Source: Bacteroidaceae bacterium (GTDB lineage: Bacteria > Bacteroidota > Bacteroidia > Bacteroidales > Bacteroidaceae). Taken from it: a stretch of 64,000 nt of DNA. The notes beneath the pieces were generated by a model. That model did not search any database. It was not told where the DNA came from and saw only the letters and a list, made by a program, of their open reading frames with translations. The stretch covers positions 55,329 to 119,328 of the forward strand of contig JAFTYI010000035.1 of NCBI GenBank assembly GCA_017464815.1, given 5' to 3'. Shown piece after piece: positions 1 through 64,000 of this stretch. Made by a program: the position numbers and the translations under genes. Numbering within the stretch: position 1 is the first letter of the stretch; every line of letters begins with the position of its first letter.

Positions 1-238
1 GACGGGCTTCGATGATGAGCAAGCCATCTTGGCAAATGGCATTGTCCGGCTGATACCACTGGGCTTCGTTGTTGCGGGCAAAACCATGCTCGTAGCTCCA
101 CACCCATTGGTTGGGTTTGCCGTCGGTGTCGAACTCATCGCTCCACACCAGTTTCCACTCTTGTGCCTGCACGTTCATTGCCAACATACCTCCGAAAAGA
201 AGGCTCCACAGGCGACTTGTCATAAATGTAGTCTTCAT
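1..238 (-). CDS. Secreted glycoside hydrolase family 16 protein, N-terminal part (runs off window)
   Basis: Reading the minus strand from the ATG at 238 gives 79 codons with no stop before the window edge. The first ~24 residues are a signal peptide (MKTTFMTSR, a hydrophobic stretch, then VQAQ). The mature start reads EWKLVWSDEFDTDGKPNQW, then YEHGFARNNEAQWYQ and GLLIIEAR, the typical N-terminal strands of GH16 laminarinases and beta-glucanases. The catalytic ExDxxE motif lies beyond the window, so activity cannot be judged. By family it should hydrolyse a beta-1,3/1,4-glucan outside the cytoplasm. A good -33/-7 promoter lies directly upstream. Confidence 0.85.
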   Translation of the reverse strand, partial: MKTTFMTSRLWSLLFGGMLAMNVQAQEWKLVWSDEFDTDGKPNQWVWSYEHGFARNNEAQWYQPDNAICQDGLLIIEAR

Positions 239-279
239 CGTTTACTCGTTTTTCATGTATATAATAGCATAATATGGGG

Positions 280-309
280 CAAAGATAGATAATTAAATTA
301 GAAATCAAA
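280..309 (-). promoter_or_regulatory. Bacteroidetes sigma-ABfr-type promoter of the GH16 gene
   Basis: On the minus strand a -33 TTTG (306-309) and a -7 TATCTTTG (280-287) are separated by 18 bases, close to the Bacteroidetes consensus. The predicted transcript start, about 273, leaves a leader of roughly 35 bases before the GH16 ATG. Confidence 0.7.
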
Positions 310-391
310 AATTATAAATTAAAAATGTGTCAAGGGGGGAGGCACATTCCCTATCTTTTGCCACAAACAAGGCTATCTGCCCCTTAGAATA

Positions 392-510
392 GGGCAACCT
401 TAGCCCTGGGTTAAGGTTGCCTTAGCCCAAGGATGAGGTCACCTTACCCCTGGGATGAGGTCACCTTAGCCCAAGGATGAGGTCACCTTAACCCTGGGAT
501 GAGGTCACCT
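392..510. repeat. Tandem array of ~5.5 units with a 22-bp period
   Basis: Units start at 408, 430, 452, 474 and 496, with a partial unit at 392. Typical units are GGATGAGGTCACCTTAGCCC and close variants. The last unit supplies the stop codon of the minus-strand ABC gene (TGA at 505-507). Arrays with the same period but other sequences occur near 21742, 34212, 55664 and 55780. Confidence 0.9.
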
Positions 511-1953
511 GTGTCGCTTCAGGTGGAGACGATGGGTGATGCACGAGGGGAGTTCCTCCTCGTAGTGGCTCACCATGATGAGCGTCTTTCCCGGGCGCTG
601 GCAGAAGGTGTCGATAATCTCCTTCACCATCTCTCCGTTGCAGACATCAAGGCCGTGCAAAGGTTCGTCGAGGATGAGCAACTGGGGATCTTTGACAAAG
701 GCACGCGCCAACAGGCAGAGGCGTTGCTCACCACTGGAGAGGGTGAGGAAATCGCGGTCGCGCAAGTGAAGAATGCCGAAGAGCTGCATCCACCATTCAC
801 ACACGGTGCGTTGCTCGGGAAGGGTGCGCCGGTAGAGGCCCACCGAGTCGTGAAGGCCCGAAGCCACAATGTCGATGGCCGGCAGGTTTTTCAGATAGGC
901 GCGGTGCATCTCGGGCGAGACGTAGCCGATGTGCTTCTTTATCTCCCAAATGCTTTCGCCCGTGCCTCGGCGACGGTCAAAGAGGGTGATGTCGCAAGCG
1001 TAGGATTGCGGATTGTCGGCACAGACGAGGCTCAACAACGTAGATTTTCCCGCACCGTTTTCACCCGAAAGTGCCCATCGCTCGCCATTCATCACCGTCC
1101 AGTTGAGCGTGTTCAGGATGGTGCGCTCACCATAGCGGATGGAGACGTTGCGAAGCTCCACAATCTTCTCAGCCTCAATGTCATCCGTCCGACGAGGGAG
1201 GGAGAGCAGGGCTTTCCGCTTCTCATCGTCCAACACTTCCGCACTTTGGCGACAGATGCCCCTGTGCTCCGCCAACGTCCGCTTCTCGCCACACGTCATC
1301 TCCTCCACCTCCACCACGTGGGTGATGAAGTCGGGGATGTCCTCCGTTTTAGAGAGGACGAGGATGAGTTGCAAGTCGCTCTCCCGCGTCAATGCCTCGA
1401 GCAATTGGCGCAACTGGGTGCGCGTGGCAACGTCCAAGCCGATGAAGGGATTGTCCAAGATGAGCACACGCGGATTGCCGATGAGTGCCTTCGTCAGGTG
1501 AAACTTGCGCATCTCGCCACTTGAGAGCAGGATGGAGGTCTTTGCCAGCATCTCCTCAATGCCGAAGAGCTGATAGAGACGACGGCGCATTTCCAGGTCG
1601 CCTCCCTCAGGCATCAGTTCGGCCACGGTAGGGTAGATGTCGGCATCCTGGCTGTTCCATCGTTGCTGGTAGTAGTAGCTTCCCTCGGCCGTGTCGCCAT
1701 AGGTGTCGCGAAAAGCCATGTAGCGGATGTTGTCGAACGCCATGCGCGAGGTGCGCGGTGCGAAGTCATACTCCACATCATTCATTAACAGGGGATATTT
1801 GCCAATGAGCGTGTTCACTAGCTCGCTCTTTCCTCCGCCGTTAGGCCCCACGATGGCCATGTGTTCGCCCGCCTCAAGGACAAAGTTTATGGGCGCCTTC
1901 ATGCGGTGAATCGGATGACGGGCAATGCCGTCGGTTATCTTTATAATGCTCAT
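505..1953 (-). CDS. Tandem ABC ATPase without membrane domain (ModF/PhrA-like)
   Basis: The 482-residue protein contains two ABC nucleotide-binding domains. The first has Walker A GPNGGGKS (36-43), signature LLSSGEMRKF (~142) and Walker B RVLILDNP. The second has Walker A GENGAGKST (~297), signature LTLSSGEQR (~405) and Walker B QLLILDEPLHGLD, with a final SH switch histidine. No membrane segment is visible. The arrangement resembles ModF/PhrA-type duplicated ATPases, whose exact role is uncertain. No transporter permease lies beside it, so calling it a molybdate importer would be unsafe. The stop codon is formed by the 22-bp repeat downstream. Confidence 0.8.
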   Translation of the reverse strand: MSIIKITDGIARHPIHRMKAPINFVLEAGEHMAIVGPNGGGKSELVNTLIGKYPLLMNDVEYDFAPRTSRMAFDNIRYMAFRDTYGDTAEGSYYYQQRWNSQDADIYPTVAELMPEGGDLEMRRRLYQLFGIEEMLAKTSILLSSGEMRKFHLTKALIGNPRVLILDNPFIGLDVATRTQLRQLLEALTRESDLQLILVLSKTEDIPDFITHVVEVEEMTCGEKRTLAEHRGICRQSAEVLDDEKRKALLSLPRRTDDIEAEKIVELRNVSIRYGERTILNTLNWTVMNGERWALSGENGAGKSTLLSLVCADNPQSYACDITLFDRRRGTGESIWEIKKHIGYVSPEMHRAYLKNLPAIDIVASGLHDSVGLYRRTLPEQRTVCEWWMQLFGILHLRDRDFLTLSSGEQRLCLLARAFVKDPQLLILDEPLHGLDVCNGEMVKEIIDTFCQRPGKTLIMVSHYEEELPSCITHRLHLKRHR

Positions 1954-1960
1954 GTTGGTA

Positions 1961-2002
1961 AGGTTTAGGATTTAGGGTTTAGGGATTAGGGTTTAGGGAT
2001 TT
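1961..2002. repeat. TTTAGGG-like short repeats flanking the four-helix-bundle gene (left side)
   Basis: The plus strand reads as imperfect TTTAGGG/TTTAGGAT repeats. They continue into the minus-strand four-helix-bundle gene, so its last residues (KSLNPNP) and stop codon are encoded by the repeat. A related CCTTAAACCCTACACC stretch flanks the other side at 2391-2417. Confidence 0.8.
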
Positions 2003-2347
2003 TCTTAAACCTGAAAGTGGACGAGCTATGTTTTTTATCTCTTCAATTATAGCCATTAAATCTTCTTCTGAAATATAATTCAGTCTCTTTGCTATATTAA
2101 ATTGACAATAAGTTTCCATAAGCGACGAATAACTTATTTCAATAAAATGGATTTTCTCTTTGTCTGAGAATCTACTCATTCCTTCAGCTATATTTGAGGG
2201 GACAGATACAGAAGCTCTTCTTATCTGATTTCCAAGAGAATAAACCTCTTCTTTTGGAAATTTCTGCAATAACAAATAAACATGCTCGACAAAATCCAAA
2301 CTTCTTTGATATACTACCAAATTCTCGAAACTAAAGATTTCATTCAT
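1979..2347 (-). CDS. Four-helix-bundle protein (S23/23S rRNA intervening-sequence family)
   Basis: The 122-residue protein has the family pattern: FENLVVYQRSLDFVEHVYLL, then YSLGNQIRRASVSVPSNIAEG, then a third helix ending in METYCQF and a last helix. Family members form pentameric four-helix bundles; some lie in 23S rRNA intervening sequences and many, like this one, stand alone in intergenic DNA with unknown function. The gene sits between ruvC and the ABC ATPase, flanked on both sides by CCCTAAA-type repeats, which suggests insertion as a small cassette. Base composition is visibly more AT-rich than its neighbours. Confidence 0.85.
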   Translation of the reverse strand: MNEIFSFENLVVYQRSLDFVEHVYLLLQKFPKEEVYSLGNQIRRASVSVPSNIAEGMSRFSDKEKIHFIEISYSSLMETYCQFNIAKRLNYISEEDLMAIIEEIKNIARPLSGLRKSLNPNP

Positions 2348-2390
2348 TTTAATCCTTATTCTTATAATCTACGATAAAACCTATTCCTTA

Positions 2391-2417
2391 AACTCTACAC
2401 CTTAAACCCTACACCTT
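2391..2417. repeat. CCTTAAACCCTACACC-like repeats (right flank of the cassette)
   Basis: Two or three imperfect copies of the motif CTTAAACYCTACAC lie between the four-helix-bundle gene and the ruvC stop codon at 2409-2411. They are similar in composition to the repeats at 1961-2002 and to a copy near 41153-41178. Confidence 0.65.
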
Positions 2418-2975
2418 TCTATCCGGATTTTTTTGAAGAAAATCTTTCCATCCCCGATAGCCCTTCTCCATCGTCGGGCGCCCCATCTGCAGATAGTGGC
2501 AATAGGCAACGCCGAGGGCATCGGTGGCATCCAATGAAGGGCCGAAGTCCTGACTCTCAATGTGAAGCATTCGCTGAAGCATACCGGCCACCTGTTCTTT
2601 GCTGGCGGCTCCGTTGCCGGTGATGGCCATCTTGATTTTCAGGGGGGCATACTCGGTAATAGGGATATCGCGACTGATGGCTGCGGCCATGGCCACCCCT
2701 TGTGCACGGCCGAGCTTGAGCATCGATTGCACATTCTTGCCGAAGAAGGGGGCTTCGATGGCCAGTTCGTCGGGCAAATAGGACTCAATGATGCCAGTGA
2801 CACGCTGGAAGATGTGCCCCAACTTCAGGTAGGGGTCGCTCATCTTGCGCAGGTCGATGACGCCAAGCGCCACCACCTCCGGCTTGGTGCCCGTGACCTT
2901 CAGCACACCGTATCCCATGACGTTTGTGCCAGGGTCAATGCCAAGGATAATCTTCTCTTTTACAGGCTGTATCAC
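2409..2975 (-). CDS. ruvC: Crossover junction endodeoxyribonuclease RuvC
   Basis: RuvC resolves Holliday junctions made during homologous recombination, working with RuvAB. The 188-residue protein has full family length. All four catalytic acids are visible: D14 in [10 protein letters not shown]74 in [11 protein letters not shown], and D149 and D152 in [14 protein letters not shown]. The start overlaps the stop of the upstream DUF4286 gene by four bases, so the two are co-transcribed. ruvA and ruvB are not in this window. Confidence 0.97.
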
Positions 2976-3286
2976 TCGATTACCTCCATTAACGTAGGAA
3001 ATCCTACCACTTTATCCTTGAAGACCTTCAGCATCTCGGCATTCAAGCCGGCGCCTTGCGTAGTGTGCCACTGGTGCAGTGTGCGCGTGTCCTCCACCTC
3101 CCATTGCAGGGAGAAACACTCCGAATCCTGCTCCTTATGGCTGAGAATGCGTGTAAGGCGCGGATGTTTCAGTCGGCCATCAGCTTCAACCTGAGGCATA
3201 TACACTTCGTGTAACCAAATGACGAAGTTGCGTGCGTCATCGTTACCTGTCTGATAAGTGGTGTTGTAAATCAGCATAGTTTTCAA
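2972..3286 (-). CDS. DUF4286 family protein
   Basis: A 104-residue cytoplasmic protein starting [12 protein letters not shown], with an HEVYMPQVE segment and a C-terminal [17 protein letters not shown]. This matches the DUF4286 family (small alpha/beta, ferredoxin-like dimeric-barrel proteins) commonly found immediately before ruvC in Bacteroidales. It overlaps ruvC by four bases. Function is unknown; co-transcription with ruvC is the only contextual clue. Confidence 0.8.
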
Positions 3287-3300
3287 TATATATTATTTTA

Positions 3301-3358
3301 GACAAAAGAACAGAAGTACATAAGAAATAATATCTTTTTGTTCTTATGTTCTTATGTC
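3301..3358. repeat. Imperfect inverted repeat ending in GTTCTTATGTTCTTATGTC
   Basis: The right arm at 3340-3358 faces a degenerate left arm (GACAAAAGAACAGAAG...ACATAAGAA). A cleaner copy of the same family (GACATAAGAAC/GTTCTTATGTC) lies at 39687-39739 between gmd and fcl. It sits upstream of the DUF4286-ruvC unit and beyond the tRNA terminator. Confidence 0.6.
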
Positions 3359-3376
3359 AAGAATACACACTCATAT

Positions 3377-3404
3377 AAAAAAAGAGAAGCAAACCTGCTT
3401 CTCT
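3377..3404 (-). terminator. Rho-independent terminator of the tRNA-Ala gene
   Basis: On the minus strand an 8-bp perfect stem AGAGAAGC/GCTTCTCT with a 6-base loop is followed directly by a run of seven T. It lies about 14 bases beyond the 3' end of the tRNA. Confidence 0.85.
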
Positions 3405-3417
3405 ATGTTTCTTTTTG

Positions 3418-3491
3418 TGGAGCATACGAGAGTCGAACTCGTTACCTCTTGACTGCCAGTCAAGCGCTCTAGCCAAGTGAGCTAATGCCCC
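3418..3491 (-). tRNA. tRNA-Ala (anticodon GGC)
   Basis: The 74 bases fold into a full cloverleaf: acceptor GGGGCAT/ATGCTCC with the alanine identity pair G3-U70, D stem GCTC/GAGC, anticodon stem CTTGA/TCAAG with loop CTGGCAG, T arm ACGAG-TTCGACT-CTCGT, discriminator A. The CCA end is not encoded. A promoter lies upstream and a terminator downstream, so the gene is its own transcription unit. Confidence 0.97.
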
Positions 3492-3508
3492 ATTCCCTAA
3501 ATGCGGTG

Positions 3509-3539
3509 CAAAGATACGGTGATTTTTTGAACTGACAAA
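3509..3539 (-). promoter_or_regulatory. Promoter of tRNA-Ala
   Basis: Minus strand -33 TTTG (3536-3539), 19-base spacer, -7 TATCTTTG (3509-3516). This is a near-perfect Bacteroidetes promoter placed about 18 bases before the mature tRNA. Confidence 0.8.
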
Positions 3540-3566
3540 ATAATCAGCGAATATTTTCATAGTTTT

Positions 3567-3597
3567 TTTGTCCTTCCCTCAGTTTGCACTATATTTG
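3567..3597 (+). promoter_or_regulatory. Promoter of the FAD oxidoreductase gene
   Basis: -33 TTTG (3567-3570), 19-base spacer, -7 TATATTTG (3590-3597). The start codon is at 3633, giving a leader of about 30 bases. It diverges from the tRNA promoter. Confidence 0.8.
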
Positions 3598-3632
3598 CAG
3601 GCGCTTTCTATTATATATAAATAGGTATAGGA

Positions 3633-5219
3633 ATGATACAGGAATACCAACTCAGATTGTTGCCCCAACAGGCAGCCAATGAACAGAGCATCATGCAATA
3701 TGTGGCCCGCGAGAAGGGCATGGACGTGCGCACCATCAAGGCCGTGAGGGTGTTGAAGCGCGGCATCGACGCCCGTCAGCGTACCATCTACGTGAACCTC
3801 AGTGTGAGGGTGTTCATCAACGAAATGCCACCAAAGGAAGAATTTGTGCGCACCCATTATCCCAACGTGGAGGGGCGGCCACAGGTCATTGTTGTGGGAG
3901 CCGGCCCTGGCGGATTGTTTGCGGCACTGAGGCTGATTGAGTTAGGCTTACGACCCGTGGTGGTGGAGCGTGGCAAGGATGTACATGCCCGCCGGGTGGA
4001 TATTGCCCGCATCTCGCGCGAACACAAAGTGGACGGCGAGTCGAACTACAGTTTCGGCGAAGGCGGAGCAGGTGCCTACTCCGATGGAAAACTGTTCACC
4101 CGAAGCAAGAAGCGCGGAAATGTAGAGAAGATACTGAACGTCTTCTGCCAACATGGTGCCAGCACCTCCATCCTCTCTGATGCTCATCCCCACATCGGTA
4201 CCGACAAGTTACCCCTTGTCATCGAAGCCATGCGCAACACCATCATCCGCTCGGGTGGGGAGGTACACTTCGAAACCCGCATGGATGCACTGATTATAGA
4301 GGGAGATGAGGTGAAGGGTATCGTCACTCAGGCGGGACGCGAGTTCATCGGTTCCGTCATCTTGGCCACCGGCCACTCGGCACGCGATGTCTTCCGTTGG
4401 TTGCAGGCCAACGGAGTGACACTGGAAGCCAAGGGACTGGCCGTGGGCGTACGCCTTGAACACGAGGCTCACCTCATCGACCAGATACGCTACCACAATA
4501 AGAACGGACGTGGCCGCTACCTGCCTGCCGCCGAATACAGCTTTGTCGCCCAAGCAGGGGGCAGGGGAGTGTACAGCTTCTGCATGTGTCCGGGAGGCTT
4601 TGTTGTGCCCGCCGCCACAGGCCCCGAACAAGTGGTGGTCAATGGCATGTCGCCCAGCAACCGTGGCGGACGATGGAGTAACTCGGGCATGGTGGTGGAG
4701 ATTCATCCCGAGGACGTCATCCAAGAAAAACTCCTCCCCGAGGGAGCCAATGCGGACGACCCGCTTGTGATGATGTATTTTCAGGAGAAACTCGAACGCG
4801 AATGTTGGCTGGCCGGCGGCATGAAGCAGACGGCGCCCGCACAACGTATGGCTGACTTCACCCGCCGCAAGTTGAGCTACGACCTTCCACAAACATCCTA
4901 TTCACCAGGTGTAGTGTCTTCCCCCTTACACTTTTGGATGCCCACGTTCATCACCGAACGTTTGGCACAAGGATTCACTCAATTCGACCGTGTATCACGA
5001 GGTTTCCTTACGAACGAAGCACTGATGATAGGTGTGGAGACACGCACCTCGTCGCCCGTCCGCATCGTTCGTGATAGAGAGACCCTCCAACACATCACAG
5101 TGAAGGGGCTCTTTCCTTGTGGCGAAGGGGCCGGTTACGCAGGCGGCATCGTCTCTGCCGGTATGGACGGAGAGCGGTGCGCCGAGGCCGTAGCACAAAT
5201 GTTAGAGACACGTGCATAG
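3633..5219 (+). CDS. NAD(P)/FAD-dependent oxidoreductase (COG2509-like flavoprotein)
   Basis: The 528-residue protein has an N-terminal ~80-residue basic alpha/beta domain, then an FAD-binding Rossmann motif VIVVGAGPGGLFAALR (GAGPGG at 89-94) closed by the acidic strand end VVVERG. A second FAD contact, GEGGAGAYSDGKL, follows at about 143-155, and the C-terminal FAD motif is GEGAGYAGGIVSAGMDG. This order and length fit the COG2509 family of uncharacterised dehydrogenases widespread in Bacteroidetes. The substrate is unknown. It is a single-gene transcription unit converging on the next gene. Confidence 0.85.
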   Translation: MIQEYQLRLLPQQAANEQSIMQYVAREKGMDVRTIKAVRVLKRGIDARQRTIYVNLSVRVFINEMPPKEEFVRTHYPNVEGRPQVIVVGAGPGGLFAALRLIELGLRPVVVERGKDVHARRVDIARISREHKVDGESNYSFGEGGAGAYSDGKLFTRSKKRGNVEKILNVFCQHGASTSILSDAHPHIGTDKLPLVIEAMRNTIIRSGGEVHFETRMDALIIEGDEVKGIVTQAGREFIGSVILATGHSARDVFRWLQANGVTLEAKGLAVGVRLEHEAHLIDQIRYHNKNGRGRYLPAAEYSFVAQAGGRGVYSFCMCPGGFVVPAATGPEQVVVNGMSPSNRGGRWSNSGMVVEIHPEDVIQEKLLPEGANADDPLVMMYFQEKLERECWLAGGMKQTAPAQRMADFTRRKLSYDLPQTSYSPGVVSSPLHFWMPTFITERLAQGFTQFDRVSRGFLTNEALMIGVETRTSSPVRIVRDRETLQHITVKGLFPCGEGAGYAGGIVSAGMDGERCAEAVAQMLETRA

Positions 5220-5246
5220 GCCAATAGGCCACCATATGAAGATTGA

Positions 5247-6311
5247 TTAATCGGGCAGATTCAACTCCATAACCACGGGGTTATGGTCGCTCCAATTGTA
5301 GTTTTTGGAATAATAGTTCACCCCTCCTAACTCCTCGGAGTGAAAGATATAATCAATTCTCATCAGCCCTTTAGCCCCACGATAGGTGTACATATATCCC
5401 TTTCCGGCTGATTTGAAGCCGTCCTTCATCCGCCCCTTCAAGCACTTATAGGTGTAAGAAGAGGGGGTGTCGTTGAAGTCACCACAAAGGATCATCGGAG
5501 TGCGTGTCTCCTTCACGATGTCCGATATGATGTCAGCTTGCTCTGCACGACGGATATATTCGTACCCCATACGGTTCGACACCATCGTCACACGCTGACC
5601 ATTGTCTACCGCTATTCCCTTCTGCTCCATCTTGGCCGCATGGCGCAAGACACTGTTCACGCCCGTTGTCTGCATGTGCACGTTGAACACGCGCACCTCC
5701 TTGCCACGACCGACCTCGATGTCAATCCATTGGGCACAATTGTTCGACTCACGGAAGGTAATGTAGTCCCTCTTTTTGATAGGGAATTTGCTGAACGCGG
5801 CCACACTGCCCGATATTGTCTGATAGGGGAAAATGGTCTCCAAGAACTTGCTGACACGCTCGGGACGCCCCGAAACAAAGTCGCGATACTCCTGAAAACA
5901 AACGACGTTAATGTTCTCGTCTTCAATGAAGCGCTTGATTTCATCCACCGAATCGTCCTGATTGTCATCAACAAAGTTGCGGGCATTCAGTGTCATCACC
6001 TTCAACATGTAACCGTCGGGCTCCTCTCCATCAGACACCAATTGGATGGTGGCCGAAATGAAATGATAGTTGGCAAGCAATGCCAACATCGGCAACAGGA
6101 ACCAGAACTTGCGACGTATGGCCCAATAAACAAGGACAACCGCATTGACAATCAACAACACAGGCAGAGCAAGACCTATCATTGTCATAAACATATTCAA
6201 CCTGGGACTGACATTTCCCGCAAAGGAGCCCAACACGGTGACAACCGCCAACACAAAGGTCAACACAATTGATAAAAAATAGGCGAACTTGAACAGCGCT
6301 AATTTACCCAT
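5247..6311 (-). CDS. Membrane-anchored endonuclease/exonuclease/phosphatase family protein
   Basis: The 354-residue protein begins with three hydrophobic segments (about 8-30, 42-65 and 72-90), then an EEP fold. Visible motifs are VMTLNARNF, VVCFQEYRD with the metal-binding E, LCGDFNDTPSSYTY, RIDYIFHS and the C-terminal catalytic SDHNPV. All key residues of the DNase I-like metal-dependent phosphoesterase family are present. The C-terminal domain probably lies outside the inner membrane. The substrate (nucleic acid, phosphoinositide-like lipid or other phosphodiester) cannot be decided from sequence. Confidence 0.85.
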   Translation of the reverse strand: MGKLALFKFAYFLSIVLTFVLAVVTVLGSFAGNVSPRLNMFMTMIGLALPVLLIVNAVVLVYWAIRRKFWFLLPMLALLANYHFISATIQLVSDGEEPDGYMLKVMTLNARNFVDDNQDDSVDEIKRFIEDENINVVCFQEYRDFVSGRPERVSKFLETIFPYQTISGSVAAFSKFPIKKRDYITFRESNNCAQWIDIEVGRGKEVRVFNVHMQTTGVNSVLRHAAKMEQKGIAVDNGQRVTMVSNRMGYEYIRRAEQADIISDIVKETRTPMILCGDFNDTPSSYTYKCLKGRMKDGFKSAGKGYMYTYRGAKGLMRIDYIFHSEELGGVNYYSKNYNWSDHNPVVMELNLPD

Positions 6312-6349
6312 AACCGGCTTTTTTTATAAAAGATTTGAAAATTCGCGGG

Positions 6350-6357
6350 CAAATATA
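6350..6357 (-). promoter_or_regulatory. -7 box of the EEP-family gene
   Basis: Minus strand TATATTTG about 39 bases before the start codon. The -33 position (around 6377) has only ATTG, a weak match. Confidence 0.55.
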
Positions 6358-6366
6358 CAAAAAACA

Positions 6367-6397
6367 TTGCATAATTCAATTTTATTGCCTAATTTTG
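6367..6397 (+). promoter_or_regulatory. Promoter of the stand-alone receiver gene
   Basis: TTG at 6367-6369, 20-base spacer, -7 TAATTTTG at 6390-6397. The start codon is at 6486, leaving a leader of about 80 bases. Confidence 0.6.
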
Positions 6398-6485
6398 TTG
6401 CATCAAATAGAATCGTAAGGAGGATAATCAACGAAAAGCACCTCCAGAAAACATGTCGACCTTAAAACTTTAAAAACAGAATAAT

Positions 6486-6842
6486 ATGAAAACAGTGTTA
6501 ATTGCAGAAGATACCGATAGCAACTATTTGCTATTGAGTATTGTATTGCGGAAGAGGTATAATCTGACGCGGGCCTACAATGGTCAGGAGGCCATTGAAC
6601 TTTATCAGTCAAGCAAGCCCGACCTCATCCTGATGGACATCAAAATGCCCATCATGGACGGATTGGAAGCAACTCGTGAAATCCGGAAAATGGACACGGA
6701 GACCCCCATCATTGCGCTCACAGCCAACGCCTTTGACAGCGATAAGCAAAAGGCTAAAGAGGCAGGATGCAACGGTTACATGGCCAAGCCCATCGTTGCG
6801 GCCGAACTGCTTGTGTTGATGCAAGAGTATCTTGGCGAATAA
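6486..6842 (+). CDS. Stand-alone response regulator receiver (CheY-like)
   Basis: The 118-residue protein is a single REC domain. The acidic pocket is E8/D9, the phosphoacceptor D51 lies in LILMDIKMPIMDG, the switch Thr is in IIALTANAF, and the conserved Lys is in GYMAKPI. There is no output domain, so it must act by protein contact or in a phosphorelay. No histidine kinase is adjacent. It ends at a strong hairpin and converges on the polysaccharide operon. It is closest to receivers detached from hybrid kinases. Confidence 0.92.
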   Translation: MKTVLIAEDTDSNYLLLSIVLRKRYNLTRAYNGQEAIELYQSSKPDLILMDIKMPIMDGLEATREIRKMDTETPIIALTANAFDSDKQKAKEAGCNGYMAKPIVAAELLVLMQEYLGE

Positions 6843-6865
6843 GATGCCATCGAGGAAAAGGGAAC

Positions 6866-6913
6866 AAACAAGAAGGAGCTGTGTCGGCCACCCGAACACA
6901 GCTTCTTCTTGTT
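6866..6913. terminator. Hairpin between convergent genes
   Basis: AAACAAGAAGGAGCTGTGT pairs with AACACAGCTTCTTCTTGTTT across a short loop, giving a stem of nearly 20 bp with one mismatch. There is no long T run on the plus side. It likely ends transcription of the receiver and of the minus-strand glycosyltransferase operon. Confidence 0.7.
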
Positions 6914-6944
6914 TATCAGTAATCCCGTTATCCTCCCTTCATTT

Positions 6945-8126
6945 CTATGCCCGCTTGGCCTTTTCCCATGTGCCACTTCCCCGCTTCCGGCTCAAGTAGA
7001 AGACACCTTTTATAACATTCACGTTCATAAACGTAAAATAGTAAGGAACGTATAGGAACTTGTTCTTGATTTGCCTTTTTGACAGGGCATATCCCCCGTA
7101 AGCCAACAGGTAGAAAATGACCTGCGCCACAAGCAACACGTCATACACAACACCACTGGAAACAAACACGAGCCACACGTTCAAAGGAAGCAACGCAAAA
7201 AGGGCCAACGGAGTGATTGACCAACGAAGCACCCGGTGAGAAACGTATTGGAAAGAGACAATCCCATGCCTGAAGATATTCATCAATCCACGCAATCGCC
7301 ATATACTCTGAAGTCCGCCGGCAGCAATGCGCACCTTGCGTTTCCTCTCTTCACTCATGTCTGCTGAGCCACCTTCAATAGCATACGCCTCAGCACAATA
7401 GGCAATCTTATATCCACGTTGGACGATGCGCATGGAGAGAATAAAATCATCAAGCAACGTAGTGCGATCCATCTTCTCAAACAACTCTGTGCGGATGGCA
7501 AACAACTCACCAGCCGCACCCATGGCCGAATACAAGCGGCCATCCAAGCGTTTCAGAGCTGACTCGTACTTCCAATACAACCCCTCGCCACCACCTGCGG
7601 CATTGTCCTTTTCCTTCGCGGCAATCCGCTTTTCGCCGGCCACACATCCGACACCAGCATCCTCGAAACAAGCAACTATCTCCCGTATCGACTTGCTGTT
7701 TATCATAGTGTTGGCATCGGTAAACACCACTATCGGCGTTGTCACGTGCTCCATCGCTCTATTCAATGCCGCCGTTTTCCCCTGTCGCTCTGATTGGTAG
7801 AGAATCTTCACCCGACTGTATTGTTCAAGCAACAGATTCGTCCGATCAGTGGAGCCATCTGTCACCCACAGGAAGTGCAACTTGTGTGCCGGATAGTCCA
7901 ACGCCAACGAATTCTCCATTTTTTCCTCGACCACCTCCTCCTCGTTATAGGCCGCAACCAACAGAGTCACTTCAGGAAGAGACGCATCGCCAAGCAGGGG
8001 AGTCTCCCTCCGTCTGACAAACAATTCCTTCACCTTCACCATCAGATACAGCACCATGCCATACCCGATGTATGTATAGAAAACCAAGGCTAGACATAGC
8101 CAAAACACACATTCAAGCATACTCAT
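6945..8126 (-). CDS. Membrane glycosyltransferase family 2 (processive-type)
   Basis: The 393-residue protein has an N-terminal membrane segment (~5-30), then a GT-A domain: VTLLVAAYNEEEVVEEKMEN, VTDGSTDRT, the DxD-like VVFTDANTM, and the acceptor-site TLLDDFILSMRIVQRGY. Two or three C-terminal membrane helices follow. This is the layout of BcsA/IcaA-like inner-membrane synthases, but the full QxxRW motif is replaced by GGLQSIWRL. It is the last gene of the minus-strand operon and starts one base after the next gene stops. It probably adds sugars to a lipid-linked intermediate at the inner face of the membrane. Confidence 0.85.
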   Translation of the reverse strand: MSMLECVFWLCLALVFYTYIGYGMVLYLMVKVKELFVRRRETPLLGDASLPEVTLLVAAYNEEEVVEEKMENSLALDYPAHKLHFLWVTDGSTDRTNLLLEQYSRVKILYQSERQGKTAALNRAMEHVTTPIVVFTDANTMINSKSIREIVACFEDAGVGCVAGEKRIAAKEKDNAAGGGEGLYWKYESALKRLDGRLYSAMGAAGELFAIRTELFEKMDRTTLLDDFILSMRIVQRGYKIAYCAEAYAIEGGSADMSEERKRKVRIAAGGLQSIWRLRGLMNIFRHGIVSFQYVSHRVLRWSITPLALFALLPLNVWLVFVSSGVVYDVLLVAQVIFYLLAYGGYALSKRQIKNKFLYVPYYFTFMNVNVIKGVFYLSRKRGSGTWEKAKRA

Positions 8127-8127
8127 C

Positions 8128-9009
8128 CTATTCCTTTATTATATTATCGTCTGTATCTTCATATGATTCCTTGCGGGTAAACAATCGTCCCACTCCCTTA
8201 ATGGCCTTCACCATGCGAACCTTAAAACTGTTGAAAAAGGAGCCGTCGGATGCCACCGTACCAAACCCCGTAACAGCACGCGCCTTGCGCTTATGAATGA
8301 ATCTGATTTTTCCATATTTCTTCAATTCAAGAGCTAACGACCCATCTTCACCACGAATGATATCTGTGCGGATTCCTATTTTTTGAGCCAATTCAGTTTC
8401 ATACGCAAACACCAGTCCTCTGACACTCAATTCGGGCCGGTTAAAATGTTGGAGCCACAAGTAAATGTCACGCGACAATTCATAACATTTCAGTCCTATC
8501 CACGAATGTTGCTCATCTTGAATATAACTCCATGATGAACATACCCCCACCACGTCACCATCCAATAAAGCATCGACCATAGTCTCAACATACCGGGCTG
8601 GATACATGGTGTCAGCATCAATGTTTATATGGAATTTACCTCGTGAATGACTTAATCCGCATTGTCGCGCATATCCGCAACTGTGCTTTGTCTCTGTGAA
8701 GTAGGGTACTCCCACTTCCTTGAAAACATCAGCCGTTCGGTCTTTTGAATCGTTGTCTACGCCTATGATTTCAACCGGATAACGACACTGCATCTCACTC
8801 AATGACCACAAGCAAGCCAACAGATGCTTCTCCTCATTGTACGCAATCACAGAAACTGTCACCAAAGGAGCCTCACTCTGCAAGCGGGCAAGATTCCCTC
8901 TCACCTCATCAATGACGGACTCAGGCACTTCATGATAAGGCTTTTCATATACTGACAAATATTTCTTATACCACACTCTCTTCATAGCATAAACTGAAAG
9001 ACGCCACAA
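8128..9009 (-). CDS. Glycosyltransferase family 2
   Basis: The 293-residue protein has a GT-A fold starting at about residue 49 with VTVSVIAYNEEKHLLACL, then IIGVDNDSKDRT and the nucleotide-metal motif NIDADTMYP. The acceptor region is RGEDGSLALELKKYG. The N-terminal ~45 residues are basic and family-specific. No membrane helix is evident, so it probably acts as a peripheral cytoplasmic enzyme. Donor and acceptor are unknown. It sits within the tightly packed glycosyltransferase operon. Confidence 0.85.
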   Translation of the reverse strand: MWRLSVYAMKRVWYKKYLSVYEKPYHEVPESVIDEVRGNLARLQSEAPLVTVSVIAYNEEKHLLACLWSLSEMQCRYPVEIIGVDNDSKDRTADVFKEVGVPYFTETKHSCGYARQCGLSHSRGKFHINIDADTMYPARYVETMVDALLDGDVVGVCSSWSYIQDEQHSWIGLKCYELSRDIYLWLQHFNRPELSVRGLVFAYETELAQKIGIRTDIIRGEDGSLALELKKYGKIRFIHKRKARAVTGFGTVASDGSFFNSFKVRMVKAIKGVGRLFTRKESYEDTDDNIIKE

Positions 9010-9024
9010 ATATACTACAAATCT

Positions 9025-10221
9025 TTATTTTTCTCGAATTATCAGATAACGTTTCTTACGGAACGAAATTGAATTATAAAGTTTCATCCACTCATCCATC
9101 ACTCTGTTCACCTCATACCTGCCGACATCTTCATGCGCCTGTAGTCCCATTGCCATCCTCTTTTCTTCATGTCTCATCAACATTCCGACTTTTGAAGAAA
9201 AATCAAGCAAATAATTGGGATTTACCAGAAAACCATTCAACTCATCCCTAATAAGTTCCCCAGGACCATAAGGCACATCATACGCCACACAAGGAATTCC
9301 CAAAGCCATAGCCTCCATCAGATGACGTCCAAACTTGTCGAATCCGTATGCCTGAACAAATATGGAATATTTCGGATATGTTTCATACAGATTGTTCGGC
9401 CGTTCATAACATTGGATAACCCTACCTAAACGCCGGGATTTGATCATGTTTCTATAACGCTCCTGATTACCATCGCCATACAGATGCAACCTCCAATCAG
9501 GAAACTTTCGGGTATTGCGTTCCCAAACGTCTATCAAATGATTGAAGCCCCTTTCTGACTGGAAATCTCCAATAGCCATCACTTTCTTACTCTCATTCTT
9601 GCCAATGACAGGAGGATAATCCTTCAACGGATTAGGAATGAAAACTATATTCTTGAAGTACCTCTTCAATTTTTGCGTTATAGTCTCCGTATCAGCTACC
9701 ACCACATCCCGCTTTCTTATCAAGAATAACACCTTGATGATGTTATACCATTGCAAAAGCAAATAAACGAAGGTCGAAATCTGTCTTTTGGAATAGGCAA
9801 CGCACGACCTTATGTCATAATGAAACTCATAGATCTTTTGACTACCATCTTTTATGCGTGACAGGAAAAGCAGCTCCCGCCCCATCATTGACACAGTAGC
9901 AACCGGCCTCGCCTGATACAGAAACTTTTTCAACCGTTTCCTATGCGTGTATAGTTTGCGCACATACGATATATACTTATCGAGAAATTCCTTTTTCTTC
10001 AATCGTTCATAATTGACATCCAGACTGACAACTATCACCTTGGGAGACAATTCATATCGGGCAGGTATCCTTGTCTTTTCCGTAAGCACCAGATATATTT
10101 CATATTCCGAATTTTCAGCCAACCAACTAATTTTCTGGCAAAAAATCCGCAACATATTATCCTTTCGGTAAAGGACATCTGTCAGGAAGACGAGTTTTTT
10201 GGGACCATCTTGTCTTTTCAT
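9025..10221 (-). CDS. Glycosyltransferase family 4 (GT-B)
   Basis: The 398-residue protein has GT-B architecture. The C-terminal half shows VMAIGDFQSERGFNHLIDVW (phosphate-binding start of the donor domain), LHLYGDGNQE, and HLMEAMALGIPCVAYDVPYGPGELI, the E-x7-E region of GT4 enzymes. The block AYDVPYGPGELI is shared with the two GT4 paralogues at 12342-14608, suggesting a common donor type. The N-terminal acceptor domain is divergent and basic. Sugar specificity is unknown. Confidence 0.87.
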   Translation of the reverse strand: MKRQDGPKKLVFLTDVLYRKDNMLRIFCQKISWLAENSEYEIYLVLTEKTRIPARYELSPKVIVVSLDVNYERLKKKEFLDKYISYVRKLYTHRKRLKKFLYQARPVATVSMMGRELLFLSRIKDGSQKIYEFHYDIRSCVAYSKRQISTFVYLLLQWYNIIKVLFLIRKRDVVVADTETITQKLKRYFKNIVFIPNPLKDYPPVIGKNESKKVMAIGDFQSERGFNHLIDVWERNTRKFPDWRLHLYGDGNQERYRNMIKSRRLGRVIQCYERPNNLYETYPKYSIFVQAYGFDKFGRHLMEAMALGIPCVAYDVPYGPGELIRDELNGFLVNPNYLLDFSSKVGMLMRHEEKRMAMGLQAHEDVGRYEVNRVMDEWMKLYNSISFRKKRYLIIREK

Positions 10222-10237
10222 ACTGATAACAATTCAT

Positions 10238-11386
10238 TTACCGACAATATATGTAATCCATAACTTTTCTCATTTGTTCATTCCATGATAGCGAATTTAT
10301 AGAAATCCGTATATCAATAGAGTTGACAATTGACGATCTGATGTAAGCTAATATAACTTGAACATTAATAGGAGAATCATCTGCAGCAATTTTTATAACA
10401 TATGGCATCTGTTCAAAGTCCTCATCCGTTTCTGAATAGACAAAAGGAATACCCCGTGCCGCATACTCACGGTTCTTCAGTGTCTTGATATGAGTGATTC
10501 CACTTCTATGACGTCCAAGGCTCCCAATGGCAAAGTCTGCTTGATTAAACAACTCATCCAATTCATTGCCAAACTTAGGTCCGTGAAAAATCACATATTT
10601 CTCTATTCCATATTTCTGAATCAACTCATGAAAACCCTTTGCATGCTCCGAACCATACATTTCCGAATCGGCCACGCCTCCCACAATATGGAAATAGACC
10701 TCCTTGTCATGCGGCTTTTGGTAATATTCTCCTAGTCCAGCTATCAACCGGTCATATCCATGCCAATAGTGTACCTCGGCCACACCTATCAAGTGTACCT
10801 CATTGTCAGGGTGGGGGAGCTTCTGTTGGATAGGTATATGGTCGTAATCAATGCCATTGGAGATACAGATGGTTCGTTGGCCAAAAATCTCCTTATCATT
10901 GGTAAACGTGACAATTGCCTCCATTTGAGCCGCTAACTTTTTACGATATAGTTTATCCAACATCAGCTTTATCTTGTTCTCCAACGATGTTGTGCCAGCA
11001 TATTCTTGATCATAGGGGTAAGTCGGAATCTCCATCACCGAAGGAATACCATGTGCTTTGAACCGCTTGAACATTCTCACCGTAGCAGGGTTCGCATTAT
11101 GAAACGAGCGGGCATAAACAAACTCAAATCCGTTCTCTATCACATAATCCGTCAGTTTCCTAAATGAAAAGCGCTGTTTCATCGCCGCCCATCGTCCACT
11201 TCCAAAGTCTTGCAACACAATGTCATCATCAATCATTCTCACCCGATGTCCGTCCTCGCGGATATAGTAAGTACATACGTGCACTTCGTGACCATTCTCC
11301 CGAAGTCCTTTTATCTGATAGTGAATCTTTTTGCTAATTCCACTATGTTCAGAGAAGCCGTGATAGATGAGGAAGAGTATTTTCAT
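10238..11386 (-). CDS. Glycosyltransferase family 4
   Basis: Start chosen at 11386 (MKILFLIYHGFSEHSGIS), because this ATG overlaps the stop of the upstream acyltransferase gene as ATGA; an upstream in-frame start at 11413 would add only nine residues. The protein of about 382 residues has the GT4 entry motif HSGISKKIHYQIKGLRENGH, a central VHLIGVAEVHYWHGYDRLI and GGVADSEMYG. The donor-site end is degenerate (REYAARGIPFVYSETDEDFE) rather than the usual EAMA(C/A)G, so it is a divergent member. Confidence 0.82.
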   Translation of the reverse strand: MKILFLIYHGFSEHSGISKKIHYQIKGLRENGHEVHVCTYYIREDGHRVRMIDDDIVLQDFGSGRWAAMKQRFSFRKLTDYVIENGFEFVYARSFHNANPATVRMFKRFKAHGIPSVMEIPTYPYDQEYAGTTSLENKIKLMLDKLYRKKLAAQMEAIVTFTNDKEIFGQRTICISNGIDYDHIPIQQKLPHPDNEVHLIGVAEVHYWHGYDRLIAGLGEYYQKPHDKEVYFHIVGGVADSEMYGSEHAKGFHELIQKYGIEKYVIFHGPKFGNELDELFNQADFAIGSLGRHRSGITHIKTLKNREYAARGIPFVYSETDEDFEQMPYVIKIAADDSPINVQVILAYIRSSIVNSIDIRISINSLSWNEQMRKVMDYIYCR

Positions 11387-12345
11387 AACAAATGTAATTT
11401 CTTTTGTAACCAATATGATAAATTATGTAGTAATTCAGCTGTAATGAATATAAATGAAACAACCACCAATAACCCATATGGAAATTTAAGATTCTGAAAA
11501 ATATCCATAATAAGGAACTGAACCAAATATATTTCTAATGTTATATTGGAAAGCTTTTCAATTATAACATTAACTTTACCGTCTTTTAAATATGTATTAC
11601 ATATAATTAATGATGTATTATATATTAATAAACAAAACACTAACAATAAAACAGGTAACAATAATTGCAATGAATAAATCGGAAAATCAGAGTGAATAAT
11701 ATTGTATTTTACAGCCATATATAGGCTAACAAAGAACGTCACCCCAAATATGGACTTTTTCAAAGAGTTTATAATTATATTGCTATTTTTATAAATAGAA
11801 ATCCATCCTCCTATTAACATTATTAAAAAATAATACAAATAATGAATGTATATATCATTTACACATTCTTCTATCATCCAGTGATGATAGTCTGTACTAT
11901 AAAACAGTACAACTGTCATAATAGACAAAATAATGCATATGCATATAATATAGTTAGTTAGATATTTAATTATGGGATAATATAATAGATAGAATATAAT
12001 TATTGCATTAACAAACCAATAAGGCGTACACACAAATTTTAAAATATCAAATGCCTGATTATTATAATACAGTGATGACAATATAAGAAAGCACCAAGTT
12101 GGTATCATTATTCTAAACAACCGACGCAATATCCAAAAAATATAATTCCGTTTTTTTATACTTAAAGTCAACATGTACCCAGAACAAAAAAAGAACAAAG
12201 CATTTCCTAGTGCTCCTCCAAATGACAAAAATCTGAGGTCTTCGGGATAATAAGGACCAAGATGTGCATTTGTTATCAATAATGTAGCGAAACACTTCAT
12301 TATTATTGCAAATATATATTTATTGTTATTAATTGCTGGTCTCAT
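11383..12345 (-). CDS. Membrane acyltransferase (acyltransferase 3 family)
   Basis: The 320-residue protein has about ten hydrophobic segments and the family start INNNKYIFAIIMKCFATLLI, with a conserved histidine in TNAHLGPYY and the arginines in ILRRLFRIMIPTW. Such proteins transfer acetyl or other acyl groups to sugars during O-antigen, capsule or exopolysaccharide modification. The gene is strikingly AT-rich compared with the flanking operon. It overlaps both neighbours by a few bases (ATGA junctions). Confidence 0.85.
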   Translation of the reverse strand: MRPAINNNKYIFAIIMKCFATLLITNAHLGPYYPEDLRFLSFGGALGNALFFFCSGYMLTLSIKKRNYIFWILRRLFRIMIPTWCFLILSSLYYNNQAFDILKFVCTPYWFVNAIIIFYLLYYPIIKYLTNYIICICIILSIMTVVLFYSTDYHHWMIEECVNDIYIHYLYYFLIMLIGGWISIYKNSNIIINSLKKSIFGVTFFVSLYMAVKYNIIHSDFPIYSLQLLLPVLLLVFCLLIYNTSLIICNTYLKDGKVNVIIEKLSNITLEIYLVQFLIMDIFQNLKFPYGLLVVVSFIFITAELLHNLSYWLQKKLHLL

Positions 12346-13475
12346 AAATTAAAAAATAATTCATTCCACTTTTTAATGATATTGTCACCACTATATCTTT
12401 TGGCATGTATTCGAGCCAAACTACCCATCTCGTTTCTTTGATTGACATTATTAATCAAGAGTTCAATTCTATGAGCGAATACTTTATTATCGCCTATAGG
12501 GACTAAATATCCATCCACATTATTAGTTATAATTTCAGATGGTCCACATGGACAATCAAAAGAGACACAAGGCAATCCATACGACATTGCTTCAGCCAAC
12601 ACCAATCCAAATCCTTCATACCTCGATGTCATTACACAAAACTCATGCTTTTGATACTTTTCTTCTATATTAGAAGTTGCGGGATGAATAAATACAGAAT
12701 TATTCAATTTGCATTTAGCAATCTGTTCAAGTAATGCATTCTTTAATTCGCCATCTCCATAGATATGAAGACTCCAATCGGGATATTTATTCGCTATTAA
12801 ATTCCAAATATCAATTAAAATATCAAAGCCTTTTTGATGATTTAAACGACCAACACTGATGAAACGTTTACTTTGTGTATGTGCTATTTCTAAAGGATAT
12901 GTTATCATATTGGGAATAACATGCACATTATTATGCTTCTTCCACGACGTTTTATCCTGCTTTGTCAACGTAACGACACAATCATACTTTCTTATATATC
13001 GTTCCATATAAATATCCCATAACTGAGCAAATTGATGCAATATTGGTGTTTTTACGTGAGACGAAGTCATTTCAGTTTCTCTAGCGACATGCGATTCCAG
13101 TATGAATTTGGCCTTTGGATATGACTTATATATAATATCTAACAACTGATATTCATATATGGTTGTTATTATTATGTTTGGTTCAATAAATGACAGAAGT
13201 TTAGATAGTTCTTTTTGGAAACTCTTTTTCATCTTATACAGAAGAATATTCTTCTTGATGAACCCACACTTATATCTTTTGTAAAATTTGCAATCAATAT
13301 TGTAATGCTTGATTTTGGGAGAAAGTTTAAAGGATATGGGGGCATTTCCCTGTTCATAAGTTATAAAGGTAATATCATGGTTGTAGTACTCAGCTAGGAG
13401 GTTCATTTTATCTGATAAAATGCGTTCCATCCCTGCAAGAAGAATCATGGATTTGTAGATATATACAATATTCAT
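12342..13475 (-). CDS. Glycosyltransferase family 4 (paralogue of the next gene)
   Basis: The 377-residue GT-B enzyme starts MNIVYIYKSMILLAGMERIL and has the donor-domain entry RFISVGRLNHQKGFDILIDI, LHIYGDGELK, and EGFGLVLAEAMSYGLPCVSF followed by DCPCGPSEII. The neighbouring GT at 13472-14608 shares the same layout and the PCGP(S/K)(E/D)II block, indicating tandem duplication and divergence. Low-GC composition points to acquisition with the acyltransferase gene. Junctions on both sides overlap by four bases. Confidence 0.9.
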   Translation of the reverse strand: MNIVYIYKSMILLAGMERILSDKMNLLAEYYNHDITFITYEQGNAPISFKLSPKIKHYNIDCKFYKRYKCGFIKKNILLYKMKKSFQKELSKLLSFIEPNIIITTIYEYQLLDIIYKSYPKAKFILESHVARETEMTSSHVKTPILHQFAQLWDIYMERYIRKYDCVVTLTKQDKTSWKKHNNVHVIPNMITYPLEIAHTQSKRFISVGRLNHQKGFDILIDIWNLIANKYPDWSLHIYGDGELKNALLEQIAKCKLNNSVFIHPATSNIEEKYQKHEFCVMTSRYEGFGLVLAEAMSYGLPCVSFDCPCGPSEIITNNVDGYLVPIGDNKVFAHRIELLINNVNQRNEMGSLARIHAKRYSGDNIIKKWNELFFNL

Positions 13476-14608
13476 TTCCTTAAAACTTCATTAAATAGCA
13501 AAAGCCAATTGTTCATTACCGTATCTACAAAAAATCTCTGTACTTCGTACCTTGCTGCCATTCCCATATTTTTCCTTTGTATGTCATTTTCAATTAGAAG
13601 CATTATACCTTCTGCCAATTTTTGAATATTACCATTTTCAACTAAAATACCACTTGACTTGCTAATTATGTCTTTAGGACCACACGGGCATTCAAAGGAA
13701 ACAATAGGAAGGGCATAAGATTGGGCTTCAATAAGTACAAGGGGAAGCCCCTCGTGCCTAGAACTCATAACATAAATTGATGCATTTGCATATATGGAAT
13801 CCACATCAGATTCTTCCGGATGACATTGCAAAGTTGTTACTCCCCATGAATCAGCCAATTCTTGATACATATTCCAGTTCCCGCTTCCGTAAATATCCAA
13901 TTTCCATTCAGGATATTTCTCCTCTACAATTTTCCAAGCTTGGATAAGCAAATCAAATCCCTTTTGTTCCGTATATCTCCCCAAAGCTATCACCTGTTTA
14001 TTTTCACAAGTTGACATTTTACTTGGCAATTCGTTTATAAAATTAGGAATTGCTACAACATTATTCAATTCTGTCCATTGGTGCAGATCCTCTTGGGTAA
14101 GAACTACAAGTTTATCCAATTCCTTTACCCTCCTAATCAATTGATTTTTCCAACGTTTTGTAATCCAAGCATTTATAAAAGATGGAAAAAAAGTCCTCTG
14201 AAAAATCCTATAATTACTTCTTTCAAAGTGCATTTCTCCTATTTTTTTACTCCCATCTTTTATTTTATGCAAGAAATTTATTTCCCTTCTTAATGTCGAA
14301 ATTGTAATATCAGGTCGCAGTTTTAATAGGAATTCGGTCAACAATCTTTCAAATTTCAATTCTTTACTCTTGTATGCCAATATGCGTTTAATGAAAGGCA
14401 AAGAGTATATTGCGTCAAAATTCAAATCAAAATTGATGAATTTGATATTAGGATGAAGTGAATAATAATGTGGCAAATCTGCACGCTCAGTTTCTATCAT
14501 CCAAATTTCACAATCTGTATGTTCGGCTAACCAATTCATTTTATCTGTTAGGATTTTAGCCATACCGTTTGGGTAATGCATCGCACTAACTATGTATACT
14601 ATCTTCAT
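13472..14608 (-). CDS. Glycosyltransferase family 4 (paralogue of the previous gene)
   Basis: The 378-residue protein starts MKIVYIVSAMHYPNGMAKIL. It shows VIALGRYTEQKGFDLLIQAW, LDIYGSGNW and SRHEGLPLVLIEAQSYALPI followed by VSFECPCGPKDII. Residues before this include TLRREINFLHKIKDGSKKIGE, similar in style to SMMGRELLFLSRIKDGSQKI in the gene at 9025, so three GT4 genes of this operon are related. Specific sugar unknown. It begins only nine bases after the AAA-ATPase gene ends. Confidence 0.9.
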   Translation of the reverse strand: MKIVYIVSAMHYPNGMAKILTDKMNWLAEHTDCEIWMIETERADLPHYYSLHPNIKFINFDLNFDAIYSLPFIKRILAYKSKELKFERLLTEFLLKLRPDITISTLRREINFLHKIKDGSKKIGEMHFERSNYRIFQRTFFPSFINAWITKRWKNQLIRRVKELDKLVVLTQEDLHQWTELNNVVAIPNFINELPSKMSTCENKQVIALGRYTEQKGFDLLIQAWKIVEEKYPEWKLDIYGSGNWNMYQELADSWGVTTLQCHPEESDVDSIYANASIYVMSSRHEGLPLVLIEAQSYALPIVSFECPCGPKDIISKSSGILVENGNIQKLAEGIMLLIENDIQRKNMGMAARYEVQRFFVDTVMNNWLLLFNEVLRK

Positions 14609-14617
14609 ATCCTAACT

Positions 14618-16207
14618 TTACTCTTTTGTTATCCATCCATCCACAGTTCCACTCTCCGATGAAAAGTTTACTCCCACCTTATATAACTTTCGTTTGTCAG
14701 ATAAATAAGGTTCTGCATATCCCTTGTCTTCAATCTGTTGTAATGCCTCTTCAGCAGTGCCATCCAGTTTAAACTCAAAGATATAGATGTAATCGGGCGT
14801 TTCCACAATGCAATCCACCCGACCTTCACTTTGTTGTTTCTCGGTATATACAGTGTAGGTGCTCACCATGCGCATCAACAGGTAGAAGGTGTAGTGGAAG
14901 TAGCGTTCTCTTTCACGTTCCGTTTCCTTACGACGCATGGAGTAGGGGATATCAGCCAAAAATGAAGTGAGTAGTTTGCGGAATTGCTCAAGGTTTCCTG
15001 CTTCCAGAGCATCTACCACGTCCAATGTCCAATTGCTGGCACTCATTTTAGGTTTCAGGTAGTCGTTCGCTATCATGGTGACAAATCCTTTGCGCACTTC
15101 GTTGTTCGGGAAATCAAGCAAGAATGTGTTGCGTCGGATGTTACAATCTTTCACGGTCAGATAACCACTCTGATAAATCATTGGGAGCGGCTTTTCCACA
15201 TCGGCTTTATAATCAACGAACTCACTAGGATCATAGTATCGGCCAGTCAATTCGTTCAAATTTTCATTCGTATGATTGAGCAAGCGAATCAGGTAAGAGG
15301 GTGTACCGCTACGAAACCAATAATCAGCAATCTCTTTCATTGAAAAAGCATTGAGTAAACTGAATGGGTTGTAGATGTCAACAAGTCTTCGACTGAAATG
15401 ATAACCATCGTATTGCTTTTTTAAGAACTCTTTCATTTCCTCTAAGTCCATGCCGTACACCACGGCCAACTCTTTAATAGGCTCGTCGAAATAGCTATAA
15501 AGTTCTTCCTCTGTTATACCGCACAAAGCATCGTACCGGCTATCCATGCTGATGTCTGCTGGTTGGTTGAATCCGCTGAATACACTCACTTGAGAAAACT
15601 TCGTCACTCCCGTCAGTAATACGAACTGCAAGTTCTCGTCTGCTGCCTTGAAAACGGAATAAAAACCTTTCAACATTTCGCGGTGCACCTCTTCAAGCGA
15701 ACGGGTCTGCCCGTCCACCATAGTGGTATATCCCGTGTCGAGCACATCTAACATAGGTTTGTCATATTCATCGATGAGAACCACGGCACGCCGTCCATAT
15801 TGTTTATGTGCCTGCTTCAACACATAGGCGAAACGTTCACCTATGGAATCATTATTTGGGGACTTGCCATACAAACTTTCCCATTCAGCGATATTGCTTT
15901 CAATTTTTTTCTGTAGTGCATTCCCTTGGGTAAAGTTTTCACCATTGAAATCCAAATGGAATACAGGATATTCTTTCCATTCCTGTTCCAACTTGTCAAT
16001 AGCCAATCCTTCGAACAGTTCCTTGCGTCCCTTGAAATAACATTCTAATGTAGATACAAGCAGGCTTTTCCCAAACCTTCGCGGCCGGCTGAGGAAATAA
16101 ATGTTTCCATTCTTTACGAGGTCGTATATCAGTGCGGTCTTATCTACATAAACAAAACCGTCTTCTCTGATTTTGTCAAAGCTTTGTATTCCTATCGGGT
16201 ATTTCAT
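14618..16207 (-). CDS. AAA-ATPase-like / PD-(D/E)XK nuclease family protein (DUF1703 type)
   Basis: The 529-residue protein has the Bacteroidetes-expanded AAA_9-like N-terminus: YPIGIQSFDKIREDGFVYVD, then KTALIYDLV and a P-loop variant SRPRRFGKSLL (RPRRFGKS at 41-48). A Walker B-like region reads VVLIDEYDKPMLD. The C-terminus carries a PD-(D/E)XK-like motif: EGRVDCIVETPDYIYIFEFK (D...EFK). Members exist in many copies in Bacteroidetes genomes and their role is unknown. It has its own good promoter (16229-16260) and heads the glycosyltransferase operon, though nothing in it suggests a sugar function. It may be a hitch-hiking or selfish gene. Confidence 0.9.
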   Translation of the reverse strand: MKYPIGIQSFDKIREDGFVYVDKTALIYDLVKNGNIYFLSRPRRFGKSLLVSTLECYFKGRKELFEGLAIDKLEQEWKEYPVFHLDFNGENFTQGNALQKKIESNIAEWESLYGKSPNNDSIGERFAYVLKQAHKQYGRRAVVLIDEYDKPMLDVLDTGYTTMVDGQTRSLEEVHREMLKGFYSVFKAADENLQFVLLTGVTKFSQVSVFSGFNQPADISMDSRYDALCGITEEELYSYFDEPIKELAVVYGMDLEEMKEFLKKQYDGYHFSRRLVDIYNPFSLLNAFSMKEIADYWFRSGTPSYLIRLLNHTNENLNELTGRYYDPSEFVDYKADVEKPLPMIYQSGYLTVKDCNIRRNTFLLDFPNNEVRKGFVTMIANDYLKPKMSASNWTLDVVDALEAGNLEQFRKLLTSFLADIPYSMRRKETERERERYFHYTFYLLMRMVSTYTVYTEKQQSEGRVDCIVETPDYIYIFEFKLDGTAEEALQQIEDKGYAEPYLSDKRKLYKVGVNFSSESGTVDGWITKE

Positions 16208-16228
16208 CTTGGTACAATTTTACGCCTG

Positions 16229-16260
16229 CAAACTTACAGAAAATCTTTCAAACATCCAAA
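16229..16260 (-). promoter_or_regulatory. Promoter of the 16.2-6.9 kb minus-strand operon
   Basis: Minus strand -33 TTTG (16257-16260), 20-base spacer, -7 TAAGTTTG (16229-16236), about 22 bases before the start codon. No better promoter is seen within the next ten genes, so this one may drive the glycosyltransferases too. Confidence 0.7.
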
Positions 16261-16372
16261 GATAAAAGGCTTAGTATTTGCGATATTGCATGTAAAACAT
16301 AAAATAACGGGGTGAAAGTGATGTATGTCTCAATAATAAATCGTAATTTAGCGCCGCAAAAAGAATCTTTCA

Positions 16373-17536
16373 ATGAAAATTCTCTTTTATAGTGATACGG
16401 TTTTCAGTTTTGGAGGAGTCCAACGAGTGTTGGCCGAAGTCTCCAAACGATTGTCTGAGGAGTTTGAGGTTACTATATTGACTTCAGATGCTCCTGTTGA
16501 CACCTCCATGTATGATTATAAATTATCAAACGTCAAATTCGACCATATAGAATATGACCACCCACCATTCTTTGAAAATCTGTTTTGTAAGGCATACAGT
16601 TTCTTGTTCAAACGGATTCTGCCCCACACGAGAATTACTTCAAAAGAATATGCATTGAGTTCTTTTCTGCCCACATACCGCAAGGCATTGGCCACTAAAA
16701 TCAATGCTGGTGGTTACGATGTGGTTGTAGGTGTTCATGCCTTCCAATCGTTACATATTGCGGCCATCTCTCATCAGATTAAAGCACGCACCATTGCTTG
16801 GATTCACAATTCCTATCAGGCTCTTTTTGAAAAAGAGTCGCCCTATCTTCCTGGTCTGGCCAAGCATTTTGCTTTTCAGATGCAGAGGATGGATTACATG
16901 GTTGTGTTGAGTCAAGCCGACAAAGAACTGTTTGCAGACAAAATGAATTTACCTGCAACGGTTATCTACAATCCATTGACAGTACAACCCAAAGGGGAGG
17001 GTAGTTCTGTTCACAAACGTTTTATTTCAGTAGGGCGTTTTTCTGTTGGTCACAAAGGGTTTGACATCTTGATAGAAGCCTTTGCTATTTTTGCTAAAAA
17101 CAATACCGATTGGACACTTGAGATAGTGGGCGAAGGTCCTGAAGAATCCCTATACCGCCAATTGATTACCAAGTATGAGTTAGAAGAGAGAATCCTTTTA
17201 ACTCCATTCACACGCGATATCCAGTCACACTATGCTTCGTCAAGTGTCTATGTGTTAAGTTCGCGTTGGGAAGGTTTCGGATTGGTGCTCATCGAAGCCA
17301 TGTCACATGGTCTGCCCATCATAGCTTCCGACTTACCTGTTACTCGTGAACTGTTGCAAGGAAAAGGTGTGGCCTTGCTCTTTGAACGAGAGAATGTGAA
17401 CGAATTGGCCAATCATCTTCACACAATGGCCGATTCATCTATCCTGATTGAGGAGATGGGCAACAAAGCTAAGGTTTATTCAAAAGAGTTTCAAATGGAG
17501 TCCATCATACAGGGGTGGAAAAAGATTGTAATGTAA
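16373..17536 (+). CDS. Glycosyltransferase family 4
   Basis: The 387-residue GT-B protein starts MKILFYSDTVFSFGGVQRVL (GGVQR acceptor loop). The donor domain shows KRFISVGRFSVGHKGFDILI, LEIVGEGPEESLY and EGFGLVLIEAMSHGLPIIAS followed by DLPVTRELL, with both family glutamates. It heads the plus-strand unit diverging from the AAA-ATPase operon and is followed after ten bases by the flippase gene. Confidence 0.92.
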   Translation: MKILFYSDTVFSFGGVQRVLAEVSKRLSEEFEVTILTSDAPVDTSMYDYKLSNVKFDHIEYDHPPFFENLFCKAYSFLFKRILPHTRITSKEYALSSFLPTYRKALATKINAGGYDVVVGVHAFQSLHIAAISHQIKARTIAWIHNSYQALFEKESPYLPGLAKHFAFQMQRMDYMVVLSQADKELFADKMNLPATVIYNPLTVQPKGEGSSVHKRFISVGRFSVGHKGFDILIEAFAIFAKNNTDWTLEIVGEGPEESLYRQLITKYELEERILLTPFTRDIQSHYASSSVYVLSSRWEGFGLVLIEAMSHGLPIIASDLPVTRELLQGKGVALLFERENVNELANHLHTMADSSILIEEMGNKAKVYSKEFQMESIIQGWKKIVM

Positions 17537-17546
17537 AAATTAGCCC

Positions 17547-19073
17547 ATGTCCGAATCCCGCGTACATAAAAGCCTGTTGAATGCGAAAGTGAACCTGTTG
17601 TTCTACTTCCTTTCACTCTTCTTTTCCTTCTATTCGAGGAAAATATTTTTGGAGTGTCTGGGAGATAATTTTATCGGGTTGACGGGAACTTTGGGCAACA
17701 TATTAGGATATCTCAACTTAGCCGAATTGGGCATTGGCAGTTGCATCAGTTTTTTCCTCTACAAGCCTTTGCAATGTGGCGATCGTGAGAAGATTCAAGA
17801 GATTCTCTCCGTCTTCGGCTATCTCTATCGCAAAATAGGTTTGTTCATCCTACTGGCCGGCTGTGTGGTCAGCCTCTGTTTCCCATGGATATTCAGTGAA
17901 GCAGAGTTAGGGATGGGAATCATCTACTTCTCGTTCTTCTCGTTCTTGGGTTCGTCACTCATCGGATATTTCATCAATTATCGTCAGATACTGCTTCAAG
18001 CCGACCAGAAGAACTACTTGGTAGCCATCTATTTCCAGTCGGCAGGACTGATAAAGACCGCTTTGCAGATATTCCTTGCCTACACCTATCGTAACCTGTA
18101 CGTATGGGTAGCCATCGAATTCCTATTCGGCATATTGGGTTGTATCATACTCAATTGGAAAATCAACAAGGAATACCCGTGGTTGCACACCAATATAAAG
18201 AATGGAAGGGCTTTAGTCAAGCTATATCCCGACATTTTCACCAAAACCAAGCAGATATTCATTCATCAGATAAAAGATTTCTTGTTGAACCGCAGCGACG
18301 AGCTTTTTGTCTTTGCCTTTGTATCCCTACAGATGGTTGCTTTTTATGGGAATTATCTGATGATTGTCAATAAAATATCCCTTTTATTCAAGTCTGTTCT
18401 TGATAGTGTCAATGCTGGTATAGGCAATTTGGTTGCCGAGGGAGACAAACAAAAAATGATGCGTGTCTTTTGGGAACTGATGACCATCCGTCATTTCGTG
18501 GCCGGCTTGCTCTGCTTTTCCATCTATCATTTGATACAACCATTCATTTCCCTTTGGTTAGGAGATGAATACCTGCTCGACAACATCATCGTCATTCTGC
18601 TTGTCATATACATCTATATGGTAAACTCACGTGGAGTAGTGGATATGTTCAACCATTCCCACGGACTTTATGCCGACACATGGTCAGCTTGGGTTGAACT
18701 CATTTTAAACGTTGGCATTACCCTCGTAGCAGGTTATCACTACGGCATCATCGGCATTTTGTTGGGCAAGATTGTCAGTGTGTTCCTGATTGTCGTCTTT
18801 TGGAAGCCCTATTACCTTTTCCGCGATGGCTTAAAGTTGCCAGTTTCCCATTATTGGAATGGGACAATCCGTTATTACCTGTTCTTCTTCCTCTCATTTG
18901 GCATTGCATCATGGATTACAAGTCTTCTTCCTTTCAATCCATCGGACAGTTACCTTGCATGGATTTTCTTTGCTCTGTGCAGTGTGGGTATATATGCACT
19001 ATTCAATTTCACCCTTTTGTATCTGTTTGCTCGTGGAGCAAAAGAGTGCATAAGTAGGCTTAGGAAGAGATGA
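17547..19073 (+). CDS. Wzx-type polysaccharide flippase
   Basis: The 508-residue protein has about 12-14 hydrophobic helices. It starts with a basic stretch (MSESRVHKSLLNAKVNLL) and then SRKIFLECLGDNFIGLTGTL with NLAELGIGSCISFFLYKPLQ, a pattern typical of MOP-superfamily polysaccharide exporters of Bacteroidetes and lactococci. The expected role is moving undecaprenyl-linked repeat units across the inner membrane, pairing with the Wzy at 26910 and Wzz at 28441. It is co-transcribed with the GT4 gene before it. Confidence 0.9.
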   Translation: MSESRVHKSLLNAKVNLLFYFLSLFFSFYSRKIFLECLGDNFIGLTGTLGNILGYLNLAELGIGSCISFFLYKPLQCGDREKIQEILSVFGYLYRKIGLFILLAGCVVSLCFPWIFSEAELGMGIIYFSFFSFLGSSLIGYFINYRQILLQADQKNYLVAIYFQSAGLIKTALQIFLAYTYRNLYVWVAIEFLFGILGCIILNWKINKEYPWLHTNIKNGRALVKLYPDIFTKTKQIFIHQIKDFLLNRSDELFVFAFVSLQMVAFYGNYLMIVNKISLLFKSVLDSVNAGIGNLVAEGDKQKMMRVFWELMTIRHFVAGLLCFSIYHLIQPFISLWLGDEYLLDNIIVILLVIYIYMVNSRGVVDMFNHSHGLYADTWSAWVELILNVGITLVAGYHYGIIGILLGKIVSVFLIVVFWKPYYLFRDGLKLPVSHYWNGTIRYYLFFFLSFGIASWITSLLPFNPSDSYLAWIFFALCSVGIYALFNFTLLYLFARGAKECISRLRKR

Positions 19074-19084
19074 AATCAAGGAAA

Positions 19085-19184
19085 TACCTTGGATTTTTAT
19101 CAAAAATAGCATTTTAATACCTTGGATTTTTTCATTTTTTGTCGATTTATTACCTTGGATTTTTTCATTTTTGTATCTTTGTGG
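19085..19184. repeat. Three tandem 33-bp units starting TACCTTGGATTTTT
   Basis: Units begin at 19085, 19118 and 19151, each with TACCTTGGATTTTT followed by an AT-rich half (TCATTTTT in units 2 and 3). Each TACCTTGG differs from the -7 consensus TAnnTTTG by one base. The third unit runs into a perfect -7 box at 19174-19181. Confidence 0.85.
19174..19181 (+). promoter_or_regulatory. -7 box upstream of the GT2 gene
   Basis: TATCTTTG lies 22 bases before the chosen start codon of the GT2 gene. A -33 TTG is only loosely placed (19155-19157, 16-base spacer). The transcript start would fall near 19188, which rules out the longer in-frame start at 19122. Confidence 0.5.
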
Positions 19185-19202
19185 GCACATTTACAGAGAA
19201 TT

Positions 19203-20012
19203 ATGAAATATAGCATCATCACCATCAATTATAACAATCGCGACGGACTTCGTCGCACCATTGAAAGTGTTGTAAACCAAACATTCCGCGACTTTGAATA
19301 TATCATCATCGACGGAGGATCCACCGATGGAAGTGTAGAGGTCATTAAGGAATATGCCGACCGTATTGACTATTGGGTATCTGAACCCGACAAAGGCATA
19401 TACAATGCTATGAACAAAGGTATTCTGCAGGCTCATGGGGAGTATTTGAACTTCATGAACTCGGGAGATTGTTTTTATAATAAGAGGGTTTTAGAGAAAG
19501 TAGCATTCAACAGTAAAGAAGCTAGTATCATTGTAGGACAAGATTGTTATGTGAATAAATATGGAGAATCACATGCGTCTACTTTGCCACATTACCCTTC
19601 ATCTCTCTTTTTATATGTAGCCACCTTGCCACACCAAAGTTCTTTTTTCAAGAAAGACTTATTTGAACACACTCTATATGATGAGCGACTGAAAATTGTT
19701 TCAGACTGGAAATTTTACATACAGCAAATTATACTAAGAGGAGCTTCTATTGAATATTGTCATGCCATTATTTGTTTAAGAGAACCTGATGGCATTTGCG
19801 ATCATCAGCCCGATAGAATGTTTCACGAACGCAAGCAAGTTTTGAAAGAACTTTATCCAAACGGTATTCAAAAAGATTACGACATTTTATGCCTTATGGA
19901 CTCTACGAGCGTAGATAGGTTGCTGCAATTGTGCAAAAATGAGAAGACTCGCATATTCCTAACTTCTGCCATAAAAATTATTTTTCATATTTACAAACTC
20001 TTGACTATATGA
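19203..20012 (+). CDS. Glycosyltransferase family 2
   Basis: Start chosen at 19203 (MKYSIITINYNNRDGLRRTI); an earlier in-frame ATG at 19122 would translate the repeat and promoter DNA. The protein of about 269 residues has GT-A motifs IIIDGGSTDGSVEVI, SEPDKGIYNAMNKGI and the DxD region NFMNSGDCFYN. This is the WcaE/PssE-like subgroup often assigned to colanic-acid-type side branches. It overlaps the next gene by four bases. Base composition is AT-rich. Confidence 0.9.
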   Translation: MKYSIITINYNNRDGLRRTIESVVNQTFRDFEYIIIDGGSTDGSVEVIKEYADRIDYWVSEPDKGIYNAMNKGILQAHGEYLNFMNSGDCFYNKRVLEKVAFNSKEASIIVGQDCYVNKYGESHASTLPHYPSSLFLYVATLPHQSSFFKKDLFEHTLYDERLKIVSDWKFYIQQIILRGASIEYCHAIICLREPDGICDHQPDRMFHERKQVLKELYPNGIQKDYDILCLMDSTSVDRLLQLCKNEKTRIFLTSAIKIIFHIYKLLTI

Positions 20013-20947
20013 AATCCATTGTGCTTATATATCCTTACTTCGGTGTACTCCCTGTACAGTATCATATGTGGCGGGCATCGGCATTGGACAATTCCAGTAT
20101 TCATTTTTTAATTTTCACTGATGCCAACATTATCAATGAAAAAAACATTCAAGTGATAAAATGTTCTTTTTCAGAATTCCAACAATTAATACAATCAGCA
20201 TTTGACTTTCCCATTGTGCTTGACCGCCCCTACAAACTTTGTGAATACAAGCCTGCATATGGGTATGCTCTGCAAGATTACATAAAGAATTATGACTATT
20301 GGGGATTCGGAGACTTAGATCTCGTTTATGGTGACATTCGTTCTTTTTTAACGGATGATGTGTTGGATAAACATAAAATGTTTTTAGGATGGGGTCATCT
20401 TACTCTTTATCGTAATGATGAGGATACAAATACATTCTTTATGAAAAAGATAGATGGATATCAGTATTATAAAGATGCTTTTACAATATCGTCTATTACT
20501 TTTTTTGATGAATACGACCATAAAGGAACGGCAGATAAGTGGAAAGGTGTTCGTTGTGAAGACTGTTGGTTGGAAATTCCTTTTGATAATGCTTCTAAGC
20601 CAAAACAATCTTTTCATTTTAATAGTTTGACAAGAGGATGGAATAATGTCGTATTTGAGTATGATAAAGGGAAACTATATATGGTGAAAGTAAATAAAGG
20701 TCAAATTGTTAGAAAGGAATCTTTATATGCACATTTTCAACATAGAGGGTTTATGAAAGATAAAGTTACTAATGGATATTCTCATTTTCTTGTAACACCG
20801 ACCTCAATAATTGATTATCCCCCTAAAAAAATGGCATATTGGGTGATAAAATTCTATTGTAGAAATAGAAATATCCGAACACAATATCATAGATGGAAAG
20901 ACCGAATCAACTATAAACTGCGAACATATTTATTAAACCTCAGATAA
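20009..20947 (+). CDS. DUF6625-type putative glycosyltransferase
   Basis: The 312-residue protein starts MKSIVLIYPYFGVLPVQYHM and contains YKLCEYKPAYGYALQDYI, then YWGFGDLDLVYGDIR, a D-x-D arrangement like nucleotide-sugar-binding sites. Homologous proteins recur in Bacteroidetes capsule loci and are labelled DUF6625. The overlap with the GT2 gene and the position at the end of the unit support a polysaccharide role, but the reaction is not known. Strongly AT-rich. Confidence 0.75.
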   Translation: MKSIVLIYPYFGVLPVQYHMWRASALDNSSIHFLIFTDANIINEKNIQVIKCSFSEFQQLIQSAFDFPIVLDRPYKLCEYKPAYGYALQDYIKNYDYWGFGDLDLVYGDIRSFLTDDVLDKHKMFLGWGHLTLYRNDEDTNTFFMKKIDGYQYYKDAFTISSITFFDEYDHKGTADKWKGVRCEDCWLEIPFDNASKPKQSFHFNSLTRGWNNVVFEYDKGKLYMVKVNKGQIVRKESLYAHFQHRGFMKDKVTNGYSHFLVTPTSIIDYPPKKMAYWVIKFYCRNRNIRTQYHRWKDRINYKLRTYLLNLR

Positions 20948-21053
20948 TCTTAATTGTGTGACTTTAACAATGTGGCATAAAGTGAATTATTTTATTTTTT
21001 TTGACACTATAATTTTTTCAAATCCGAAATGTTCAATCATATACAAATAAACA

Positions 21054-21665
21054 TCAATTCCCAAAGTACCCCTCAACCGGCACGTACACGGGGTTTTGTG
21101 GAGAGGAGATGTTCTTTAGTTTGCCCTCTTCAACAAGGCGCTTGATGATGCGGCAAGCGGTGGGCTTCAGCAATTGACAGAGGAATTGGAACTGACGGCG
21201 GGTGATAACGGGATTGGTTGCAAAGTGCTCCGCCAGCTTGGCATCAATCTCTTCGTCGGTCATAGGCATGGAGTGGGGCTTCAGGTTCGAGCGATAGATT
21301 TTCGTACGTTTCAGGGCCTTCTTCAGCCGCTCGTCGGCACGGAAGGAGATGGATTTGAATGAAACTTTGCCCACTCCCTTGTCGTCAACTTCCGTAACTT
21401 CTTGGTTGCATTGCAGGTTTACCTTGAAATATCCGATGTCTTCCAGATACACGCGCTTGCCTTCGCTCAGATATTGTGCCATCTTATCGGCCAAAGCTGC
21501 CAACATGCCTTTCACATCGGAGCGTGTGAGCGAACAACTCTGTTGGATGTCGCGCGCCAATTGTTCGGTATCTACGCGGCCTGTGGTTATCACTCGGGGG
21601 TGATACGTTCCCTTTTCATTCTCGTCGGATTGTGGATTCCGATAAAATTCATACAGTAATGACAT
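21054..21665 (-). CDS. HU/IHF-like DNA-binding protein with winged-helix-like C-terminal region
   Basis: The 203-residue protein has an N-terminal HU-like fold: SLTRSDVKGMLAALADKMAQ, YLSEGKRVYLEDIGYFKVNL, then SFKSISFRADERLKKALK. Its C-terminal ~70 residues (TDEEIDAKLAEHF...VITRRQFQFLCQL...) look like a small helical or winged DNA-binding module, ending in PVYVPVEGYFGN. Long HU-like proteins of this kind are frequent near Bacteroidales surface-polysaccharide loci. Here it lies between the convergent halves of the locus with its own -7 box, so a local nucleoid or regulatory role is plausible but unproven. Confidence 0.85.
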   Translation of the reverse strand: MSLLYEFYRNPQSDENEKGTYHPRVITTGRVDTEQLARDIQQSCSLTRSDVKGMLAALADKMAQYLSEGKRVYLEDIGYFKVNLQCNQEVTEVDDKGVGKVSFKSISFRADERLKKALKRTKIYRSNLKPHSMPMTDEEIDAKLAEHFATNPVITRRQFQFLCQLLKPTACRIIKRLVEEGKLKNISSPQNPVYVPVEGYFGN

Positions 21666-21692
21666 GGCTTTGAATATAGATGTTTATGATTA

Positions 21693-21700
21693 CAAAGATA
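21693..21700 (-). promoter_or_regulatory. -7 box of the HU-like gene
   Basis: Minus strand TATCTTTG about 28 bases before the start codon. No clear -33 TTTG is seen at the right distance. Confidence 0.5.
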
Positions 21701-21741
21701 CAACATATATCTGCTAATTCCTAATTTTTTAACACGTTTAA

Positions 21742-21823
21742 CATTCGTGATACGGTAGCTTAACCCGGGTGATACGACCGTCTGACTCGGGTGATAAGGT
21801 CGCATCACCCGTGTGATACGGTG
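21742..21823. repeat. Tandem array, ~3.7 units, 22-bp period
   Basis: Units at 21742, 21764, 21786 and 21808 (partial), for example CCCGGGTGATACGACCGTCT and CTCGGGTGATAAGGTCGCAT. The core GGGTGATA is constant. The array lies downstream of the last gene of the polysaccharide operon and upstream of the HU-like promoter. Confidence 0.85.
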
Positions 21824-21901
21824 TAAAAACAACGGATTTCATCTATAAGAAACTGTATCTCAGCGAGATAAAGATTACAAAGGGGCGTATATATAAAGTA
21901 G

Positions 21902-23077
21902 TTAATCGTTGGAAACGGAAGCTATGGCATTGAAGAATGCCTCGGCATATCGTTCCTTGGCATATTGTCTGCTGATGGCTAATCCCTTCTCACTCATGGA
22001 GGTACAGAGTGTGGGGGTGTTGTAGAGGTGAAGAAGGGAGGTGGAAAACTCATCAATGAATGAATCTTTTTCAATGGTAATGGCGCACTTTTGACTGACT
22101 TCAGAAATGGCTCCTACATTCGTTGCTATTACAGGAAGCCCAGCTGCCATGGCTTCTGCAAGAGTCAAGGCAAAAGGTTCATCCCACATGGATGGAACAA
22201 CCGCAACGTTTGCCACCTTCAGATACGATGGAATTTGTTCATAGGGAATAAAGCCTGTGAAGATTATACGATTGGACAATCCTTCGGCTTCTGCTTGCAA
22301 CGATTGGACAAATGGGTCATTTCCTTGTTCGTTACCAAAGAAGCTGCCACCAACAATCATCAGTTTGATGTCGGGATAGTCCTTCAGCCGTTTGAATGCT
22401 TGTATCAGTTCCTTCACACCTTTTTCGGGATTGACGCGACCGCTATATACTACGATGAAGTCTGATTCGTTGAATCCTAACGCTTTCCTCTCCATGGGAC
22501 GGGCGTTGTAGAAACGTGACAAATCGATGCCGTTATGAACGGTAGCTATATCGGATGGATGGGAAGAGATGGTCGCTACGCGATGTTTGATGAAATCGGA
22601 CACCGTGATGACGGAACGACAAACTTGACAAATTTTCTCAGCATCCTTTGTGGAAGCGTTCAGAAAGTCGTTGTGCAAATGCAGCATTATTCTAGCATCC
22701 GTCACCTTTGACAAAGGGAGGGCATAACCTGGACGATTCTCGAGGATAACAGCATCGTAGCGTTGCCCCCTTATGTGCTTCAGGCATTCGTGGAAGAAGT
22801 ATTCAATGTAGGAATTATAATACCCATCCTTATGGGTACGCACAAACCATGCTCTCTTCAACCGATGCCAAAGTGACTTCATCTTCACATAGTGATAGTG
22901 TGCACATGAAGTTTCAGTTCTTGGAGTAGAGTGGGGTGGTGCAATGCTGTAGACGGTAATATCATGAAGATGATGCTGATTGTTGTATTCGATGTAGTAA
23001 TCAATCAGATTCTCCACGGCTCCGCCTTGCACGGCAGGCACGGGTAGTATGCCGGAGGTGAGGATGGCTATTTTCAT
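21902..23077 (-). CDS. Glycosyltransferase family 4
   Basis: The 391-residue GT-B protein starts MKIAILTSGILPVPAVQGGA (QGGAVE acceptor loop). The donor half shows FIVVYSGRVNPEKGVKELIQ, IIFTGFIPYEQIPSYLK and FALTLAEAMAAGLPVIATNV with the standard glutamates. It is the terminal gene of the assembly operon and overlaps the hexapeptide acyltransferase gene by four bases. Sugar specificity unknown. Confidence 0.93.
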   Translation of the reverse strand: MKIAILTSGILPVPAVQGGAVENLIDYYIEYNNQHHLHDITVYSIAPPHSTPRTETSCAHYHYVKMKSLWHRLKRAWFVRTHKDGYYNSYIEYFFHECLKHIRGQRYDAVILENRPGYALPLSKVTDARIMLHLHNDFLNASTKDAEKICQVCRSVITVSDFIKHRVATISSHPSDIATVHNGIDLSRFYNARPMERKALGFNESDFIVVYSGRVNPEKGVKELIQAFKRLKDYPDIKLMIVGGSFFGNEQGNDPFVQSLQAEAEGLSNRIIFTGFIPYEQIPSYLKVANVAVVPSMWDEPFALTLAEAMAAGLPVIATNVGAISEVSQKCAITIEKDSFIDEFSTSLLHLYNTPTLCTSMSEKGLAISRQYAKERYAEAFFNAIASVSND

Positions 23078-23667
23078 TCTTTCATCCTTTTTATCACCCT
23101 CGCAGGACTTCCTGCTACAACGGTGTATTCGGGTACATCTTTGGTTACCACACTTCCTGCAGCTATCACACTATGACGGCCAATGGTGACACCTGCTGTA
23201 ACGACGGAGTTGGCTCCTATCCAGACATCATCATGGATGGTGATGGGGGAGGTGGAGACTCCTTGTTCATCAATGCATCTGGTGATGTCTTGAAAATTAT
23301 GGTTCAATCCTGACACGACAACTCCTTGTGCAAGATTGACGTGATTGCCTATGCTGACAGGTCCGATTATGGTGTTGTGCAACCCGATGCGTGTGTGATG
23401 GCCAATGAGAAGGTCGCCTACGGCATTGTTGATGCACGAGAAGTCTTCCACAACGGAATGGTCGCCTAACGAGAAGTGGTTGAAGGGGGCAATGTCCTTC
23501 CGCACACTGCGATAAATGACCGTGTGTCTGCCTCGTTTCATGTACGCCCATTGAAGCATACGAAGCCACAGGCGAGGACGAGCCTTGGTGGGATGCATCA
23601 ACAGATGTATCACCCGTTCTTTCATCCGAGGATTGCTTTTTATCTTGTTTTTCCAACTATCGAACAT
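23074..23667 (-). CDS. Left-handed beta-helix (hexapeptide) acyltransferase
   Basis: The 197-residue protein is built from hexapeptide repeats (LLIGHHTRIGLHNTIIGPV, NHVNLAQGVVVSG, DDVWIGANSVVTAGVTIG) and ends with the WcaF/NodL-style tail YTVVAGSPARVIKR. The catalytic His is expected in SGLNHNF. Such enzymes O-acetylate sugars or colanic-acid-like repeats with acetyl-CoA. It starts six bases from the stop of the preceding GT4 gene, within the same operon. Confidence 0.9.
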   Translation of the reverse strand: MFDSWKNKIKSNPRMKERVIHLLMHPTKARPRLWLRMLQWAYMKRGRHTVIYRSVRKDIAPFNHFSLGDHSVVEDFSCINNAVGDLLIGHHTRIGLHNTIIGPVSIGNHVNLAQGVVVSGLNHNFQDITRCIDEQGVSTSPITIHDDVWIGANSVVTAGVTIGRHSVIAAGSVVTKDVPEYTVVAGSPARVIKRMKE

Positions 23668-23673
23668 ACGCTT

Positions 23674-24801
23674 TCACTTTATTGACTGATAGATGTTTAA
23701 GAGTTCTTTTGCCGTATTTTGCCACGAGAAGCATTTTACCCGTTCAATGCCGTATGCCACTTGTTGATGGTAAAAGGTTTCGTCTTGTTCGACACGCAAC
23801 ATTTCCGTTGCAATGGCTTGTTCATCGGTGGGGGAAACAAGAATGGCTCCTTCACCGGCTATCTCGGGTATGGCTGATGTGTTGGAGGTAATAACCGGTG
23901 TGCCACAAGCCATTGCTTCTAATATGGGAATACCGAAACTTTCGCGCAACGAGGTGTAGATGAAAGCGGTGGCTCCACTGTAGATGGCGGGCAAGTCGGT
24001 ATTGGGTATATAGCCGGGGTATCTCAAATAGGGTTTGATGTGGGGCATATTCCCTTCTTGCAGATAGGCATCGATGACTGTTTCGTCCAAGTCGGCTATC
24101 AACAAAAGGCATGGATTATTCTTTGCTTGTTGCAAGTAGAGGGAATAGGCCTTCAATGTACGTAGGGTATTCTTCTTGGGGTCAGTATTTCCCAAGAAGA
24201 AGAAATAATGAGGACTTTCGCAGTACTTGGTTACGGTCTTGACACACTCACTCCATTCAAGAGGCTTAAAATGGTGACTGAATCCGTTGTACACCGTGAG
24301 AATCTTCTCGATGGGAATGTTCATGATGCTACTGATGCGGGCAGCTTCAAAATGTGACACGGTTATGATTTGGTGACACTTGTCGAGGATGCGTGGCACG
24401 TTCCACCGGCGATAGTACCATCCCATCTGTTGGTATAGCGACGAGCTTTTCTTACCTTGGCGCTTCTCCATGAAGATGACATCATGAAGTGTCAGTATCA
24501 AAGGAACGTTGCAAAACAGCGGAGCCGTATTACTGGTGCAGTGCAACAAATCTGGCTTTATCTTCCTTATAGCTAAAGGCAAGCCTATCTGTTCCCATAG
24601 GGGATAAGAGGGCATCTTCACCTCTACGATGTGGAAATTGGAGGTTTCTTCTATGCATCTGTCTTCCCCTGGACTTACAAGAATGTAATAGTCGTTAACC
24701 TTATCCAAACGTTGTAATTCACGAATGGATTCGAGGGCAACGAAGTCCATACCGTGTTTTTTCCTTCGGAATATACGCTGTGCTTCAATGGCAATTCTCA
24801 T
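23674..24801 (-). CDS. Glycosyltransferase family 4 (mannosyltransferase-like)
   Basis: The 375-residue GT-B protein starts MRIAIEAQRIFRRKKHGMDF and has the motif order of WbaZ/MtfA-like transferases: DLLHCTSNTAPL, LTLHDVIFMEKRQ, IITVSHFEA, YFFFLGNTDPKKNTLRTLKA and ESFGIPILEAMACGTPVITS followed by NTSAIPEI. Many relatives add mannose from GDP-mannose, which the manC gene at 37413 could help supply, but the donor here is inference. Confidence 0.92.
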   Translation of the reverse strand: MRIAIEAQRIFRRKKHGMDFVALESIRELQRLDKVNDYYILVSPGEDRCIEETSNFHIVEVKMPSYPLWEQIGLPLAIRKIKPDLLHCTSNTAPLFCNVPLILTLHDVIFMEKRQGKKSSSLYQQMGWYYRRWNVPRILDKCHQIITVSHFEAARISSIMNIPIEKILTVYNGFSHHFKPLEWSECVKTVTKYCESPHYFFFLGNTDPKKNTLRTLKAYSLYLQQAKNNPCLLLIADLDETVIDAYLQEGNMPHIKPYLRYPGYIPNTDLPAIYSGATAFIYTSLRESFGIPILEAMACGTPVITSNTSAIPEIAGEGAILVSPTDEQAIATEMLRVEQDETFYHQQVAYGIERVKCFSWQNTAKELLNIYQSIK

Positions 24802-24810
24802 GGGTCACTC

Positions 24811-25989
24811 TTAATTTGTCGTAGTAATAGAATGCTCAGTATGCAAGAATTTCTTTTTTAATCCGCGGAGGCGGAATACGTTCAGCAGCATCTTGACAGC
24901 CATAAGGGGAGCACGTTTGATGGCCCGATCGAAATCTTCATTGACCAAATCGTCGGGCACACACATGGCAAAAGTGCCTAATACAACAAGGAACATACAC
25001 CACCATTTAATCGCGGATGTCCAATCTACGGCCAACATCACCACGCTCATTACAAGGATTATACCTATCATGGGGATACGCGGCAAAAGCATCCATTGAA
25101 TAATCTTGTCTACCAAATCGTAATTGCGTTGCACAAGTGCAGGAATCAACTTGGGAACATTGGAAATCAACGAATTGACCTGAGCCGCCATCCAACGACG
25201 ACGCTGACGATGGAAGGTTTTCTCCTTTTGGGTCTTTTCATCATACACATAAAGGTTATCCAAGAAATCAACAAAGATACCTTGCTTCATCAACAGAATC
25301 TCGAGTTCCTTGTCCTCACCGGCAGAGATGAGTTTACCGACATTCTGACGGAACCATTCGAAATCGAAGGCCATGCCCGAACCCACCAAAGCTGAGGAGA
25401 AACCAAGACGTACGTGTCCCGTGCGGAAGATGCTATTGTTAATCTCTTCAAATATGGCATCAAGCAATGCCGTCTCGGTATTGCGGTTCTTGGCGACACG
25501 ATGTGCCTGCATGGCCATGCACCCTGATTCGTAATAGCTGTTGATGACTTCCAGGAAATGGGGAGCAACGGTGTTATCAGCGTCGAGTATGACAACCACA
25601 TCATATTTGCGTGGAGCAATATATTCCATCGCATAATTCAATGATTTAGCCTTCAGGCTTTCCTCAAAATCGGGAGTCAACACGGTGATGGGGTATTGGC
25701 TTAGTTTCTCCACCGTCTCCACCTTGCAATGATCAGCTATGACCACAACATCAAATTGAGTGGAAGGATAGGACTGGCGCAAGAAGGAGCGAACCGTCGA
25801 TTCTATCACAAAATCCTCTTTATAGGCGGGAATCAAGACCAATATGCGATTGTTCTTCCGCACATGAGGACGTCTCTCTGCCTTGCCGACCAATGCCGCG
25901 ATAGCAAAGACCAACAAATAGAGAACCGTGCCTGATACAATGACAAACAACAATATGTCAAGGTAAAAAATAAGAGAACTTAAATCCAT
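24811..25989 (-). CDS. Membrane glycosyltransferase family 2 (cellulose-synthase-like)
   Basis: The 392-residue protein has an N-terminal membrane helix (~5-32), the GT-A motifs RILVLIPAYKEDFVIESTV, VVILDADNTV, the acceptor motif SAGEDKELEILLMKQG and a QRRRWMAAQ motif matching QxxRW, then two C-terminal helices. All four D,D,D,QxxRW elements of processive GT2 enzymes are present. Its start lies inside the end of the preceding GT2 gene (32-base overlap); no shorter start fits better. Confidence 0.9.
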   Translation of the reverse strand: MDLSSLIFYLDILLFVIVSGTVLYLLVFAIAALVGKAERRPHVRKNNRILVLIPAYKEDFVIESTVRSFLRQSYPSTQFDVVVIADHCKVETVEKLSQYPITVLTPDFEESLKAKSLNYAMEYIAPRKYDVVVILDADNTVAPHFLEVINSYYESGCMAMQAHRVAKNRNTETALLDAIFEEINNSIFRTGHVRLGFSSALVGSGMAFDFEWFRQNVGKLISAGEDKELEILLMKQGIFVDFLDNLYVYDEKTQKEKTFHRQRRRWMAAQVNSLISNVPKLIPALVQRNYDLVDKIIQWMLLPRIPMIGIILVMSVVMLAVDWTSAIKWWCMFLVVLGTFAMCVPDDLVNEDFDRAIKRAPLMAVKMLLNVFRLRGLKKKFLHTEHSITTTN

Positions 25990-26923
25990 AGCTATCTAAT
26001 TTCTGATGTTTCTTTAATGAATAGTAATTGATGATTCCCGCAAACATTGCACGCAACAAATCAAACTTCCCTTTCAGCAAATAGTACAAACAATCCCGTG
26101 GGGCTACGCAAAAGAGCAAATACAGATGCGTGATAAAACGATCCCATGATTTGCTGTTGCGATAGGCAAACAAAAAACGGTTACGAGTCAAATAGTAGGT
26201 TTTAAGAGGTGACTGAACCCCTGTTGACCTGCTTTCCTTGTGATAAATCATGCATCCGGGCTCATACCATAATTTGTAACCACGCCTCCGAATAGAAATG
26301 CTCCAATCCAGTTCTTCGTAGTACAGGAAATACTGAGTGGGCATTCCACATGTTTTTTCATACACCTCACGCTTGACCATCATTGCAGCCCCGTGCAGAT
26401 AAGGTATCTCCATGGGATTCATGTAGGATTCATCAATATACTCACCGTTTCCTATGCTCTGATTACGCAATGTATATCGGGTCAATGGGGTGAAACCTGC
26501 AAACTGAACCAGTTCGTATTCGTCGGTATAACGCAACATAGGGGAGACCCCACCAATGGAGGCGTCAGATTCAAGCCTGTCAATCAGGCGTCGGATGGTA
26601 TTGTCCTTGATAATCGTGTCGTTGTTTATAAAGAACAGATATTTCCCCTTTGCGACGGTTGCTCCTAAATTGTTGCCATGGGCAAAGCCCAAATTCCTTT
26701 GGCTGCGTACAGCATTGATAAAGGGATACTTCCGGTAAATCATGGACAATTCATTCGTGCTAGATTTATTGTCTACCACTATAATCTCGTATGTCATAGC
26801 ACGAACATGATCACGGATAGATTCTATCATCTGACACGTGTCTTTAAACCCATTGTAGTTTACCGTAATAAAAGAAACTTCTATAGGCTTTATCGTATAA
26901 TGTTTTTTCCTATTCATCCTCAT
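25958..26923 (-). CDS. Glycosyltransferase family 2 (rhamnosyltransferase-like)
   Basis: The 321-residue protein starts at a basic leader and then VSFITVNYNGFKDTCQMIES, VDNKSSTNE, FINNDTIIKDNTI, YLHGAAMMVKREVYE and FLYYEELDWSISIRRRGYKL. This is the motif order of RfbF/WbbL-like GT2 enzymes, many of which are rhamnosyltransferases. No dTDP-rhamnose genes are in the window, so the donor is open. It overlaps the Wzy gene by 14 bases. Confidence 0.9.
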   Translation of the reverse strand: MRMNRKKHYTIKPIEVSFITVNYNGFKDTCQMIESIRDHVRAMTYEIIVVDNKSSTNELSMIYRKYPFINAVRSQRNLGFAHGNNLGATVAKGKYLFFINNDTIIKDNTIRRLIDRLESDASIGGVSPMLRYTDEYELVQFAGFTPLTRYTLRNQSIGNGEYIDESYMNPMEIPYLHGAAMMVKREVYEKTCGMPTQYFLYYEELDWSISIRRRGYKLWYEPGCMIYHKESRSTGVQSPLKTYYLTRNRFLFAYRNSKSWDRFITHLYLLFCVAPRDCLYYLLKGKFDLLRAMFAGIINYYSLKKHQKLDSYGFKFSYFLP

Positions 26924-28451
26924 CGGCTGACTTCTCCTTATTTTCAGCGGCTAAAGCCTTTCGTTCTTGTTCTGCTGTTATTTGTCTATCAAAATAGGGG
27001 CCCATAAACACCAAGGTTTGGAGGCCGAACACGATAAGTGTGTTGGGGTATTGGGTATATATGTTGTTTCCGTATGCAGCCACTATCATACAAGCACAAC
27101 CACATGTGAAAGCAGTCAACATTCCCCGTAACTGCTTGTCCTTGATGCAAAATAGCACAATGAAAGATTCTGCAATAACAGCCAAGACCAAAACCAACAT
27201 AAACACAGAGATTCCAACTGCACCAGTACGCATCCAAATGTAAACCAATGAAGAATCGGCTGGAGTAACAGATACAATCCAATATTTATTATTTTGCGGC
27301 AATTGATCAGCTCCCATACCAATACCTACACCTATGCCCCACGGAGCCTCTTTCATGTAGGCTTTGATGGCCTTCTGATTGGTCAGACGCACTTGAAGTG
27401 AAGCATCATCCGGATCAAAAGCTGTTCGCATTCGACGCACAAATTGATTGCTGTTGCCTATGGTCGTGAACTTCAACACACCAACTGAAATGGCCAAAAA
27501 AGAACATGAAATCAAGAACAACTTGAAATTCTTAGCAAGCAATGTGTACATGACGAAGCCAGCAATAGCAACAATTAAAGCTGTACGGGTTCCCGAAATC
27601 ATCAAACCATACCCGGCAGCCACAGCAACAACCAACCAACAGATTTTATCTATCCGATTCTTTTCATACAGGAAACAGATGGCATAAGTAACCAAGGCAA
27701 AAGCCATGTGTGAGCCATAATTAGCCGCATCGGTAAAAAAGGAAAAATAGCGAATTCCCGAGTGAATAAAGTGAGTACGATAACCTCCAGACATCAGCCA
27801 ACGCATCTCGGCAGCATCAAAACCCTGGTTGCGCTGGATATAACCTTTTATAGTGGCAAAAATAATGGCAATTCCCCACAGATAAAGGAAGTATTTGATA
27901 TGCTTATTCCGAGTAAACAACAATGTAAAAATCAGAATAATATACAACGCATGAAATGCCATCGGACGTATTTCCTTAAACCACGGAGTTATCAGAAAAT
28001 CCATCCCCATGCCGGTCGTATTGTTGAAGACTTGAAGCAAACAATAAATTACCCACGCTCCATATAGAAGCAAGAAGGGGATAGCCTCCTGCTTAAAAAC
28101 CGTTTTCCCACGGATGAGGTCGACACATAACAAAAGCAAGGTTAAAATGAACAAGCCATCCATCAATACGGAAATAGGTAGTGGTATATGCACATACCGA
28201 CTAATCCCCATAATGCCATAGTTGACAACAAACAGAATGACAAACAGAATGACAGGCCGATGAACAAATGCTCCAAACACAATCAAAGCAAAAGGTATGG
28301 CACAAACCAAGGCAGCTAACGGGATATTCCCATTAGCTGCATAGTTCATGCAAAAGAGCACACCGACAAGCATCAGGATGATGACTGTCCAACGTCCTTT
28401 GAAATGCTCCTTGATATTGGTCCAATATTCTTTTAGCAGACTACTTTGCAT
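26910..28451 (-). CDS. O-antigen ligase/polymerase-family membrane protein (Wzy-like)
   Basis: The 513-residue protein has about 11-12 hydrophobic segments and a large central extracytoplasmic loop (roughly from FTTIGNSNQFVRRMRTAF to the helix after YIWMRTGAVG) containing the arginine-rich and GIGVGIGMGADQLP region typical of the Wzy_C/WaaL fold. It ends in a charged cytoplasmic tail. In this operon, between Wzz and the glycosyltransferases, it is best read as the repeat-unit polymerase. Ligase and polymerase cannot be separated by sequence alone. Confidence 0.85.
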   Translation of the reverse strand: MQSSLLKEYWTNIKEHFKGRWTVIILMLVGVLFCMNYAANGNIPLAALVCAIPFALIVFGAFVHRPVILFVILFVVNYGIMGISRYVHIPLPISVLMDGLFILTLLLLCVDLIRGKTVFKQEAIPFLLLYGAWVIYCLLQVFNNTTGMGMDFLITPWFKEIRPMAFHALYIILIFTLLFTRNKHIKYFLYLWGIAIIFATIKGYIQRNQGFDAAEMRWLMSGGYRTHFIHSGIRYFSFFTDAANYGSHMAFALVTYAICFLYEKNRIDKICWLVVAVAAGYGLMISGTRTALIVAIAGFVMYTLLAKNFKLFLISCSFLAISVGVLKFTTIGNSNQFVRRMRTAFDPDDASLQVRLTNQKAIKAYMKEAPWGIGVGIGMGADQLPQNNKYWIVSVTPADSSLVYIWMRTGAVGISVFMLVLVLAVIAESFIVLFCIKDKQLRGMLTAFTCGCACMIVAAYGNNIYTQYPNTLIVFGLQTLVFMGPYFDRQITAEQERKALAAENKEKSADEDE

Positions 28452-30615
28452 GCTTGTTCTCTACGGCTGTCAAACCTAATTGTGATATACGGTAGATAAA
28501 GTTCTTGAATACGGTATATGGTGGCAATTGGCCTGTGAATTCTTCTACCGCATTTCTGTCAGCCTGCGTCAAGTAGAAGAAGAGATTCCGACGCTTTTCG
28601 GCAGAGAGGCTCTCTTTCAACTCAATATAAGCTTTCTGATCGGTATCCTTCCAGGTTCTGTTAGCACGTGCGACAAGCAAATTGACAGTGCCCATGTTCA
28701 ACAATGCAGGAGAGACGGAGAAATCCTTCAAGCAGGGATATTCTACCAACAATATTTCATCGGGAGCAACATCTGCACACAAATCGGACACGTTCTCTGC
28801 CAATACGTATTTGCTATCTTCAGACAAGAAATCCTCATCGTAGGTGATACGACGAACTGCCAAACCGATGGAATTCCAGTACTCCTCCAATTCATTGGCA
28901 AGCAGACTTTTACCATCGCGTTCCTCGGTACTGAGCAGATTTACCACATTTTGTTGTCCGGGTTTGAGGTAGGGGAGTATCGACTTGCTCAGATGACGGA
29001 CTGCCATATCATTGATTATCTTATTGAAACGGCGATAACGCAACGTACTCTCCTTGGGGAAAGCACCCAAGACACGGTTGCCTGTGATGCTTTCGGCACG
29101 ACGACGGTCGCGCAACGTGTGGTCAAGCAACTCTATCAAGAAGAAATAGCCGGCAATGAAGAAGAAGGTCAACACATAGGCAGCCAACAAAATCATCAAC
29201 CGATTGGTGGGCATGGCCGACAATGGGAACAAGGGAGGATTGAGTACCTGCAGGGTGGCCGTGGTCATCTGCAAATTGCGTCGACGAAGACGGGCTGAAT
29301 TCAGCGCCTTCAACATCTCCATGTAATTGCCCTCAATAAAGCCGATATGGCGCTCTTTGCGGTTGATAGTGGCTCCGATGGGAGAGAAATACAGGAAATC
29401 CTTATCCAAGTTTTCTCGTTGGACACTCATCGCTTCCATTTCGGCTTGAGTCTTTTCATACAATACAACCTGCTCCAGCCATTGAGATACCAGTTCGTTC
29501 ACATCCACATTATGTACACTATTGGTCTCTGCAACGAGGTCGGTAGCTATTTTGCTAATATTGTTTTCTGTTTCAGCCAAATCCTGACGGGCGGCATTCA
29601 ATGCTTCATTAACTTCAGAATCCCCTCCTTCGTTCATCAATTCCAAATTGGAAATGCGGGATTTCAAACGAGAAATCTTATTCAATTCGGTGATGAATTC
29701 ATTGTTTCCACGTATGATGTTGGCTTGACTGCCCAACTTGTTTTCATAGAAATCAGCAAGTGCCTTGGAAGTCATGCTGTTCATCAGAATCTCTTGCTGC
29801 TTCTCCTTATGTGTTGCATCCATTACAGCCACAACTTTGGTCTGTTCACCGTAGTTGATGATGCGCTTGGTTACGTTATATGAAATCAATGAATCCTCTG
29901 CATTAGTCAACAGCTTGTAGAGACGAGCGACCTCACCTTCGAAGAACTTGATGACATTGTCAGTCTCACCAAAACGAATCTTTTGGTATTGGTCGATGAA
30001 CTCTTCATTCAGAATCTCCAACGTGTTGTATGCAATACCGGGGTCGTTGGCCGAATAACCAATCTCTATCAAGTCGCTGTTTTCCATGCGGGCCACCTTG
30101 ATTTTCTCCGACAATGCACGAATGCTGAAGTAAGGGTGTCCGTAGTTCAACAAACCATAGACAAAGTTTCCAGCAGAGGGACGCTCATACGCCAACAGGT
30201 TCTTTACGGTCTTTTCTTCGCTACGCTTGTCAATCAACGCTTTCACCTCTTGAGGGACAGATGCATTGAGTTCTTTGAAGTGCTCGGCCAAGATGTAATT
30301 GTTGTTTTGATTTTCATCACCGTAGGTCATCACTCGGGCAAACAAGCGCAAAGAGACCTCCTTCAACGTACGTTCGGTGCTGATGATGTGTATCAAGTTG
30401 GCCATGTTTACTGTTGAATTGGCAGCTGACACACTCGTTCCTGTCTCGATGTTGTATCCCGAGATGATACCTGTGTAGATGGTCGTCTTTACGGTATAAT
30501 CCTTACTGAGATTGCCTGTCATCAACCAAGCAATGATTAGAGCAATCATTGGTATAATAGCCAGATACCAACGGATGCGATACAGAAAGCGGACGATAAA
30601 TCTGAAATATTCCAT
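28441..30615 (-). CDS. Wzz-family chain-length protein with degenerate BY-kinase-like C-terminal domain
   Basis: The 724-residue protein has membrane helices at about 17-33 and 472-496 enclosing a long coiled-coil-rich periplasmic part, then the post-TM motif PLFPLSAMPTNRL of Wzz proteins. The C-terminal ~220 residues align in layout with bacterial tyrosine kinases (NRVLGAFP, LLSTEERDGKSLLANELEEY), but the P-loop is SxxERDGKS, the Walker A' is ILLVEYP without its usual acid pair, and the tail lacks a tyrosine cluster. It likely controls chain length without kinase activity. It overlaps Wzy by 11 bases. Confidence 0.88.
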   Translation of the reverse strand: MEYFRFIVRFLYRIRWYLAIIPMIALIIAWLMTGNLSKDYTVKTTIYTGIISGYNIETGTSVSAANSTVNMANLIHIISTERTLKEVSLRLFARVMTYGDENQNNNYILAEHFKELNASVPQEVKALIDKRSEEKTVKNLLAYERPSAGNFVYGLLNYGHPYFSIRALSEKIKVARMENSDLIEIGYSANDPGIAYNTLEILNEEFIDQYQKIRFGETDNVIKFFEGEVARLYKLLTNAEDSLISYNVTKRIINYGEQTKVVAVMDATHKEKQQEILMNSMTSKALADFYENKLGSQANIIRGNNEFITELNKISRLKSRISNLELMNEGGDSEVNEALNAARQDLAETENNISKIATDLVAETNSVHNVDVNELVSQWLEQVVLYEKTQAEMEAMSVQRENLDKDFLYFSPIGATINRKERHIGFIEGNYMEMLKALNSARLRRRNLQMTTATLQVLNPPLFPLSAMPTNRLMILLAAYVLTFFFIAGYFFLIELLDHTLRDRRRAESITGNRVLGAFPKESTLRYRRFNKIINDMAVRHLSKSILPYLKPGQQNVVNLLSTEERDGKSLLANELEEYWNSIGLAVRRITYDEDFLSEDSKYVLAENVSDLCADVAPDEILLVEYPCLKDFSVSPALLNMGTVNLLVARANRTWKDTDQKAYIELKESLSAEKRRNLFFYLTQADRNAVEEFTGQLPPYTVFKNFIYRISQLGLTAVENKHAK

Positions 30616-30624
30616 AAATATTTC

Positions 30625-31443
30625 TTATTTGGTGTTATACAATTGGTTTTCGGATAGGGTGTTGGTGATAATGGGTGTGTGAGTCATTATTTCCAACAGA
30701 ATGATGTCAGTACTAATCTGTCCTTGAATGGATTGATAAGCCTGTACTGCATCGTTTTCATAGCGTCTGACGTCTGCCAAATCTTGGATGGTAGCCTGAT
30801 TGTTGCGGAAACGTTGCTCGGTCATCAATCCGGCTCCACGATAAGCCGCAGCATTCTCGGCAGCAGTCTTTAACGCTATCAAGTTGTTGGTGATGCGCAC
30901 ATAGATGGTCGCAATCTTCTGCTTCAATTCATCAAAGGCAACCTCTTTCTGAACTGCGGCCCTTTCCACCTCCAAGCGTTGGCGATTGACACGGCCACCC
31001 AAATCCCACAGAGTTTCCAAACCGACATTGACACTGGCTCCGACGTTCCAATAGCTGCTTTCGTAACCACTGGCAAAGGTGTACAGGGGAGTCGTAATGT
31101 CGGTTGCCGTGCTGGTTGAGCTGGTGTTACCATAGGAGTAGTTGGCATGAACACGGAAGAATCCAAGAAATGCCCGTTTCTCTTTGGACAAGAGTTTCTC
31201 GGCCATCTGACGCTCTTTCTCCAACAGTTCGATGGAGGGGGTAGACTTTGCATTCTCAAACAAAGTGCCCAAGGGAGGCAGTTTGAATTCAGAGTAATCA
31301 ATCCCATCCAATGAAGTGGAGTCGAAGAAGCCTGCCTGTATCTGACTTTGGGCAGACACGGATGATGTGTCATTCGGCTCCTGTGCTTTCATGGCTGATG
31401 CCAAAGCCAGGATGGATGCTGCAACAACTAACTTTTGATTCAT
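30625..31443 (-). CDS. TolC-family outer-membrane protein, short form
   Basis: The 272-residue protein has a signal peptide (MNQKLVVAASILALASAMKA, cleavage near AQ). The mature part has the alternating TolC pattern: ENAKSTPSIELLEKERQMAE, a beta segment VHANYSYGNT...WNVGASVNVG, then a long coiled-coil helix (RQRLEVERAAVQKEVAFDEL). Full TolC proteins are ~420-490 residues, so this is about one structural repeat. It sits where a Wza-type exporter would be expected, upstream of Wzz, so a role in polysaccharide export is likely but inferred. Confidence 0.8.
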   Translation of the reverse strand: MNQKLVVAASILALASAMKAQEPNDTSSVSAQSQIQAGFFDSTSLDGIDYSEFKLPPLGTLFENAKSTPSIELLEKERQMAEKLLSKEKRAFLGFFRVHANYSYGNTSSTSTATDITTPLYTFASGYESSYWNVGASVNVGLETLWDLGGRVNRQRLEVERAAVQKEVAFDELKQKIATIYVRITNNLIALKTAAENAAAYRGAGLMTEQRFRNNQATIQDLADVRRYENDAVQAYQSIQGQISTDIILLEIMTHTPIITNTLSENQLYNTK

Positions 31444-31491
31444 TTTTTCCTTTTTTTCTTTAAGCGTTATCTGAAATTAGACATAAATTCA

Positions 31492-32649
31492 CTACACATT
31501 CTCCTTTTGTACAAAGGCGGTCAACGTTTTGAATATGATTTTCATATCCAAGGCAAACGAATATGTCCTTCCATACGTGATGTCCAATTGTTTGCGCTCA
31601 TCGGCAGAAAGTTTGCCCGAATCGCCTCGTTTCTCCACTTGCCAAAGTCCCGTAAGGCCGGCTGGTGCAATAAAGCGGTCGATGCTTTCATCATCGGTCA
31701 GAAGTTCTGCCTCATACAAGGGTAGGGGACGGTTGCCCACCACCGACATGTCGCCACGCAAGATGTTGAAGAGTTGCGGAAGTTCATCGATGCTGTACTT
31801 GCGGATAAATCGTCCCACACGTGTGATGCGGGGGTCATTCTCCAGTTTCACGAATGCATTCTTCTGCTGAATGGCCCGTTGGGTGTTGAGTTCCTTTTCA
31901 GAAATGATGAAGTCGTCGGAAATCAACATCACATCCTCTTCGCTGGCCATCGTCGGCGACGAATGGAAAGGTGTGTTGTCCTCGATGCTGTCATCGTTAT
32001 ACTGATTCAACTTTTCAAACTCCTTCAGGCGCTTGTCGGCATCGACGTACATGCTACGGAATTTGAGGAAATTGAATATGGTGTAATTCGAGCCCACCCG
32101 CTTGCTTGTGTACCACACCGGCCCCTTGCTCTCCAACTTGATTGCAATAGCGGTCAGCAGGAATATCGGAGAGAGAAGCACGATGGAGACGGAAGAGAAC
32201 ACCACGTCAAACACGCGCTTCCACACAGGTATCTGGAAACTCAGAATCTGTTCCTTGCTCGCCTGATTGGCAAACAGCAGGTCTTTCTTTTTGCGGATAA
32301 AATCCAGCTTTTGCGTTATGTCAGAAATGGAAGCGTTGGCCATCAGGGTGTCATTGATACCCGATGACAGGTAGGAGGAGCGCTCGCTATCGTCGATGAC
32401 ATCGGCCATGAGTATCAGGTATCCACTCGGCAATTTCTTGCGCAGATAGGTGATGGCCGTGATGTCCTCATTCAAGCTGTGCTTCTCATACAGGACTACG
32501 CAACAATTGCTCCCCGTAGCTGAAACGGCTTGTTTGCACACGCGGACGACATCCTTGTAGTTGTTGGCAAACTGTACCTTTGTGCCGGACAAGAGTGAGA
32601 GCCTGTCCTTCAATGCAAGAGTTGTTCCTAAGAAAACGACGTTTATCAT
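31492..32649 (-). CDS. Initiating sugar-phosphate transferase with N-terminal receiver-like domain
   Basis: The 385-residue protein has a C-terminal PglC/WbaP-type catalytic region: helix VFDVVFSSVSIVLLSPIFLL (147-166), RVGSNYTIFNFLKFRSM (184-200), RKYSIDELPQLFNILRGDMS, VVGNRP and PAGLTGLWQV. It transfers a sugar-1-phosphate to undecaprenyl phosphate, starting each repeat unit. An insertion of about 60 residues (207-270, acidic) follows FRSM. Residues 1-125 resemble a receiver fold without clear phosphoacceptor residues. The true receiver gene is directly upstream, so regulation by protein contact is possible. Confidence 0.9.
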   Translation of the reverse strand: MINVVFLGTTLALKDRLSLLSGTKVQFANNYKDVVRVCKQAVSATGSNCCVVLYEKHSLNEDITAITYLRKKLPSGYLILMADVIDDSERSSYLSSGINDTLMANASISDITQKLDFIRKKKDLLFANQASKEQILSFQIPVWKRVFDVVFSSVSIVLLSPIFLLTAIAIKLESKGPVWYTSKRVGSNYTIFNFLKFRSMYVDADKRLKEFEKLNQYNDDSIEDNTPFHSSPTMASEEDVMLISDDFIISEKELNTQRAIQQKNAFVKLENDPRITRVGRFIRKYSIDELPQLFNILRGDMSVVGNRPLPLYEAELLTDDESIDRFIAPAGLTGLWQVEKRGDSGKLSADERKQLDITYGRTYSFALDMKIIFKTLTAFVQKENV

Positions 32650-32741
32650 CCTTATTAAAGCAATGTCTGCTTATCGCTTATGTGGAAAAAGCGATTGTAT
32701 TTCACTTTAGTTTTCGTTCACACACACGTGCTGAAGCAGTA

Positions 32742-33104
32742 TCAGATAATCTTCTTCACTCTCACCTTCAGCTCCAGCGGGTTGAAGGGCTTGACGATGT
32801 AGTCGGCCGCACCAATCTCCAACAGGCGGATGCGCTCGCTGGTCGAGTCTTCGCTACTGAGCATGATGACGGGGATGTGCTTGAACAATTCGTTCTGCTT
32901 CAGCCACTCGAGGAAATCATCTCCACGCATCTCGGGCATGCGGATGTCCGAGATAATCAAGTCGGGCGTATTGCCTTCCTGCAACCACTTCATACCCTGC
33001 AAACCATCTGAAAGCCAGATGCAATCATAGTCACTCATCAGATAGATGTGAAGTATCTTTGCGATAGTTTCCTTATCGTCCAAAATCAAAATTTTCTTTT
33101 TCAT
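32742..33104 (-). CDS. Response regulator receiver, first gene of the polysaccharide assembly operon
   Basis: Start chosen at 33104 (MKKKILILDDKETIAKILHI); the longer in-frame start at 33224 would begin upstream of the promoter. The 120-residue single REC domain has D9/D10, phosphoacceptor D53 in LIISDIRMPEMRG, switch Ser/Thr in IMLSSED and Lys in YIVKPFNP. No output domain. A clear promoter lies 50 bases upstream, and all genes to 21902 follow in the same direction with short gaps, so it probably helps control polysaccharide synthesis post-translationally. Confidence 0.92.
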   Translation of the reverse strand: MKKKILILDDKETIAKILHIYLMSDYDCIWLSDGLQGMKWLQEGNTPDLIISDIRMPEMRGDDFLEWLKQNELFKHIPVIMLSSEDSTSERIRLLEIGAADYIVKPFNPLELKVRVKKII

Positions 33105-33154
33105 TGCTATTCTTTTACGATTGATAATTAAGGTTATAATATTACTAATTGCAG

Positions 33155-33182
33155 CAAAGGTACACGTTTTTTTGCAAACAAA
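33155..33182 (-). promoter_or_regulatory. Promoter of the polysaccharide assembly operon
   Basis: Minus strand TTTG (33179-33182), 16-base spacer (a little short), -7 TACCTTTG (33155-33162). The transcript start near 33148 lies just upstream of the receiver gene at 33104. Confidence 0.65.
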
Positions 33183-33447
33183 ACCAATTTTTATGAAAGT
33201 TTTTTGTGTACCATTTGTTTCCAATTAGGGGTCAATTTGTTGCACCCATCTATAAATCAACAAGTTACACACAAATAAAAATATCTGCAACGATTTACAT
33301 GAAATAACAGTCTTTGCATACCTTATATAATACAAGAAGCACCACATACATATCGTTCAACCTACGATATTTTTCCCTTTTGTGAATCAAAGTGTTATAA
33401 TATGTGAAATTATAGCGTACAAATGACGATAAGTCAAATAATTCTTC

Positions 33448-33455
33448 TACATTTG
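33448..33455 (+). promoter_or_regulatory. -7 box of the NUDIX regulator gene
   Basis: TACATTTG, 28 bases before the start codon at 33483. No convincing -33 element is seen, as is common for regulated sugar-utilisation promoters. Confidence 0.5.
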
Positions 33456-33482
33456 CACCCATAAACCACAAGCATTAAACTG

Positions 33483-34208
33483 ATGATACAAGATATCTTA
33501 AATTGCTACCGCACCGTAAATCCTCATATATCAGTCGATTGTGTACTGATTGGATTTGATGGAGAGAAACTAAGCGTCCTGTTGGTGAAGCGCCAAGGCG
33601 TAGTCGACAAAGACTTCTGCGACACCAAGTTGCCGGGCAGCCTTATCTATATGGACGAAGACTTGGACGAAGCTGCTGAAAGAGTTTTGAGCGAACTGAC
33701 GGGATTGAAGAACGTCAAACTCGACCAATTCAAGACATTCGGAGACAAGAACCGCACCAAGAATTCTAAGGACACCCTGTGGCTGGAGAGGCTTCACAGC
33801 TTGAAGGCACCGGTCGACCGCATCGTGTCCGTGGCCTACCTGTCGTTGCAGAAGGTAGACAGAAAAATGATTTTCCCCACCTATAAATACGAACCCTGTT
33901 GGAAACCAGTGAAGGAATTGGGCGAGTTGGCCTTTGACCACAAGCAGATTATCGAAGAAGCCCTGTGCTACATTCGCAATCGCGCTGAACTGAATCCCAC
34001 CTTCCTGTTTGCCCTTCTGCCCAAGAAGTTCACGGCAGCTCAGATGAGGAAACTCTTCGAGTTGGTGTATGATAAGACGTTCGATGTGCGCAACTTCCAC
34101 AAGCGCATCGCCCAGATGCCCTACGTGGTGGCGCTGGACGAGAAGGAGAGGGGAGTGCCACACCGCGCCGCCCGCTACTACAAGTTCGACAAGAACAAAG
34201 CCAAGTGA
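33483..34208 (+). CDS. NUDIX-fold transcriptional regulator of xylose use (NrtR-type)
   Basis: The 241-residue protein has an N-terminal NUDIX-like domain (SVDCVLIGFDGEKLSVLLV, KLPGSLIYMDEDLDEAAERV) in which the Nudix box GX5EX7REUXEEXGU is degenerate, so it should bind a ligand rather than hydrolyse it. The C-terminal winged-helix region (TLLPKKFTAAQMRKLFELVY-like segment, then FDVRNFHKRIAQMPYVV) is characteristic of NrtR-type regulators. Position before xylB and xylA matches the Bacteroides xylose regulator of this type. Expected to sense a xylose-derived ligand and control the operon. Confidence 0.88.
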   Translation: MIQDILNCYRTVNPHISVDCVLIGFDGEKLSVLLVKRQGVVDKDFCDTKLPGSLIYMDEDLDEAAERVLSELTGLKNVKLDQFKTFGDKNRTKNSKDTLWLERLHSLKAPVDRIVSVAYLSLQKVDRKMIFPTYKYEPCWKPVKELGELAFDHKQIIEEALCYIRNRAELNPTFLFALLPKKFTAAQMRKLFELVYDKTFDVRNFHKRIAQMPYVVALDEKERGVPHRAARYYKFDKNKAK

Positions 34209-34211
34209 CGG

Positions 34212-34321
34212 AACGTGCCTCATTCAGTCATAGAATGAACCTCATTCACTCGTACAATGAATGCAATACAGTCGTACAATGAATGCAATACATTCGGGCA
34301 ATGAATCAAGCACTATCCACA
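34212..34321. repeat. Tandem array of five 22-bp units between the regulator and xylB
   Basis: Units at 34212, 34234, 34256, 34278 and 34300; examples are AATGAACCTCATTCACTCGT and AATGAATGCAATACAGTCGT, each 22 long. The first and last units are the most diverged. It begins three bases after the regulator stop codon. Same period as the arrays at 392, 21742, 55664 and 55780. Confidence 0.88.
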
Positions 34322-34395
34322 AGGGGAAAAAGAGAAGAGAAACAGAGAGACATACACATTATTAAATAATAAAACGAATAACAAGCTAAATTATC

Positions 34396-35871
34396 ATGTA
34401 TTTATTAGGATTTGACATAGGCAGCTCGTCCGTGAAGGCAAGCCTGGTGAACGCCGACAATGGCAAGTGCGTAGCTTCGGCATTCTATCCGAAGAGTGAA
34501 GCTCCCATCACCGCCGTACAACCGGGATGGGCAGAGCAAGACCCCGAAATGTGGTGGCAAAACCTGAAGTTGGCTTTGGCCGACGTGATGGCTACCTCGG
34601 GTGCTAAAGCCGACGAGGTGGACGCCATCGGTATCTCGTATCAGATGCACGGCTTGGTGTGCGTCGACAAAAATCAGAAAGTACTCCGCCCCTCTATCAT
34701 CTGGTGCGACTCACGTGCCGTTCCCTTTGGCGAAAAGGCTTTCAAGGAGATTGGCGAAGAGGTGTGCTTGAAGCATCTGCTGAACTCACCGGGTAACTTC
34801 ACCGCTTCGAAGCTGGCTTGGGTAAAGCAGAACGAACCCGCCCTTTTCGAGCAAATCGACAAGATTATGCTCCCTGGCGACTACATTGCCATGCGCATGA
34901 CGGGCGAAGCCTGCACCACTGTTTCAGGTCTCTCCGAAGGTATGTTGTGGGACTTCCAGAAGAACGATGTGGCCGACTTCCTGTTGGACTACTACGGCTT
35001 CAACCGTTCGGTTATCCCCACTATCCGCCCCACATTCAGCGAACAGGGACGCATGACGGCCAGTGCCGCTTCCGAACTTGGATTGAAGGAAGGCACTCCC
35101 ATCACTTATCGTGCCGGTGACCAGCCCAACAACGCCCTTTCACTGAACGTTTTCAATCCTGGTGAAATTGCCTCTACGGCAGGAACTTCAGGTGTAGTGT
35201 ACGGTGTGAATGGTGTAACCGACTACGACCCGCTTTCTCGCGTAAACACCTTTGCCCACGTGAACCACACGGCCGAGAATCCGCGCACCGGTGTATTGCT
35301 TTGCATCAATGGAACAGGCATCCTCAACTCATGGATGAAGCGCAACGTAGCTCCCGAAAACATCTCGTATGCCGACATGAACGACTTGGCAGCACAAGCC
35401 CCCATTGGCAGTGCAGGCGTCAGTATCATGCCCTTCGGAAACGGAGCCGAGCGCATGTTGCAAAACAAGGAAGTCGGATGCTCCATCCACGGAGTCAACT
35501 TCAACACCCACGGCAAGCACCACCTCCTTCGCGCCGCTCAAGAGGGTATTGTCTTCTCGTTCAAGTATGGTATCGAAATCATGCAAGGCATGGGCATGAA
35601 CATCAACAAGATTCATGCCGGACACGCCAACATGTTCCTCAGCCCCATCTTCCGCCACACATTGGCCGGAGTAACCGGTGCCACCATCGAGCTGTACGAC
35701 ACCGACGGTTCAGTAGGTGCAGCCAAGGGAGCCGGTATGGGTGCAGGCATCTATAAGGACAACAACGAAGCCTTTGCCACCTTGGAGAAACTTCAGGTGA
35801 TCGAGCCCGTAGAAGCCGACCGCGCCGCTTACGCCGAAGCATACGAAAGATGGAAATCAAACATCAAATAA
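34396..35871 (+). CDS. xylB: Xylulokinase
   Basis: XylB phosphorylates D-xylulose to xylulose-5-phosphate for the pentose phosphate pathway. The 491-residue FGGY kinase starts MYLLGFDIGSSSVKASLV (N-terminal phosphate loop). It has the substrate region ISYQMHGLVCVD, the catalytic base Asp in YRAGDQPNNALSLNV, and the C-terminal adenosine loop AKGAGMGAG. Length is normal. It lies 58 bases before xylA in the usual Bacteroidales order regulator-xylB-xylA. Confidence 0.95.
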   Translation: MYLLGFDIGSSSVKASLVNADNGKCVASAFYPKSEAPITAVQPGWAEQDPEMWWQNLKLALADVMATSGAKADEVDAIGISYQMHGLVCVDKNQKVLRPSIIWCDSRAVPFGEKAFKEIGEEVCLKHLLNSPGNFTASKLAWVKQNEPALFEQIDKIMLPGDYIAMRMTGEACTTVSGLSEGMLWDFQKNDVADFLLDYYGFNRSVIPTIRPTFSEQGRMTASAASELGLKEGTPITYRAGDQPNNALSLNVFNPGEIASTAGTSGVVYGVNGVTDYDPLSRVNTFAHVNHTAENPRTGVLLCINGTGILNSWMKRNVAPENISYADMNDLAAQAPIGSAGVSIMPFGNGAERMLQNKEVGCSIHGVNFNTHGKHHLLRAAQEGIVFSFKYGIEIMQGMGMNINKIHAGHANMFLSPIFRHTLAGVTGATIELYDTDGSVGAAKGAGMGAGIYKDNNEAFATLEKLQVIEPVEADRAAYAEAYERWKSNIK

Positions 35872-35929
35872 TCACAAAGCAATCAAACTGTTACAAACTT
35901 ATATTAAACCCAATTAACAATTTATAATT

Positions 35930-37246
35930 ATGGAAAAGAAAGTGTATTTCCCCGGAATCGAAAAGATTCAGTTTGAAGGAAAAGAAAGTAAGAACCCCAT
36001 GGCCTTCCGCTACTACGATGCCGAGAAGGTGGTAATGGGTAAGAAGATGAAGGATTGGTTGAAGTTCGCCATGGCTTGGTGGCACACTCTTTGCGCAGAA
36101 GGTGGCGACCAGTTTGGTGGTGGCACAAAGACCTTCCCTTGGAACAGTGCTTCTGACGCCGTTCAGGCAGCTAAGGACAAGGTAGATGCAGGTTTCGAGT
36201 TCATGCAGAAGATTGGTATCGAATACTACTGCTTCCACGATGTTGACTTGGTGAGCGAAGGCGCAAGCATCGAAGAGTACGAAGCCAACTTGAAGGAAGT
36301 GGTTGCTTACCTGAAGCAGAAGCAAGCCGAGACAGGCATCAAGCTCTTGTGGGGTACTGCCAACGTATTCGGCCACAAGCGCTACATGAACGGTGCTGCC
36401 ACTAACCCCGAGTTCGACGTTGTTGCCCGTGCAGCTGTTCAGATTAAGAACGCCATCGACGCAACCATCGAGTTGGGCGGAAGCAACTATGTATTCTGGG
36501 GCGGACGCGAAGGCTACATGAGCCTGCTCAACACCGACCAGAAGCGCGAGAAGGAACACCTTGCACAAATGTTGACTCTTGCTCGCGACTATGCACGCAG
36601 CAAAGGCTTCCAGGGCACATTCCTCATCGAGCCGAAGCCGATGGAACCCTCTAAGCACCAGTATGACGTGGACACTGAAACCGTTATCGGCTTCCTCAAG
36701 GCTCACGGCTTGGAGAACGACTTCAAGGTAAACATCGAAGTAAACCACGCCACTCTCGCAGGTCACACCTTCGAGCACGAATTGGCCGTAGCCGTTGACA
36801 ACGGCATGCTCGGCTCAATCGACGCCAACCGTGGTGACTATCAGAATGGTTGGGACACTGACCAGTTCCCCATCGACAACTACGAACTCATCCAGGCAAT
36901 GATTCACATCATCCGCAACGATGGTTTCGGTAATGGTGGTACAAACTTCGACGCCAAGACTCGTCGTAACTCAACCGATTTGGAAGACATCTTCATCGCC
37001 CACATCGCAGGTATGGACGCTATGGCACGTGCTCTTGAAAGCGCAGCTGCTCTCCTCGAGGAAAGCCCCTACAAGAAGATGTTGGCCGACCGCTATGCAT
37101 CATTCGACGCCGGTAAGGGTAAGGAGTTCGAAGATGGCAAGCTGAAGTTGGAAGACCTCGTAGCTTATGCCAAGACCGTAGGCGAACCCAAGCAGGTAAG
37201 CGGCAAGCAGGAGCTCTACGAAGCTATCGTAAACATGTACGCATAA
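35930..37246 (+). CDS. xylA: Xylose isomerase
   Basis: XylA converts D-xylose to D-xylulose in the cytoplasm. The 438-residue protein is a class II xylose isomerase with the signatures [77 protein letters not shown] and [17 protein letters not shown], holding all metal and catalytic residues. It closely follows Bacteroides enzymes. A strong terminator follows at 37274. Confidence 0.98.
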
Positions 37247-37273
37247 GCACAACACACTGAGCTTATAAGAGTA

Positions 37274-37311
37274 GGAGAGGGTGCCCCTTAAAGCACCCTC
37301 TCCGTTTTTTT
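37274..37311 (+). terminator. Rho-independent terminator of the xylose operon
   Basis: An 11-bp perfect stem GGAGAGGGTGC/GCACCCTCTCC with a short loop is followed by a G and seven T. Confidence 0.95.
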
Positions 37312-37350
37312 GAGGAAAATAATCACATTTTCATTTTTATCTCCCCAAAA

Positions 37351-37383
37351 TTGTGCATATATAGATTTTATTCACTATTTTTG
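37351..37383 (+). promoter_or_regulatory. Promoter of manC
   Basis: TTGTG at 37351-37355, 20-base spacer, -7 TATTTTTG at 37376-37383; start codon at 37413, so a leader of about 23 bases. Confidence 0.7.
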
Positions 37384-37412
37384 CACTTTATAATATTGTG
37401 TAAAAAGTTGTA

Positions 37413-38486
37413 ATGAATAAATCGATTATGGCAAACAACAATCACCTTGTAATAATGGCCGGCGGCATTGGTAGCCGTTTCTGGCCCATGAGTACCCCCG
37501 AGCGTCCCAAGCAGTTCATCGACGTATTAGGTTGCGGACGCACCCTCATCCAACTTACCGCCGACCGTTTCAAAGGCATCTGCCCGCCCGAAAACATTTG
37601 GGTGGTGACGAGTGAAAGCTATGCTGACATCGTAAAAGAGCAGCTTCCCGATATCCCCGAAAGTAACATCCTGCGCGAGCCATGCCGACGCAACACCGCA
37701 CCGTGCATCGCCTACGTCAGCTGGTGCATCAAGGCACGCGACCCCAAGGCCAACATGGTGGTGACCCCCAGCGACCACATCGTGATGGATGTGCCCGAGT
37801 TTCAGCGCGTCATCACGTCAGCCCTGCAATTCACGGCTCAGAGCGACGCCATCCTCACCCTTGGCATGAAGCCCACCCGTCCCGAAACCGGATATGGCTA
37901 CATCGAAGTGGACCTCTCCACCGCCTCGGCACGCAACAAGGAGATTTACCGCGTCGACTCATTCAAGGAGAAGCCCGACCTGGCCACGGCCGAAAAGTAT
38001 GTGAAGAAGAACAACTACCTGTGGAATGCCGGCATCTTCGTGTGGAATGTCAACACCATCGTGAACGCCCTGCGTGTCTACCAGCCGGCCATTTCCGACA
38101 TTTTTGAGAACCTCTTGCCCTACTACGGCACCCCCCGCCAACAGGAGGTCATCAATCAAGAGTTCCCCAAGTGTGAAAACATCTCCGTCGACTACGCCAT
38201 CCTCGAGAAGGCCGAAGAGATATTCGTCTTCCCCGCCTCCTTCGGATGGAGCGACCTCGGCACCTGGGGAAGCCTCCACGGACAGAGCAAACACGACACC
38301 AACAACAATGTCTGCATCGGCTCCGACATCCGCCTGTTTGAAACGAAGAACTGCCTGATACACACGACTCAGGAGAAGAAAGTAGTCGTGCAAGGACTCG
38401 ACGGATACATCATTGCCGAGAAGGACAACACCCTGCTCATCTGCCAGCTCAGCGAAGAGCAGCGCATCAAGCAATTCTCTGAATAA
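37413..38486 (+). CDS. manC: Mannose-1-phosphate guanylyltransferase
   Basis: Makes GDP-mannose from mannose-1-phosphate and GTP. The 357-residue protein has the nucleotidyltransferase signature VIMAGGIGSRFWPMSTPERP followed by KQF, the SDHIV metal-binding segment, ETGYGYIEV and the FKEKPD motif. It lacks the C-terminal isomerase domain of bifunctional ManC/AlgA (about 470 residues), so it is the monofunctional form. The start could also be the fifth codon downstream (MANNN). First gene of the GDP-fucose unit. Confidence 0.93.
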   Translation: MNKSIMANNNHLVIMAGGIGSRFWPMSTPERPKQFIDVLGCGRTLIQLTADRFKGICPPENIWVVTSESYADIVKEQLPDIPESNILREPCRRNTAPCIAYVSWCIKARDPKANMVVTPSDHIVMDVPEFQRVITSALQFTAQSDAILTLGMKPTRPETGYGYIEVDLSTASARNKEIYRVDSFKEKPDLATAEKYVKKNNYLWNAGIFVWNVNTIVNALRVYQPAISDIFENLLPYYGTPRQQEVINQEFPKCENISVDYAILEKAEEIFVFPASFGWSDLGTWGSLHGQSKHDTNNNVCIGSDIRLFETKNCLIHTTQEKKVVVQGLDGYIIAEKDNTLLICQLSEEQRIKQFSE

Positions 38487-38523
38487 CACGAGAGCTGAAT
38501 AAATTACACAATCCAAATATATA

Positions 38524-39615
38524 ATGAAAAAAGTTGCTTTAATTACCGGTATCACAGGTCAGGACGGTTCATTCTTGGCCGAATTTCTGCTCGAAAAGGG
38601 CTACGACGTACACGGCACCATCCGCCGCTCGTCAGTAGACTTCCGCGAGCGCATTGCCCACTTGGAGGGCACACCCAATTTCCACCTCCACTACGCTGAC
38701 CTCAGCGACTCGATGAGTCTCGTGCAGGTGGTAGCCAAGGTGCGTCCCACCGAAATCTACAACCTGGCGGCACAGAGCCACGTGCAGGTATCGTTCGACT
38801 CACCCGAGTTCACAGCCGACGTGGATGCCACAGGCGTTCTCCGTGTGCTCGAAGCCGTGCGCCAATGCGGATTGGTTGACACGTGCCGCATCTATCAGGC
38901 CTCCACATCCGAGCTTTATGGCAAGGTCGAGGAAGTTCCCCAAAACGAGAACACCCCCTTCCATCCCTACAGCCCCTATGCCGTAGCCAAGCTCTATGGC
39001 TACTGGATAGTGAAGGAGTACCGCGAAGCCTACAACATGTATTGCTGCTCGGGCATCCTCTTCAACCACGAGAGCGAGCGCCGTGGCGAGACCTTCGTCA
39101 CCCGCAAGATTACCCTTGCCGCCGCACGCATCGCCCAAGGCAAACAGGACAAGCTCTATCTGGGCAACCTCTCATCACTCCGCGACTGGGGTTATGCCAA
39201 AGACTATGTCGAGTGCATGTGGCTCATCCTCCAGCAGGACAAGCCCGAGGATTTTGTCATCGCCACCGGCGAGCAACACTCCGTTCGCGAGTTCTGCTAC
39301 CTGGCCTTCAAACATGCCGGCATCGAACTCGAGTTCAAGGGTGAAGGCGAAAACGAAGTCGGCATCGACAAAGCCACCGGCCGTGTGCTCGTCGAGGTCA
39401 GCAAAGACTTCTACCGTCCCACCGACGTGGTCAACCTCTGGGGCGACCCCACCAAGGCCAAGCAGAAGCTGGGATGGAATCCCGCCAAGACATCATTGGA
39501 AGAGCTCGTTCGCATCATGGTCGAGCACGACATGGAAAAGGTGGCCGTCGAACGCGCCAGCGAACGCATCAAGATGAACCTTGCCGAATATCTGGAGAAG
39601 GGAGTTGTGAAATAA
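38524..39615 (+). CDS. gmd: GDP-mannose 4,6-dehydratase
   Basis: Converts GDP-D-mannose to GDP-4-keto-6-deoxymannose. The 363-residue extended SDR has the NADP motif [18 protein letters not shown], the Thr/Ser-Glu active site [14 protein letters not shown] and the [13 protein letters not shown] (YxxxK) motif, with the conserved [11 protein letters not shown] and [16 protein letters not shown]. Length is standard. It lies 37 bases after manC. Confidence 0.97.
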
Positions 39616-39657
39616 GCATTTGTCTTAGGCACGTTTTTCGCTTTTGCTCAACAACTA

Positions 39658-39774
39658 GCCACGGATTAACACGTTTTTTTCTTTTCGACATAAGAACATA
39701 AGAACATAAGTTTTTCTTTTGCCCTTTTGTTCTTATGTCTAAAAAGAATCCGCGTCATCCGTGTCATCCGTGCC
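39658..39774. repeat. Nested inverted repeats (CACGGATTA family outside, GACATAAGAAC family inside)
   Basis: The outer arms are GCCACGGATTAACACG (39658-39673) and a right arm containing CGTGTCATCCGTGCC near 39760-39774. The inner arms are GACATAAGAAC (39687-39697) and GTTCTTATGTC (39729-39739). The element separates gmd from fcl; the right arm would be translated if the earlier start of fcl at 39735 were used. Confidence 0.75.
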
Positions 39775-39791
39775 TAAAAAAAGATATTGTT

Positions 39792-40865
39792 ATGATAAAA
39801 AAGAATGCAAAAATATACGTAGCCGGACACCGTGGCCTCGTAGGTTCAGCCATCTGGAAGAATCTGCAAGCCAAGGGATACACCAACCTTGTTGGCCGCA
39901 CCCATAAGGAACTAGACCTGCTCGACGGAGTAGCCGTAAAACGCTTCTTTGACGAAGAAAAGCCCGAATACGTCATCCTGGCCGCCGCCCACGTGGGAGG
40001 CATCATGGCCAACAACACCTATCGCGCCGACTTCATCTACGAAAACCTGCAAATCCAGCAGAACGTCATCGGCGAAAGCTATCGTCATGGAGTGAAGAAG
40101 CTCCTCTTCCTCGGCAGCACCTGCATCTATCCGCGCGACATCGAGCAACCGATGAAGGAAGACGCCCTGCTCACCTCCACCCTCGAGTACACCAACGAGC
40201 CCTACGCCATCGCCAAGATAGCCGGCCTCAAGATGTGCGAGAGCTTCAACCTCCAGTACGGTACCAACTACATCGCCGTCATGCCCACCAACCTCTACGG
40301 CCCCAACGACAACTTCCACCTCGAGAACAGCCACGTGCTCCCCGCCATGGTGCGCAAAATCCACCTGGCCAAATGTCTGCACGAAGGTGATTGGGCAGCC
40401 GTACGTCGCGACATGAATCTGCGCCCCGTTGAAGGCATCAGCGGCGCAAACTCCGATGAAGAGATTCTCGCCATCCTTGCCAAGTACGGCATCACCCCCA
40501 GCGAAGTGCGCCTGTGGGGCACAGGCAAGCCCCTGCGCGAGTTCCTTTGGAGCGAAGAGATGGCCGACGCCAGCGTCTACGTCCTCGAGCACGTCGACTT
40601 CAAGGACACCTATCCAGCAGGTAGCCGCGAAGTCCGCAATTGCCACATCAACATCGGCACCGGCAAAGAAATCACCATTGCCGCCCTTGCCCAACTGATA
40701 GTGGAAGAAGTCGGTTTCAAGGGCCGCCTCACCTTCGACTCCACCAAGCCCGACGGCACCATGCGCAAACTCACCGACGTGAGCAAGCTCCACGCCCTCG
40801 GTTGGCACCATCAGATTGAAATCGAAGAAGGCGTCCGCCGCATGTACCAATGGTACCTGTCATAA
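39792..40865 (+). CDS. fcl: GDP-L-fucose synthase
   Basis: Epimerises and reduces GDP-4-keto-6-deoxymannose to GDP-L-fucose. Start chosen at 39792 (MIKKNAKIYVAGHRGLVGSA), because the longer frame from 39735 lies in a repeat. The ~357-residue SDR has VAGHRGLVGSAIW, LFLGSTCIYP, the catalytic YAIAKIAGLKM and MPTNLYGPNDNF, all typical of WcaG/Fcl. With manC and gmd it completes de novo GDP-fucose synthesis. Confidence 0.95.
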   Translation: MIKKNAKIYVAGHRGLVGSAIWKNLQAKGYTNLVGRTHKELDLLDGVAVKRFFDEEKPEYVILAAAHVGGIMANNTYRADFIYENLQIQQNVIGESYRHGVKKLLFLGSTCIYPRDIEQPMKEDALLTSTLEYTNEPYAIAKIAGLKMCESFNLQYGTNYIAVMPTNLYGPNDNFHLENSHVLPAMVRKIHLAKCLHEGDWAAVRRDMNLRPVEGISGANSDEEILAILAKYGITPSEVRLWGTGKPLREFLWSEEMADASVYVLEHVDFKDTYPAGSREVRNCHINIGTGKEITIAALAQLIVEEVGFKGRLTFDSTKPDGTMRKLTDVSKLHALGWHHQIEIEEGVRRMYQWYLS

Positions 40866-40929
40866 AAAAGCACCCATTCTATCCCGCTTATCATCGCTAT
40901 TCTTCCGACGAAATCATAAATAATTTTCA

Positions 40930-40991
40930 GGCACGGATTAACACGGTTTTTATGCTTTACTTGTATATAAATTATCCGTGTAATCCGTGCC
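40930..40991. repeat. Inverted repeat, CACGGATTA family
   Basis: Left arm GGCACGGATTAACACGG (40930-40946) and right arm ATCCGTGTAATCCGTGCC (40974-40991) are nearly perfect complements with a 27-base AT-rich loop. It follows fcl and may act in transcript ending. Other copies are at 39658 and 50201. Confidence 0.85.
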
Positions 40992-41640
40992 TAAATTTAT
41001 TTATAACACCCTCCATCTTTATAAGAACGGTTCGAAACGCCCGGAAGATTTAAATCTTCAGCGCTCAACATCCGTATCTTCAAGCCTCATCGACCGTATG
41101 TTGAACAACCATCGCCATTGCCAACAGCCATCGCCTAAAAACCACCTCCCTACACCCTACACCATAATCCCTAAACCTTCATTCACAGCTTTCGCCTTCA
41201 CACTATATTCGTTGCCCCCTCATACTATATAGTATCAGCCCGAACCGAGTATACTCCGTTGGCGAACCATGTTTGCTTGGTTAGCGAACCGAGTTAACTC
41301 CTTTAACTCCTTAGCGAAGCGATTAACTCCTCTAACTCCTTCAATAAAAAACCACCCTTCACAGCCTTCACACCCTCGTAACCCACTGACATCCACCCGC
41401 TTTCTGTGAAGGCAAGTCCCTTCACCTTCCTTCACAGCCTTCACAGCCTTTCACAACCATTCCGTTTTGTCATCTTTTCCGAAATTTATGGAAGATTCTC
41501 TAAATTAGCTTGTGAGAATTTGCTTCGGATTTTTGAAGATTTTCCTTTTTGTCTACGAAGATTCATTTCATTCTTCACTCTTCCTTTGGGGGTGGCATTT
41601 TGTGTTTTACAACATATTCTGTGAAAATATTTATAATTTA
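40992..41640. repeat. Gene-free stretch composed of dispersed and low-complexity repeats
   Basis: No credible gene is present. The segment holds a CCCTACACCATAATCCC patch (41151-41178), overlapping GAGTTAACTCC/AACTCCTTTAACTCCTTAGC repeats (41245-41340) and clustered CTTCACAGCCTTCACA repeats (41355-41455). These are typical intergenic repeat types in Bacteroidales and mark the left edge of the accessory island. Confidence 0.6.
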
Positions 41641-41665
41641 TAGTCGATAATTCATAATTATTCCT

Positions 41666-41673
41666 TACCTTTG
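41666..41673 (+). promoter_or_regulatory. -7 box in front of the predicted abiF-like RNA
   Basis: TACCTTTG about 200 bases before the Abi gene. No clear -33 TTTG. The predicted start near 41680 would produce a leader or separate RNA containing the structures listed in the next entry. Confidence 0.5.
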
Positions 41674-41679
41674 TTTCGT

Positions 41680-41849
41680 CTCTTGCACCGAAGTCTCAAT
41701 AGGAGAGGATAAGAGAATGTGGATTAGGAAAGAGACAAATATGCTAAGGTATAAAAAACATTAACCCCGAAGTGTACCTTACGGCAGGGACAACGGGGTG
41801 TTACGCTGCAAAGGTAGAAACAATTATTGAATCTTGCAAGAATTGCAAG
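41680..41849 (+). ncRNA. Predicted structured RNA upstream of the Abi_2 gene (abiF-like)
   Basis: Visible elements are: helix GTCTC/GAGAC (41693-41697 with 41732-41736); helix ACCCCG/CGGGGT (41764-41769 with 41794-41799) containing an inner CCT/AGG hairpin; and TACCTT (41775-41780) inside that hairpin, which can pair exactly with AAGGTA at 41811-41816, or with a second AAGGTA at 41746-41751, giving alternative pseudoknots. A perfect 7-bp hairpin CTTGCAA-GAA-TTGCAAG (41833-41849) ends 25 bases before the start codon. A structured RNA is known upstream of many Abi_2/AbiF genes (abiF RNA motif); membership here is inferred from position and fold. The exact ends are unknown. Confidence 0.5.
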
Positions 41850-41874
41850 TAAAAATTAGAAGAATTAAAAGAAA

Positions 41875-42543
41875 ATGGACTTCAAGACAAGTCAGAAACT
41901 GTATTCGGTGGCACGAATGAACAAATATGCCAAAGCCTGTGCTTACAATAAACGTAGAACGATGCAATTGTATCGCTACAATCTAAGGTCATGCCAACGT
42001 TTTTATGGTATATTGCATTTATTTGAAGTCATGTTGAGAAATGCTATCAACGAACACTACACCTCATATTTCTCTGACTCTGATTGGATTACTAATCAGG
42101 CAAACAATGACGGATTGCTTACTTACAACAAGGATGAGATAAAGCAGACAGAAGCCGTATATAGAAAACGAGAAATCTATAGTAATGATAAGATGGTTGC
42201 TTCATTGACAATGGGATTTTGGACAAAACTTTTTTCAAAAAGCAGATATAGGGAAGGAGGTAAAACCCTTTTACGTATCTTCCCCAATAAGTCAAAAGGC
42301 AAAAATCAGTCGGACATCTATAAAGATCTTACTCACATTCGTGAATTTCGTAATCGTATCGCTCATCATGAGCCGATATGTTTTGACGCTACTGGTAATA
42401 TTGACACTACATTTGCACGCAAACATTACCAACTGATATGTGACTACATCAGTTATATGGGCTTTCAGCCTGAAAATGTGCTTAATTGGGCAGAAAAACC
42501 AGATGGCATATTGGATAGAATAGACAAGTTGGTGGAATATTGA
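41875..42543 (+). CDS. Abi_2/AbiF-family HEPN protein (abortive-infection type)
   Basis: The 222-residue protein has the family N-terminus KYAKACAYNKRRTMQLYRYN followed by QRFYGILHLFEVMLRNAINE, and a C-terminal HEPN RNase motif RNRIAH (RxxxxH, R159 to H164) in HIREFRNRIAHHEPI. HEPN proteins of this type cut RNA, and Abi_2 proteins protect against phage by abortive infection. A structured RNA directly upstream suggests a type of toxin-antitoxin in which RNA restrains the HEPN toxin. Base composition is AT-rich relative to the core genes. It stands alone between repeats and a gene remnant. Confidence 0.85.
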   Translation: MDFKTSQKLYSVARMNKYAKACAYNKRRTMQLYRYNLRSCQRFYGILHLFEVMLRNAINEHYTSYFSDSDWITNQANNDGLLTYNKDEIKQTEAVYRKREIYSNDKMVASLTMGFWTKLFSKSRYREGGKTLLRIFPNKSKGKNQSDIYKDLTHIREFRNRIAHHEPICFDATGNIDTTFARKHYQLICDYISYMGFQPENVLNWAEKPDGILDRIDKLVEY

Positions 42544-42631
42544 AGCGCGTTATCTTTCGTACAAGGAGCGTTTATTGAAGAATTTGAAAAGAATAATGTA
42601 ATTGTTTGTTACAGCAAAAATACCCTCTTCA

Positions 42632-42886
42632 TCACAGTTGAAAGAATGTGGCCAATACGCTTAACAACGAAAGGATATACTCGCACCGTCCCTCTTCCCC
42701 CATAGGGAGTGCGCAAGTTATGCACTCCTCTATATTGGGATTGTTTCGCAGCTCATGGAATTTCTCAGCCAAATAAATGCGTAACTCGTCATCGGTGACA
42801 TTGCGTAGTTCCTCTTCTACAGTGGTACGTCCATTCAGCACGAAAATGAAATCTTCAAAGTCGTGGCAGATTTTGCATATACTCAA
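42632..42886 (-). pseudogene. C-terminal remnant of a nucleotidyltransferase-like protein
   Basis: The ~84-residue frame reads CHDFEDFIFVLNGRTTVEEE, then LRIYLAEKFHELRNNPN, IEECITCALP and YILSLLSVL. This resembles the C-terminal end of nucleotidyltransferase-like (AbiEii-type) proteins, with D(L/F)ED(I/F)...(D/N)GR and LPxxxxxxxR...IL. There is no ATG; the frame opens at a TTG and meets a stop eight codons upstream, so the N-terminal catalytic part is missing. A short second remnant of similar sequence seems to lie at 44574-44640. Confidence 0.5.
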
Positions 42887-42956
42887 AAGATGATAATTGT
42901 GGATTATCTATTAAAAGGCAGATAAAATGATATTATCTGTTTTTTTATAGATATTC

Positions 42957-42987
42957 TTGTGTAAGATGAAAATTATGCTTATCTTTG
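42957..42987 (+). promoter_or_regulatory. Promoter of the SatD-DUF3307 unit
   Basis: TTG at 42957-42959, 20-base spacer, -7 TATCTTTG at 42980-42987, start codon at 43010. Confidence 0.7.
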
Positions 42988-43009
42988 CGGAGAATTAAAT
43001 GATAAAAAT

Positions 43010-43669
43010 ATGTACGCAACTATTTCTGCTGATATTGTTTCTTCTACTTCTCTATCTGAGGTTGAAACTATTGAGTTAAAGCAACATATAGAAGAACAAT
43101 TAAAAATGTTAGAAACATTATATCCTGGTTTTTGGGGTAGGCTAATCAAAGGGGATTATATCGAATGTGTAGTACCCAATGCTTGTGATGCTTTTCGTAT
43201 AGCTTTAATAATTAAAAATAGCATAAAGGCTTTCAAAGTAAACAAGACTACTGATAGCAAACCTTTTTACACATATGGAGCTCGTATAGCTATAGGTATT
43301 GGAAGCATGAGAATAGTGGATAGAGAGCAAGGTATTATGGATGGTGAAGCAATATATCTTTCTGGTCGTTCTATTGCAAAATTAGGTTCTCTAAATAAAG
43401 GTGCTTTAACTATAGAAACTGCAAATGAAAATTTGTCGCGCAGGTTACGTGTAATAGCCGTTTTGACAGATGCAATATTAAACGATACGACACCTAAACA
43501 AAGTCAAGTTGTTTATTACAAATTACTTGGATATAAAGAATCTGAAATTGCAGAAAAAATGAATATTTATCAATCTGGAGTGAACACTCATTCATCTTCA
43601 GCAAAGTGGTACTGCATAGAAGAGGCTCTAAACTATTTTGAACAGATTAAATTTGAAAATTATGAATAG
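43010..43669 (+). CDS. SatD-like protein: class III cyclase-like domain plus C-terminal HTH
   Basis: In the 219-residue protein, residues 1-125 resemble a class III nucleotide cyclase: ISADIVSSTSL (metal Asp D8), RLIKGDYIECVV (second metal Asp D49), ARIAIGIGSM, and GEAIYLSGRSIAKL. In that last motif the catalytic Asn of canonical cyclases (V-N-x-A-x-R) is Tyr116 while Arg120 is kept. Residues ~165-219 form a sigma-70-region-4-like helix-turn-helix (YKESEIAEKMNIYQSGVNTH). Pairing with a DUF3307 membrane protein and the sequence style match the SatD family. The cyclase resemblance is my inference from motifs; activity may be lost or altered. Confidence 0.7.
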   Translation: MYATISADIVSSTSLSEVETIELKQHIEEQLKMLETLYPGFWGRLIKGDYIECVVPNACDAFRIALIIKNSIKAFKVNKTTDSKPFYTYGARIAIGIGSMRIVDREQGIMDGEAIYLSGRSIAKLGSLNKGALTIETANENLSRRLRVIAVLTDAILNDTTPKQSQVVYYKLLGYKESEIAEKMNIYQSGVNTHSSSAKWYCIEEALNYFEQIKFENYE

Positions 43670-44354
43670 TACATTGTTTCTGGGCTTAGTATTGGCTCAT
43701 CTCATCGGAGACTTCTATCTGCAAACAGATAAATGCTGCAAACAAAAAGAAACGAGAAAATTCAAGAGTTGGTTCTTGTATGTACATGCCATAATCATAG
43801 GTTTGTTATCTTGGATAATGGTTCCATTTTGTAACTTTGGATTATGGGCATTACTTATTGCCGCTTCTCATTTTGCAATAGATGCCATAAAGATTCATTG
43901 CCCTAAAGGTTTGTGGAGTTTCTTTGTTGACCAATTGCTTCATTTGGGCATATTGGCTGCAATATCCATCATGTACGAAACTACAAGAGAATTTCCTTTG
44001 CAGACGATCGGATGGTCAAATTCTTTTTCTACGCCGCTTTTAATCTTGGCAATCCTTTTGTGTATGAAACCAGCAAATATCCTCATTAAGTTGATTTTAG
44101 AAAAGTATCAAGTTGGTGAATCAGAATCTTGCGACAACATAAAGAATGCAGGAGCGTTGATAGGCAATTTGGAGCGAATACTAACCATCGTTTTTGTATT
44201 GCTCGGACAGTTTGAGGCAATAGGCTTTATTGTTGCAGCTAAATCAATATTGCGATTCAAAGATACAGATACAGCAAAGACGGAGTATGTATTAGCAGGT
44301 ACATTCCTAAGCTTCGGTATCGCGATACTCTGTGGATTGATGGCGAAAATATAA
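43662..44354 (+). CDS. DUF3307 membrane protein
   Basis: Start chosen at 43662 (MNSTLFLGLVLAHLIGDFYL), overlapping the SatD-like gene by eight bases; an earlier in-frame ATG adds only eight residues. The ~230-residue protein has six or seven hydrophobic segments and the DUF3307 hallmarks LVLAHLIGDFYLQTDK, a membrane-facing histidine in YVHAIIIG, and AASHFAIDAIK. The conserved His/Asp residues in membrane segments suggest binding or catalysis rather than simple anchoring. Function unknown; the overlap ties it to the SatD-like protein. Confidence 0.8.
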   Translation: MNSTLFLGLVLAHLIGDFYLQTDKCCKQKETRKFKSWFLYVHAIIIGLLSWIMVPFCNFGLWALLIAASHFAIDAIKIHCPKGLWSFFVDQLLHLGILAAISIMYETTREFPLQTIGWSNSFSTPLLILAILLCMKPANILIKLILEKYQVGESESCDNIKNAGALIGNLERILTIVFVLLGQFEAIGFIVAAKSILRFKDTDTAKTEYVLAGTFLSFGIAILCGLMAKI

Positions 44355-44418
44355 TTTATATTTTGCCCATTTCATCTTTTTTGTTAATTTGCATCATCAA
44401 ACAATCAGAATTTAAACC

Positions 44419-44643
44419 ATGCAACTGAAATCAAACTCCCTCCTTCAAGGAGGCAAATACAAAATAGAAAAAGTCCTTGGCCAAGGTGGTTTTGGTATTA
44501 CCTATCAAGCGACACAGGTGGCGCTGAACAGGAAGGTGGCTATCAAGGAGTTCTTCATGAAGTGGTATCAATCCATTACGCTCAACAACGAAAGGAATTT
44601 ACGTTCTGTTACGCGATATAAATATAGTTGTTTGGTAATATAA
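44419..44643 (+). pseudogene. Truncated Hanks-type Ser/Thr protein kinase (N-terminal fragment)
   Basis: The 74-residue frame has the kinase start: [20 protein letters not shown] (glycine-rich loop 21-26) and [10 protein letters not shown] (ATP-binding Lys43). After FFMK the kinase sequence stops abruptly and the rest ([15 protein letters not shown]...) is unrelated. The HRD, DFG and all later motifs are absent, so it cannot be active. The break falls at the copy of a ~20-base sequence also found at 42656. The FHA and PP2C partners are intact at 47613-49393. Confidence 0.85.
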
Positions 44644-44666
44644 GGGTATGATTAAAATTCCCCATA

Positions 44667-45365
44667 CTAACATTCAATGAGTTTCTGAATCCACTCATCA
44701 AAGTGCTTGCATTGGGTACGAAGCTCGTCAATACCTACATTCATGGTGACGTATTTCCCTGTAGCAGGTTTATTGTAGTTGTAACGTGGGGACTTACCAC
44801 CTTCAATGGCATTGATGATGCGTTTGCTGGGGGCTGTCTGTGGATGATTGTTGATGAGTTCGGGATTACCGACTTTCGACAAATCTTTTTTCAATTGCTC
44901 GCAACGACTTTCACATCCGGGATAACGCTTGATGATGTGCTCTATTCCACAGAACAGGAGTGCTTCAAACTCGTGTAATTGAATGTAAGGGAGGAAGCGT
45001 TCTTCATTGATGGCATCTGCAAAAGCTGCTTCTAATGCATCTACACGCACATACGGGTCTGCTATTGCTTTCGCTGCATCGTATCCGGGAAAATCATCGG
45101 GTAATGCGTAGAGGTCAAACATGGTGGTAAAGATATGCCGTGCATACTCTCCATCCTTCTGTGTCTTCAGCAGAATGTTCAGGTCTGTCAATGCATGGTT
45201 GTATGTCAGCATACCGCCACGTGCATTCTTCTTTTTGTTTGTTGTAATCAGAATCCCCTTTACGCCTGCCACACCTTTGGCTTGAAGGTATGGTTTCAAG
45301 ACTTCTGCCACAAACCCTTGTTCTGTCTGTCCCTCACAAAGGACATGAATAATCTTTGCTTTCAT
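44667..45365 (-). CDS. DUF4276 (TOPRIM-like) protein
   Basis: The 232-residue protein starts MKAKIIHVLCEGQTEQGFVA; E11 in CEGQTE matches the (V/C)EGxTE acid of OLD-type TOPRIM nucleases. A second motif, IQLHEFEALLFCG, is the DUF4276 signature. The gene overlaps the AAA ATPase by four bases, making a two-gene unit like the ATPase-TOPRIM pairs of OLD/PARIS-type defence. The nuclease assignment is from family relations, not proven here. Confidence 0.8.
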   Translation of the reverse strand: MKAKIIHVLCEGQTEQGFVAEVLKPYLQAKGVAGVKGILITTNKKKNARGGMLTYNHALTDLNILLKTQKDGEYARHIFTTMFDLYALPDDFPGYDAAKAIADPYVRVDALEAAFADAINEERFLPYIQLHEFEALLFCGIEHIIKRYPGCESRCEQLKKDLSKVGNPELINNHPQTAPSKRIINAIEGGKSPRYNYNKPATGKYVTMNVGIDELRTQCKHFDEWIQKLIEC

Positions 45366-46495
45366 ACGGGACGCCCTCCTATGATGTTTTTATCCCAAAG
45401 TTCGCTGATGGTGTATTTTTCAAGCCAAAGTTGATACTCCGCTTCGTCCAAATGGGTGACAGAAGTAGAGAGAGAGTCTTTGTCCATCTCAATGACAGAA
45501 ACATTGCCTACATCAAAATGGTCAACCAAATCTTTGCTCTGTGTGGCTATGATAATCTGCGAGTGGATTGAGGCGTCCTTTATCATCTCTGCCAACTGGG
45601 TAATGGCATAAGGATGCAAACCGAGTTCCGGCTCATCAAGAATGATGACGTTGGGCATTGTTTGAGCCGGTTGTAAAAGCAGTGTGGCCAATGCTATGAA
45701 CCTAATGGAACCATCAGAAAACTGATAGGCATTGAAACGATAGTCTGTTGCAGAATTGTCCATCCAACGCAAAGAAATGTAATTGTTGACAGGTTCAAGG
45801 TAGAAATCCACAAACTGAGGAACGACGTCACGCACATAATCAACAATCCTATCGTATGAGCTTCTGTAATTCTCACGTAAGAAGAACAAGAATGAAGGCA
45901 GATTATTTCCGTGAGACTGAAAATAGTTGGCCGTTTCTACAGGACAAGACTGACGCAAGGGTCCCTCCACTGATGAATCATGAAACTGATAGACCTTACA
46001 ATGCGACAACATGCTGTATATTGATTTAACCACAATGTCGTTGCTTTCCATAAGAGCAGATTCTTTAAAATTGGGCTCTAACACAATTTCATAAGGACGT
46101 TCCTCGCCTGTGCGATGCCAAACCACACGTTCTTCGGTGATAATCAGTCTGTCAGGTGCAGCATTGGCCAAAGAAAAACTGTAGGTATCTATGGATGAAT
46201 CGTTTGCAAACTGTAGTTCGCCTGACATCATCGGAGTCTTCTTTGCTCCATAATGCAACAAGGCATTCGATGTTCCAGACAGTTCCACATACTTACCAAA
46301 AGACTTGCTCATCATATAGCTCAACATTCGAAAGAAACTGATGATGTTACTCTTGCCTGCACCATTAGCTCCTAACAGGATGCTGACATCACCCAATTTC
46401 AATGTGACAGGTTTGTCAAAGGCTACAGACTTATAGCCTTTTATTTTCACCTCTTTCAACTTTGTCTTCCGATATTTCTTTGCCATTGTCATCAA
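45362..46495 (-). CDS. AAA (ABC-type) ATPase partner of DUF4276
   Basis: The 377-residue protein has Walker A LLGANGAGKSNIISFFRML (~35-53), an ABC-like region YQFSDGSIRFIALATLLLQP, Walker B NVIILDEPELGLHPYA and the switch IIIATQSKDLVDHF. This is the AAA_21/RecF-SMC-like ATPase found with TOPRIM nucleases. The start is uncertain by a few codons (MMTMAKK). It has its own -7 box and is oriented opposite to the genes on both sides, as expected of an inserted module. Confidence 0.87.
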   Translation of the reverse strand: MMTMAKKYRKTKLKEVKIKGYKSVAFDKPVTLKLGDVSILLGANGAGKSNIISFFRMLSYMMSKSFGKYVELSGTSNALLHYGAKKTPMMSGELQFANDSSIDTYSFSLANAAPDRLIITEERVVWHRTGEERPYEIVLEPNFKESALMESNDIVVKSIYSMLSHCKVYQFHDSSVEGPLRQSCPVETANYFQSHGNNLPSFLFFLRENYRSSYDRIVDYVRDVVPQFVDFYLEPVNNYISLRWMDNSATDYRFNAYQFSDGSIRFIALATLLLQPAQTMPNVIILDEPELGLHPYAITQLAEMIKDASIHSQIIIATQSKDLVDHFDVGNVSVIEMDKDSLSTSVTHLDEAEYQLWLEKYTISELWDKNIIGGRPV

Positions 46496-46508
46496 TCTTT
46501 ATTGGGCA

Positions 46509-46516
46509 CAAAATTA
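46509..46516 (-). promoter_or_regulatory. -7 box of the AAA-DUF4276 unit
   Basis: Minus strand TAATTTTG just before the ATPase start; a TTTG at 46539-46542 is at a 22-base spacing. Confidence 0.45.
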
Positions 46517-46600
46517 GTGATATTTTTGCATATAAACGCAAAGAGTGAATCATTTCGTCCAATAATCCCGCAAATTTATCCAATAATGGGAAAATAGTGA

Positions 46601-46629
46601 TTGGTTAAAATGGACAATCACTATATTTG
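46601..46629 (+). promoter_or_regulatory. Promoter of the FHA-PP2C operon
   Basis: TTG at 46601-46603, 18-base spacer, -7 TATATTTG at 46622-46629, start codon at 46663. The three genes have their own promoter and do not need the lost kinase gene for transcription. Confidence 0.65.
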
Positions 46630-46662
46630 CAACAGGAAAAACAATATTAAGTAACAGTAACT

Positions 46663-47598
46663 ATGAACAGCGAAGAAACAAAGATTCTGAATCAATCAGA
46701 AGAGATTAAGAACGAAGAAACAATAAAGGATACACCTAATAATAAGAAGGTGGGCACTGGTGAAAAAGTGGCATACGCAGCAGGTGGATTTGCAGCCGGA
46801 GTGGCAAGTGGTGTGGCAGGAAGTGCCTTTGCGGCTTCACCAAGTGATGAGGCAAAAGAAGAGATGCTTGCTGCTACAGCGGAAGTGGAAGGAACTACCG
46901 ATGCGACAGAAACGGAAGCATCAACAGAATCTACAGAGACTGCCCCCGTGCAGGAAGCCCCGACACCACAAGAAGCTATTGTGGCAACCAGCGAAGGTGT
47001 GAAGGTGGCTCAGGTGGATGATGATGCATCGTTCAGTGAGGCTTTTGCCGACGCACGTGCCCAAGTAGGCCCAGGAGGGGTGTTTGAATGGCGTGGCCAT
47101 GTATATAACACCTATTATGAAAGTGAATGGGAGAATATGTCTCCGGCAGAAAGAGCTGAATATCAGTCAAAGATTGACTATAGTGCAGTAACAGATGGGA
47201 GTGATGCAACTGCTAATGTTCAGACAACAGCATCGCAAACTGAAATTGCGCCGAATGCTCAAATGGTGGACAGTCAACCTGAAAATACTGAAGTAAAGGT
47301 GTTGGGTGTAGAAGTAATGACTGATGCCGAAGGGAATCAAGCAACCGTTGCAGGACTGGAAATAGATGGTCAAGCCGCTATCATGGTGGATGTGGACAAC
47401 GATGGTATGATGGATGTGATTGCTGTAGATGAAGATGGAAACGGACAATTGACTGAGAACGAAGTTTATGATGCCAGTGAACTGAATATCTCTACTCAAG
47501 ACTTGATGGCACAGGTGCCAGGAAATGAAACTTATATGGCACAGAACGACGGTATGCCTGACTATATGAACGATGCTGATGTGAGTTCATTGGCTTAA
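46663..47598 (+). CDS. Acidic protein with EF-hand-like loops, first gene of the FHA/PP2C operon
   Basis: I do not recognise a named family. The 311-residue protein has an acidic N-terminus with MNSEETKIL (Thr6 in an E-x-T-x-I context), a glycine/alanine-rich hydrophobic stretch at 36-58 that could be a membrane or glycine-zipper segment, an acidic Thr/Glu/Ala linker, a motif FADARAQVGPGGVFEWRGHV (127-147), and two calcium-loop-like motifs DVDNDGMMD (243) and DEDGNGQLTENE (256). It is followed after 14 bases by the FHA gene, suggesting it is a substrate or effector of the same phosphosignalling system. Confidence 0.7.
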   Translation: MNSEETKILNQSEEIKNEETIKDTPNNKKVGTGEKVAYAAGGFAAGVASGVAGSAFAASPSDEAKEEMLAATAEVEGTTDATETEASTESTETAPVQEAPTPQEAIVATSEGVKVAQVDDDASFSEAFADARAQVGPGGVFEWRGHVYNTYYESEWENMSPAERAEYQSKIDYSAVTDGSDATANVQTTASQTEIAPNAQMVDSQPENTEVKVLGVEVMTDAEGNQATVAGLEIDGQAAIMVDVDNDGMMDVIAVDEDGNGQLTENEVYDASELNISTQDLMAQVPGNETYMAQNDGMPDYMNDADVSSLA

Positions 47599-47612
47599 TT
47601 TTCGCAGAGTGT

Positions 47613-48161
47613 ATGGGAAAAATATTTTTAGTGTGCCCTAATTGCCGCACACGCCTTTCGTTTCCTGAAGTACCAGGGTATCAAGATAAAATAGTGGAAT
47701 GCCCTATCTGTCACTTCAAAGCTACGGCCAATGTCTATCAGAGTGGAGCGGCCGCCAAAGGTGGGCAAGGAGCTGACGATGACGCAACCCAACTGCCGGG
47801 CAGCATGATGCAACAGTCAATGGACATGGGGCAAATCAGAGTGGGAAAGAGCAACCAATGCTGTCCGTTAAAAATGGGCAGTAATGTCATTGGGCGCATT
47901 GCTCAGACGGGTAAAGCAGATATCCAGATTACCCACGATGAATACATGAGCCGTCGGCATGTGCAAATAGATGTAGTAAAAGGTGCTCGCGGAATAGAAC
48001 ACCGACTGGTGGAAATCAATTCAAAAAACATAGTGGTGTTGAATGGAAGCCCTATCCAACGAAATGACATCCTACAACTGAAGTTTGGTGACCGATTGAC
48101 ATTGGGGAAAACAGCCATTTATCTGGAAGAGACAGATGATGAAGCCACTCAAATTGTTTAA
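47613..48161 (+). CDS. Zinc-ribbon plus FHA-domain protein
   Basis: The 182-residue protein has an N-terminal zinc ribbon (C8, C11, C30, C33; CPNCRTRL...CPICHF) and a C-terminal FHA domain with GR (94-95), SRRH (113-116) and VLNG (142-145), the phosphothreonine-binding elements. Two threonines sit in near-identical acidic contexts, DDDATQL (T59) and DDEATQIV (T179), likely kinase targets as in GarA/FHA switches. It lies 14 bases from both neighbours in the operon. Confidence 0.88.
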   Translation: MGKIFLVCPNCRTRLSFPEVPGYQDKIVECPICHFKATANVYQSGAAAKGGQGADDDATQLPGSMMQQSMDMGQIRVGKSNQCCPLKMGSNVIGRIAQTGKADIQITHDEYMSRRHVQIDVVKGARGIEHRLVEINSKNIVVLNGSPIQRNDILQLKFGDRLTLGKTAIYLEETDDEATQIV

Positions 48162-48175
48162 AGACGAAAGACTTT

Positions 48176-49393
48176 ATGAAAATAAGTATCAGACAACCAC
48201 TTTCGTTCAGTGAGATAGGACGGAAGGATAATCAAGAAGACAGAGTATATCCGCTGCCCAATGAAGTGACACCACAAAGTCGTGTGTTTGTGCTTTGCGA
48301 TGGTATGGGCGGACATGAAAATGGTGAAGTGGCCAGTGAAACCGTCAGTCAAGCACTGGGCTGTTATTTGGACAACATGCTTACGAATGGTTCTGTGATT
48401 ACCACAGATATGTTCAAAGAGGCATTGACCCATGCTTACGATGAATTGGACAAGAAAGATAATGGAAGTTCTTTCAAAAAGATGGGAACTACCATGACTT
48501 GCCTTTGTCTGCACAACAACGGCTATTTGGTGGCTCACATCGGAGACAGTCGTATCTACCATATACGCCCATCATTGACAGATGCAGCGAAAGGACGACA
48601 AGGTATCATTTATCAATCGTCTGATCACTCTTTGGTCAATGATTTGCTCCGTGCCGGTGAACTGACAGAAGAGGAAGCCGTAAACTTTCCTCAGAAGAAT
48701 GTAATAACCCGTGCCATGCAACCCAATTTGGAGCGTAGGTATAAGGCGGACATCTATTCTTTTACCAATGTAGAGGCCGGAGATTATTTCTTCCTGTGTT
48801 GTGACGGAGTGTTGGAACAACTTACCAATGAGAAATTGTGTGAGATTCTTGCAGATTCATCGTTGGATGACAAACAGAAATTGGAGACCATAAAAAGTGT
48901 GTGCGATGGTAAAACGAAGGATAATTACACCTGCTACTTGATACCTGTAGAAAATGTTGTATCAGAAAAGGGAGACAATGAAAACTCTGATGACATTATT
49001 CAGGGGCTTGTTGCTGATGTTGATAATGATACACAATCAGAAGAGAATACCTCAGTAAAAAAAGAGGTGCTTCCCTCAAAAACAGACACAACAAAAAGAA
49101 AACCTATTGCTTGGTGGAAATTGATATTCCCCCTTGTCCTCATCGGGTGTGTTGCATATTTTATGGTAAACAATGGCAATAAATCTTCTTCAATAGAAGA
49201 TTCGCTAAACACAGACATTTCTTCCATGGGGACAATAATTAAAGAATCTACCAACGTTTTAGAGGAAACAAATAGTACATTAGAAAATGATTCTGTAGAG
49301 AAAAGTAAATCCGACACTCTATCATTAAGAACTAATATTGACAACATGTTAGACTCCGCGATAAAATATTCATTGGAAGGGTTGAAGCAATGA
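48176..49393 (+). CDS. PP2C-family protein phosphatase with membrane anchor
   Basis: The 405-residue protein has a PP2C domain in residues 1-260: RKDNQEDRVY, VLCDGMGGHENGEVASE, YLVAHIGDSRIYHIR, SSDHSLVNDLL and CCDGVLEQLTNE, with the metal-binding aspartates intact. A membrane helix follows at about 306-325 (WWKLIFPLVLIGCVAYFMV), then a Ser/Thr/Glu-rich tail outside the membrane. It should dephosphorylate Ser/Thr targets of a Hanks-type kinase, but the local kinase is broken. Confidence 0.92.
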   Translation: MKISIRQPLSFSEIGRKDNQEDRVYPLPNEVTPQSRVFVLCDGMGGHENGEVASETVSQALGCYLDNMLTNGSVITTDMFKEALTHAYDELDKKDNGSSFKKMGTTMTCLCLHNNGYLVAHIGDSRIYHIRPSLTDAAKGRQGIIYQSSDHSLVNDLLRAGELTEEEAVNFPQKNVITRAMQPNLERRYKADIYSFTNVEAGDYFFLCCDGVLEQLTNEKLCEILADSSLDDKQKLETIKSVCDGKTKDNYTCYLIPVENVVSEKGDNENSDDIIQGLVADVDNDTQSEENTSVKKEVLPSKTDTTKRKPIAWWKLIFPLVLIGCVAYFMVNNGNKSSSIEDSLNTDISSMGTIIKESTNVLEETNSTLENDSVEKSKSDTLSLRTNIDNMLDSAIKYSLEGLKQ

Positions 49394-49673
49394 TGCAAGT
49401 AAGCAAATTCTTTAATCACCCGTGCAGGGATGGAGCGCAAAATCGGTAATGCAATCATAAAGACGATATTCGGAAGAATGGGTAAATAATGACGGATAAT
49501 AAGTGACGAACTACAAATGGCATTTCTTTGAACTTATCATCCCTTTTCTTGTCTAATTGGAAAAGAATATCTCTCTTTTGCGCAAAACAATATAAAGCAG
49601 AGAAGAAATCCCGAACCTTCCCCACAGACAATTGTTATCTGACCATATAATTACCATAGTAAAAAAGGGATTT

Positions 49674-50180
49674 ATGGCTGAAACAAAATTGAAGGGAAAC
49701 CCTGTGCATCTGGCGGGGGAGTTTCCGAAGATAGGGATGATGGCGCAGGAGTTTGCACTGGTGAAGAATGACTTGAGCGTGCTCCGACTGAGCGACTTGA
49801 AGGGGAAGCGTGTGGTGATGAACATCTTTCCCAGTATGGACACGGCGGTGTGTGCTACCACGGTGAGGAGGTTCAACAAATTAGCGACATCGCTCCCCGA
49901 CACGGTGGTGTTGTGCATCTCGCGCGACTTGCCTTTTGCACAAAGCCGCTTTTGTGTGGCCGAGGGGATAGAGAATGTGATTACGCTCTCTGACTTCCGC
50001 TTGCACTCTTCCTTCGGACGCGACTATGGGGTGCTGATGACTGAGGGGCCACTCAGCGGATTGTTGGCAAGAGCCGTGGTGGTGGTTGATGAAGAGGGGA
50101 GGGTTATCCACACGGAGATGGTGGCCGAAATTACACAGGAGCCTGACTATGAGGCGGTGCTAAGGGCTATGAACAAGTAG
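49674..50180 (+). CDS. tpx: Thiol peroxidase
   Basis: Reduces hydrogen and alkyl peroxides using thioredoxin. Start chosen at 49674 ([20 protein letters not shown]), the usual Tpx start; an upstream in-frame ATG at 49632 adds 14 atypical residues. The ~168-residue protein has the peroxidatic Cys in [13 protein letters not shown] and the resolving Cys in [13 protein letters not shown], the atypical two-Cys Tpx arrangement. The 280 bases before it hold nothing I can identify except short AT-rich sequence. Confidence 0.96.
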
Positions 50181-50200
50181 TTGGGTTAAGAAAAATTTCA

Positions 50201-50301
50201 GGCACGGATTACGCGGATTCTTTTAAAAACGATGGCTGTTGGCGATGGGCTATAGTAGCGAAGCGGATAGCCATAGTTAATTTATCCGTGTAATCCGTGC
50301 C
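50201..50301. repeat. Inverted repeat, CACGGATTA family, between convergent genes
   Basis: Left arm GGCACGGATTACGCGGAT (50201-50218) and right arm ATCCGTGTAATCCGTGCC (50284-50301) differ by one base from perfect complementarity. The loop has its own hairpin (GGCTAT/ATAGCC). It lies between tpx and the minus-strand DedA gene and could serve both as a transcript end. Confidence 0.9.
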
Positions 50302-50311
50302 GAAAGAGTGA

Positions 50312-50968
50312 TTACTTCATTGCTTTCTTGTGGCCTACCGTGCCTTTGTACACGAGGAAGCCTACGACGAAGATGGCAAGGACGATGCACACCATGCCGA
50401 TTTCGTGGCTATATTCGTTTACTTTCTCGAGGAGCTGTTCCTCTGTCTCGATGCCGGGCACTTTTGACAAATAGTGGCCGATGGCGGCAAGGATGGCATT
50501 CCAGATGCCTGCACCAAGGGTGGTGAAGAGGAGGAAGGTGCTCATCTTCATGCGGGCCAATCCGGCAGGGATGGAGATGAGTTGGCGCACGGCGGGTATC
50601 AAGCGACCGATGAAGGTGGCAATGGCGCCGTGCTTGTCGAAGAACTCTTCGGCGTACTTCACCTTGGCTTCGTCGATGAGACACATGTGGCCAAAGCGGC
50701 TATTGGCAAACTTGTAGACAATGGGGCGACCGAGCCACTTGGCCAGGTAGTAGTTGATGAGGGCGCCGATGTTGGCTCCGACGGTGGCAAAGAAGATGAC
50801 AAGCCACACGTTCAACCCTCCGTCACCTGCAGCGGCTTTCCATGCGGCGGGGGGGACTACCACTTCCGAAGGGAAGGGAATAAACGAACTCTCGATTGCC
50901 ATCAACAGGGTGATGGTCCAATAGTTGAGGTGCTCGAGACACCATTGAATGAATGCAACTGATTCCAC
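50312..50968 (-). CDS. DedA-family membrane protein
   Basis: The 218-residue inner-membrane protein has the family motifs ESSFIPFPSEVVVPPAAW (E in the re-entrant loop) and GRLIPAVRQLISIPAGLARM (the paired arginines), with four to five helices. DedA proteins act in lipid-carrier flipping and envelope homeostasis; members translocate phospholipids or undecaprenyl phosphate, which would fit a cell making lipid-linked polysaccharide. Specific substrate not determinable. Confidence 0.93.
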   Translation of the reverse strand: MESVAFIQWCLEHLNYWTITLLMAIESSFIPFPSEVVVPPAAWKAAAGDGGLNVWLVIFFATVGANIGALINYYLAKWLGRPIVYKFANSRFGHMCLIDEAKVKYAEEFFDKHGAIATFIGRLIPAVRQLISIPAGLARMKMSTFLLFTTLGAGIWNAILAAIGHYLSKVPGIETEEQLLEKVNEYSHEIGMVCIVLAIFVVGFLVYKGTVGHKKAMK

Positions 50969-51044
50969 TTTATTGAGTTAAAAATTAATTGTTTTAAATT
51001 AAAAGTCAGATGTTAAACGTCTAAAAAAGTTTTTATTCCTTCGA

Positions 51045-52151
51045 TTATTCTTTTTTACTTATCCGCCTGAGCAACTCGAAGAGTCCGTCGTCACTGGGGT
51101 TGAGCATGTAGGCGCGGTGATAGAACTCGGCCGCATGCTTCATGTCGCCCGTCTCGATGTAGCAGATGGCCAAGTTGAAGCAGATGGAGAAGGAGTATAC
51201 TGACGTATCGCCATACACCGTGTCGGCATAAGTCAGGTGGGGGATTGCCTCGGAGAAGAGGCGCAAGGATGCTTCCATCACACCGCACGTGTAGCTGGCA
51301 AGTGCTTTGTCGTAGCCCTTTTCCAAACAGGTGCGATAGAGTTGCAACGCTTTCTCTTCGTTTCTCAGCAATGCGTAGGAGTGTCCCTTGACGAACATGG
51401 CATCGAGGTTGTCGGGGTCAATGGCGAGGGCATAGTCGAGGGCATCGATAGCGTCGTTGAAGCGGTTTATCTGATTGTAGGCATTGCCCAAGTTCAGCCA
51501 ATAGTCCAGGTTGTAGGGATCTTCGTCCAACATCTTGTTGAGCTCAACCGAAACGGCCTCAAACTGGCCATCGTTTTTCAGGCAATCTGCCCTCAGGGCT
51601 TGAAGCGCTGTCTGCAAGCGTGGCTTCCATCCTTCGCTTTGTGCCTTGTCGATGACGGATTGGGTGAACTCAACGGCCTCGTGTGCGTAGTTGTAATCGA
51701 GGTAAAGCTCCACCATATCCTGCACCGTAAACGCGTATTCGTGTTGTGACGTTTCATTGGCCAACAGATTGTCAACCAAGAGCTTGTGTGCTTCGGCATA
51801 ACGTTCTTCGTTGAGCATCAGTTCGGCGTAGAGGAAGGTCACTTCGCGATCGGATTGGTCGGGGATGGATTGAGCCACCTGATAGGCGGTTTTCAAGTCG
51901 CCTCTGAGCATGTAGGTGCGTGCCCGGAAGATGAGCGGGTCGGTGCTTCCCGGGTGCATTGTCAGGGCGTATTCAATGACTTGCTCGGCATCTTTTTCCC
52001 GATTGCGCGTGGCGTAGTACTCGGCAATGTCGGTCAGTTGTTCGGGATCGAAATAGCTTTTTTCGCCATTCGTCGTCATTGCTTCGTAGCGGGCAAGTAT
52101 CTCCTTGAATTCGGGTTGCTCAAAGTAGGATGTATACTCTTTTTCGGTCAT
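51045..52151 (-). CDS. Tetratricopeptide repeat protein
   Basis: The 368-residue protein consists of helix pairs of TPR type, for example AEQVIEYALTMHPGSTDPLI, YWLNLGNAYNQINRFNDAID and NLAICYIETGDMKHAAEFYH, with no signal peptide or catalytic motif. TPR proteins mediate protein contacts. It starts 13 bases after glnS ends and may be co-transcribed with it. Confidence 0.88.
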   Translation of the reverse strand: MTEKEYTSYFEQPEFKEILARYEAMTTNGEKSYFDPEQLTDIAEYYATRNREKDAEQVIEYALTMHPGSTDPLIFRARTYMLRGDLKTAYQVAQSIPDQSDREVTFLYAELMLNEERYAEAHKLLVDNLLANETSQHEYAFTVQDMVELYLDYNYAHEAVEFTQSVIDKAQSEGWKPRLQTALQALRADCLKNDGQFEAVSVELNKMLDEDPYNLDYWLNLGNAYNQINRFNDAIDALDYALAIDPDNLDAMFVKGHSYALLRNEEKALQLYRTCLEKGYDKALASYTCGVMEASLRLFSEAIPHLTYADTVYGDTSVYSFSICFNLAICYIETGDMKHAAEFYHRAYMLNPSDDGLFELLRRISKKE

Positions 52152-52164
52152 TGTCTTCTCACTC

Positions 52165-53910
52165 TTATTTCTTGCTCCACGTGTCCTTCAACCCTACGGT
52201 GCGGTTGAACACCAGGTGTTCGGGCGTGGAGTCCTTATCGACATTAAAGTATCCGATGCGTTGGAATTGGAGGTAATCCAAGGGCTTGGCCGTGGCCAGG
52301 AACTGCTCGACGTAGCATCCCTTCAACACCTTCAGCGAATTGGGGTTGATCATCTCCTTCATTGCCTCCAATGCGTCGCAATTCTTGGCTTCGCGGATGG
52401 AGGCCAGCTCGTCGCGCGGATTTTCGGCTGTCCACAGGCGGTCGTAGAGGCGCACCTCGGCTTCCAGGCAATGCGAGCAGCTCACCCAATGGAGGGTCTT
52501 TCCCTTGATTTTGCGGTCGGCGCCAGGCATTCCGCTACGTGTCTCGGGGTCGTAGGTGCAATAGACGGTTGTCACGCGGCCCTCGGCATCCTTGTCGCAG
52601 GGATGATTCTCGTCGCACTTGATGATGTAGGCGTTCTTCAGGCGCACCTCTTTGCCGGGTGCCAGGCGCATGAACTTCTTCTCGGCCACCTCCATGAAGT
52701 CGTCGCGCTCAATCCAGAGTTCGCGGGTGAAGGCCACTTCGTGGGTGCCTTCGGCTTCGTTTTCGGGATTGTTCACGGCGGTGAGCATCTCCACCTTGTC
52801 CTCGGGATAGTTGGTGATGACCAGCTTCACGGGGTCGAGCACGGCGCTCACGCGGGTGGCGCGTTGGTTGAGGTCTTCGCGCACGGCGCTTTCAAGCAGG
52901 GCGAAGTCGTTCAGCGCGTCGTAGGTGGTGTAGCCGATTTTGTCCACAAAGTTGCGGATGCTCTCGGGCGAATAGCCACGACGACGGAAGCCACAGAGGG
53001 TGGGCATACGGGGGTCGTCCCATCCGTTCACAAGCCCCTCTTTCACGAGGATGAGCAGGTTGCGCTTGCTCATGAGGGTGTAGTTGAGGTTCAGCTTGTT
53101 GAACTCATACTGGCGCGGACGGTTATCATCGAGGTCTTCGCCATTCTTCACCCAATCGACAAAGAGGTCGTAGAGGGGGCGGTGAGGCACGAACTCCAGC
53201 GTGCAGAGCGAGTGGGTGACTCCCTCGAAGTAGTCGCTCTGTCCGTGGGCGAAGTCGTACATGGGATAGGCTTTCCACGTAGTGCCTGTGCGGTGATGCG
53301 GGTGGTTCACCACGCGATAGATGATGGGGTCGCGGAAGTGCATGTTGGGGCTGGCCATGTCAATCTTGGCACGCAACACCATGCGTCCCTCTTCGATTTC
53401 GCCCGTATTCATTTTTTCAAACAGGGCCAGGCTCTCTTCCACGGGACGGTTGCGATAGGGGCTTTCAGTGCCGGGCAGGGTAGGGGTTCCCTTCTGTTGG
53501 GCAATCTCTTCGGCCGATTGCTCGTCGATGTAGGCTTTTCCCTCCTTGATGAGTTGCACGGCAAAGTCCCACAATTGCTGGAAGTAGTCGCTGGCGTAGT
53601 ATTCGTTTCCCCACTGGAAGCCCAGCCACTGGATGTCTTCCTTGATGGCCTCCACGTATTCGGTGTCCTCCTTGGTGGGGTTGGTGTCGTCGAATCGCAG
53701 GTTGCACACGCCACCGTAGCGGGCCGCCGCGCCGAAGTCCATACAGATGGCTTTGGCGTGTCCGATGTGCAGGTATCCGTTCGGTTCGGGCGGGAAGCGC
53801 GTCTGCACACGGTTTCCGTTCTTGCCCTCTTTCAAGTCTTTCTCGATGGCCTGTTCGATGAAGTTCAGGCTCTTTTTCTCGGTGTTTTCAGTCACTATGT
53901 TTTCTGCCAT
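52165..53910 (-). CDS. glnS: Glutaminyl-tRNA synthetase
   Basis: Class I synthetase charging tRNA-Gln. The 581-residue protein has the HIGH motif PPEPNGYLHIGHAKAI, the tRNA-acceptor region YPMYDFAHGQSDYFEGVTHS with LCTLEF, and the KMSKS-type loop LMSKRNLL (MSK). The C-terminal two-barrel anticodon domain is present (ERDDFMEVAEKKFMRLAPG). Length is normal, indicating direct charging rather than the amidotransferase route in this organism. Confidence 0.97.
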   Translation of the reverse strand: MAENIVTENTEKKSLNFIEQAIEKDLKEGKNGNRVQTRFPPEPNGYLHIGHAKAICMDFGAAARYGGVCNLRFDDTNPTKEDTEYVEAIKEDIQWLGFQWGNEYYASDYFQQLWDFAVQLIKEGKAYIDEQSAEEIAQQKGTPTLPGTESPYRNRPVEESLALFEKMNTGEIEEGRMVLRAKIDMASPNMHFRDPIIYRVVNHPHHRTGTTWKAYPMYDFAHGQSDYFEGVTHSLCTLEFVPHRPLYDLFVDWVKNGEDLDDNRPRQYEFNKLNLNYTLMSKRNLLILVKEGLVNGWDDPRMPTLCGFRRRGYSPESIRNFVDKIGYTTYDALNDFALLESAVREDLNQRATRVSAVLDPVKLVITNYPEDKVEMLTAVNNPENEAEGTHEVAFTRELWIERDDFMEVAEKKFMRLAPGKEVRLKNAYIIKCDENHPCDKDAEGRVTTVYCTYDPETRSGMPGADRKIKGKTLHWVSCSHCLEAEVRLYDRLWTAENPRDELASIREAKNCDALEAMKEMINPNSLKVLKGCYVEQFLATAKPLDYLQFQRIGYFNVDKDSTPEHLVFNRTVGLKDTWSKK

Positions 53911-53950
53911 ATCGATAGGATGTTTTTTTTCTTGTTACTTTTTGAGCGTG

Positions 53951-53958
53951 CAAAATTA
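53951..53958 (-). promoter_or_regulatory. -7 box of glnS
   Basis: Minus strand TAATTTTG about 41 bases before the start codon; no clear -33 element. Confidence 0.45.
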
Positions 53959-54108
53959 CTCATTTTTTTGCAGAAATCCTTCATGTGTGCGCATATTTAT
54001 TAAATAATAAGGTTTGCGCACGCAAGGATGTCATCCGCGAGGGGTGCTTTCGCGAAACGCGATTTGTCCGCATTATTTTACTTATATGTTTTATAACATG
54101 TTTTTATA

Positions 54109-54140
54109 TTTGGTCAGCATTGTTAAAAGCCTTACCTTTG
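54109..54140 (+). promoter_or_regulatory. Strong promoter without a downstream gene
   Basis: -33 TTTG (54109-54112), 20-base spacer, -7 TACCTTTG (54133-54140). The next plus-strand gene is proS, 1.8 kb away, and a terminator lies about 100 bases downstream. Confidence 0.75.
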
Positions 54141-54146
54141 CAGCAG

Positions 54147-54242
54147 TTATCCTAAAACAATCTTTTTACCTTAAAAAAAATTAGTACCAAGTAGAAATAC
54201 TTTGCGAGAGGTCTCACAGTGATGCGGGGCCTCTCTTTTTTT
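54147..54242 (+). ncRNA. Probable orphan small RNA (~95 nt)
   Basis: A consensus promoter ends at 54140 and a terminator hairpin with seven T ends at 54242; no open reading frame of note lies between. The implied transcript has an AT-rich 5' half (with TTTACCTTAAAAAAAATTAG) and a GC-rich terminator hairpin with a 14-base loop. I do not recognise the family; it does not look like 6S RNA, tmRNA or RNase P RNA, which are longer. Confidence 0.6.
54206..54242 (+). terminator. Rho-independent terminator of the small RNA
   Basis: Stem GAGAGGTC/GGCCTCTC (8 bp with one G-U pair) followed by TTTTTTT. Confidence 0.85.
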
Positions 54243-54325
54243 GTTGTGCCATCGACCTCAAAGAGGCCTCTGTTTCAATCAGTAAAGAATCGGGGCAGTC
54301 CTAAAACCCATTTGTAAATTATGCC

Positions 54326-54481
54326 GTCTCTGTCATTCTGAACGCAGTGAAGACGAGTTGTTGAGGACTCTGTCCGAAAAATCTGTAAACATAAGCAATG
54401 CATTTCTAAAGCACACGCTATCAGATTTTTCGGACAGAGTCCTCAACAACTCGTCTTCGCTTCGCTCAGAATGACAGAGAC
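54326..54481. repeat. Long inverted repeat with 60-bp arms (TGTCATTCTGA family)
   Basis: Left arm 54326-54385 and right arm 54422-54481 match in 57 of 60 positions as reverse complements, with a 36-base loop. Arm ends read GTCTCTGTCATTCTGA and inner ends CCGAAAAATCTG. The three mismatches cluster in GAACGCAGTGAAG against GAGCGAAGCGAAG. The motif TCATTCTGAGCGAAGCGAAG is a dispersed repeat seen in many bacterial genomes. No transposase is encoded. Confidence 0.9.
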
Positions 54482-54775
54482 ATCATGTAAACCAATTATA
54501 TACAACCGACTTTTCGGACTGGCCCAAAGAATCTGCCCGTGCAGAAGGGGGGAGACCCTGCCGACCAGGGAGATTCCGCCTGTTGGTGGAAGGATTCCTA
54601 TCGGGTGACACTGCTTTGCCTCGATACGCTTGCCGGCTTCTTAGCGGACACCGGCGCCCGCCTTTTCAGGAAAGAAAGGGACGCGGAGCACACGGCTGAA
54701 CAAATGTCAATCCGCGCAATCCGCGTCCGAGGATTATGAGAGAGTCAAGATTTGTTTCTCTTTTTCTCTTCTTTT
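54482..54775. other. Non-coding GC-rich stretch between the inverted repeat and the OmpA-family gene
   Basis: Contains a GC-rich patch (54530-54690) unlike the surrounding intergenic DNA and a half-copy of the CACGGATT-type repeat (CAATCCGCGCAATCCGCGTC near 54711-54730). A 66-codon frame starting at 54539 has no recognisable features and is not called. Confidence 0.45.
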
Positions 54776-55465
54776 TTATTGGAGAGTACCGTTGTTAGCG
54801 GCTTCAATCATCTCCTTAGAGGCGTAGAGATAGATTTCAACGCGACGGTTTTCAGCAGCTGACTTGTTTTCGTCGTACTCCTGATAGTCCTTACCCTCAA
54901 CGGTCACCATCTGGTCAGCAGCTACGCCTTGTCCCTTCAAGAAGGTCTGAACAGATTGTGCACGTTGGAGAGAAACGCGCTGGTTCACTTCGAGCGAACC
55001 TGTCTTGTCGGTGTGTCCGAAGATGGCCACGTCCATGTCGGTGTTGTTCTTCAACACGTTAGAGAACTCGGTGAGTGAAGTGCGGGCAGCGCTCTTCAGT
55101 GTGCTTGAGTTGAGGTCGAAGAGGATTCCGCTATCGAATGTCACCTTCACGGCCTGCAATCCGTTGGCATCCTGCACGCTTTCTACCTGAGCATTGTCTA
55201 CGGCTTCAGCAGCAGCCTTTGCCTTGTCCATCTTCTTGCCGATGAGCACGCCTACGCCGGCGCCTACGGCCGTACCGATAGCTGCACCGATGGCTGTACC
55301 CTTGCCCTTGTCGCTCTTTCCGCTAACCATGTTACCGATAAGGCCACCCAAGGCAGCACCACCGCCACCACCAATCAAACCTCCCTTTGCTGTGTTGCTC
55401 ATGCCACAACCGCCCAACATGAGCGCACCGCTCAGAATCAGGGCCATGAATTTCATCTTTTTCAT
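54776..55465 (-). CDS. OmpA-family lipoprotein with glycine-zipper domain
   Basis: The 229-residue protein has a lipoprotein signal (MKKMKFMALILSGALMLGGC, lipobox LGGC), a glycine-zipper region (GGLIGGGGGAALGGLIGNMV and GTAIGAAIGTAVGAGVGVLI) and a C-terminal OmpA domain with FDLNSSTLKSAARTSL, VAIFGHTDKTGSLEVNQRVS, LQRAQSV and the NRRVEIYLY end, which binds peptidoglycan. It likely anchors the outer membrane to the wall, as YiaD-like proteins do. Confidence 0.93.
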   Translation of the reverse strand: MKKMKFMALILSGALMLGGCGMSNTAKGGLIGGGGGAALGGLIGNMVSGKSDKGKGTAIGAAIGTAVGAGVGVLIGKKMDKAKAAAEAVDNAQVESVQDANGLQAVKVTFDSGILFDLNSSTLKSAARTSLTEFSNVLKNNTDMDVAIFGHTDKTGSLEVNQRVSLQRAQSVQTFLKGQGVAADQMVTVEGKDYQEYDENKSAAENRRVEIYLYASKEMIEAANNGTLQ

Positions 55466-55517
55466 TTCCTTTAAGTTTTTTGTTGTTTGTTTTATACAAA
55501 GTTATTCAATTCGGGTG

Positions 55518-55525
55518 CAAATATA
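55518..55525 (-). promoter_or_regulatory. -7 box of the OmpA-family gene
   Basis: Minus strand TATATTTG, about 53 bases before the start codon. Confidence 0.55.
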
Positions 55526-55631
55526 AGAAAAGGTTTTAATAAATGAAGAATATTACCGATGGAAAATGTCATTTTGTCGACAAACTATCCTTTTTTAGCG
55601 ACCAAGATTCTATAAATAATAGTTTTTTTAG

Positions 55632-55639
55632 TAATTTTG
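55632..55639 (+). promoter_or_regulatory. Possible proS promoter (-7 box)
   Basis: TAATTTTG, the only good plus-strand -7 box between the OmpA gene and proS. If used, the proS leader is about 318 bases and contains both tandem arrays. The -33 region is weak. Confidence 0.4.
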
Positions 55640-55663
55640 CACCTTGTTAGCCGAGTTTCCCTT

Positions 55664-55765
55664 GAGCGATGGGTGGAAATTATTTCCCCGTAGGGAAAAA
55701 AGTTTTTCCACGTGGGGGAGAAAAATCTCTCACGCAAGAGAGAAAAATCTGCTTCGCAAGGGGGG
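55664..55765. repeat. Tandem array A before proS, 22-23-bp period
   Basis: Units at 55664, 55686, 55708, 55731 and 55754 (partial), of 22, 22, 23 and 23 bases. All share a CGNNGGG/CGCAAG start, a run of A and a T-rich end, for example CCCCGTAGGGAAAAAAGTTT. Confidence 0.75.
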
Positions 55766-55779
55766 CTAGTTCATCACAT

Positions 55780-55867
55780 GAGTGAGCCTGCCTTATCCCA
55801 AGGCTGAGCCTGCCTTATCCCAAGGCTAAGCCTACCTTAACCCAAGGGTAAGCATGATGCAAGAATA
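55780..55867. repeat. Tandem array B before proS, 22-bp period
   Basis: Units at 55780, 55802, 55824 and 55846. GGCTGAGCCTGCCTTATCCC and GGCTAAGCCTACCTTAACCC are the clearest; the unit is related to that of the 392-510 array (both end in CCTTA-CCCAA). Confidence 0.85.
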
Positions 55868-55963
55868 AGGGGGAGGGGGAGGAGGAGAGAGTGGCTACAC
55901 GCGTATATATAATAAGGTAATAGAGGAAACAAGAAAAAAAGACATAGAAAATAACCGAACATT

Positions 55964-57454
55964 ATGGCAAAAGAATTGAAAGAACTCACCAAGCGGAGTG
56001 AGAATTACAGCCAATGGTACAACGACCTGGTGGTGAAAGCCGACCTGGCCGAGCAGAGTGCCGTGCGTGGATGTATGGTCATCAAGCCCTACGGATACGC
56101 CATCTGGGAGAAAATGCAGCGTCAGTTGGACGACATGTTCAAGGAGACGGGTCACGTGAACGCCTATTTCCCCCTGCTGATTCCGAAATCATACCTGAGT
56201 CGCGAAGCCGACCACGTGGAGGGATTCGCCAAGGAGTGTGCCGTGGTGACACACTACCGATTGAAGAATGCGCCCGACGGTAGTGGCGTGGTGGTCGACC
56301 CTGCTGCCCGACTCGAGGAGGAGCTGATTATCCGCCCCACATCTGAGACAATCATCTGGAGCACCTATAAGAACTGGATCCAATCCTACCGCGACCTGCC
56401 CATCCTGTGCAACCAGTGGGCAAACGTGATGCGATGGGAGATGCGCACACGCCTCTTCCTGCGCACCGCCGAATTCCTCTGGCAAGAGGGACACACGGCT
56501 CACGCCACCCGCGAGGAGGCCGAAGAGGAGGCACAGAAGATGCTTCACGTCTATGGCGACTTTGCCGAGAAGTACATGGCCGTGCCCGTGGTGAAGGGCG
56601 TGAAGAGCGCCAACGAACGCTTTGCCGGCGCACTGGACACCTACACCATCGAAGCACTCATGCAGGACGGAAAGGCGCTTCAGAGCGGAACATCGCACTT
56701 CCTCGGACAAAACTTTGCCAAGGCATTCGACGTGCAATTCGTCGACAAGGAGAACCAGCTCCAATACGTGTGGGCAACCTCGTGGGGAGTATCCACCCGC
56801 CTGATGGGTGCGCTCATCATGACCCACTCGGACGACAACGGCCTCGTGCTTCCTCCGAAGCTCGCGCCCATTCAAGTGGTCATCGTGCCCATCTACAAGA
56901 ATGAAGAGCAACTGAATGCCTTGAACGAAAAGATTGGAGGCATCGTGGCCAATCTGAAGGCAATGGGCATCAGCGTGAAGTACGACAACGCCGACAACAA
57001 GCGCCCGGGCTTCAAGTTTGCCGAATACGAGCTGAAGGGAGTGCCCGTGCGCCTCGTGATGGGCGGACGCGACCTGGAGAACAACACCATGGAGGTGATG
57101 CGTCGCGACACGTTGGAGAAGCAGACCGTCACTTGCGATGGCATCGAGGAGTACGTGAAGAACCTCCTCGACGAAATCCAACAAAACATCTTCCAGAAGG
57201 CATTGGACTATCGCGAGGCAAACACCACGAAGGTGGACACCTACGACGAGTTCAAGGAGCAAATCGAGAAGGGTGGATTCATCCTCGCCCATTGGGACGG
57301 CACTCCCGAGACAGAGGAGCGCATCAAGGAGGACACCAAAGCCACCATCCGATGCATCCCCTTCGAAGCCGACGAAGAGAGCCTCACGCCCGGCAAGTGC
57401 ATGGTCACCGGAAAGCCTTCGGCACGTCGAGTGCTCTTCGCACGCGCGTACTAA
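55964..57454 (+). CDS. proS: Prolyl-tRNA synthetase (archaeal/eukaryote-like short form)
   Basis: Class II synthetase charging tRNA-Pro. The 496-residue protein has motif 2/3 regions [40 protein letters not shown] followed by TAHAT, and [19 protein letters not shown], then an anticodon domain ([16 protein letters not shown]) and the C-terminal zinc-like tail ending in LFARAY. It lacks the ~180-residue editing insertion of the bacterial type, so it belongs to the ThrRS-like/eukaryotic-type group, usual in Bacteroidetes. Confidence 0.95.
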
Positions 57455-57470
57455 AAGCTACTCATAGTCG

Positions 57471-57570
57471 ACAATAGGGACTATAGGAAACTATAGGGAC
57501 TATAGAAACTATAGGGACTATAGGAAACTATAGGGACTATAGGGACTATAGAAACTATAGGGGACTATAA
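57471..57570. repeat. ACTATAGG short tandem repeats after proS
   Basis: About ten alternating units GGGACTATA and GGAAACTATA or GAAACTATA, each containing the palindrome CTATAG or TATA. It starts about 15 bases after the proS stop and ends just before the terminator hairpin. Confidence 0.9.
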
Positions 57571-57586
57571 ATAAAAAAAGCAGAAA

Positions 57587-57625
57587 GGGAAGAATCACAG
57601 TGATAACCACTATATGATTCTTCCC
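57587..57625. terminator. Bidirectional terminator between proS and the TamB-like gene
   Basis: An 11-bp perfect stem GGGAAGAATCA/TGATTCTTCCC with a 17-base loop. T-rich sequence follows on the plus strand, and a run of seven T follows on the minus strand (the AAAAAAAG before it). Confidence 0.88.
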
Positions 57626-57688
57626 TCTCTCTTTTATTCTTGTTCAAGCAATTAACCACCCGTATTCGAGTAGCCATTGCCCGTGTGC

Positions 57689-60600
57689 TCACTTTCTCTT
57701 CTTCAATCGGAAGAAGTTGCGCCAATTGTCAAACTCGCGCTTGTAGATGAAGCCGATGCCTTGGGTGTTGAACGTCTGCTTGGCAAAATACCGGTCGTTG
57801 GTCATGTTGTAAGCCTTCAGCGCCAGTTCGTTGCTCGACGTGAAGAAGTATTGCACACTGAAGTCGCCCACGAAGTTACTATTGCGCATCTCGTTTTCGC
57901 GATAGCCGAAGTTTCCGTTGAAGAGCAAGCGATTGTTCAGCAATCGTCCGCTCAAGATGCCTTCCACCTCCAAGTCGCTCCATCCCTCTTGTCCGGTGGA
58001 GAAGTTGCTTGAGAAGTTCCAATTGTCCATCTTCAATGCTTGCGAAAGCAGGTTGTTCAATTGTCCGCTCAAGGTGGAGCTGAGGATGGACGACATGGCG
58101 TCGCTCGACTGGTAATTCTCGGTGGCGGCATAGTCGAAGCCATAGAATTTGCCCACGGCCAACAGGTAAATAAATTGGCGACGCTTCTGCTCATCGGTGC
58201 TGATGGCCGAGCGCACGAGTTGGCGCTCCTCTTCGTTGACGGTAGGCAAGTTCAAGTCGAAGTCGAGGTCGGGATTATCCAAGTTTCCCTTCATGTTGAT
58301 GACACAATTCACCTTCACGGTGTTTTGGTTGAAGGAAGCCTCAGGCATCAGGTCGCTCAACGAAGCCGAGTTCACCGTGTAGACGGCCTTCAAGTCAAGT
58401 TCAGCTTCTCCGCCATTGCCCGTGAACTCCACCGTGCTTCCGTTTTCCAGTTGGAAATCCTTGTGGATGACGTCTTGGACGGACATCTTGTACTTTCCGC
58501 TTTCAATCATGTATCCGCCTCGTAGCGTGGTGTTCTCGTTGGTGTATTTCACCTGTATGTTTCCCGTTCCGTTTGCCTCGATGTGGTCGCCCGAGCGCAT
58601 GTTCATAATCACCTTCACGTCGGCGTTGGGTGTGGCGTCAATGCTGGCATCGATGGTCACTTGCAGGGGGGAGCCATCTTCCTCCTCGTCGTCCGACGTG
58701 CGTTGGAAGAGGCGCAGGTTGTCCACCACAACGTGCGTCGGGCGCGGAGTCTTGTCCACGAAGGTGACGAAGTGGTTGTCGGTGAGTGCGTCGGGCGTCG
58801 ACATGTTGTAGACGAAGGTGGTGCCTCGCTCGGTTGTGACGTTTCCATCGAGGTTCAACACGTTGCCTCCTCCATAGAGGTGGGCATATCCGCTTCCGTA
58901 GATTTTTCCGTAGAAGGGCATGTCGCCAAAGTCACTGGTGTTGTAGAAGCAGGCGTGGTCGAGGTTCAGTTTGAAGTCGTAGCCCATGTTTTTCAGGTGT
59001 GTGTGACTGAGTTTTCCGCTCACCTTGACGGGGTTTCCATCGGGGTCAAACGCCGTAGCGTCGGGGAAGGAAATGGCGTCGGTGGTGAGAATCACCGAAT
59101 CGTTCATGATGTGGAAAGAGGTGTTGAGGATGCGTGGTTTGAGGGTGGCCGTAGCGATGGCGTTTCCTTCGAGATTCAGATTCTTGAAGGTGCCATGCAG
59201 GCGGATGGGGCCTGTTGCCCGTCCGCTCACGTCGGCAAAGATGCCTCCGATAAATGAGTTCAGGAAAGCCAGATTGGTGTTATCGGTGTTGATGAGCAGG
59301 TCGAGTCCCTTCTGTTGGGGGCTTACGTATCCGTCCACGCGGGTGTGTGCCAAGGAGTCGGCTTCGCGGATGTCGGCGCCCAGCACCACTCCCAGCTCAT
59401 TGTCCCATCGGGCGCTCACGTCCATGTCGCCCATCAGTCCCCGGTTGAAGTGGAAGTCATCCACGTGCAAGCGGGTGTGTGCCCGCATGTCGCCCAACAC
59501 TCCGCTGACGTTGACGGTTCCCGTGGCCAATCCACTGAACTCCACCGACTTGAATCGCACGATGTCGAGGATATACTTCACTTCGATGCGGTTCAGCGCC
59601 ACGGTGAGCGAGTCGCTTGCCTTGTCGGTCAGGCGTCCGCTGATGTTGAGGAGGTGTTGTCCGTGCCTGATTCCCAAGTTTTGGATGTCCACGTATCCCG
59701 AATCCAGTCGGACGGTTGAAGCCATCACGTCCCACACCGTGTCGTTGATGACGATTTCCGACGGTTTGATTTTCACCTCGGCTTGCAGGTGCGGGTTGTG
59801 TCTGTCGGGTTTGTAGAAGCTGGTTTCGGCTTCGATGCTTCCGGCGTAGGTGATGGGCGAATCGTTTCCCCACGAGAGGGTTGTGCTCAGCGAGTCGTCA
59901 GTTGCCCGTGCGTCCACCATCAGTGTCAGTCGTGCCCCTTCGGCCATCTGCTTGGCCACACAGAAGTTGGCCATGATGTCGGTGGGCGAGTTGTAGCATC
60001 TGATTTTTCCTATCTCGTACTTCTCTTCGCCATAGGTCACGTTGGGCACGTCGCCCACGATGTGAAGTTTCCCTTGCCGGTTGGAGATGAATCCCTTGAG
60101 CGTAGCCACGGGGTCGATTTTCAGGGGGATGCCCACCACGTAGGGGTACAATTTGCTATCCGCCAGCTTGATGTCGAAGGTGAACTCGTTGTCGGCCTCG
60201 CGCGCCGTCTTGCGTTTGTCGGCAAAAAGGGTGGGAAGGTATTGCCCCAGTATCTGTGTGAAGCTGGTGGGCAAGGTGCTGTAGGTGTAGTTTCCCTCGA
60301 TGCGTGCCTGCACGGCTTCCGAGTCGATGGTCAGCAATTTTTCCCCCTCGCCTCTGTTTTCGGCACGGATGGCCAGTTGTGGCATGAAGAATGTGTCGTC
60401 GGGCAGGTGAGCCTCCAAGCTGTCGATGGTGAGCGTGCCCTCCAGATTGTCAGGGTTGTTTCCACTGAAGTGTGCCTTCAGGATGGCCGAGTATTCGTAT
60501 CCCTCGCGCCCGTCGGTCAGTTTCAGCGAGTGGGGGCGCAGGTTGCTGATGCGCGTCGTCAGGTCAAAGGTGGGCACTCCGTTTTCCCTCCCCAAGTGTC

Positions 60601-62134
60601 CGTTCATTGTGAGTGCCACGTTGGGGTCTTCCAAGGCGAGCAATCCGTCAAAGCTATTCTTGTCGAGGTGTCCGTCGAGTTCAATCTGTTGGTATTCATA
60701 TCCGCTGTATTGCAGGGTAGGGATGAATCCTTTCAGATAGACGCTGGCCGGAGCGTGTGGCGGGAGGTTGCCGTTGAAATGGAGGTCGAACGCCACGGTG
60801 CCCAGCTTTTGTCCCTCGCCGAGCAGCGTGTGCATGTCCAGCGAGTCGCTCACCACGTGTCCTTCGCATGCGAGCGTACTGTCGGGCATCGATTGCCAAC
60901 GTGCGTCGGCCATCACTTCGCCGATTCCCGTCACCAGATGACCACGTGTGGTGATGTTGTCCAGCGCTCCCTCAACATCACCGTTGAAGCGGATGTGTCC
61001 CAGGTTTTCCACCACCTTGGGCAACGGCTCTTCGTCGCCCATCAGATTGTGCCACAACAGGGGGATGCCCTCCCCGGTCACCTGCAGGCGGTCGACCGAG
61101 GCGCTCACGCTTGCCTTGCCACGGCCCGATGTCGAGTCGGTGGGGAAGAGTAGGGAGGTTCTGTTCAGCTCCAGCGCCAAATGGTCGTCGCGCGAGTTGA
61201 TGCGCACCGTGGGAAACTCCCACCGGTGTCCGTCGCCGTGTATCGAAGCCGACAGGTAAAGTGGTTCGTGGAAATGGGCCAACTCAGGCACAAAGGGGGC
61301 GATGTCGGCCAGTGTGAGACGGGAGTTGCGCTCCACCCGTCCCTCGATGAGGAAGTTGTGTCCGTCCTCCTCTTCCGAGGGGAATTTGAGGCGGATGGCA
61401 TCGAATCGGATGCGGCTCTCGGGCAGGCGCATGTCGAATTGCTCCAACTGGATGCCCTCCATGCCTGCCAACAGGTGCATCTGCAACCCCTCAAGGCGGA
61501 ATCCGCTCTGCTCGACCAAGTCGAGGCGCTTGACCTGTGCATTGATGGAGTCCTGCCTCAGGGCCTTCAGCATCACCGTGGCGTTGATGGAGTTCAGCGC
61601 CACGTGGTGGGGGTTAAAGATGCCTGGCGTCGGTTGTTCCGACAACACATCGTAGCGCACTTGGCAACGGCGCACGAGCAGGCTGTTGATGCGCAAGTCC
61701 GTCGCCGACTCCTCCTCCACGCTATCCTTCGGAGCGAGTGCGTCCAACAGGAACTGGGCGTTCATCGGCTCCCTGGGCGTGGGGCGTTCGACGCGGGCAT
61801 GAAGGCCGAAAATCTGTGCCGTGTGCATCGAGATGCGTCCGTGGCGCAACAGGGGCATCCATTCAAAGCGGACCGAGAGGCGGGCAGCCCTCAGGAGCTC
61901 CTTGCCTTGCTGGTCGTCCACCTCCAGATTGTCCACAATCAAGCGGTTGGGATAGCCCACGGTGATGTGTCCGATGGCCACACGGGTGCCCAGCAGCCTG
62001 CCAAGCTCCTCCTGGGCAACCACGCTCACGTGGTGTTGCACCGAGGGGATGGAGAGCAGCACCACCAACAGGCCATACGTCACCACCAACGCAATGAGCA
62101 GGCCACGCACTATTTTCAGCACATTCTTCATCAT
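57689..62134 (-). CDS. TamB/AsmA-like translocation and assembly protein
   Basis: Start chosen at 62134 (MMKNVLKIVRGLLIALVVTY); the longer frame from 62194 lies upstream of the -7 box at 62143. The ~1481-residue protein has a single N-terminal membrane helix, then very long beta-rich repeats and a C-terminal TamB/DUF490 domain (GTTFVYNMSTPDALTDNHFV, FQLENGSTVEFTGNGGEAEL, FSTGQEGWSDLEVEGILSGR). TamB-like proteins bridge the two membranes for outer-membrane protein or phospholipid transport. No TamA-type barrel gene is adjacent. Confidence 0.92.
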   Translation of the reverse strand: MMKNVLKIVRGLLIALVVTYGLLVVLLSIPSVQHHVSVVAQEELGRLLGTRVAIGHITVGYPNRLIVDNLEVDDQQGKELLRAARLSVRFEWMPLLRHGRISMHTAQIFGLHARVERPTPREPMNAQFLLDALAPKDSVEEESATDLRINSLLVRRCQVRYDVLSEQPTPGIFNPHHVALNSINATVMLKALRQDSINAQVKRLDLVEQSGFRLEGLQMHLLAGMEGIQLEQFDMRLPESRIRFDAIRLKFPSEEEDGHNFLIEGRVERNSRLTLADIAPFVPELAHFHEPLYLSASIHGDGHRWEFPTVRINSRDDHLALELNRTSLLFPTDSTSGRGKASVSASVDRLQVTGEGIPLLWHNLMGDEEPLPKVVENLGHIRFNGDVEGALDNITTRGHLVTGIGEVMADARWQSMPDSTLACEGHVVSDSLDMHTLLGEGQKLGTVAFDLHFNGNLPPHAPASVYLKGFIPTLQYSGYEYQQIELDGHLDKNSFDGLLALEDPNVALTMNGHLGRENGVPTFDLTTRISNLRPHSLKLTDGREGYEYSAILKAHFSGNNPDNLEGTLTIDSLEAHLPDDTFFMPQLAIRAENRGEGEKLLTIDSEAVQARIEGNYTYSTLPTSFTQILGQYLPTLFADKRKTAREADNEFTFDIKLADSKLYPYVVGIPLKIDPVATLKGFISNRQGKLHIVGDVPNVTYGEEKYEIGKIRCYNSPTDIMANFCVAKQMAEGARLTLMVDARATDDSLSTTLSWGNDSPITYAGSIEAETSFYKPDRHNPHLQAEVKIKPSEIVINDTVWDVMASTVRLDSGYVDIQNLGIRHGQHLLNISGRLTDKASDSLTVALNRIEVKYILDIVRFKSVEFSGLATGTVNVSGVLGDMRAHTRLHVDDFHFNRGLMGDMDVSARWDNELGVVLGADIREADSLAHTRVDGYVSPQQKGLDLLINTDNTNLAFLNSFIGGIFADVSGRATGPIRLHGTFKNLNLEGNAIATATLKPRILNTSFHIMNDSVILTTDAISFPDATAFDPDGNPVKVSGKLSHTHLKNMGYDFKLNLDHACFYNTSDFGDMPFYGKIYGSGYAHLYGGGNVLNLDGNVTTERGTTFVYNMSTPDALTDNHFVTFVDKTPRPTHVVVDNLRLFQRTSDDEEEDGSPLQVTIDASIDATPNADVKVIMNMRSGDHIEANGTGNIQVKYTNENTTLRGGYMIESGKYKMSVQDVIHKDFQLENGSTVEFTGNGGEAELDLKAVYTVNSASLSDLMPEASFNQNTVKVNCVINMKGNLDNPDLDFDLNLPTVNEEERQLVRSAISTDEQKRRQFIYLLAVGKFYGFDYAATENYQSSDAMSSILSSTLSGQLNNLLSQALKMDNWNFSSNFSTGQEGWSDLEVEGILSGRLLNNRLLFNGNFGYRENEMRNSNFVGDFSVQYFFTSSNELALKAYNMTNDRYFAKQTFNTQGIGFIYKREFDNWRNFFRLKKRK

Positions 62135-62142
62135 TCGACGCG

Positions 62143-62150
62143 CAAAGATA
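62143..62150 (-). promoter_or_regulatory. -7 box of the TamB-like gene
   Basis: Minus strand TATCTTTG just nine bases before the ATG at 62134. The implied leader is only a few bases, and this sets the start. Confidence 0.45.
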
Positions 62151-62248
62151 CTAATTATTTCTCTTTTTCCACCACACTTTCTTGTGTGTAACAAAAATAA
62201 TTCCGTACTTTGTCGGGAAAAACATCAAAACACTTTATGCATTACATC

Positions 62249-63643
62249 ATGAATATGGACAGAAAGACCCTCTTCACCCTCATGCTGGCCACTTCGCTGA
62301 CCGGCTATGCCCAGCAGGGCGGCATCTCGCAGAAGATGCTCAGTCAGATAACCTCCGCCTACGAAGGCAACGCCACCGACCGCGCCCTCCTCAACGCCAT
62401 TGCAGCCAACGACGTGCGCACCCTGGCCCTGAATCAGGAGAACCTGCGTGGCGGACTCGACACCCACTTCAGCCACCGCGTCGATTCCCGAGGAATCACC
62501 GACCAGGAGTCGTCGGGCCGTTGCTGGCTCTTCACGGGCTTCAACGTGCTCCGCGCCAAGGCTATGGCCCGCCACGGATGGCACTCATGCGAGTTCTCCC
62601 AAGGCTACACCTTCTTTTGGGACCAGCTGGAGAAGTCGAACCTCTTCCTCCAAGGCATCATCGACACCCGCGAACGCCCCCTCACCGACCAGATGGTGGA
62701 GTGGCTCCTCAAGCACCCCCTGAGCGACGGTGGCACCTACACCGGCGTGGCCGACCTCGTGGCCAAGTATGGCATCGTGCCCTCCGAAGTGATGCCCGAG
62801 ACATTCAACACCAACAACACCGCGCGCGTCACCTCACTTATCAAGCAGAAACTCCGCGAGTTTGCCCTCCAGTTGCGCGACGCGGAGGGTGGCAAAAAAG
62901 AGCTTGAAGCCCTGAAGACCGACATGCTGGGCACCATCTACCGCATGCTCGTGCTCTCGATGGGCGAGCCGGTGAAGGAGTTCACCTGGGCACCCAAGGA
63001 TGCCAACGGAAAGGCCACGGGTGAAGCGAAGACTTACACACCGCAAAGTTTTTACAACGAGTGGATTGGCGAAGACCTCAATGCCGACTACGTGATGCTG
63101 ATGAACGACCCCAGCCGCGACTATTGGAAGGTGTATGAAATCGACTTCGACCGCCACGTCTACGACGGACACAACTGGCTCTACGTCAACCTACCCATCG
63201 AAGAAATCAAGCAGATGGCCTTGGCAAGCATCAAGGACAGCACCATGATGTACTTCTCGTGCGACGTAGCCAAGCAGCTCAACTCATCGCGTGGCCTGCT
63301 CGACATGAAAAACTACGACTACGAATCGCTCTTCGGCATCACCTTCGGCATGGACAAGAAGCAGCGCATTCAGACCTTCGACAGCGGCTCGTCTCACGCC
63401 ATGACCCTGATGGCCGTAGATGTGGCCGCGGACGGCACGTTCAAGAAGTGGATGGTCGAAAACAGTTGGGGCGCCTCCAGCGGTTATCGTGGCCATCTTA
63501 TCATGACCGACCAGTGGTTCAACGAGTACATGTTCCGCCTCGTGGTGAACAAGAAGTACGTCCCCGCCAACGTGCTTGATGTTCTCAAACAGAAGCCCAT
63601 CCGCCTGCCCGCCTGGGACCCCATGTTTGCCGAAGAGGAGTGA
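62249..63643 (+). CDS. C1B (bleomycin hydrolase/PepC-like) cysteine peptidase, exported
   Basis: Start chosen at 62249 (MNMDRKTLFTLMLATSLTGY), which gives a signal peptide ending near AQQ; starts one or two codons later are equally possible. The ~464-residue protein has the papain-type triad in C1B order: Cys in DQESSGRCWLFTGFNVLRA, His in SSHAMTLMAVDV and Asn in MVENSWGASSG, with the long insertions of aminopeptidase C. A periplasmic or surface role in peptide processing is expected. Cytoplasmic PepC lacks a signal, so this is a secreted relative. Confidence 0.92.
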   Translation: MNMDRKTLFTLMLATSLTGYAQQGGISQKMLSQITSAYEGNATDRALLNAIAANDVRTLALNQENLRGGLDTHFSHRVDSRGITDQESSGRCWLFTGFNVLRAKAMARHGWHSCEFSQGYTFFWDQLEKSNLFLQGIIDTRERPLTDQMVEWLLKHPLSDGGTYTGVADLVAKYGIVPSEVMPETFNTNNTARVTSLIKQKLREFALQLRDAEGGKKELEALKTDMLGTIYRMLVLSMGEPVKEFTWAPKDANGKATGEAKTYTPQSFYNEWIGEDLNADYVMLMNDPSRDYWKVYEIDFDRHVYDGHNWLYVNLPIEEIKQMALASIKDSTMMYFSCDVAKQLNSSRGLLDMKNYDYESLFGITFGMDKKQRIQTFDSGSSHAMTLMAVDVAADGTFKKWMVENSWGASSGYRGHLIMTDQWFNEYMFRLVVNKKYVPANVLDVLKQKPIRLPAWDPMFAEEE

Positions 63644-64000
63644 GTTGAACACATTACTGTCGCCTGCTCGTTCACTGACGCCTGCTCGTTGCCCGTATGA
63701 GCGGGCATCAGTGGCCGACTGGTATTGCAAAGATACAACATCGAGAGGGGGGTATGCAAATATTTTCCCGACTTTCTTTTTCGGCCGTTCGCAACGCACT
63801 GATTTACAGAAGCATTTCTTAGCAAAAATCCATCAAAAGCAAAAGCGTTTCGAAATGTTAAGGGGGGAGGCACTCCCCATCTCCACGAGTCCAGTGGTTA
63901 CAGTTAGTTACAGTTACAGTTTTTTTTATGCCCTATGTATGGTTTTGCATGATTGTATGCCTGTCCAAAGGTATTATATATATTTATATATATATAAATA
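63644..64000. other. Gene-free window end
   Basis: Contains two 18-bp direct units CGCCTGCTCGTTCACTGA-like (63660-63696), a hairpin CCCGTATGAGCGGG, a minus-strand promoter-like pair (63728-63735 TATCTTTG, 63757-63760 TTTG) pointing back into the peptidase gene, and an AT-repeat tail (TATATATATTTATATATATA) at the edge. No coding sequence is supported. Confidence 0.5.

What the first reader, a model, noticed from the sequence alone, without database searches (positions are those of the whole stretch)
41640..42543. Abi_2/AbiF HEPN protein with a structured upstream RNA: candidate RNA-controlled toxin-antitoxin
The 222-residue protein keeps the HEPN RxxxxH motif (RNRIAH, R159-H164). The ~200 bases before it have their own -7 box and a set of helices: GTCTC/GAGAC, ACCCCG/CGGGGT, a TACCTT that can pair with either of two AAGGTA copies (41746 or 41811), and a perfect CTTGCAA/TTGCAAG hairpin. 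The two alternative pseudoknots suggest a switch. Structured RNAs upstream of Abi_2/AbiF genes are known, and AbiF-type HEPN proteins have been proposed as relatives of Cas13. Whether this compact form works the same way is inference.
Basis: partly seen in the sequence, partly recalled or inferred. Interest (0 to 1): 0.8.

Follow-up and report, generated by a model that had tools for sequence, protein, structure and literature searches.

The report
Toxin gene with opposite-strand antidote RNA
A gut-type bacterium carries a small RNA-cutting defence gene beside a tiny, conserved RNA gene on the opposite DNA strand that most likely keeps the enzyme switched off, and some viruses appear to carry the same RNA without the enzyme.

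Summary
The letters reported are there, but the conserved RNA is on the other strand. Only ACCCCG/CGGGGT is kept (18 of 18 close loci); GTCTC/GAGAC, the TACCTT switch and the CTTGCAA hairpin are in the window copy alone (1 of 18). The conserved unit, about 41748-41840, reads as a ~52-nt RNA gene on the MINUS strand, head to head with the Abi_2 gene: Bacteroidota -7 box, TTG 19-20 nt before it (41 of 50; null mean 3.9), covarying hairpin with an invariant YCNCU bulge, T-run. Rfam's abiF RNA model (RF03085) does not match it. A model built only from upstream-opposite copies also finds the RNA downstream of the gene on either strand and once upstream on the same strand; 78 of 99 genes have it within 400 bases. 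That argues against a leader, attenuator or obligate antisense mechanism; an RNA acting on the protein, as in AbiF type III systems, fits best. In addition, 36 of 65 pattern-selected viral loci and 10 of 20 copies in an order-level survey have the RNA with no detectable toxin gene beside it. RNA production, binding and neutralisation are inferred, not shown.

The parts
41875..42543 (+). abi_2/abiF-like gene, 222 aa HEPN protein, RNRIAH motif (R159, H164), predicted RNase toxin
   Evidence: ORF; PF07751 24.4 bits, E 4.2e-5, cut-off 25.6; PADLOC PD-T4-5 E 1.5e-11; R159 N160 R161 H164 E166 C169 invariant in 56 proteins
41748..41816 (-). conserved RNA gene unit: -7 box, hairpin, T-run
   Evidence: model R1, 77.1 bits; this copy (as L001) is one of the 50 rows that built R1
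41752..41804 (-). predicted transcript of about 52 nt (candidate antitoxin RNA); ends inferred from promoter and T-run, not mapped
   Evidence: folds at -17.2 kcal/mol, z -2.64
41809..41816 (-). Bacteroidota -7 box TACCTTTG of the RNA gene
   Evidence: sequence; TAnnTTTG consensus from a passage of PMC7366714
41837..41839 (-). -33 element TTG, 20 nt from the -7 box
   Evidence: TTG at spacing 19-21 in 41 of 50 RNAs (10 at 19, 31 at 20), null mean 3.9, max 11
41794..41799 (-). 5' arm of the closing stem (ACCCCG on the RNA)
   Evidence: 18 of 18 close loci
41764..41769 (-). 3' arm of the closing stem (CGGGGU on the RNA)
   Evidence: 18 of 18 close loci
41786..41790 (-). invariant YCNCU motif (UCCCU on the RNA), mostly a bulge; candidate protein-binding site (inference)
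   Evidence: 50 of 50 rows of A1
41753..41758 (-). T-run after the hairpin (terminator of the RNA gene)
   Evidence: sequence; alignment A1
41666..41673 (+). plus-strand TACCTTTG; possible promoter of the toxin mRNA, which would read through the RNA gene in antisense; position not conserved
   Evidence: sequence; a plus-strand TAnnTTTG somewhere 125-330 bases before the start codon in 10 of 18 close loci (no shuffle control made for this count)

Best explanation
A compact Abi_2/AbiF-type toxin-antitoxin pair. The gene makes a HEPN endoribonuclease. A separate gene on the opposite strand, with its own Bacteroidota-type promoter and intrinsic terminator, makes a roughly 52-nt hairpin RNA. The RNA most likely binds the protein through the stem and the invariant YCNCU bulge and holds the nuclease inactive, as AbiFr and RCd22 do for known AbiF proteins. 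If phage infection lowers RNA synthesis or stability, the protein would be freed, cut RNA and stop growth. Shown here: the conserved, covarying RNA gene on the minus strand; its association with the toxin gene in several positions and orientations; distant homology of the protein to AbiF. Inferred: that the RNA is made, binds and neutralises, and that phages trigger release.
For: Covariation: 88.1% of cells paired (shuffles 78.9), 60 cells changed on both sides (shuffles 19.9, 0 of 500 as high; slid controls 0-13), score 0.324 (0.146); RNAalifold adds columns 28-47, UA 44 and CG 6. Strand: -7 box, TTG spacing in 41 of 50, T-run on the minus side only, G-U 28 cells against A-C 4. Position: of 99 genes, 66 upstream-opposite, 7 downstream-same, 4 downstream-opposite, 1 upstream-same, 21 none within 400 bases; 49 of the 78 are rows of the model, 29 are not, and the latter include all 12 that are not upstream-opposite. 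The protein tree needs three changes of layout. In the own genome three strong RNA copies each lie beside an abi_2 paralogue. Protein: PF07751 in 53 of 56; PbAbiF 8vz6 at E 0.011; PbAbiF-type ORFs in L132 and L133 at 1.7e-5 and 1.4e-5 in a small set. RCd22 neutralises AbiFCd in trans by direct binding (PMC12373285: abstract, passages, sections 6, 7, 11, 12 and part 1 of 13 seen).
Against: No expression data, no biochemistry. RF03085 does not match. Two of the five measures do not exceed shuffles: pairs with a change on both sides 7 (mean 5.5, 63 of 500 as high) and further pair types 18 (mean 18.8, 407 of 500). Fold energy hardly tells the strands apart (minus -17.2, z -2.64; plus -15.6, z -2.00). 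The RNA set was picked by a script that asked for a -7 box, a hairpin with G-U allowed on the RNA strand and T-rich sequence, so these features and the G-U count are partly selected. 21 of 99 genes have no R1 match at E<=0.01 within 400 bases; 10 of them have weaker matches (E 0.03-0.8) in their locus, 11 none in that call. Two of the four genes with only a downstream same-strand copy carry an in-frame stop (L002, L118). The RNA also occurs without the toxin.
Confidence: 0.75

Rival explanations
1. Type I-like antisense control: the minus-strand RNA pairs with the leader of the toxin mRNA and blocks its translation or stability.
For: If the toxin mRNA starts near 41666-41673 it carries the full complement of the RNA. 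In 14 of 61 upstream-opposite loci a plus-strand TAnnTTTG lies within 60 nt left of the RNA (null 1.6, max 5).
Against: In 11 of 44 upstream-opposite loci a plus-strand TAnnTTTG lies between RNA and gene (null 1.0, max 6), so such an mRNA would not overlap. Same-strand copies (upstream or downstream) have no antisense relation. The hairpin covaries and its bulge is invariant, which plain duplex formation would not require. It may be a second layer in some clades.
Confidence: 0.12
2. Plus-strand leader switch with alternative pseudoknots.
For: The plus strand folds with z -2.98 over 230 nt.
Against: Its distinguishing elements are in 1 of 18 close loci; sequence left of about 41743 is not conserved; no T-run follows the hairpin on the plus strand; eight genes with upstream sequence in view have the RNA only downstream (L002, L059, L061, L118, L022, L025, L026, L028).
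Confidence: 0.03
3. Only an intrinsic terminator plus a divergent promoter, with no RNA function of its own.
For: Hairpin plus T-run is terminator-like and sits between transcription units.
Against: A terminator needs neither an invariant YCNCU bulge (50 of 50) nor a promoter at a set distance before it, nor repeated association with one protein family in several layouts, nor copies in viral contigs that keep both bulge and complementary arm (the bulge was in the search patterns, the 5' arm was not).
Confidence: 0.06
4. The RNA is a guide or activator of the HEPN nuclease (Cas13-like) rather than its inhibitor.
For: Cas13 is thought to descend from AbiF (passages of PMC12165695 and PMC12737573).
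Against: No variable spacer-like part: the RNA is almost wholly a conserved hairpin.
Confidence: 0.04

Closest known systems
AbiF/AbiFr type III toxin-antitoxin: C. difficile AbiFCd-RCd22 (PMC12373285) and PbAbiF (PDB 8vz6; the Cell 2025 paper of Zilberzwige-Tal et al. was not seen, only what PMC12373285, PMC12737573 and PMC12804078 say of it)
   Same: Abi_2 HEPN protein with R-x4-H; a short hairpin RNA beside the gene; RF03085 RNAs of the same order carry GCCUCU in 9 of 11 listed matches, an instance of YCNCU
   Different: 222 aa against 300 aa for 8vz6; RNA not recognised by RF03085; RNA mostly on the opposite strand with its own promoter, whereas RF03085 lies upstream on the same strand as a PbAbiF-type gene in 7 of 7 places where both were found on one contig (6 over the Rfam cut-off)
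ToxIN type III toxin-antitoxin
   Same: RNase toxin inhibited by an RNA
   Different: Different toxin fold and a repeat-array antitoxin (both recalled); here one copy, two in L061 and L038
PD-T4-5 (PADLOC)
   Same: Window protein matches the model, E 1.5e-11
   Different: No RNA partner is named in that listing; the original description was not looked up
Pseudo-ToxI of phage PhiTE (PMC3475682; title and start of abstract seen in the listing)
   Same: A phage with an antitoxin-like RNA and no toxin
   Different: There found in escape mutants against ToxIN; here in public viral contigs, for an Abi_2-type system, and untested

Membership tests
AbiF (Abi_2) HEPN toxins | PF07751 at the curated cut-off | tested here: not met
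   Window protein 24.4 bits against 25.6; 53 of 56 relatives match at E<=1e-3, best 3.5e-10
AbiF (Abi_2) HEPN toxins | R-x4-H HEPN active site | tested here: met
   R159, N160, R161, H164 invariant in 56 proteins
AbiF (Abi_2) HEPN toxins | Profile homology to the solved PbAbiF | tested here: met
   8vz6_A at E 0.011, weak alone; PbAbiF-type ORFs in L132 and L133 at 1.7e-5 and 1.4e-5 in a small set; fold comparison not possible
abiF RNA (Rfam RF03085) | Match to the RF03085 covariance model | tested here: not met
   No match in the window (gathering; permissive), in 20 loci at gathering threshold, or in L030 and L061 in permissive mode
abiF RNA (Rfam RF03085) | Shared core motif | tested here: inconclusive
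   YCNCU in 50 of 50 A1 rows, GCCTCT in 9 of 11 RF03085 matches, not in L137 and L138; R1 scores only 8.9-22.4 bits at the RF03085 place in the 9 loci tested; too short to prove descent
AbiF type III toxin-antitoxin | RNA upstream on the same strand, co-transcribed with the toxin (as in RCd22) | tested here: not met
   Opposite strand in the window; 66 of 99 genes upstream-opposite, 1 of 99 upstream-same at E<=0.01
AbiF type III toxin-antitoxin | RNA binds the protein and neutralises its toxicity | not testable with these tools
   Needs co-expression and co-purification
Type I toxin-antitoxin | RNA antisense to the toxin mRNA throughout the family | tested here: not met
   Same-strand layouts, and 11 of 44 upstream-opposite loci with a toxin-side TAnnTTTG after the RNA gene
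ToxIN-type type III | Tandem repeat antitoxin array | tested here: not met
   One R1 match in the window; two copies in L061 and L038
Leader riboswitch or attenuator | Conserved element in the 5' leader on the coding strand | tested here: not met
   RNA strand is opposite and position moves

The most novel reading that the evidence does not exclude
The RNA is a free-standing inhibitor module that phages and other genomes carry without the toxin, as an RNA decoy that disarms Abi_2/AbiF-type HEPN defence: a natural, widespread class of RNA anti-defence elements. Support: of 65 viral loci selected by two RNA patterns, 36 match the model R1 at E<=0.01 and 36 keep the complementary 5' arm that the patterns did not ask for (34 are in both sets; scrambled-arm control 1 of 65), with all four letters at the free stem position matched and 17 distinct sequences. 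No relative of the toxin was found in the 65 loci and none by PF07751 in 8 whole records, mostly fragments. L187 keeps two RNAs of an L038-like cassette back to back with the toxin gene absent. In 10 of 24 scanned viral loci a tRNA-Met gene lies on the same strand within about 165 bases before the RNA.
Probability: 0.4. Interest if true: 0.85.

Novelty: new variant of a known kind. Interest (0 to 1): 0.68.

Why it matters
It adds a compact form to the AbiF toxin-antitoxin family from which Cas13 is thought to descend, with an RNA that no Rfam 15 model matched here and that is encoded on the opposite strand and moves around its toxin. That separates what the RNA does to the protein from what it does in the leader, which a co-transcribed RNA such as RCd22 leaves mixed. 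The toxin-less copies in viral contigs make RNA-based counter-defence against this family directly testable. Whether the Cell 2025 AbiF study already covers this RNA could not be checked: it made its own diverse RNA models, named in passages of PMC12804078.

Tried and rejected
Rfam scans gave tRNAs and chance-level matches. The plus-strand switch was rejected. A PDB search with the single sequence found nothing. A Y-RNA/Ro60 reading of viral RNAs near a 546-565 aa gene: that protein (L166) had no Pfam, PHROG or PDB match, so it is neither supported nor excluded. The L084-type RNA as an exact pattern was found in 0 viral contigs. The window RNA as a blastn query found no record in the phage collection. 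The tRNA-containing query matched only by its tRNA part in the 20 rows shown, so it says nothing on the RNA. Phage PTm1: the 34.5-bit hairpin was reached through a blastn hit of E 0.009; by my own scaling, such a score is near chance for the whole phage collection, so it is suggestive only. I guessed, without a tool, that about 40 chance matches to the first pattern could occur in the viral collection; for this reason only loci with model or stem support are counted. Of the 36 model-supported loci, L162, L171, L185, L186 and L188 share one sequence without a clear T-run at 28 bits and are the weakest. Of 6 viral contigs with a toxin relative only L124 has the RNA; L125-L129 gave no R1 match. 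Literature searches for this RNA or for toxin-less AbiF RNAs: (121 and 83 for phage mimics and promoters); I saw no report of either in the rows listed, which cover openly licensed papers only.

Full report
WHAT IS THERE. The window lies in a 2.6-Mb draft genome in 58 contigs. The nearest relatives of the gene in genome contigs are Prevotella and other Bacteroidales assemblies. The gene 41875-42543 encodes 222 aa with RNRIAH. Pfam Abi_2 matches just under its cut-off, and 53 of 56 aligned relatives match it at E<=1e-3. R159, N160, R161, H164, E166 and C169 are among the invariant residues. The family profile finds PbAbiF (8vz6) at E 0.011 and PbAbiF-type ORFs at about 1e-5 in a small set.

THE RNA IS ON THE OTHER STRAND. 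Upstream sequences of 18 loci (the window copy and 17 relatives at 67-78% protein identity) align only from about 41743 to the gene; further left they are unrelated. Read on the minus strand the block is a complete small gene: TACCTTTG at 41816-41809 (the Bacteroidota -7 consensus is TAnnTTTG, passage of PMC7366714), TTG 20 nt before it, a GC-rich hairpin, and TTTTTT at 41758-41753. GTCTC/GAGAC, TACCTT in the loop and the CTTGCAA hairpin are in 1 of 18 close loci, ACCCCG/CGGGGT in 18 of 18.

COVARIATION. A script looked for -7 box, hairpin and T-rich tail in 66 upstream regions and reported 54; L060, L070, L067 and L004 were dropped and 50 aligned by sequence. On the hairpin, read off the same alignment, 88.1% of cells pair (shuffles 78.9), 60 cells are changed on both sides (shuffles 19.9, 0 of 500 as high), and sliding the partner gives 0-13; but the number of pairs with such a change (7 against 5.5) and of pair types (18 against 18.8) is no higher than in shuffles. 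RNAalifold adds pair 28-47, UA 44 and CG 6. G-U cells outnumber A-C 28 to 4, as expected of the minus strand, though the script allowed G-U on that strand. Fold energies barely separate the strands. The TTG spacing was not selected for: 41 of 50 at 19-21 nt, null mean 3.9. The motif YCNCU is in 50 of 50, and in 39 of the 42 further matches within the positions the script looked at (L089 and L090 carry it earlier; the short match in L124 does not).

POSITION VARIES. Model R1 was built only from upstream-opposite copies. Over 100 loci and 99 genes it places the RNA within 400 bases of 78: 66 upstream-opposite, 7 downstream-same, 4 downstream-opposite, 1 upstream-same (L104, 28.8 bits). 49 of the 78 are rows of the model; 29 are not, among them all 12 outside the upstream-opposite class. 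21 genes have none at E<=0.01; 10 of these loci have weaker matches (E 0.03-0.8), largely of two diverged RNA types. Eight genes have only a downstream copy with upstream sequence in view (L002, L059, L061, L118; L022, L025, L026, L028); L038 has one on each side and was counted as downstream; L063 and L064 are cut by the contig end, so their upstream side is unseen. L002 and L118 have an in-frame stop. The protein tree needs three changes of layout (quick method; some labels there, such as L107, L004, L105, L106 and L112, rest on weak R1 scores). In the own genome strong RNA copies lie beside three of four paralogues and the fourth, L004, has a weak one (21.3 bits). An RNA that stays with its protein but not in one place or strand is best read as a product of its own.

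TOXIN PROMOTER. A plus-strand TAnnTTTG lies between RNA and gene in 11 of 44 upstream-opposite loci (null 1.0, max 6) and within 60 nt left of the RNA in 14 of 61 (null 1.6, max 5). So overlap of the toxin mRNA with the RNA is likely in some clades and not in others; antisense pairing can be at most a second layer.

RELATION TO KNOWN AbiF RNAs. RF03085 matched none of the stretches scanned. In 247 genomes of the window's order (unnamed by the tool; I take it as Bacteroidales) RF03085 is in 11, 8 over the cut-off. In 7 places it lies on the same strand just upstream of a PbAbiF-type gene (6 over the cut-off). Nine of the 11 matches carry GCCTCT; L137 and L138 do not. R1 scores them 8.9-22.4 bits. 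G164, G263 and G266 hold both protein types. I read the two RNAs as distant sisters with the same architecture; this is not proven.

TOXIN-LESS COPIES. In a draw of 393 genomes of the order, R1 gave 20 matches in 15 genomes and the protein profile matched 23 genomes (same size of draw and same handles). Ten of the 20 RNA matches have no toxin relative in the fetched locus of up to 3 kb, and their 8 genomes are not among the 23; five of the ten score only 36-47 bits, and drafts may be incomplete. L084 lies beside a tail tape measure gene. In IMG/VR, two patterns gave 37 and 28 loci. R1 matches 36 of the 65 at E<=0.01; 29 of 37 and 7 of 28 have the complementary 5' arm (scrambled control 0 and 1). 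No toxin relative was found in them by tblastn or by a profile search whose best viral E was 0.82 while positive controls were found; 0 of 8 whole records match PF07751. L187 matches the L038 cassette at 94.9% over 195 nt and 93.7% over 63 nt, with no gene between the two RNAs. One viral contig, L124, has toxin plus RNA. Phage PTm1 has a 34.5-bit hairpin between two ORFs, suggestive only. These copies could be decoys, remnants, or partners of something else.

HOW IT MOST LIKELY WORKS. Synthesis of a short RNA from its own promoter keeps the HEPN RNase in an inactive complex; loss of RNA supply frees it. RCd22 neutralises AbiFCd in trans by direct binding (PMC12373285), and bulge nucleotides of AbiFr are said to inhibit PbAbiF (passages of PMC12737573). 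For this family these steps are inference.

Counts were recounted; the share of model rows, the contig-cut loci, the shuffle measures that do not support the structure and the five low-scoring orphan copies were added, the shared-motif row was lowered to inconclusive, and confidence went from 0.76 to 0.75.

Noticed in passing
window 44667-46495 (-): A HEC-01-type pair (HEC-01B with DUF4276, E 3.4e-74; HEC-01A ATPase, E 1.4e-126) starts about 2.1 kb after the abi_2 gene, so this may be a defence island.
   Followed up: no
L187 10911-11112: Viral contig with two different subtypes of the RNA back to back and no toxin; same cassette as L038 minus the gene.
   Followed up: partly
L165, L166, L169, L172, L182, L183, L184, L191, L194, L196, L197 and others: A group of viral contigs with near-identical hairpins (CCCCG..CGGGG or CCCTG..CAGGG); in some a tRNA-Met gene lies shortly before it; in L166 and L191 a 546-565 aa gene follows about 600 bases later, the L166 one without Pfam, PHROG or PDB match.
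   Followed up: partly
L226 2496-2554 (phage PTm1, AP019524.1): Family-like hairpin with T-rich tail at the junction of ORF-254 and ORF-255 (partly inside both as annotated) in a complete Tenacibaculum phage genome without Abi_2 match.
   Followed up: partly
L002 (own genome C6): Paralogue with an in-frame TGA and a downstream same-strand RNA; may be a decaying copy.
   Followed up: no
L048 1398-1463, L102, L103, L160; L104-L109, L111, L112, L120, L122, L004: Two further RNA types beside more distant Abi_2 relatives (AAAGCCTCT.. and CAGTCCCGGTAATTCCTCTCCCAG..-like), with CCTCT.
   Followed up: partly
L047, L048 (also L033, L124 in part): Back-to-back promoters share letters: in TATATTTGCAAA the TTTG ends a plus-strand -7 box and CAAA is a minus-strand TTTG at -33 spacing (sequences).
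   Followed up: no
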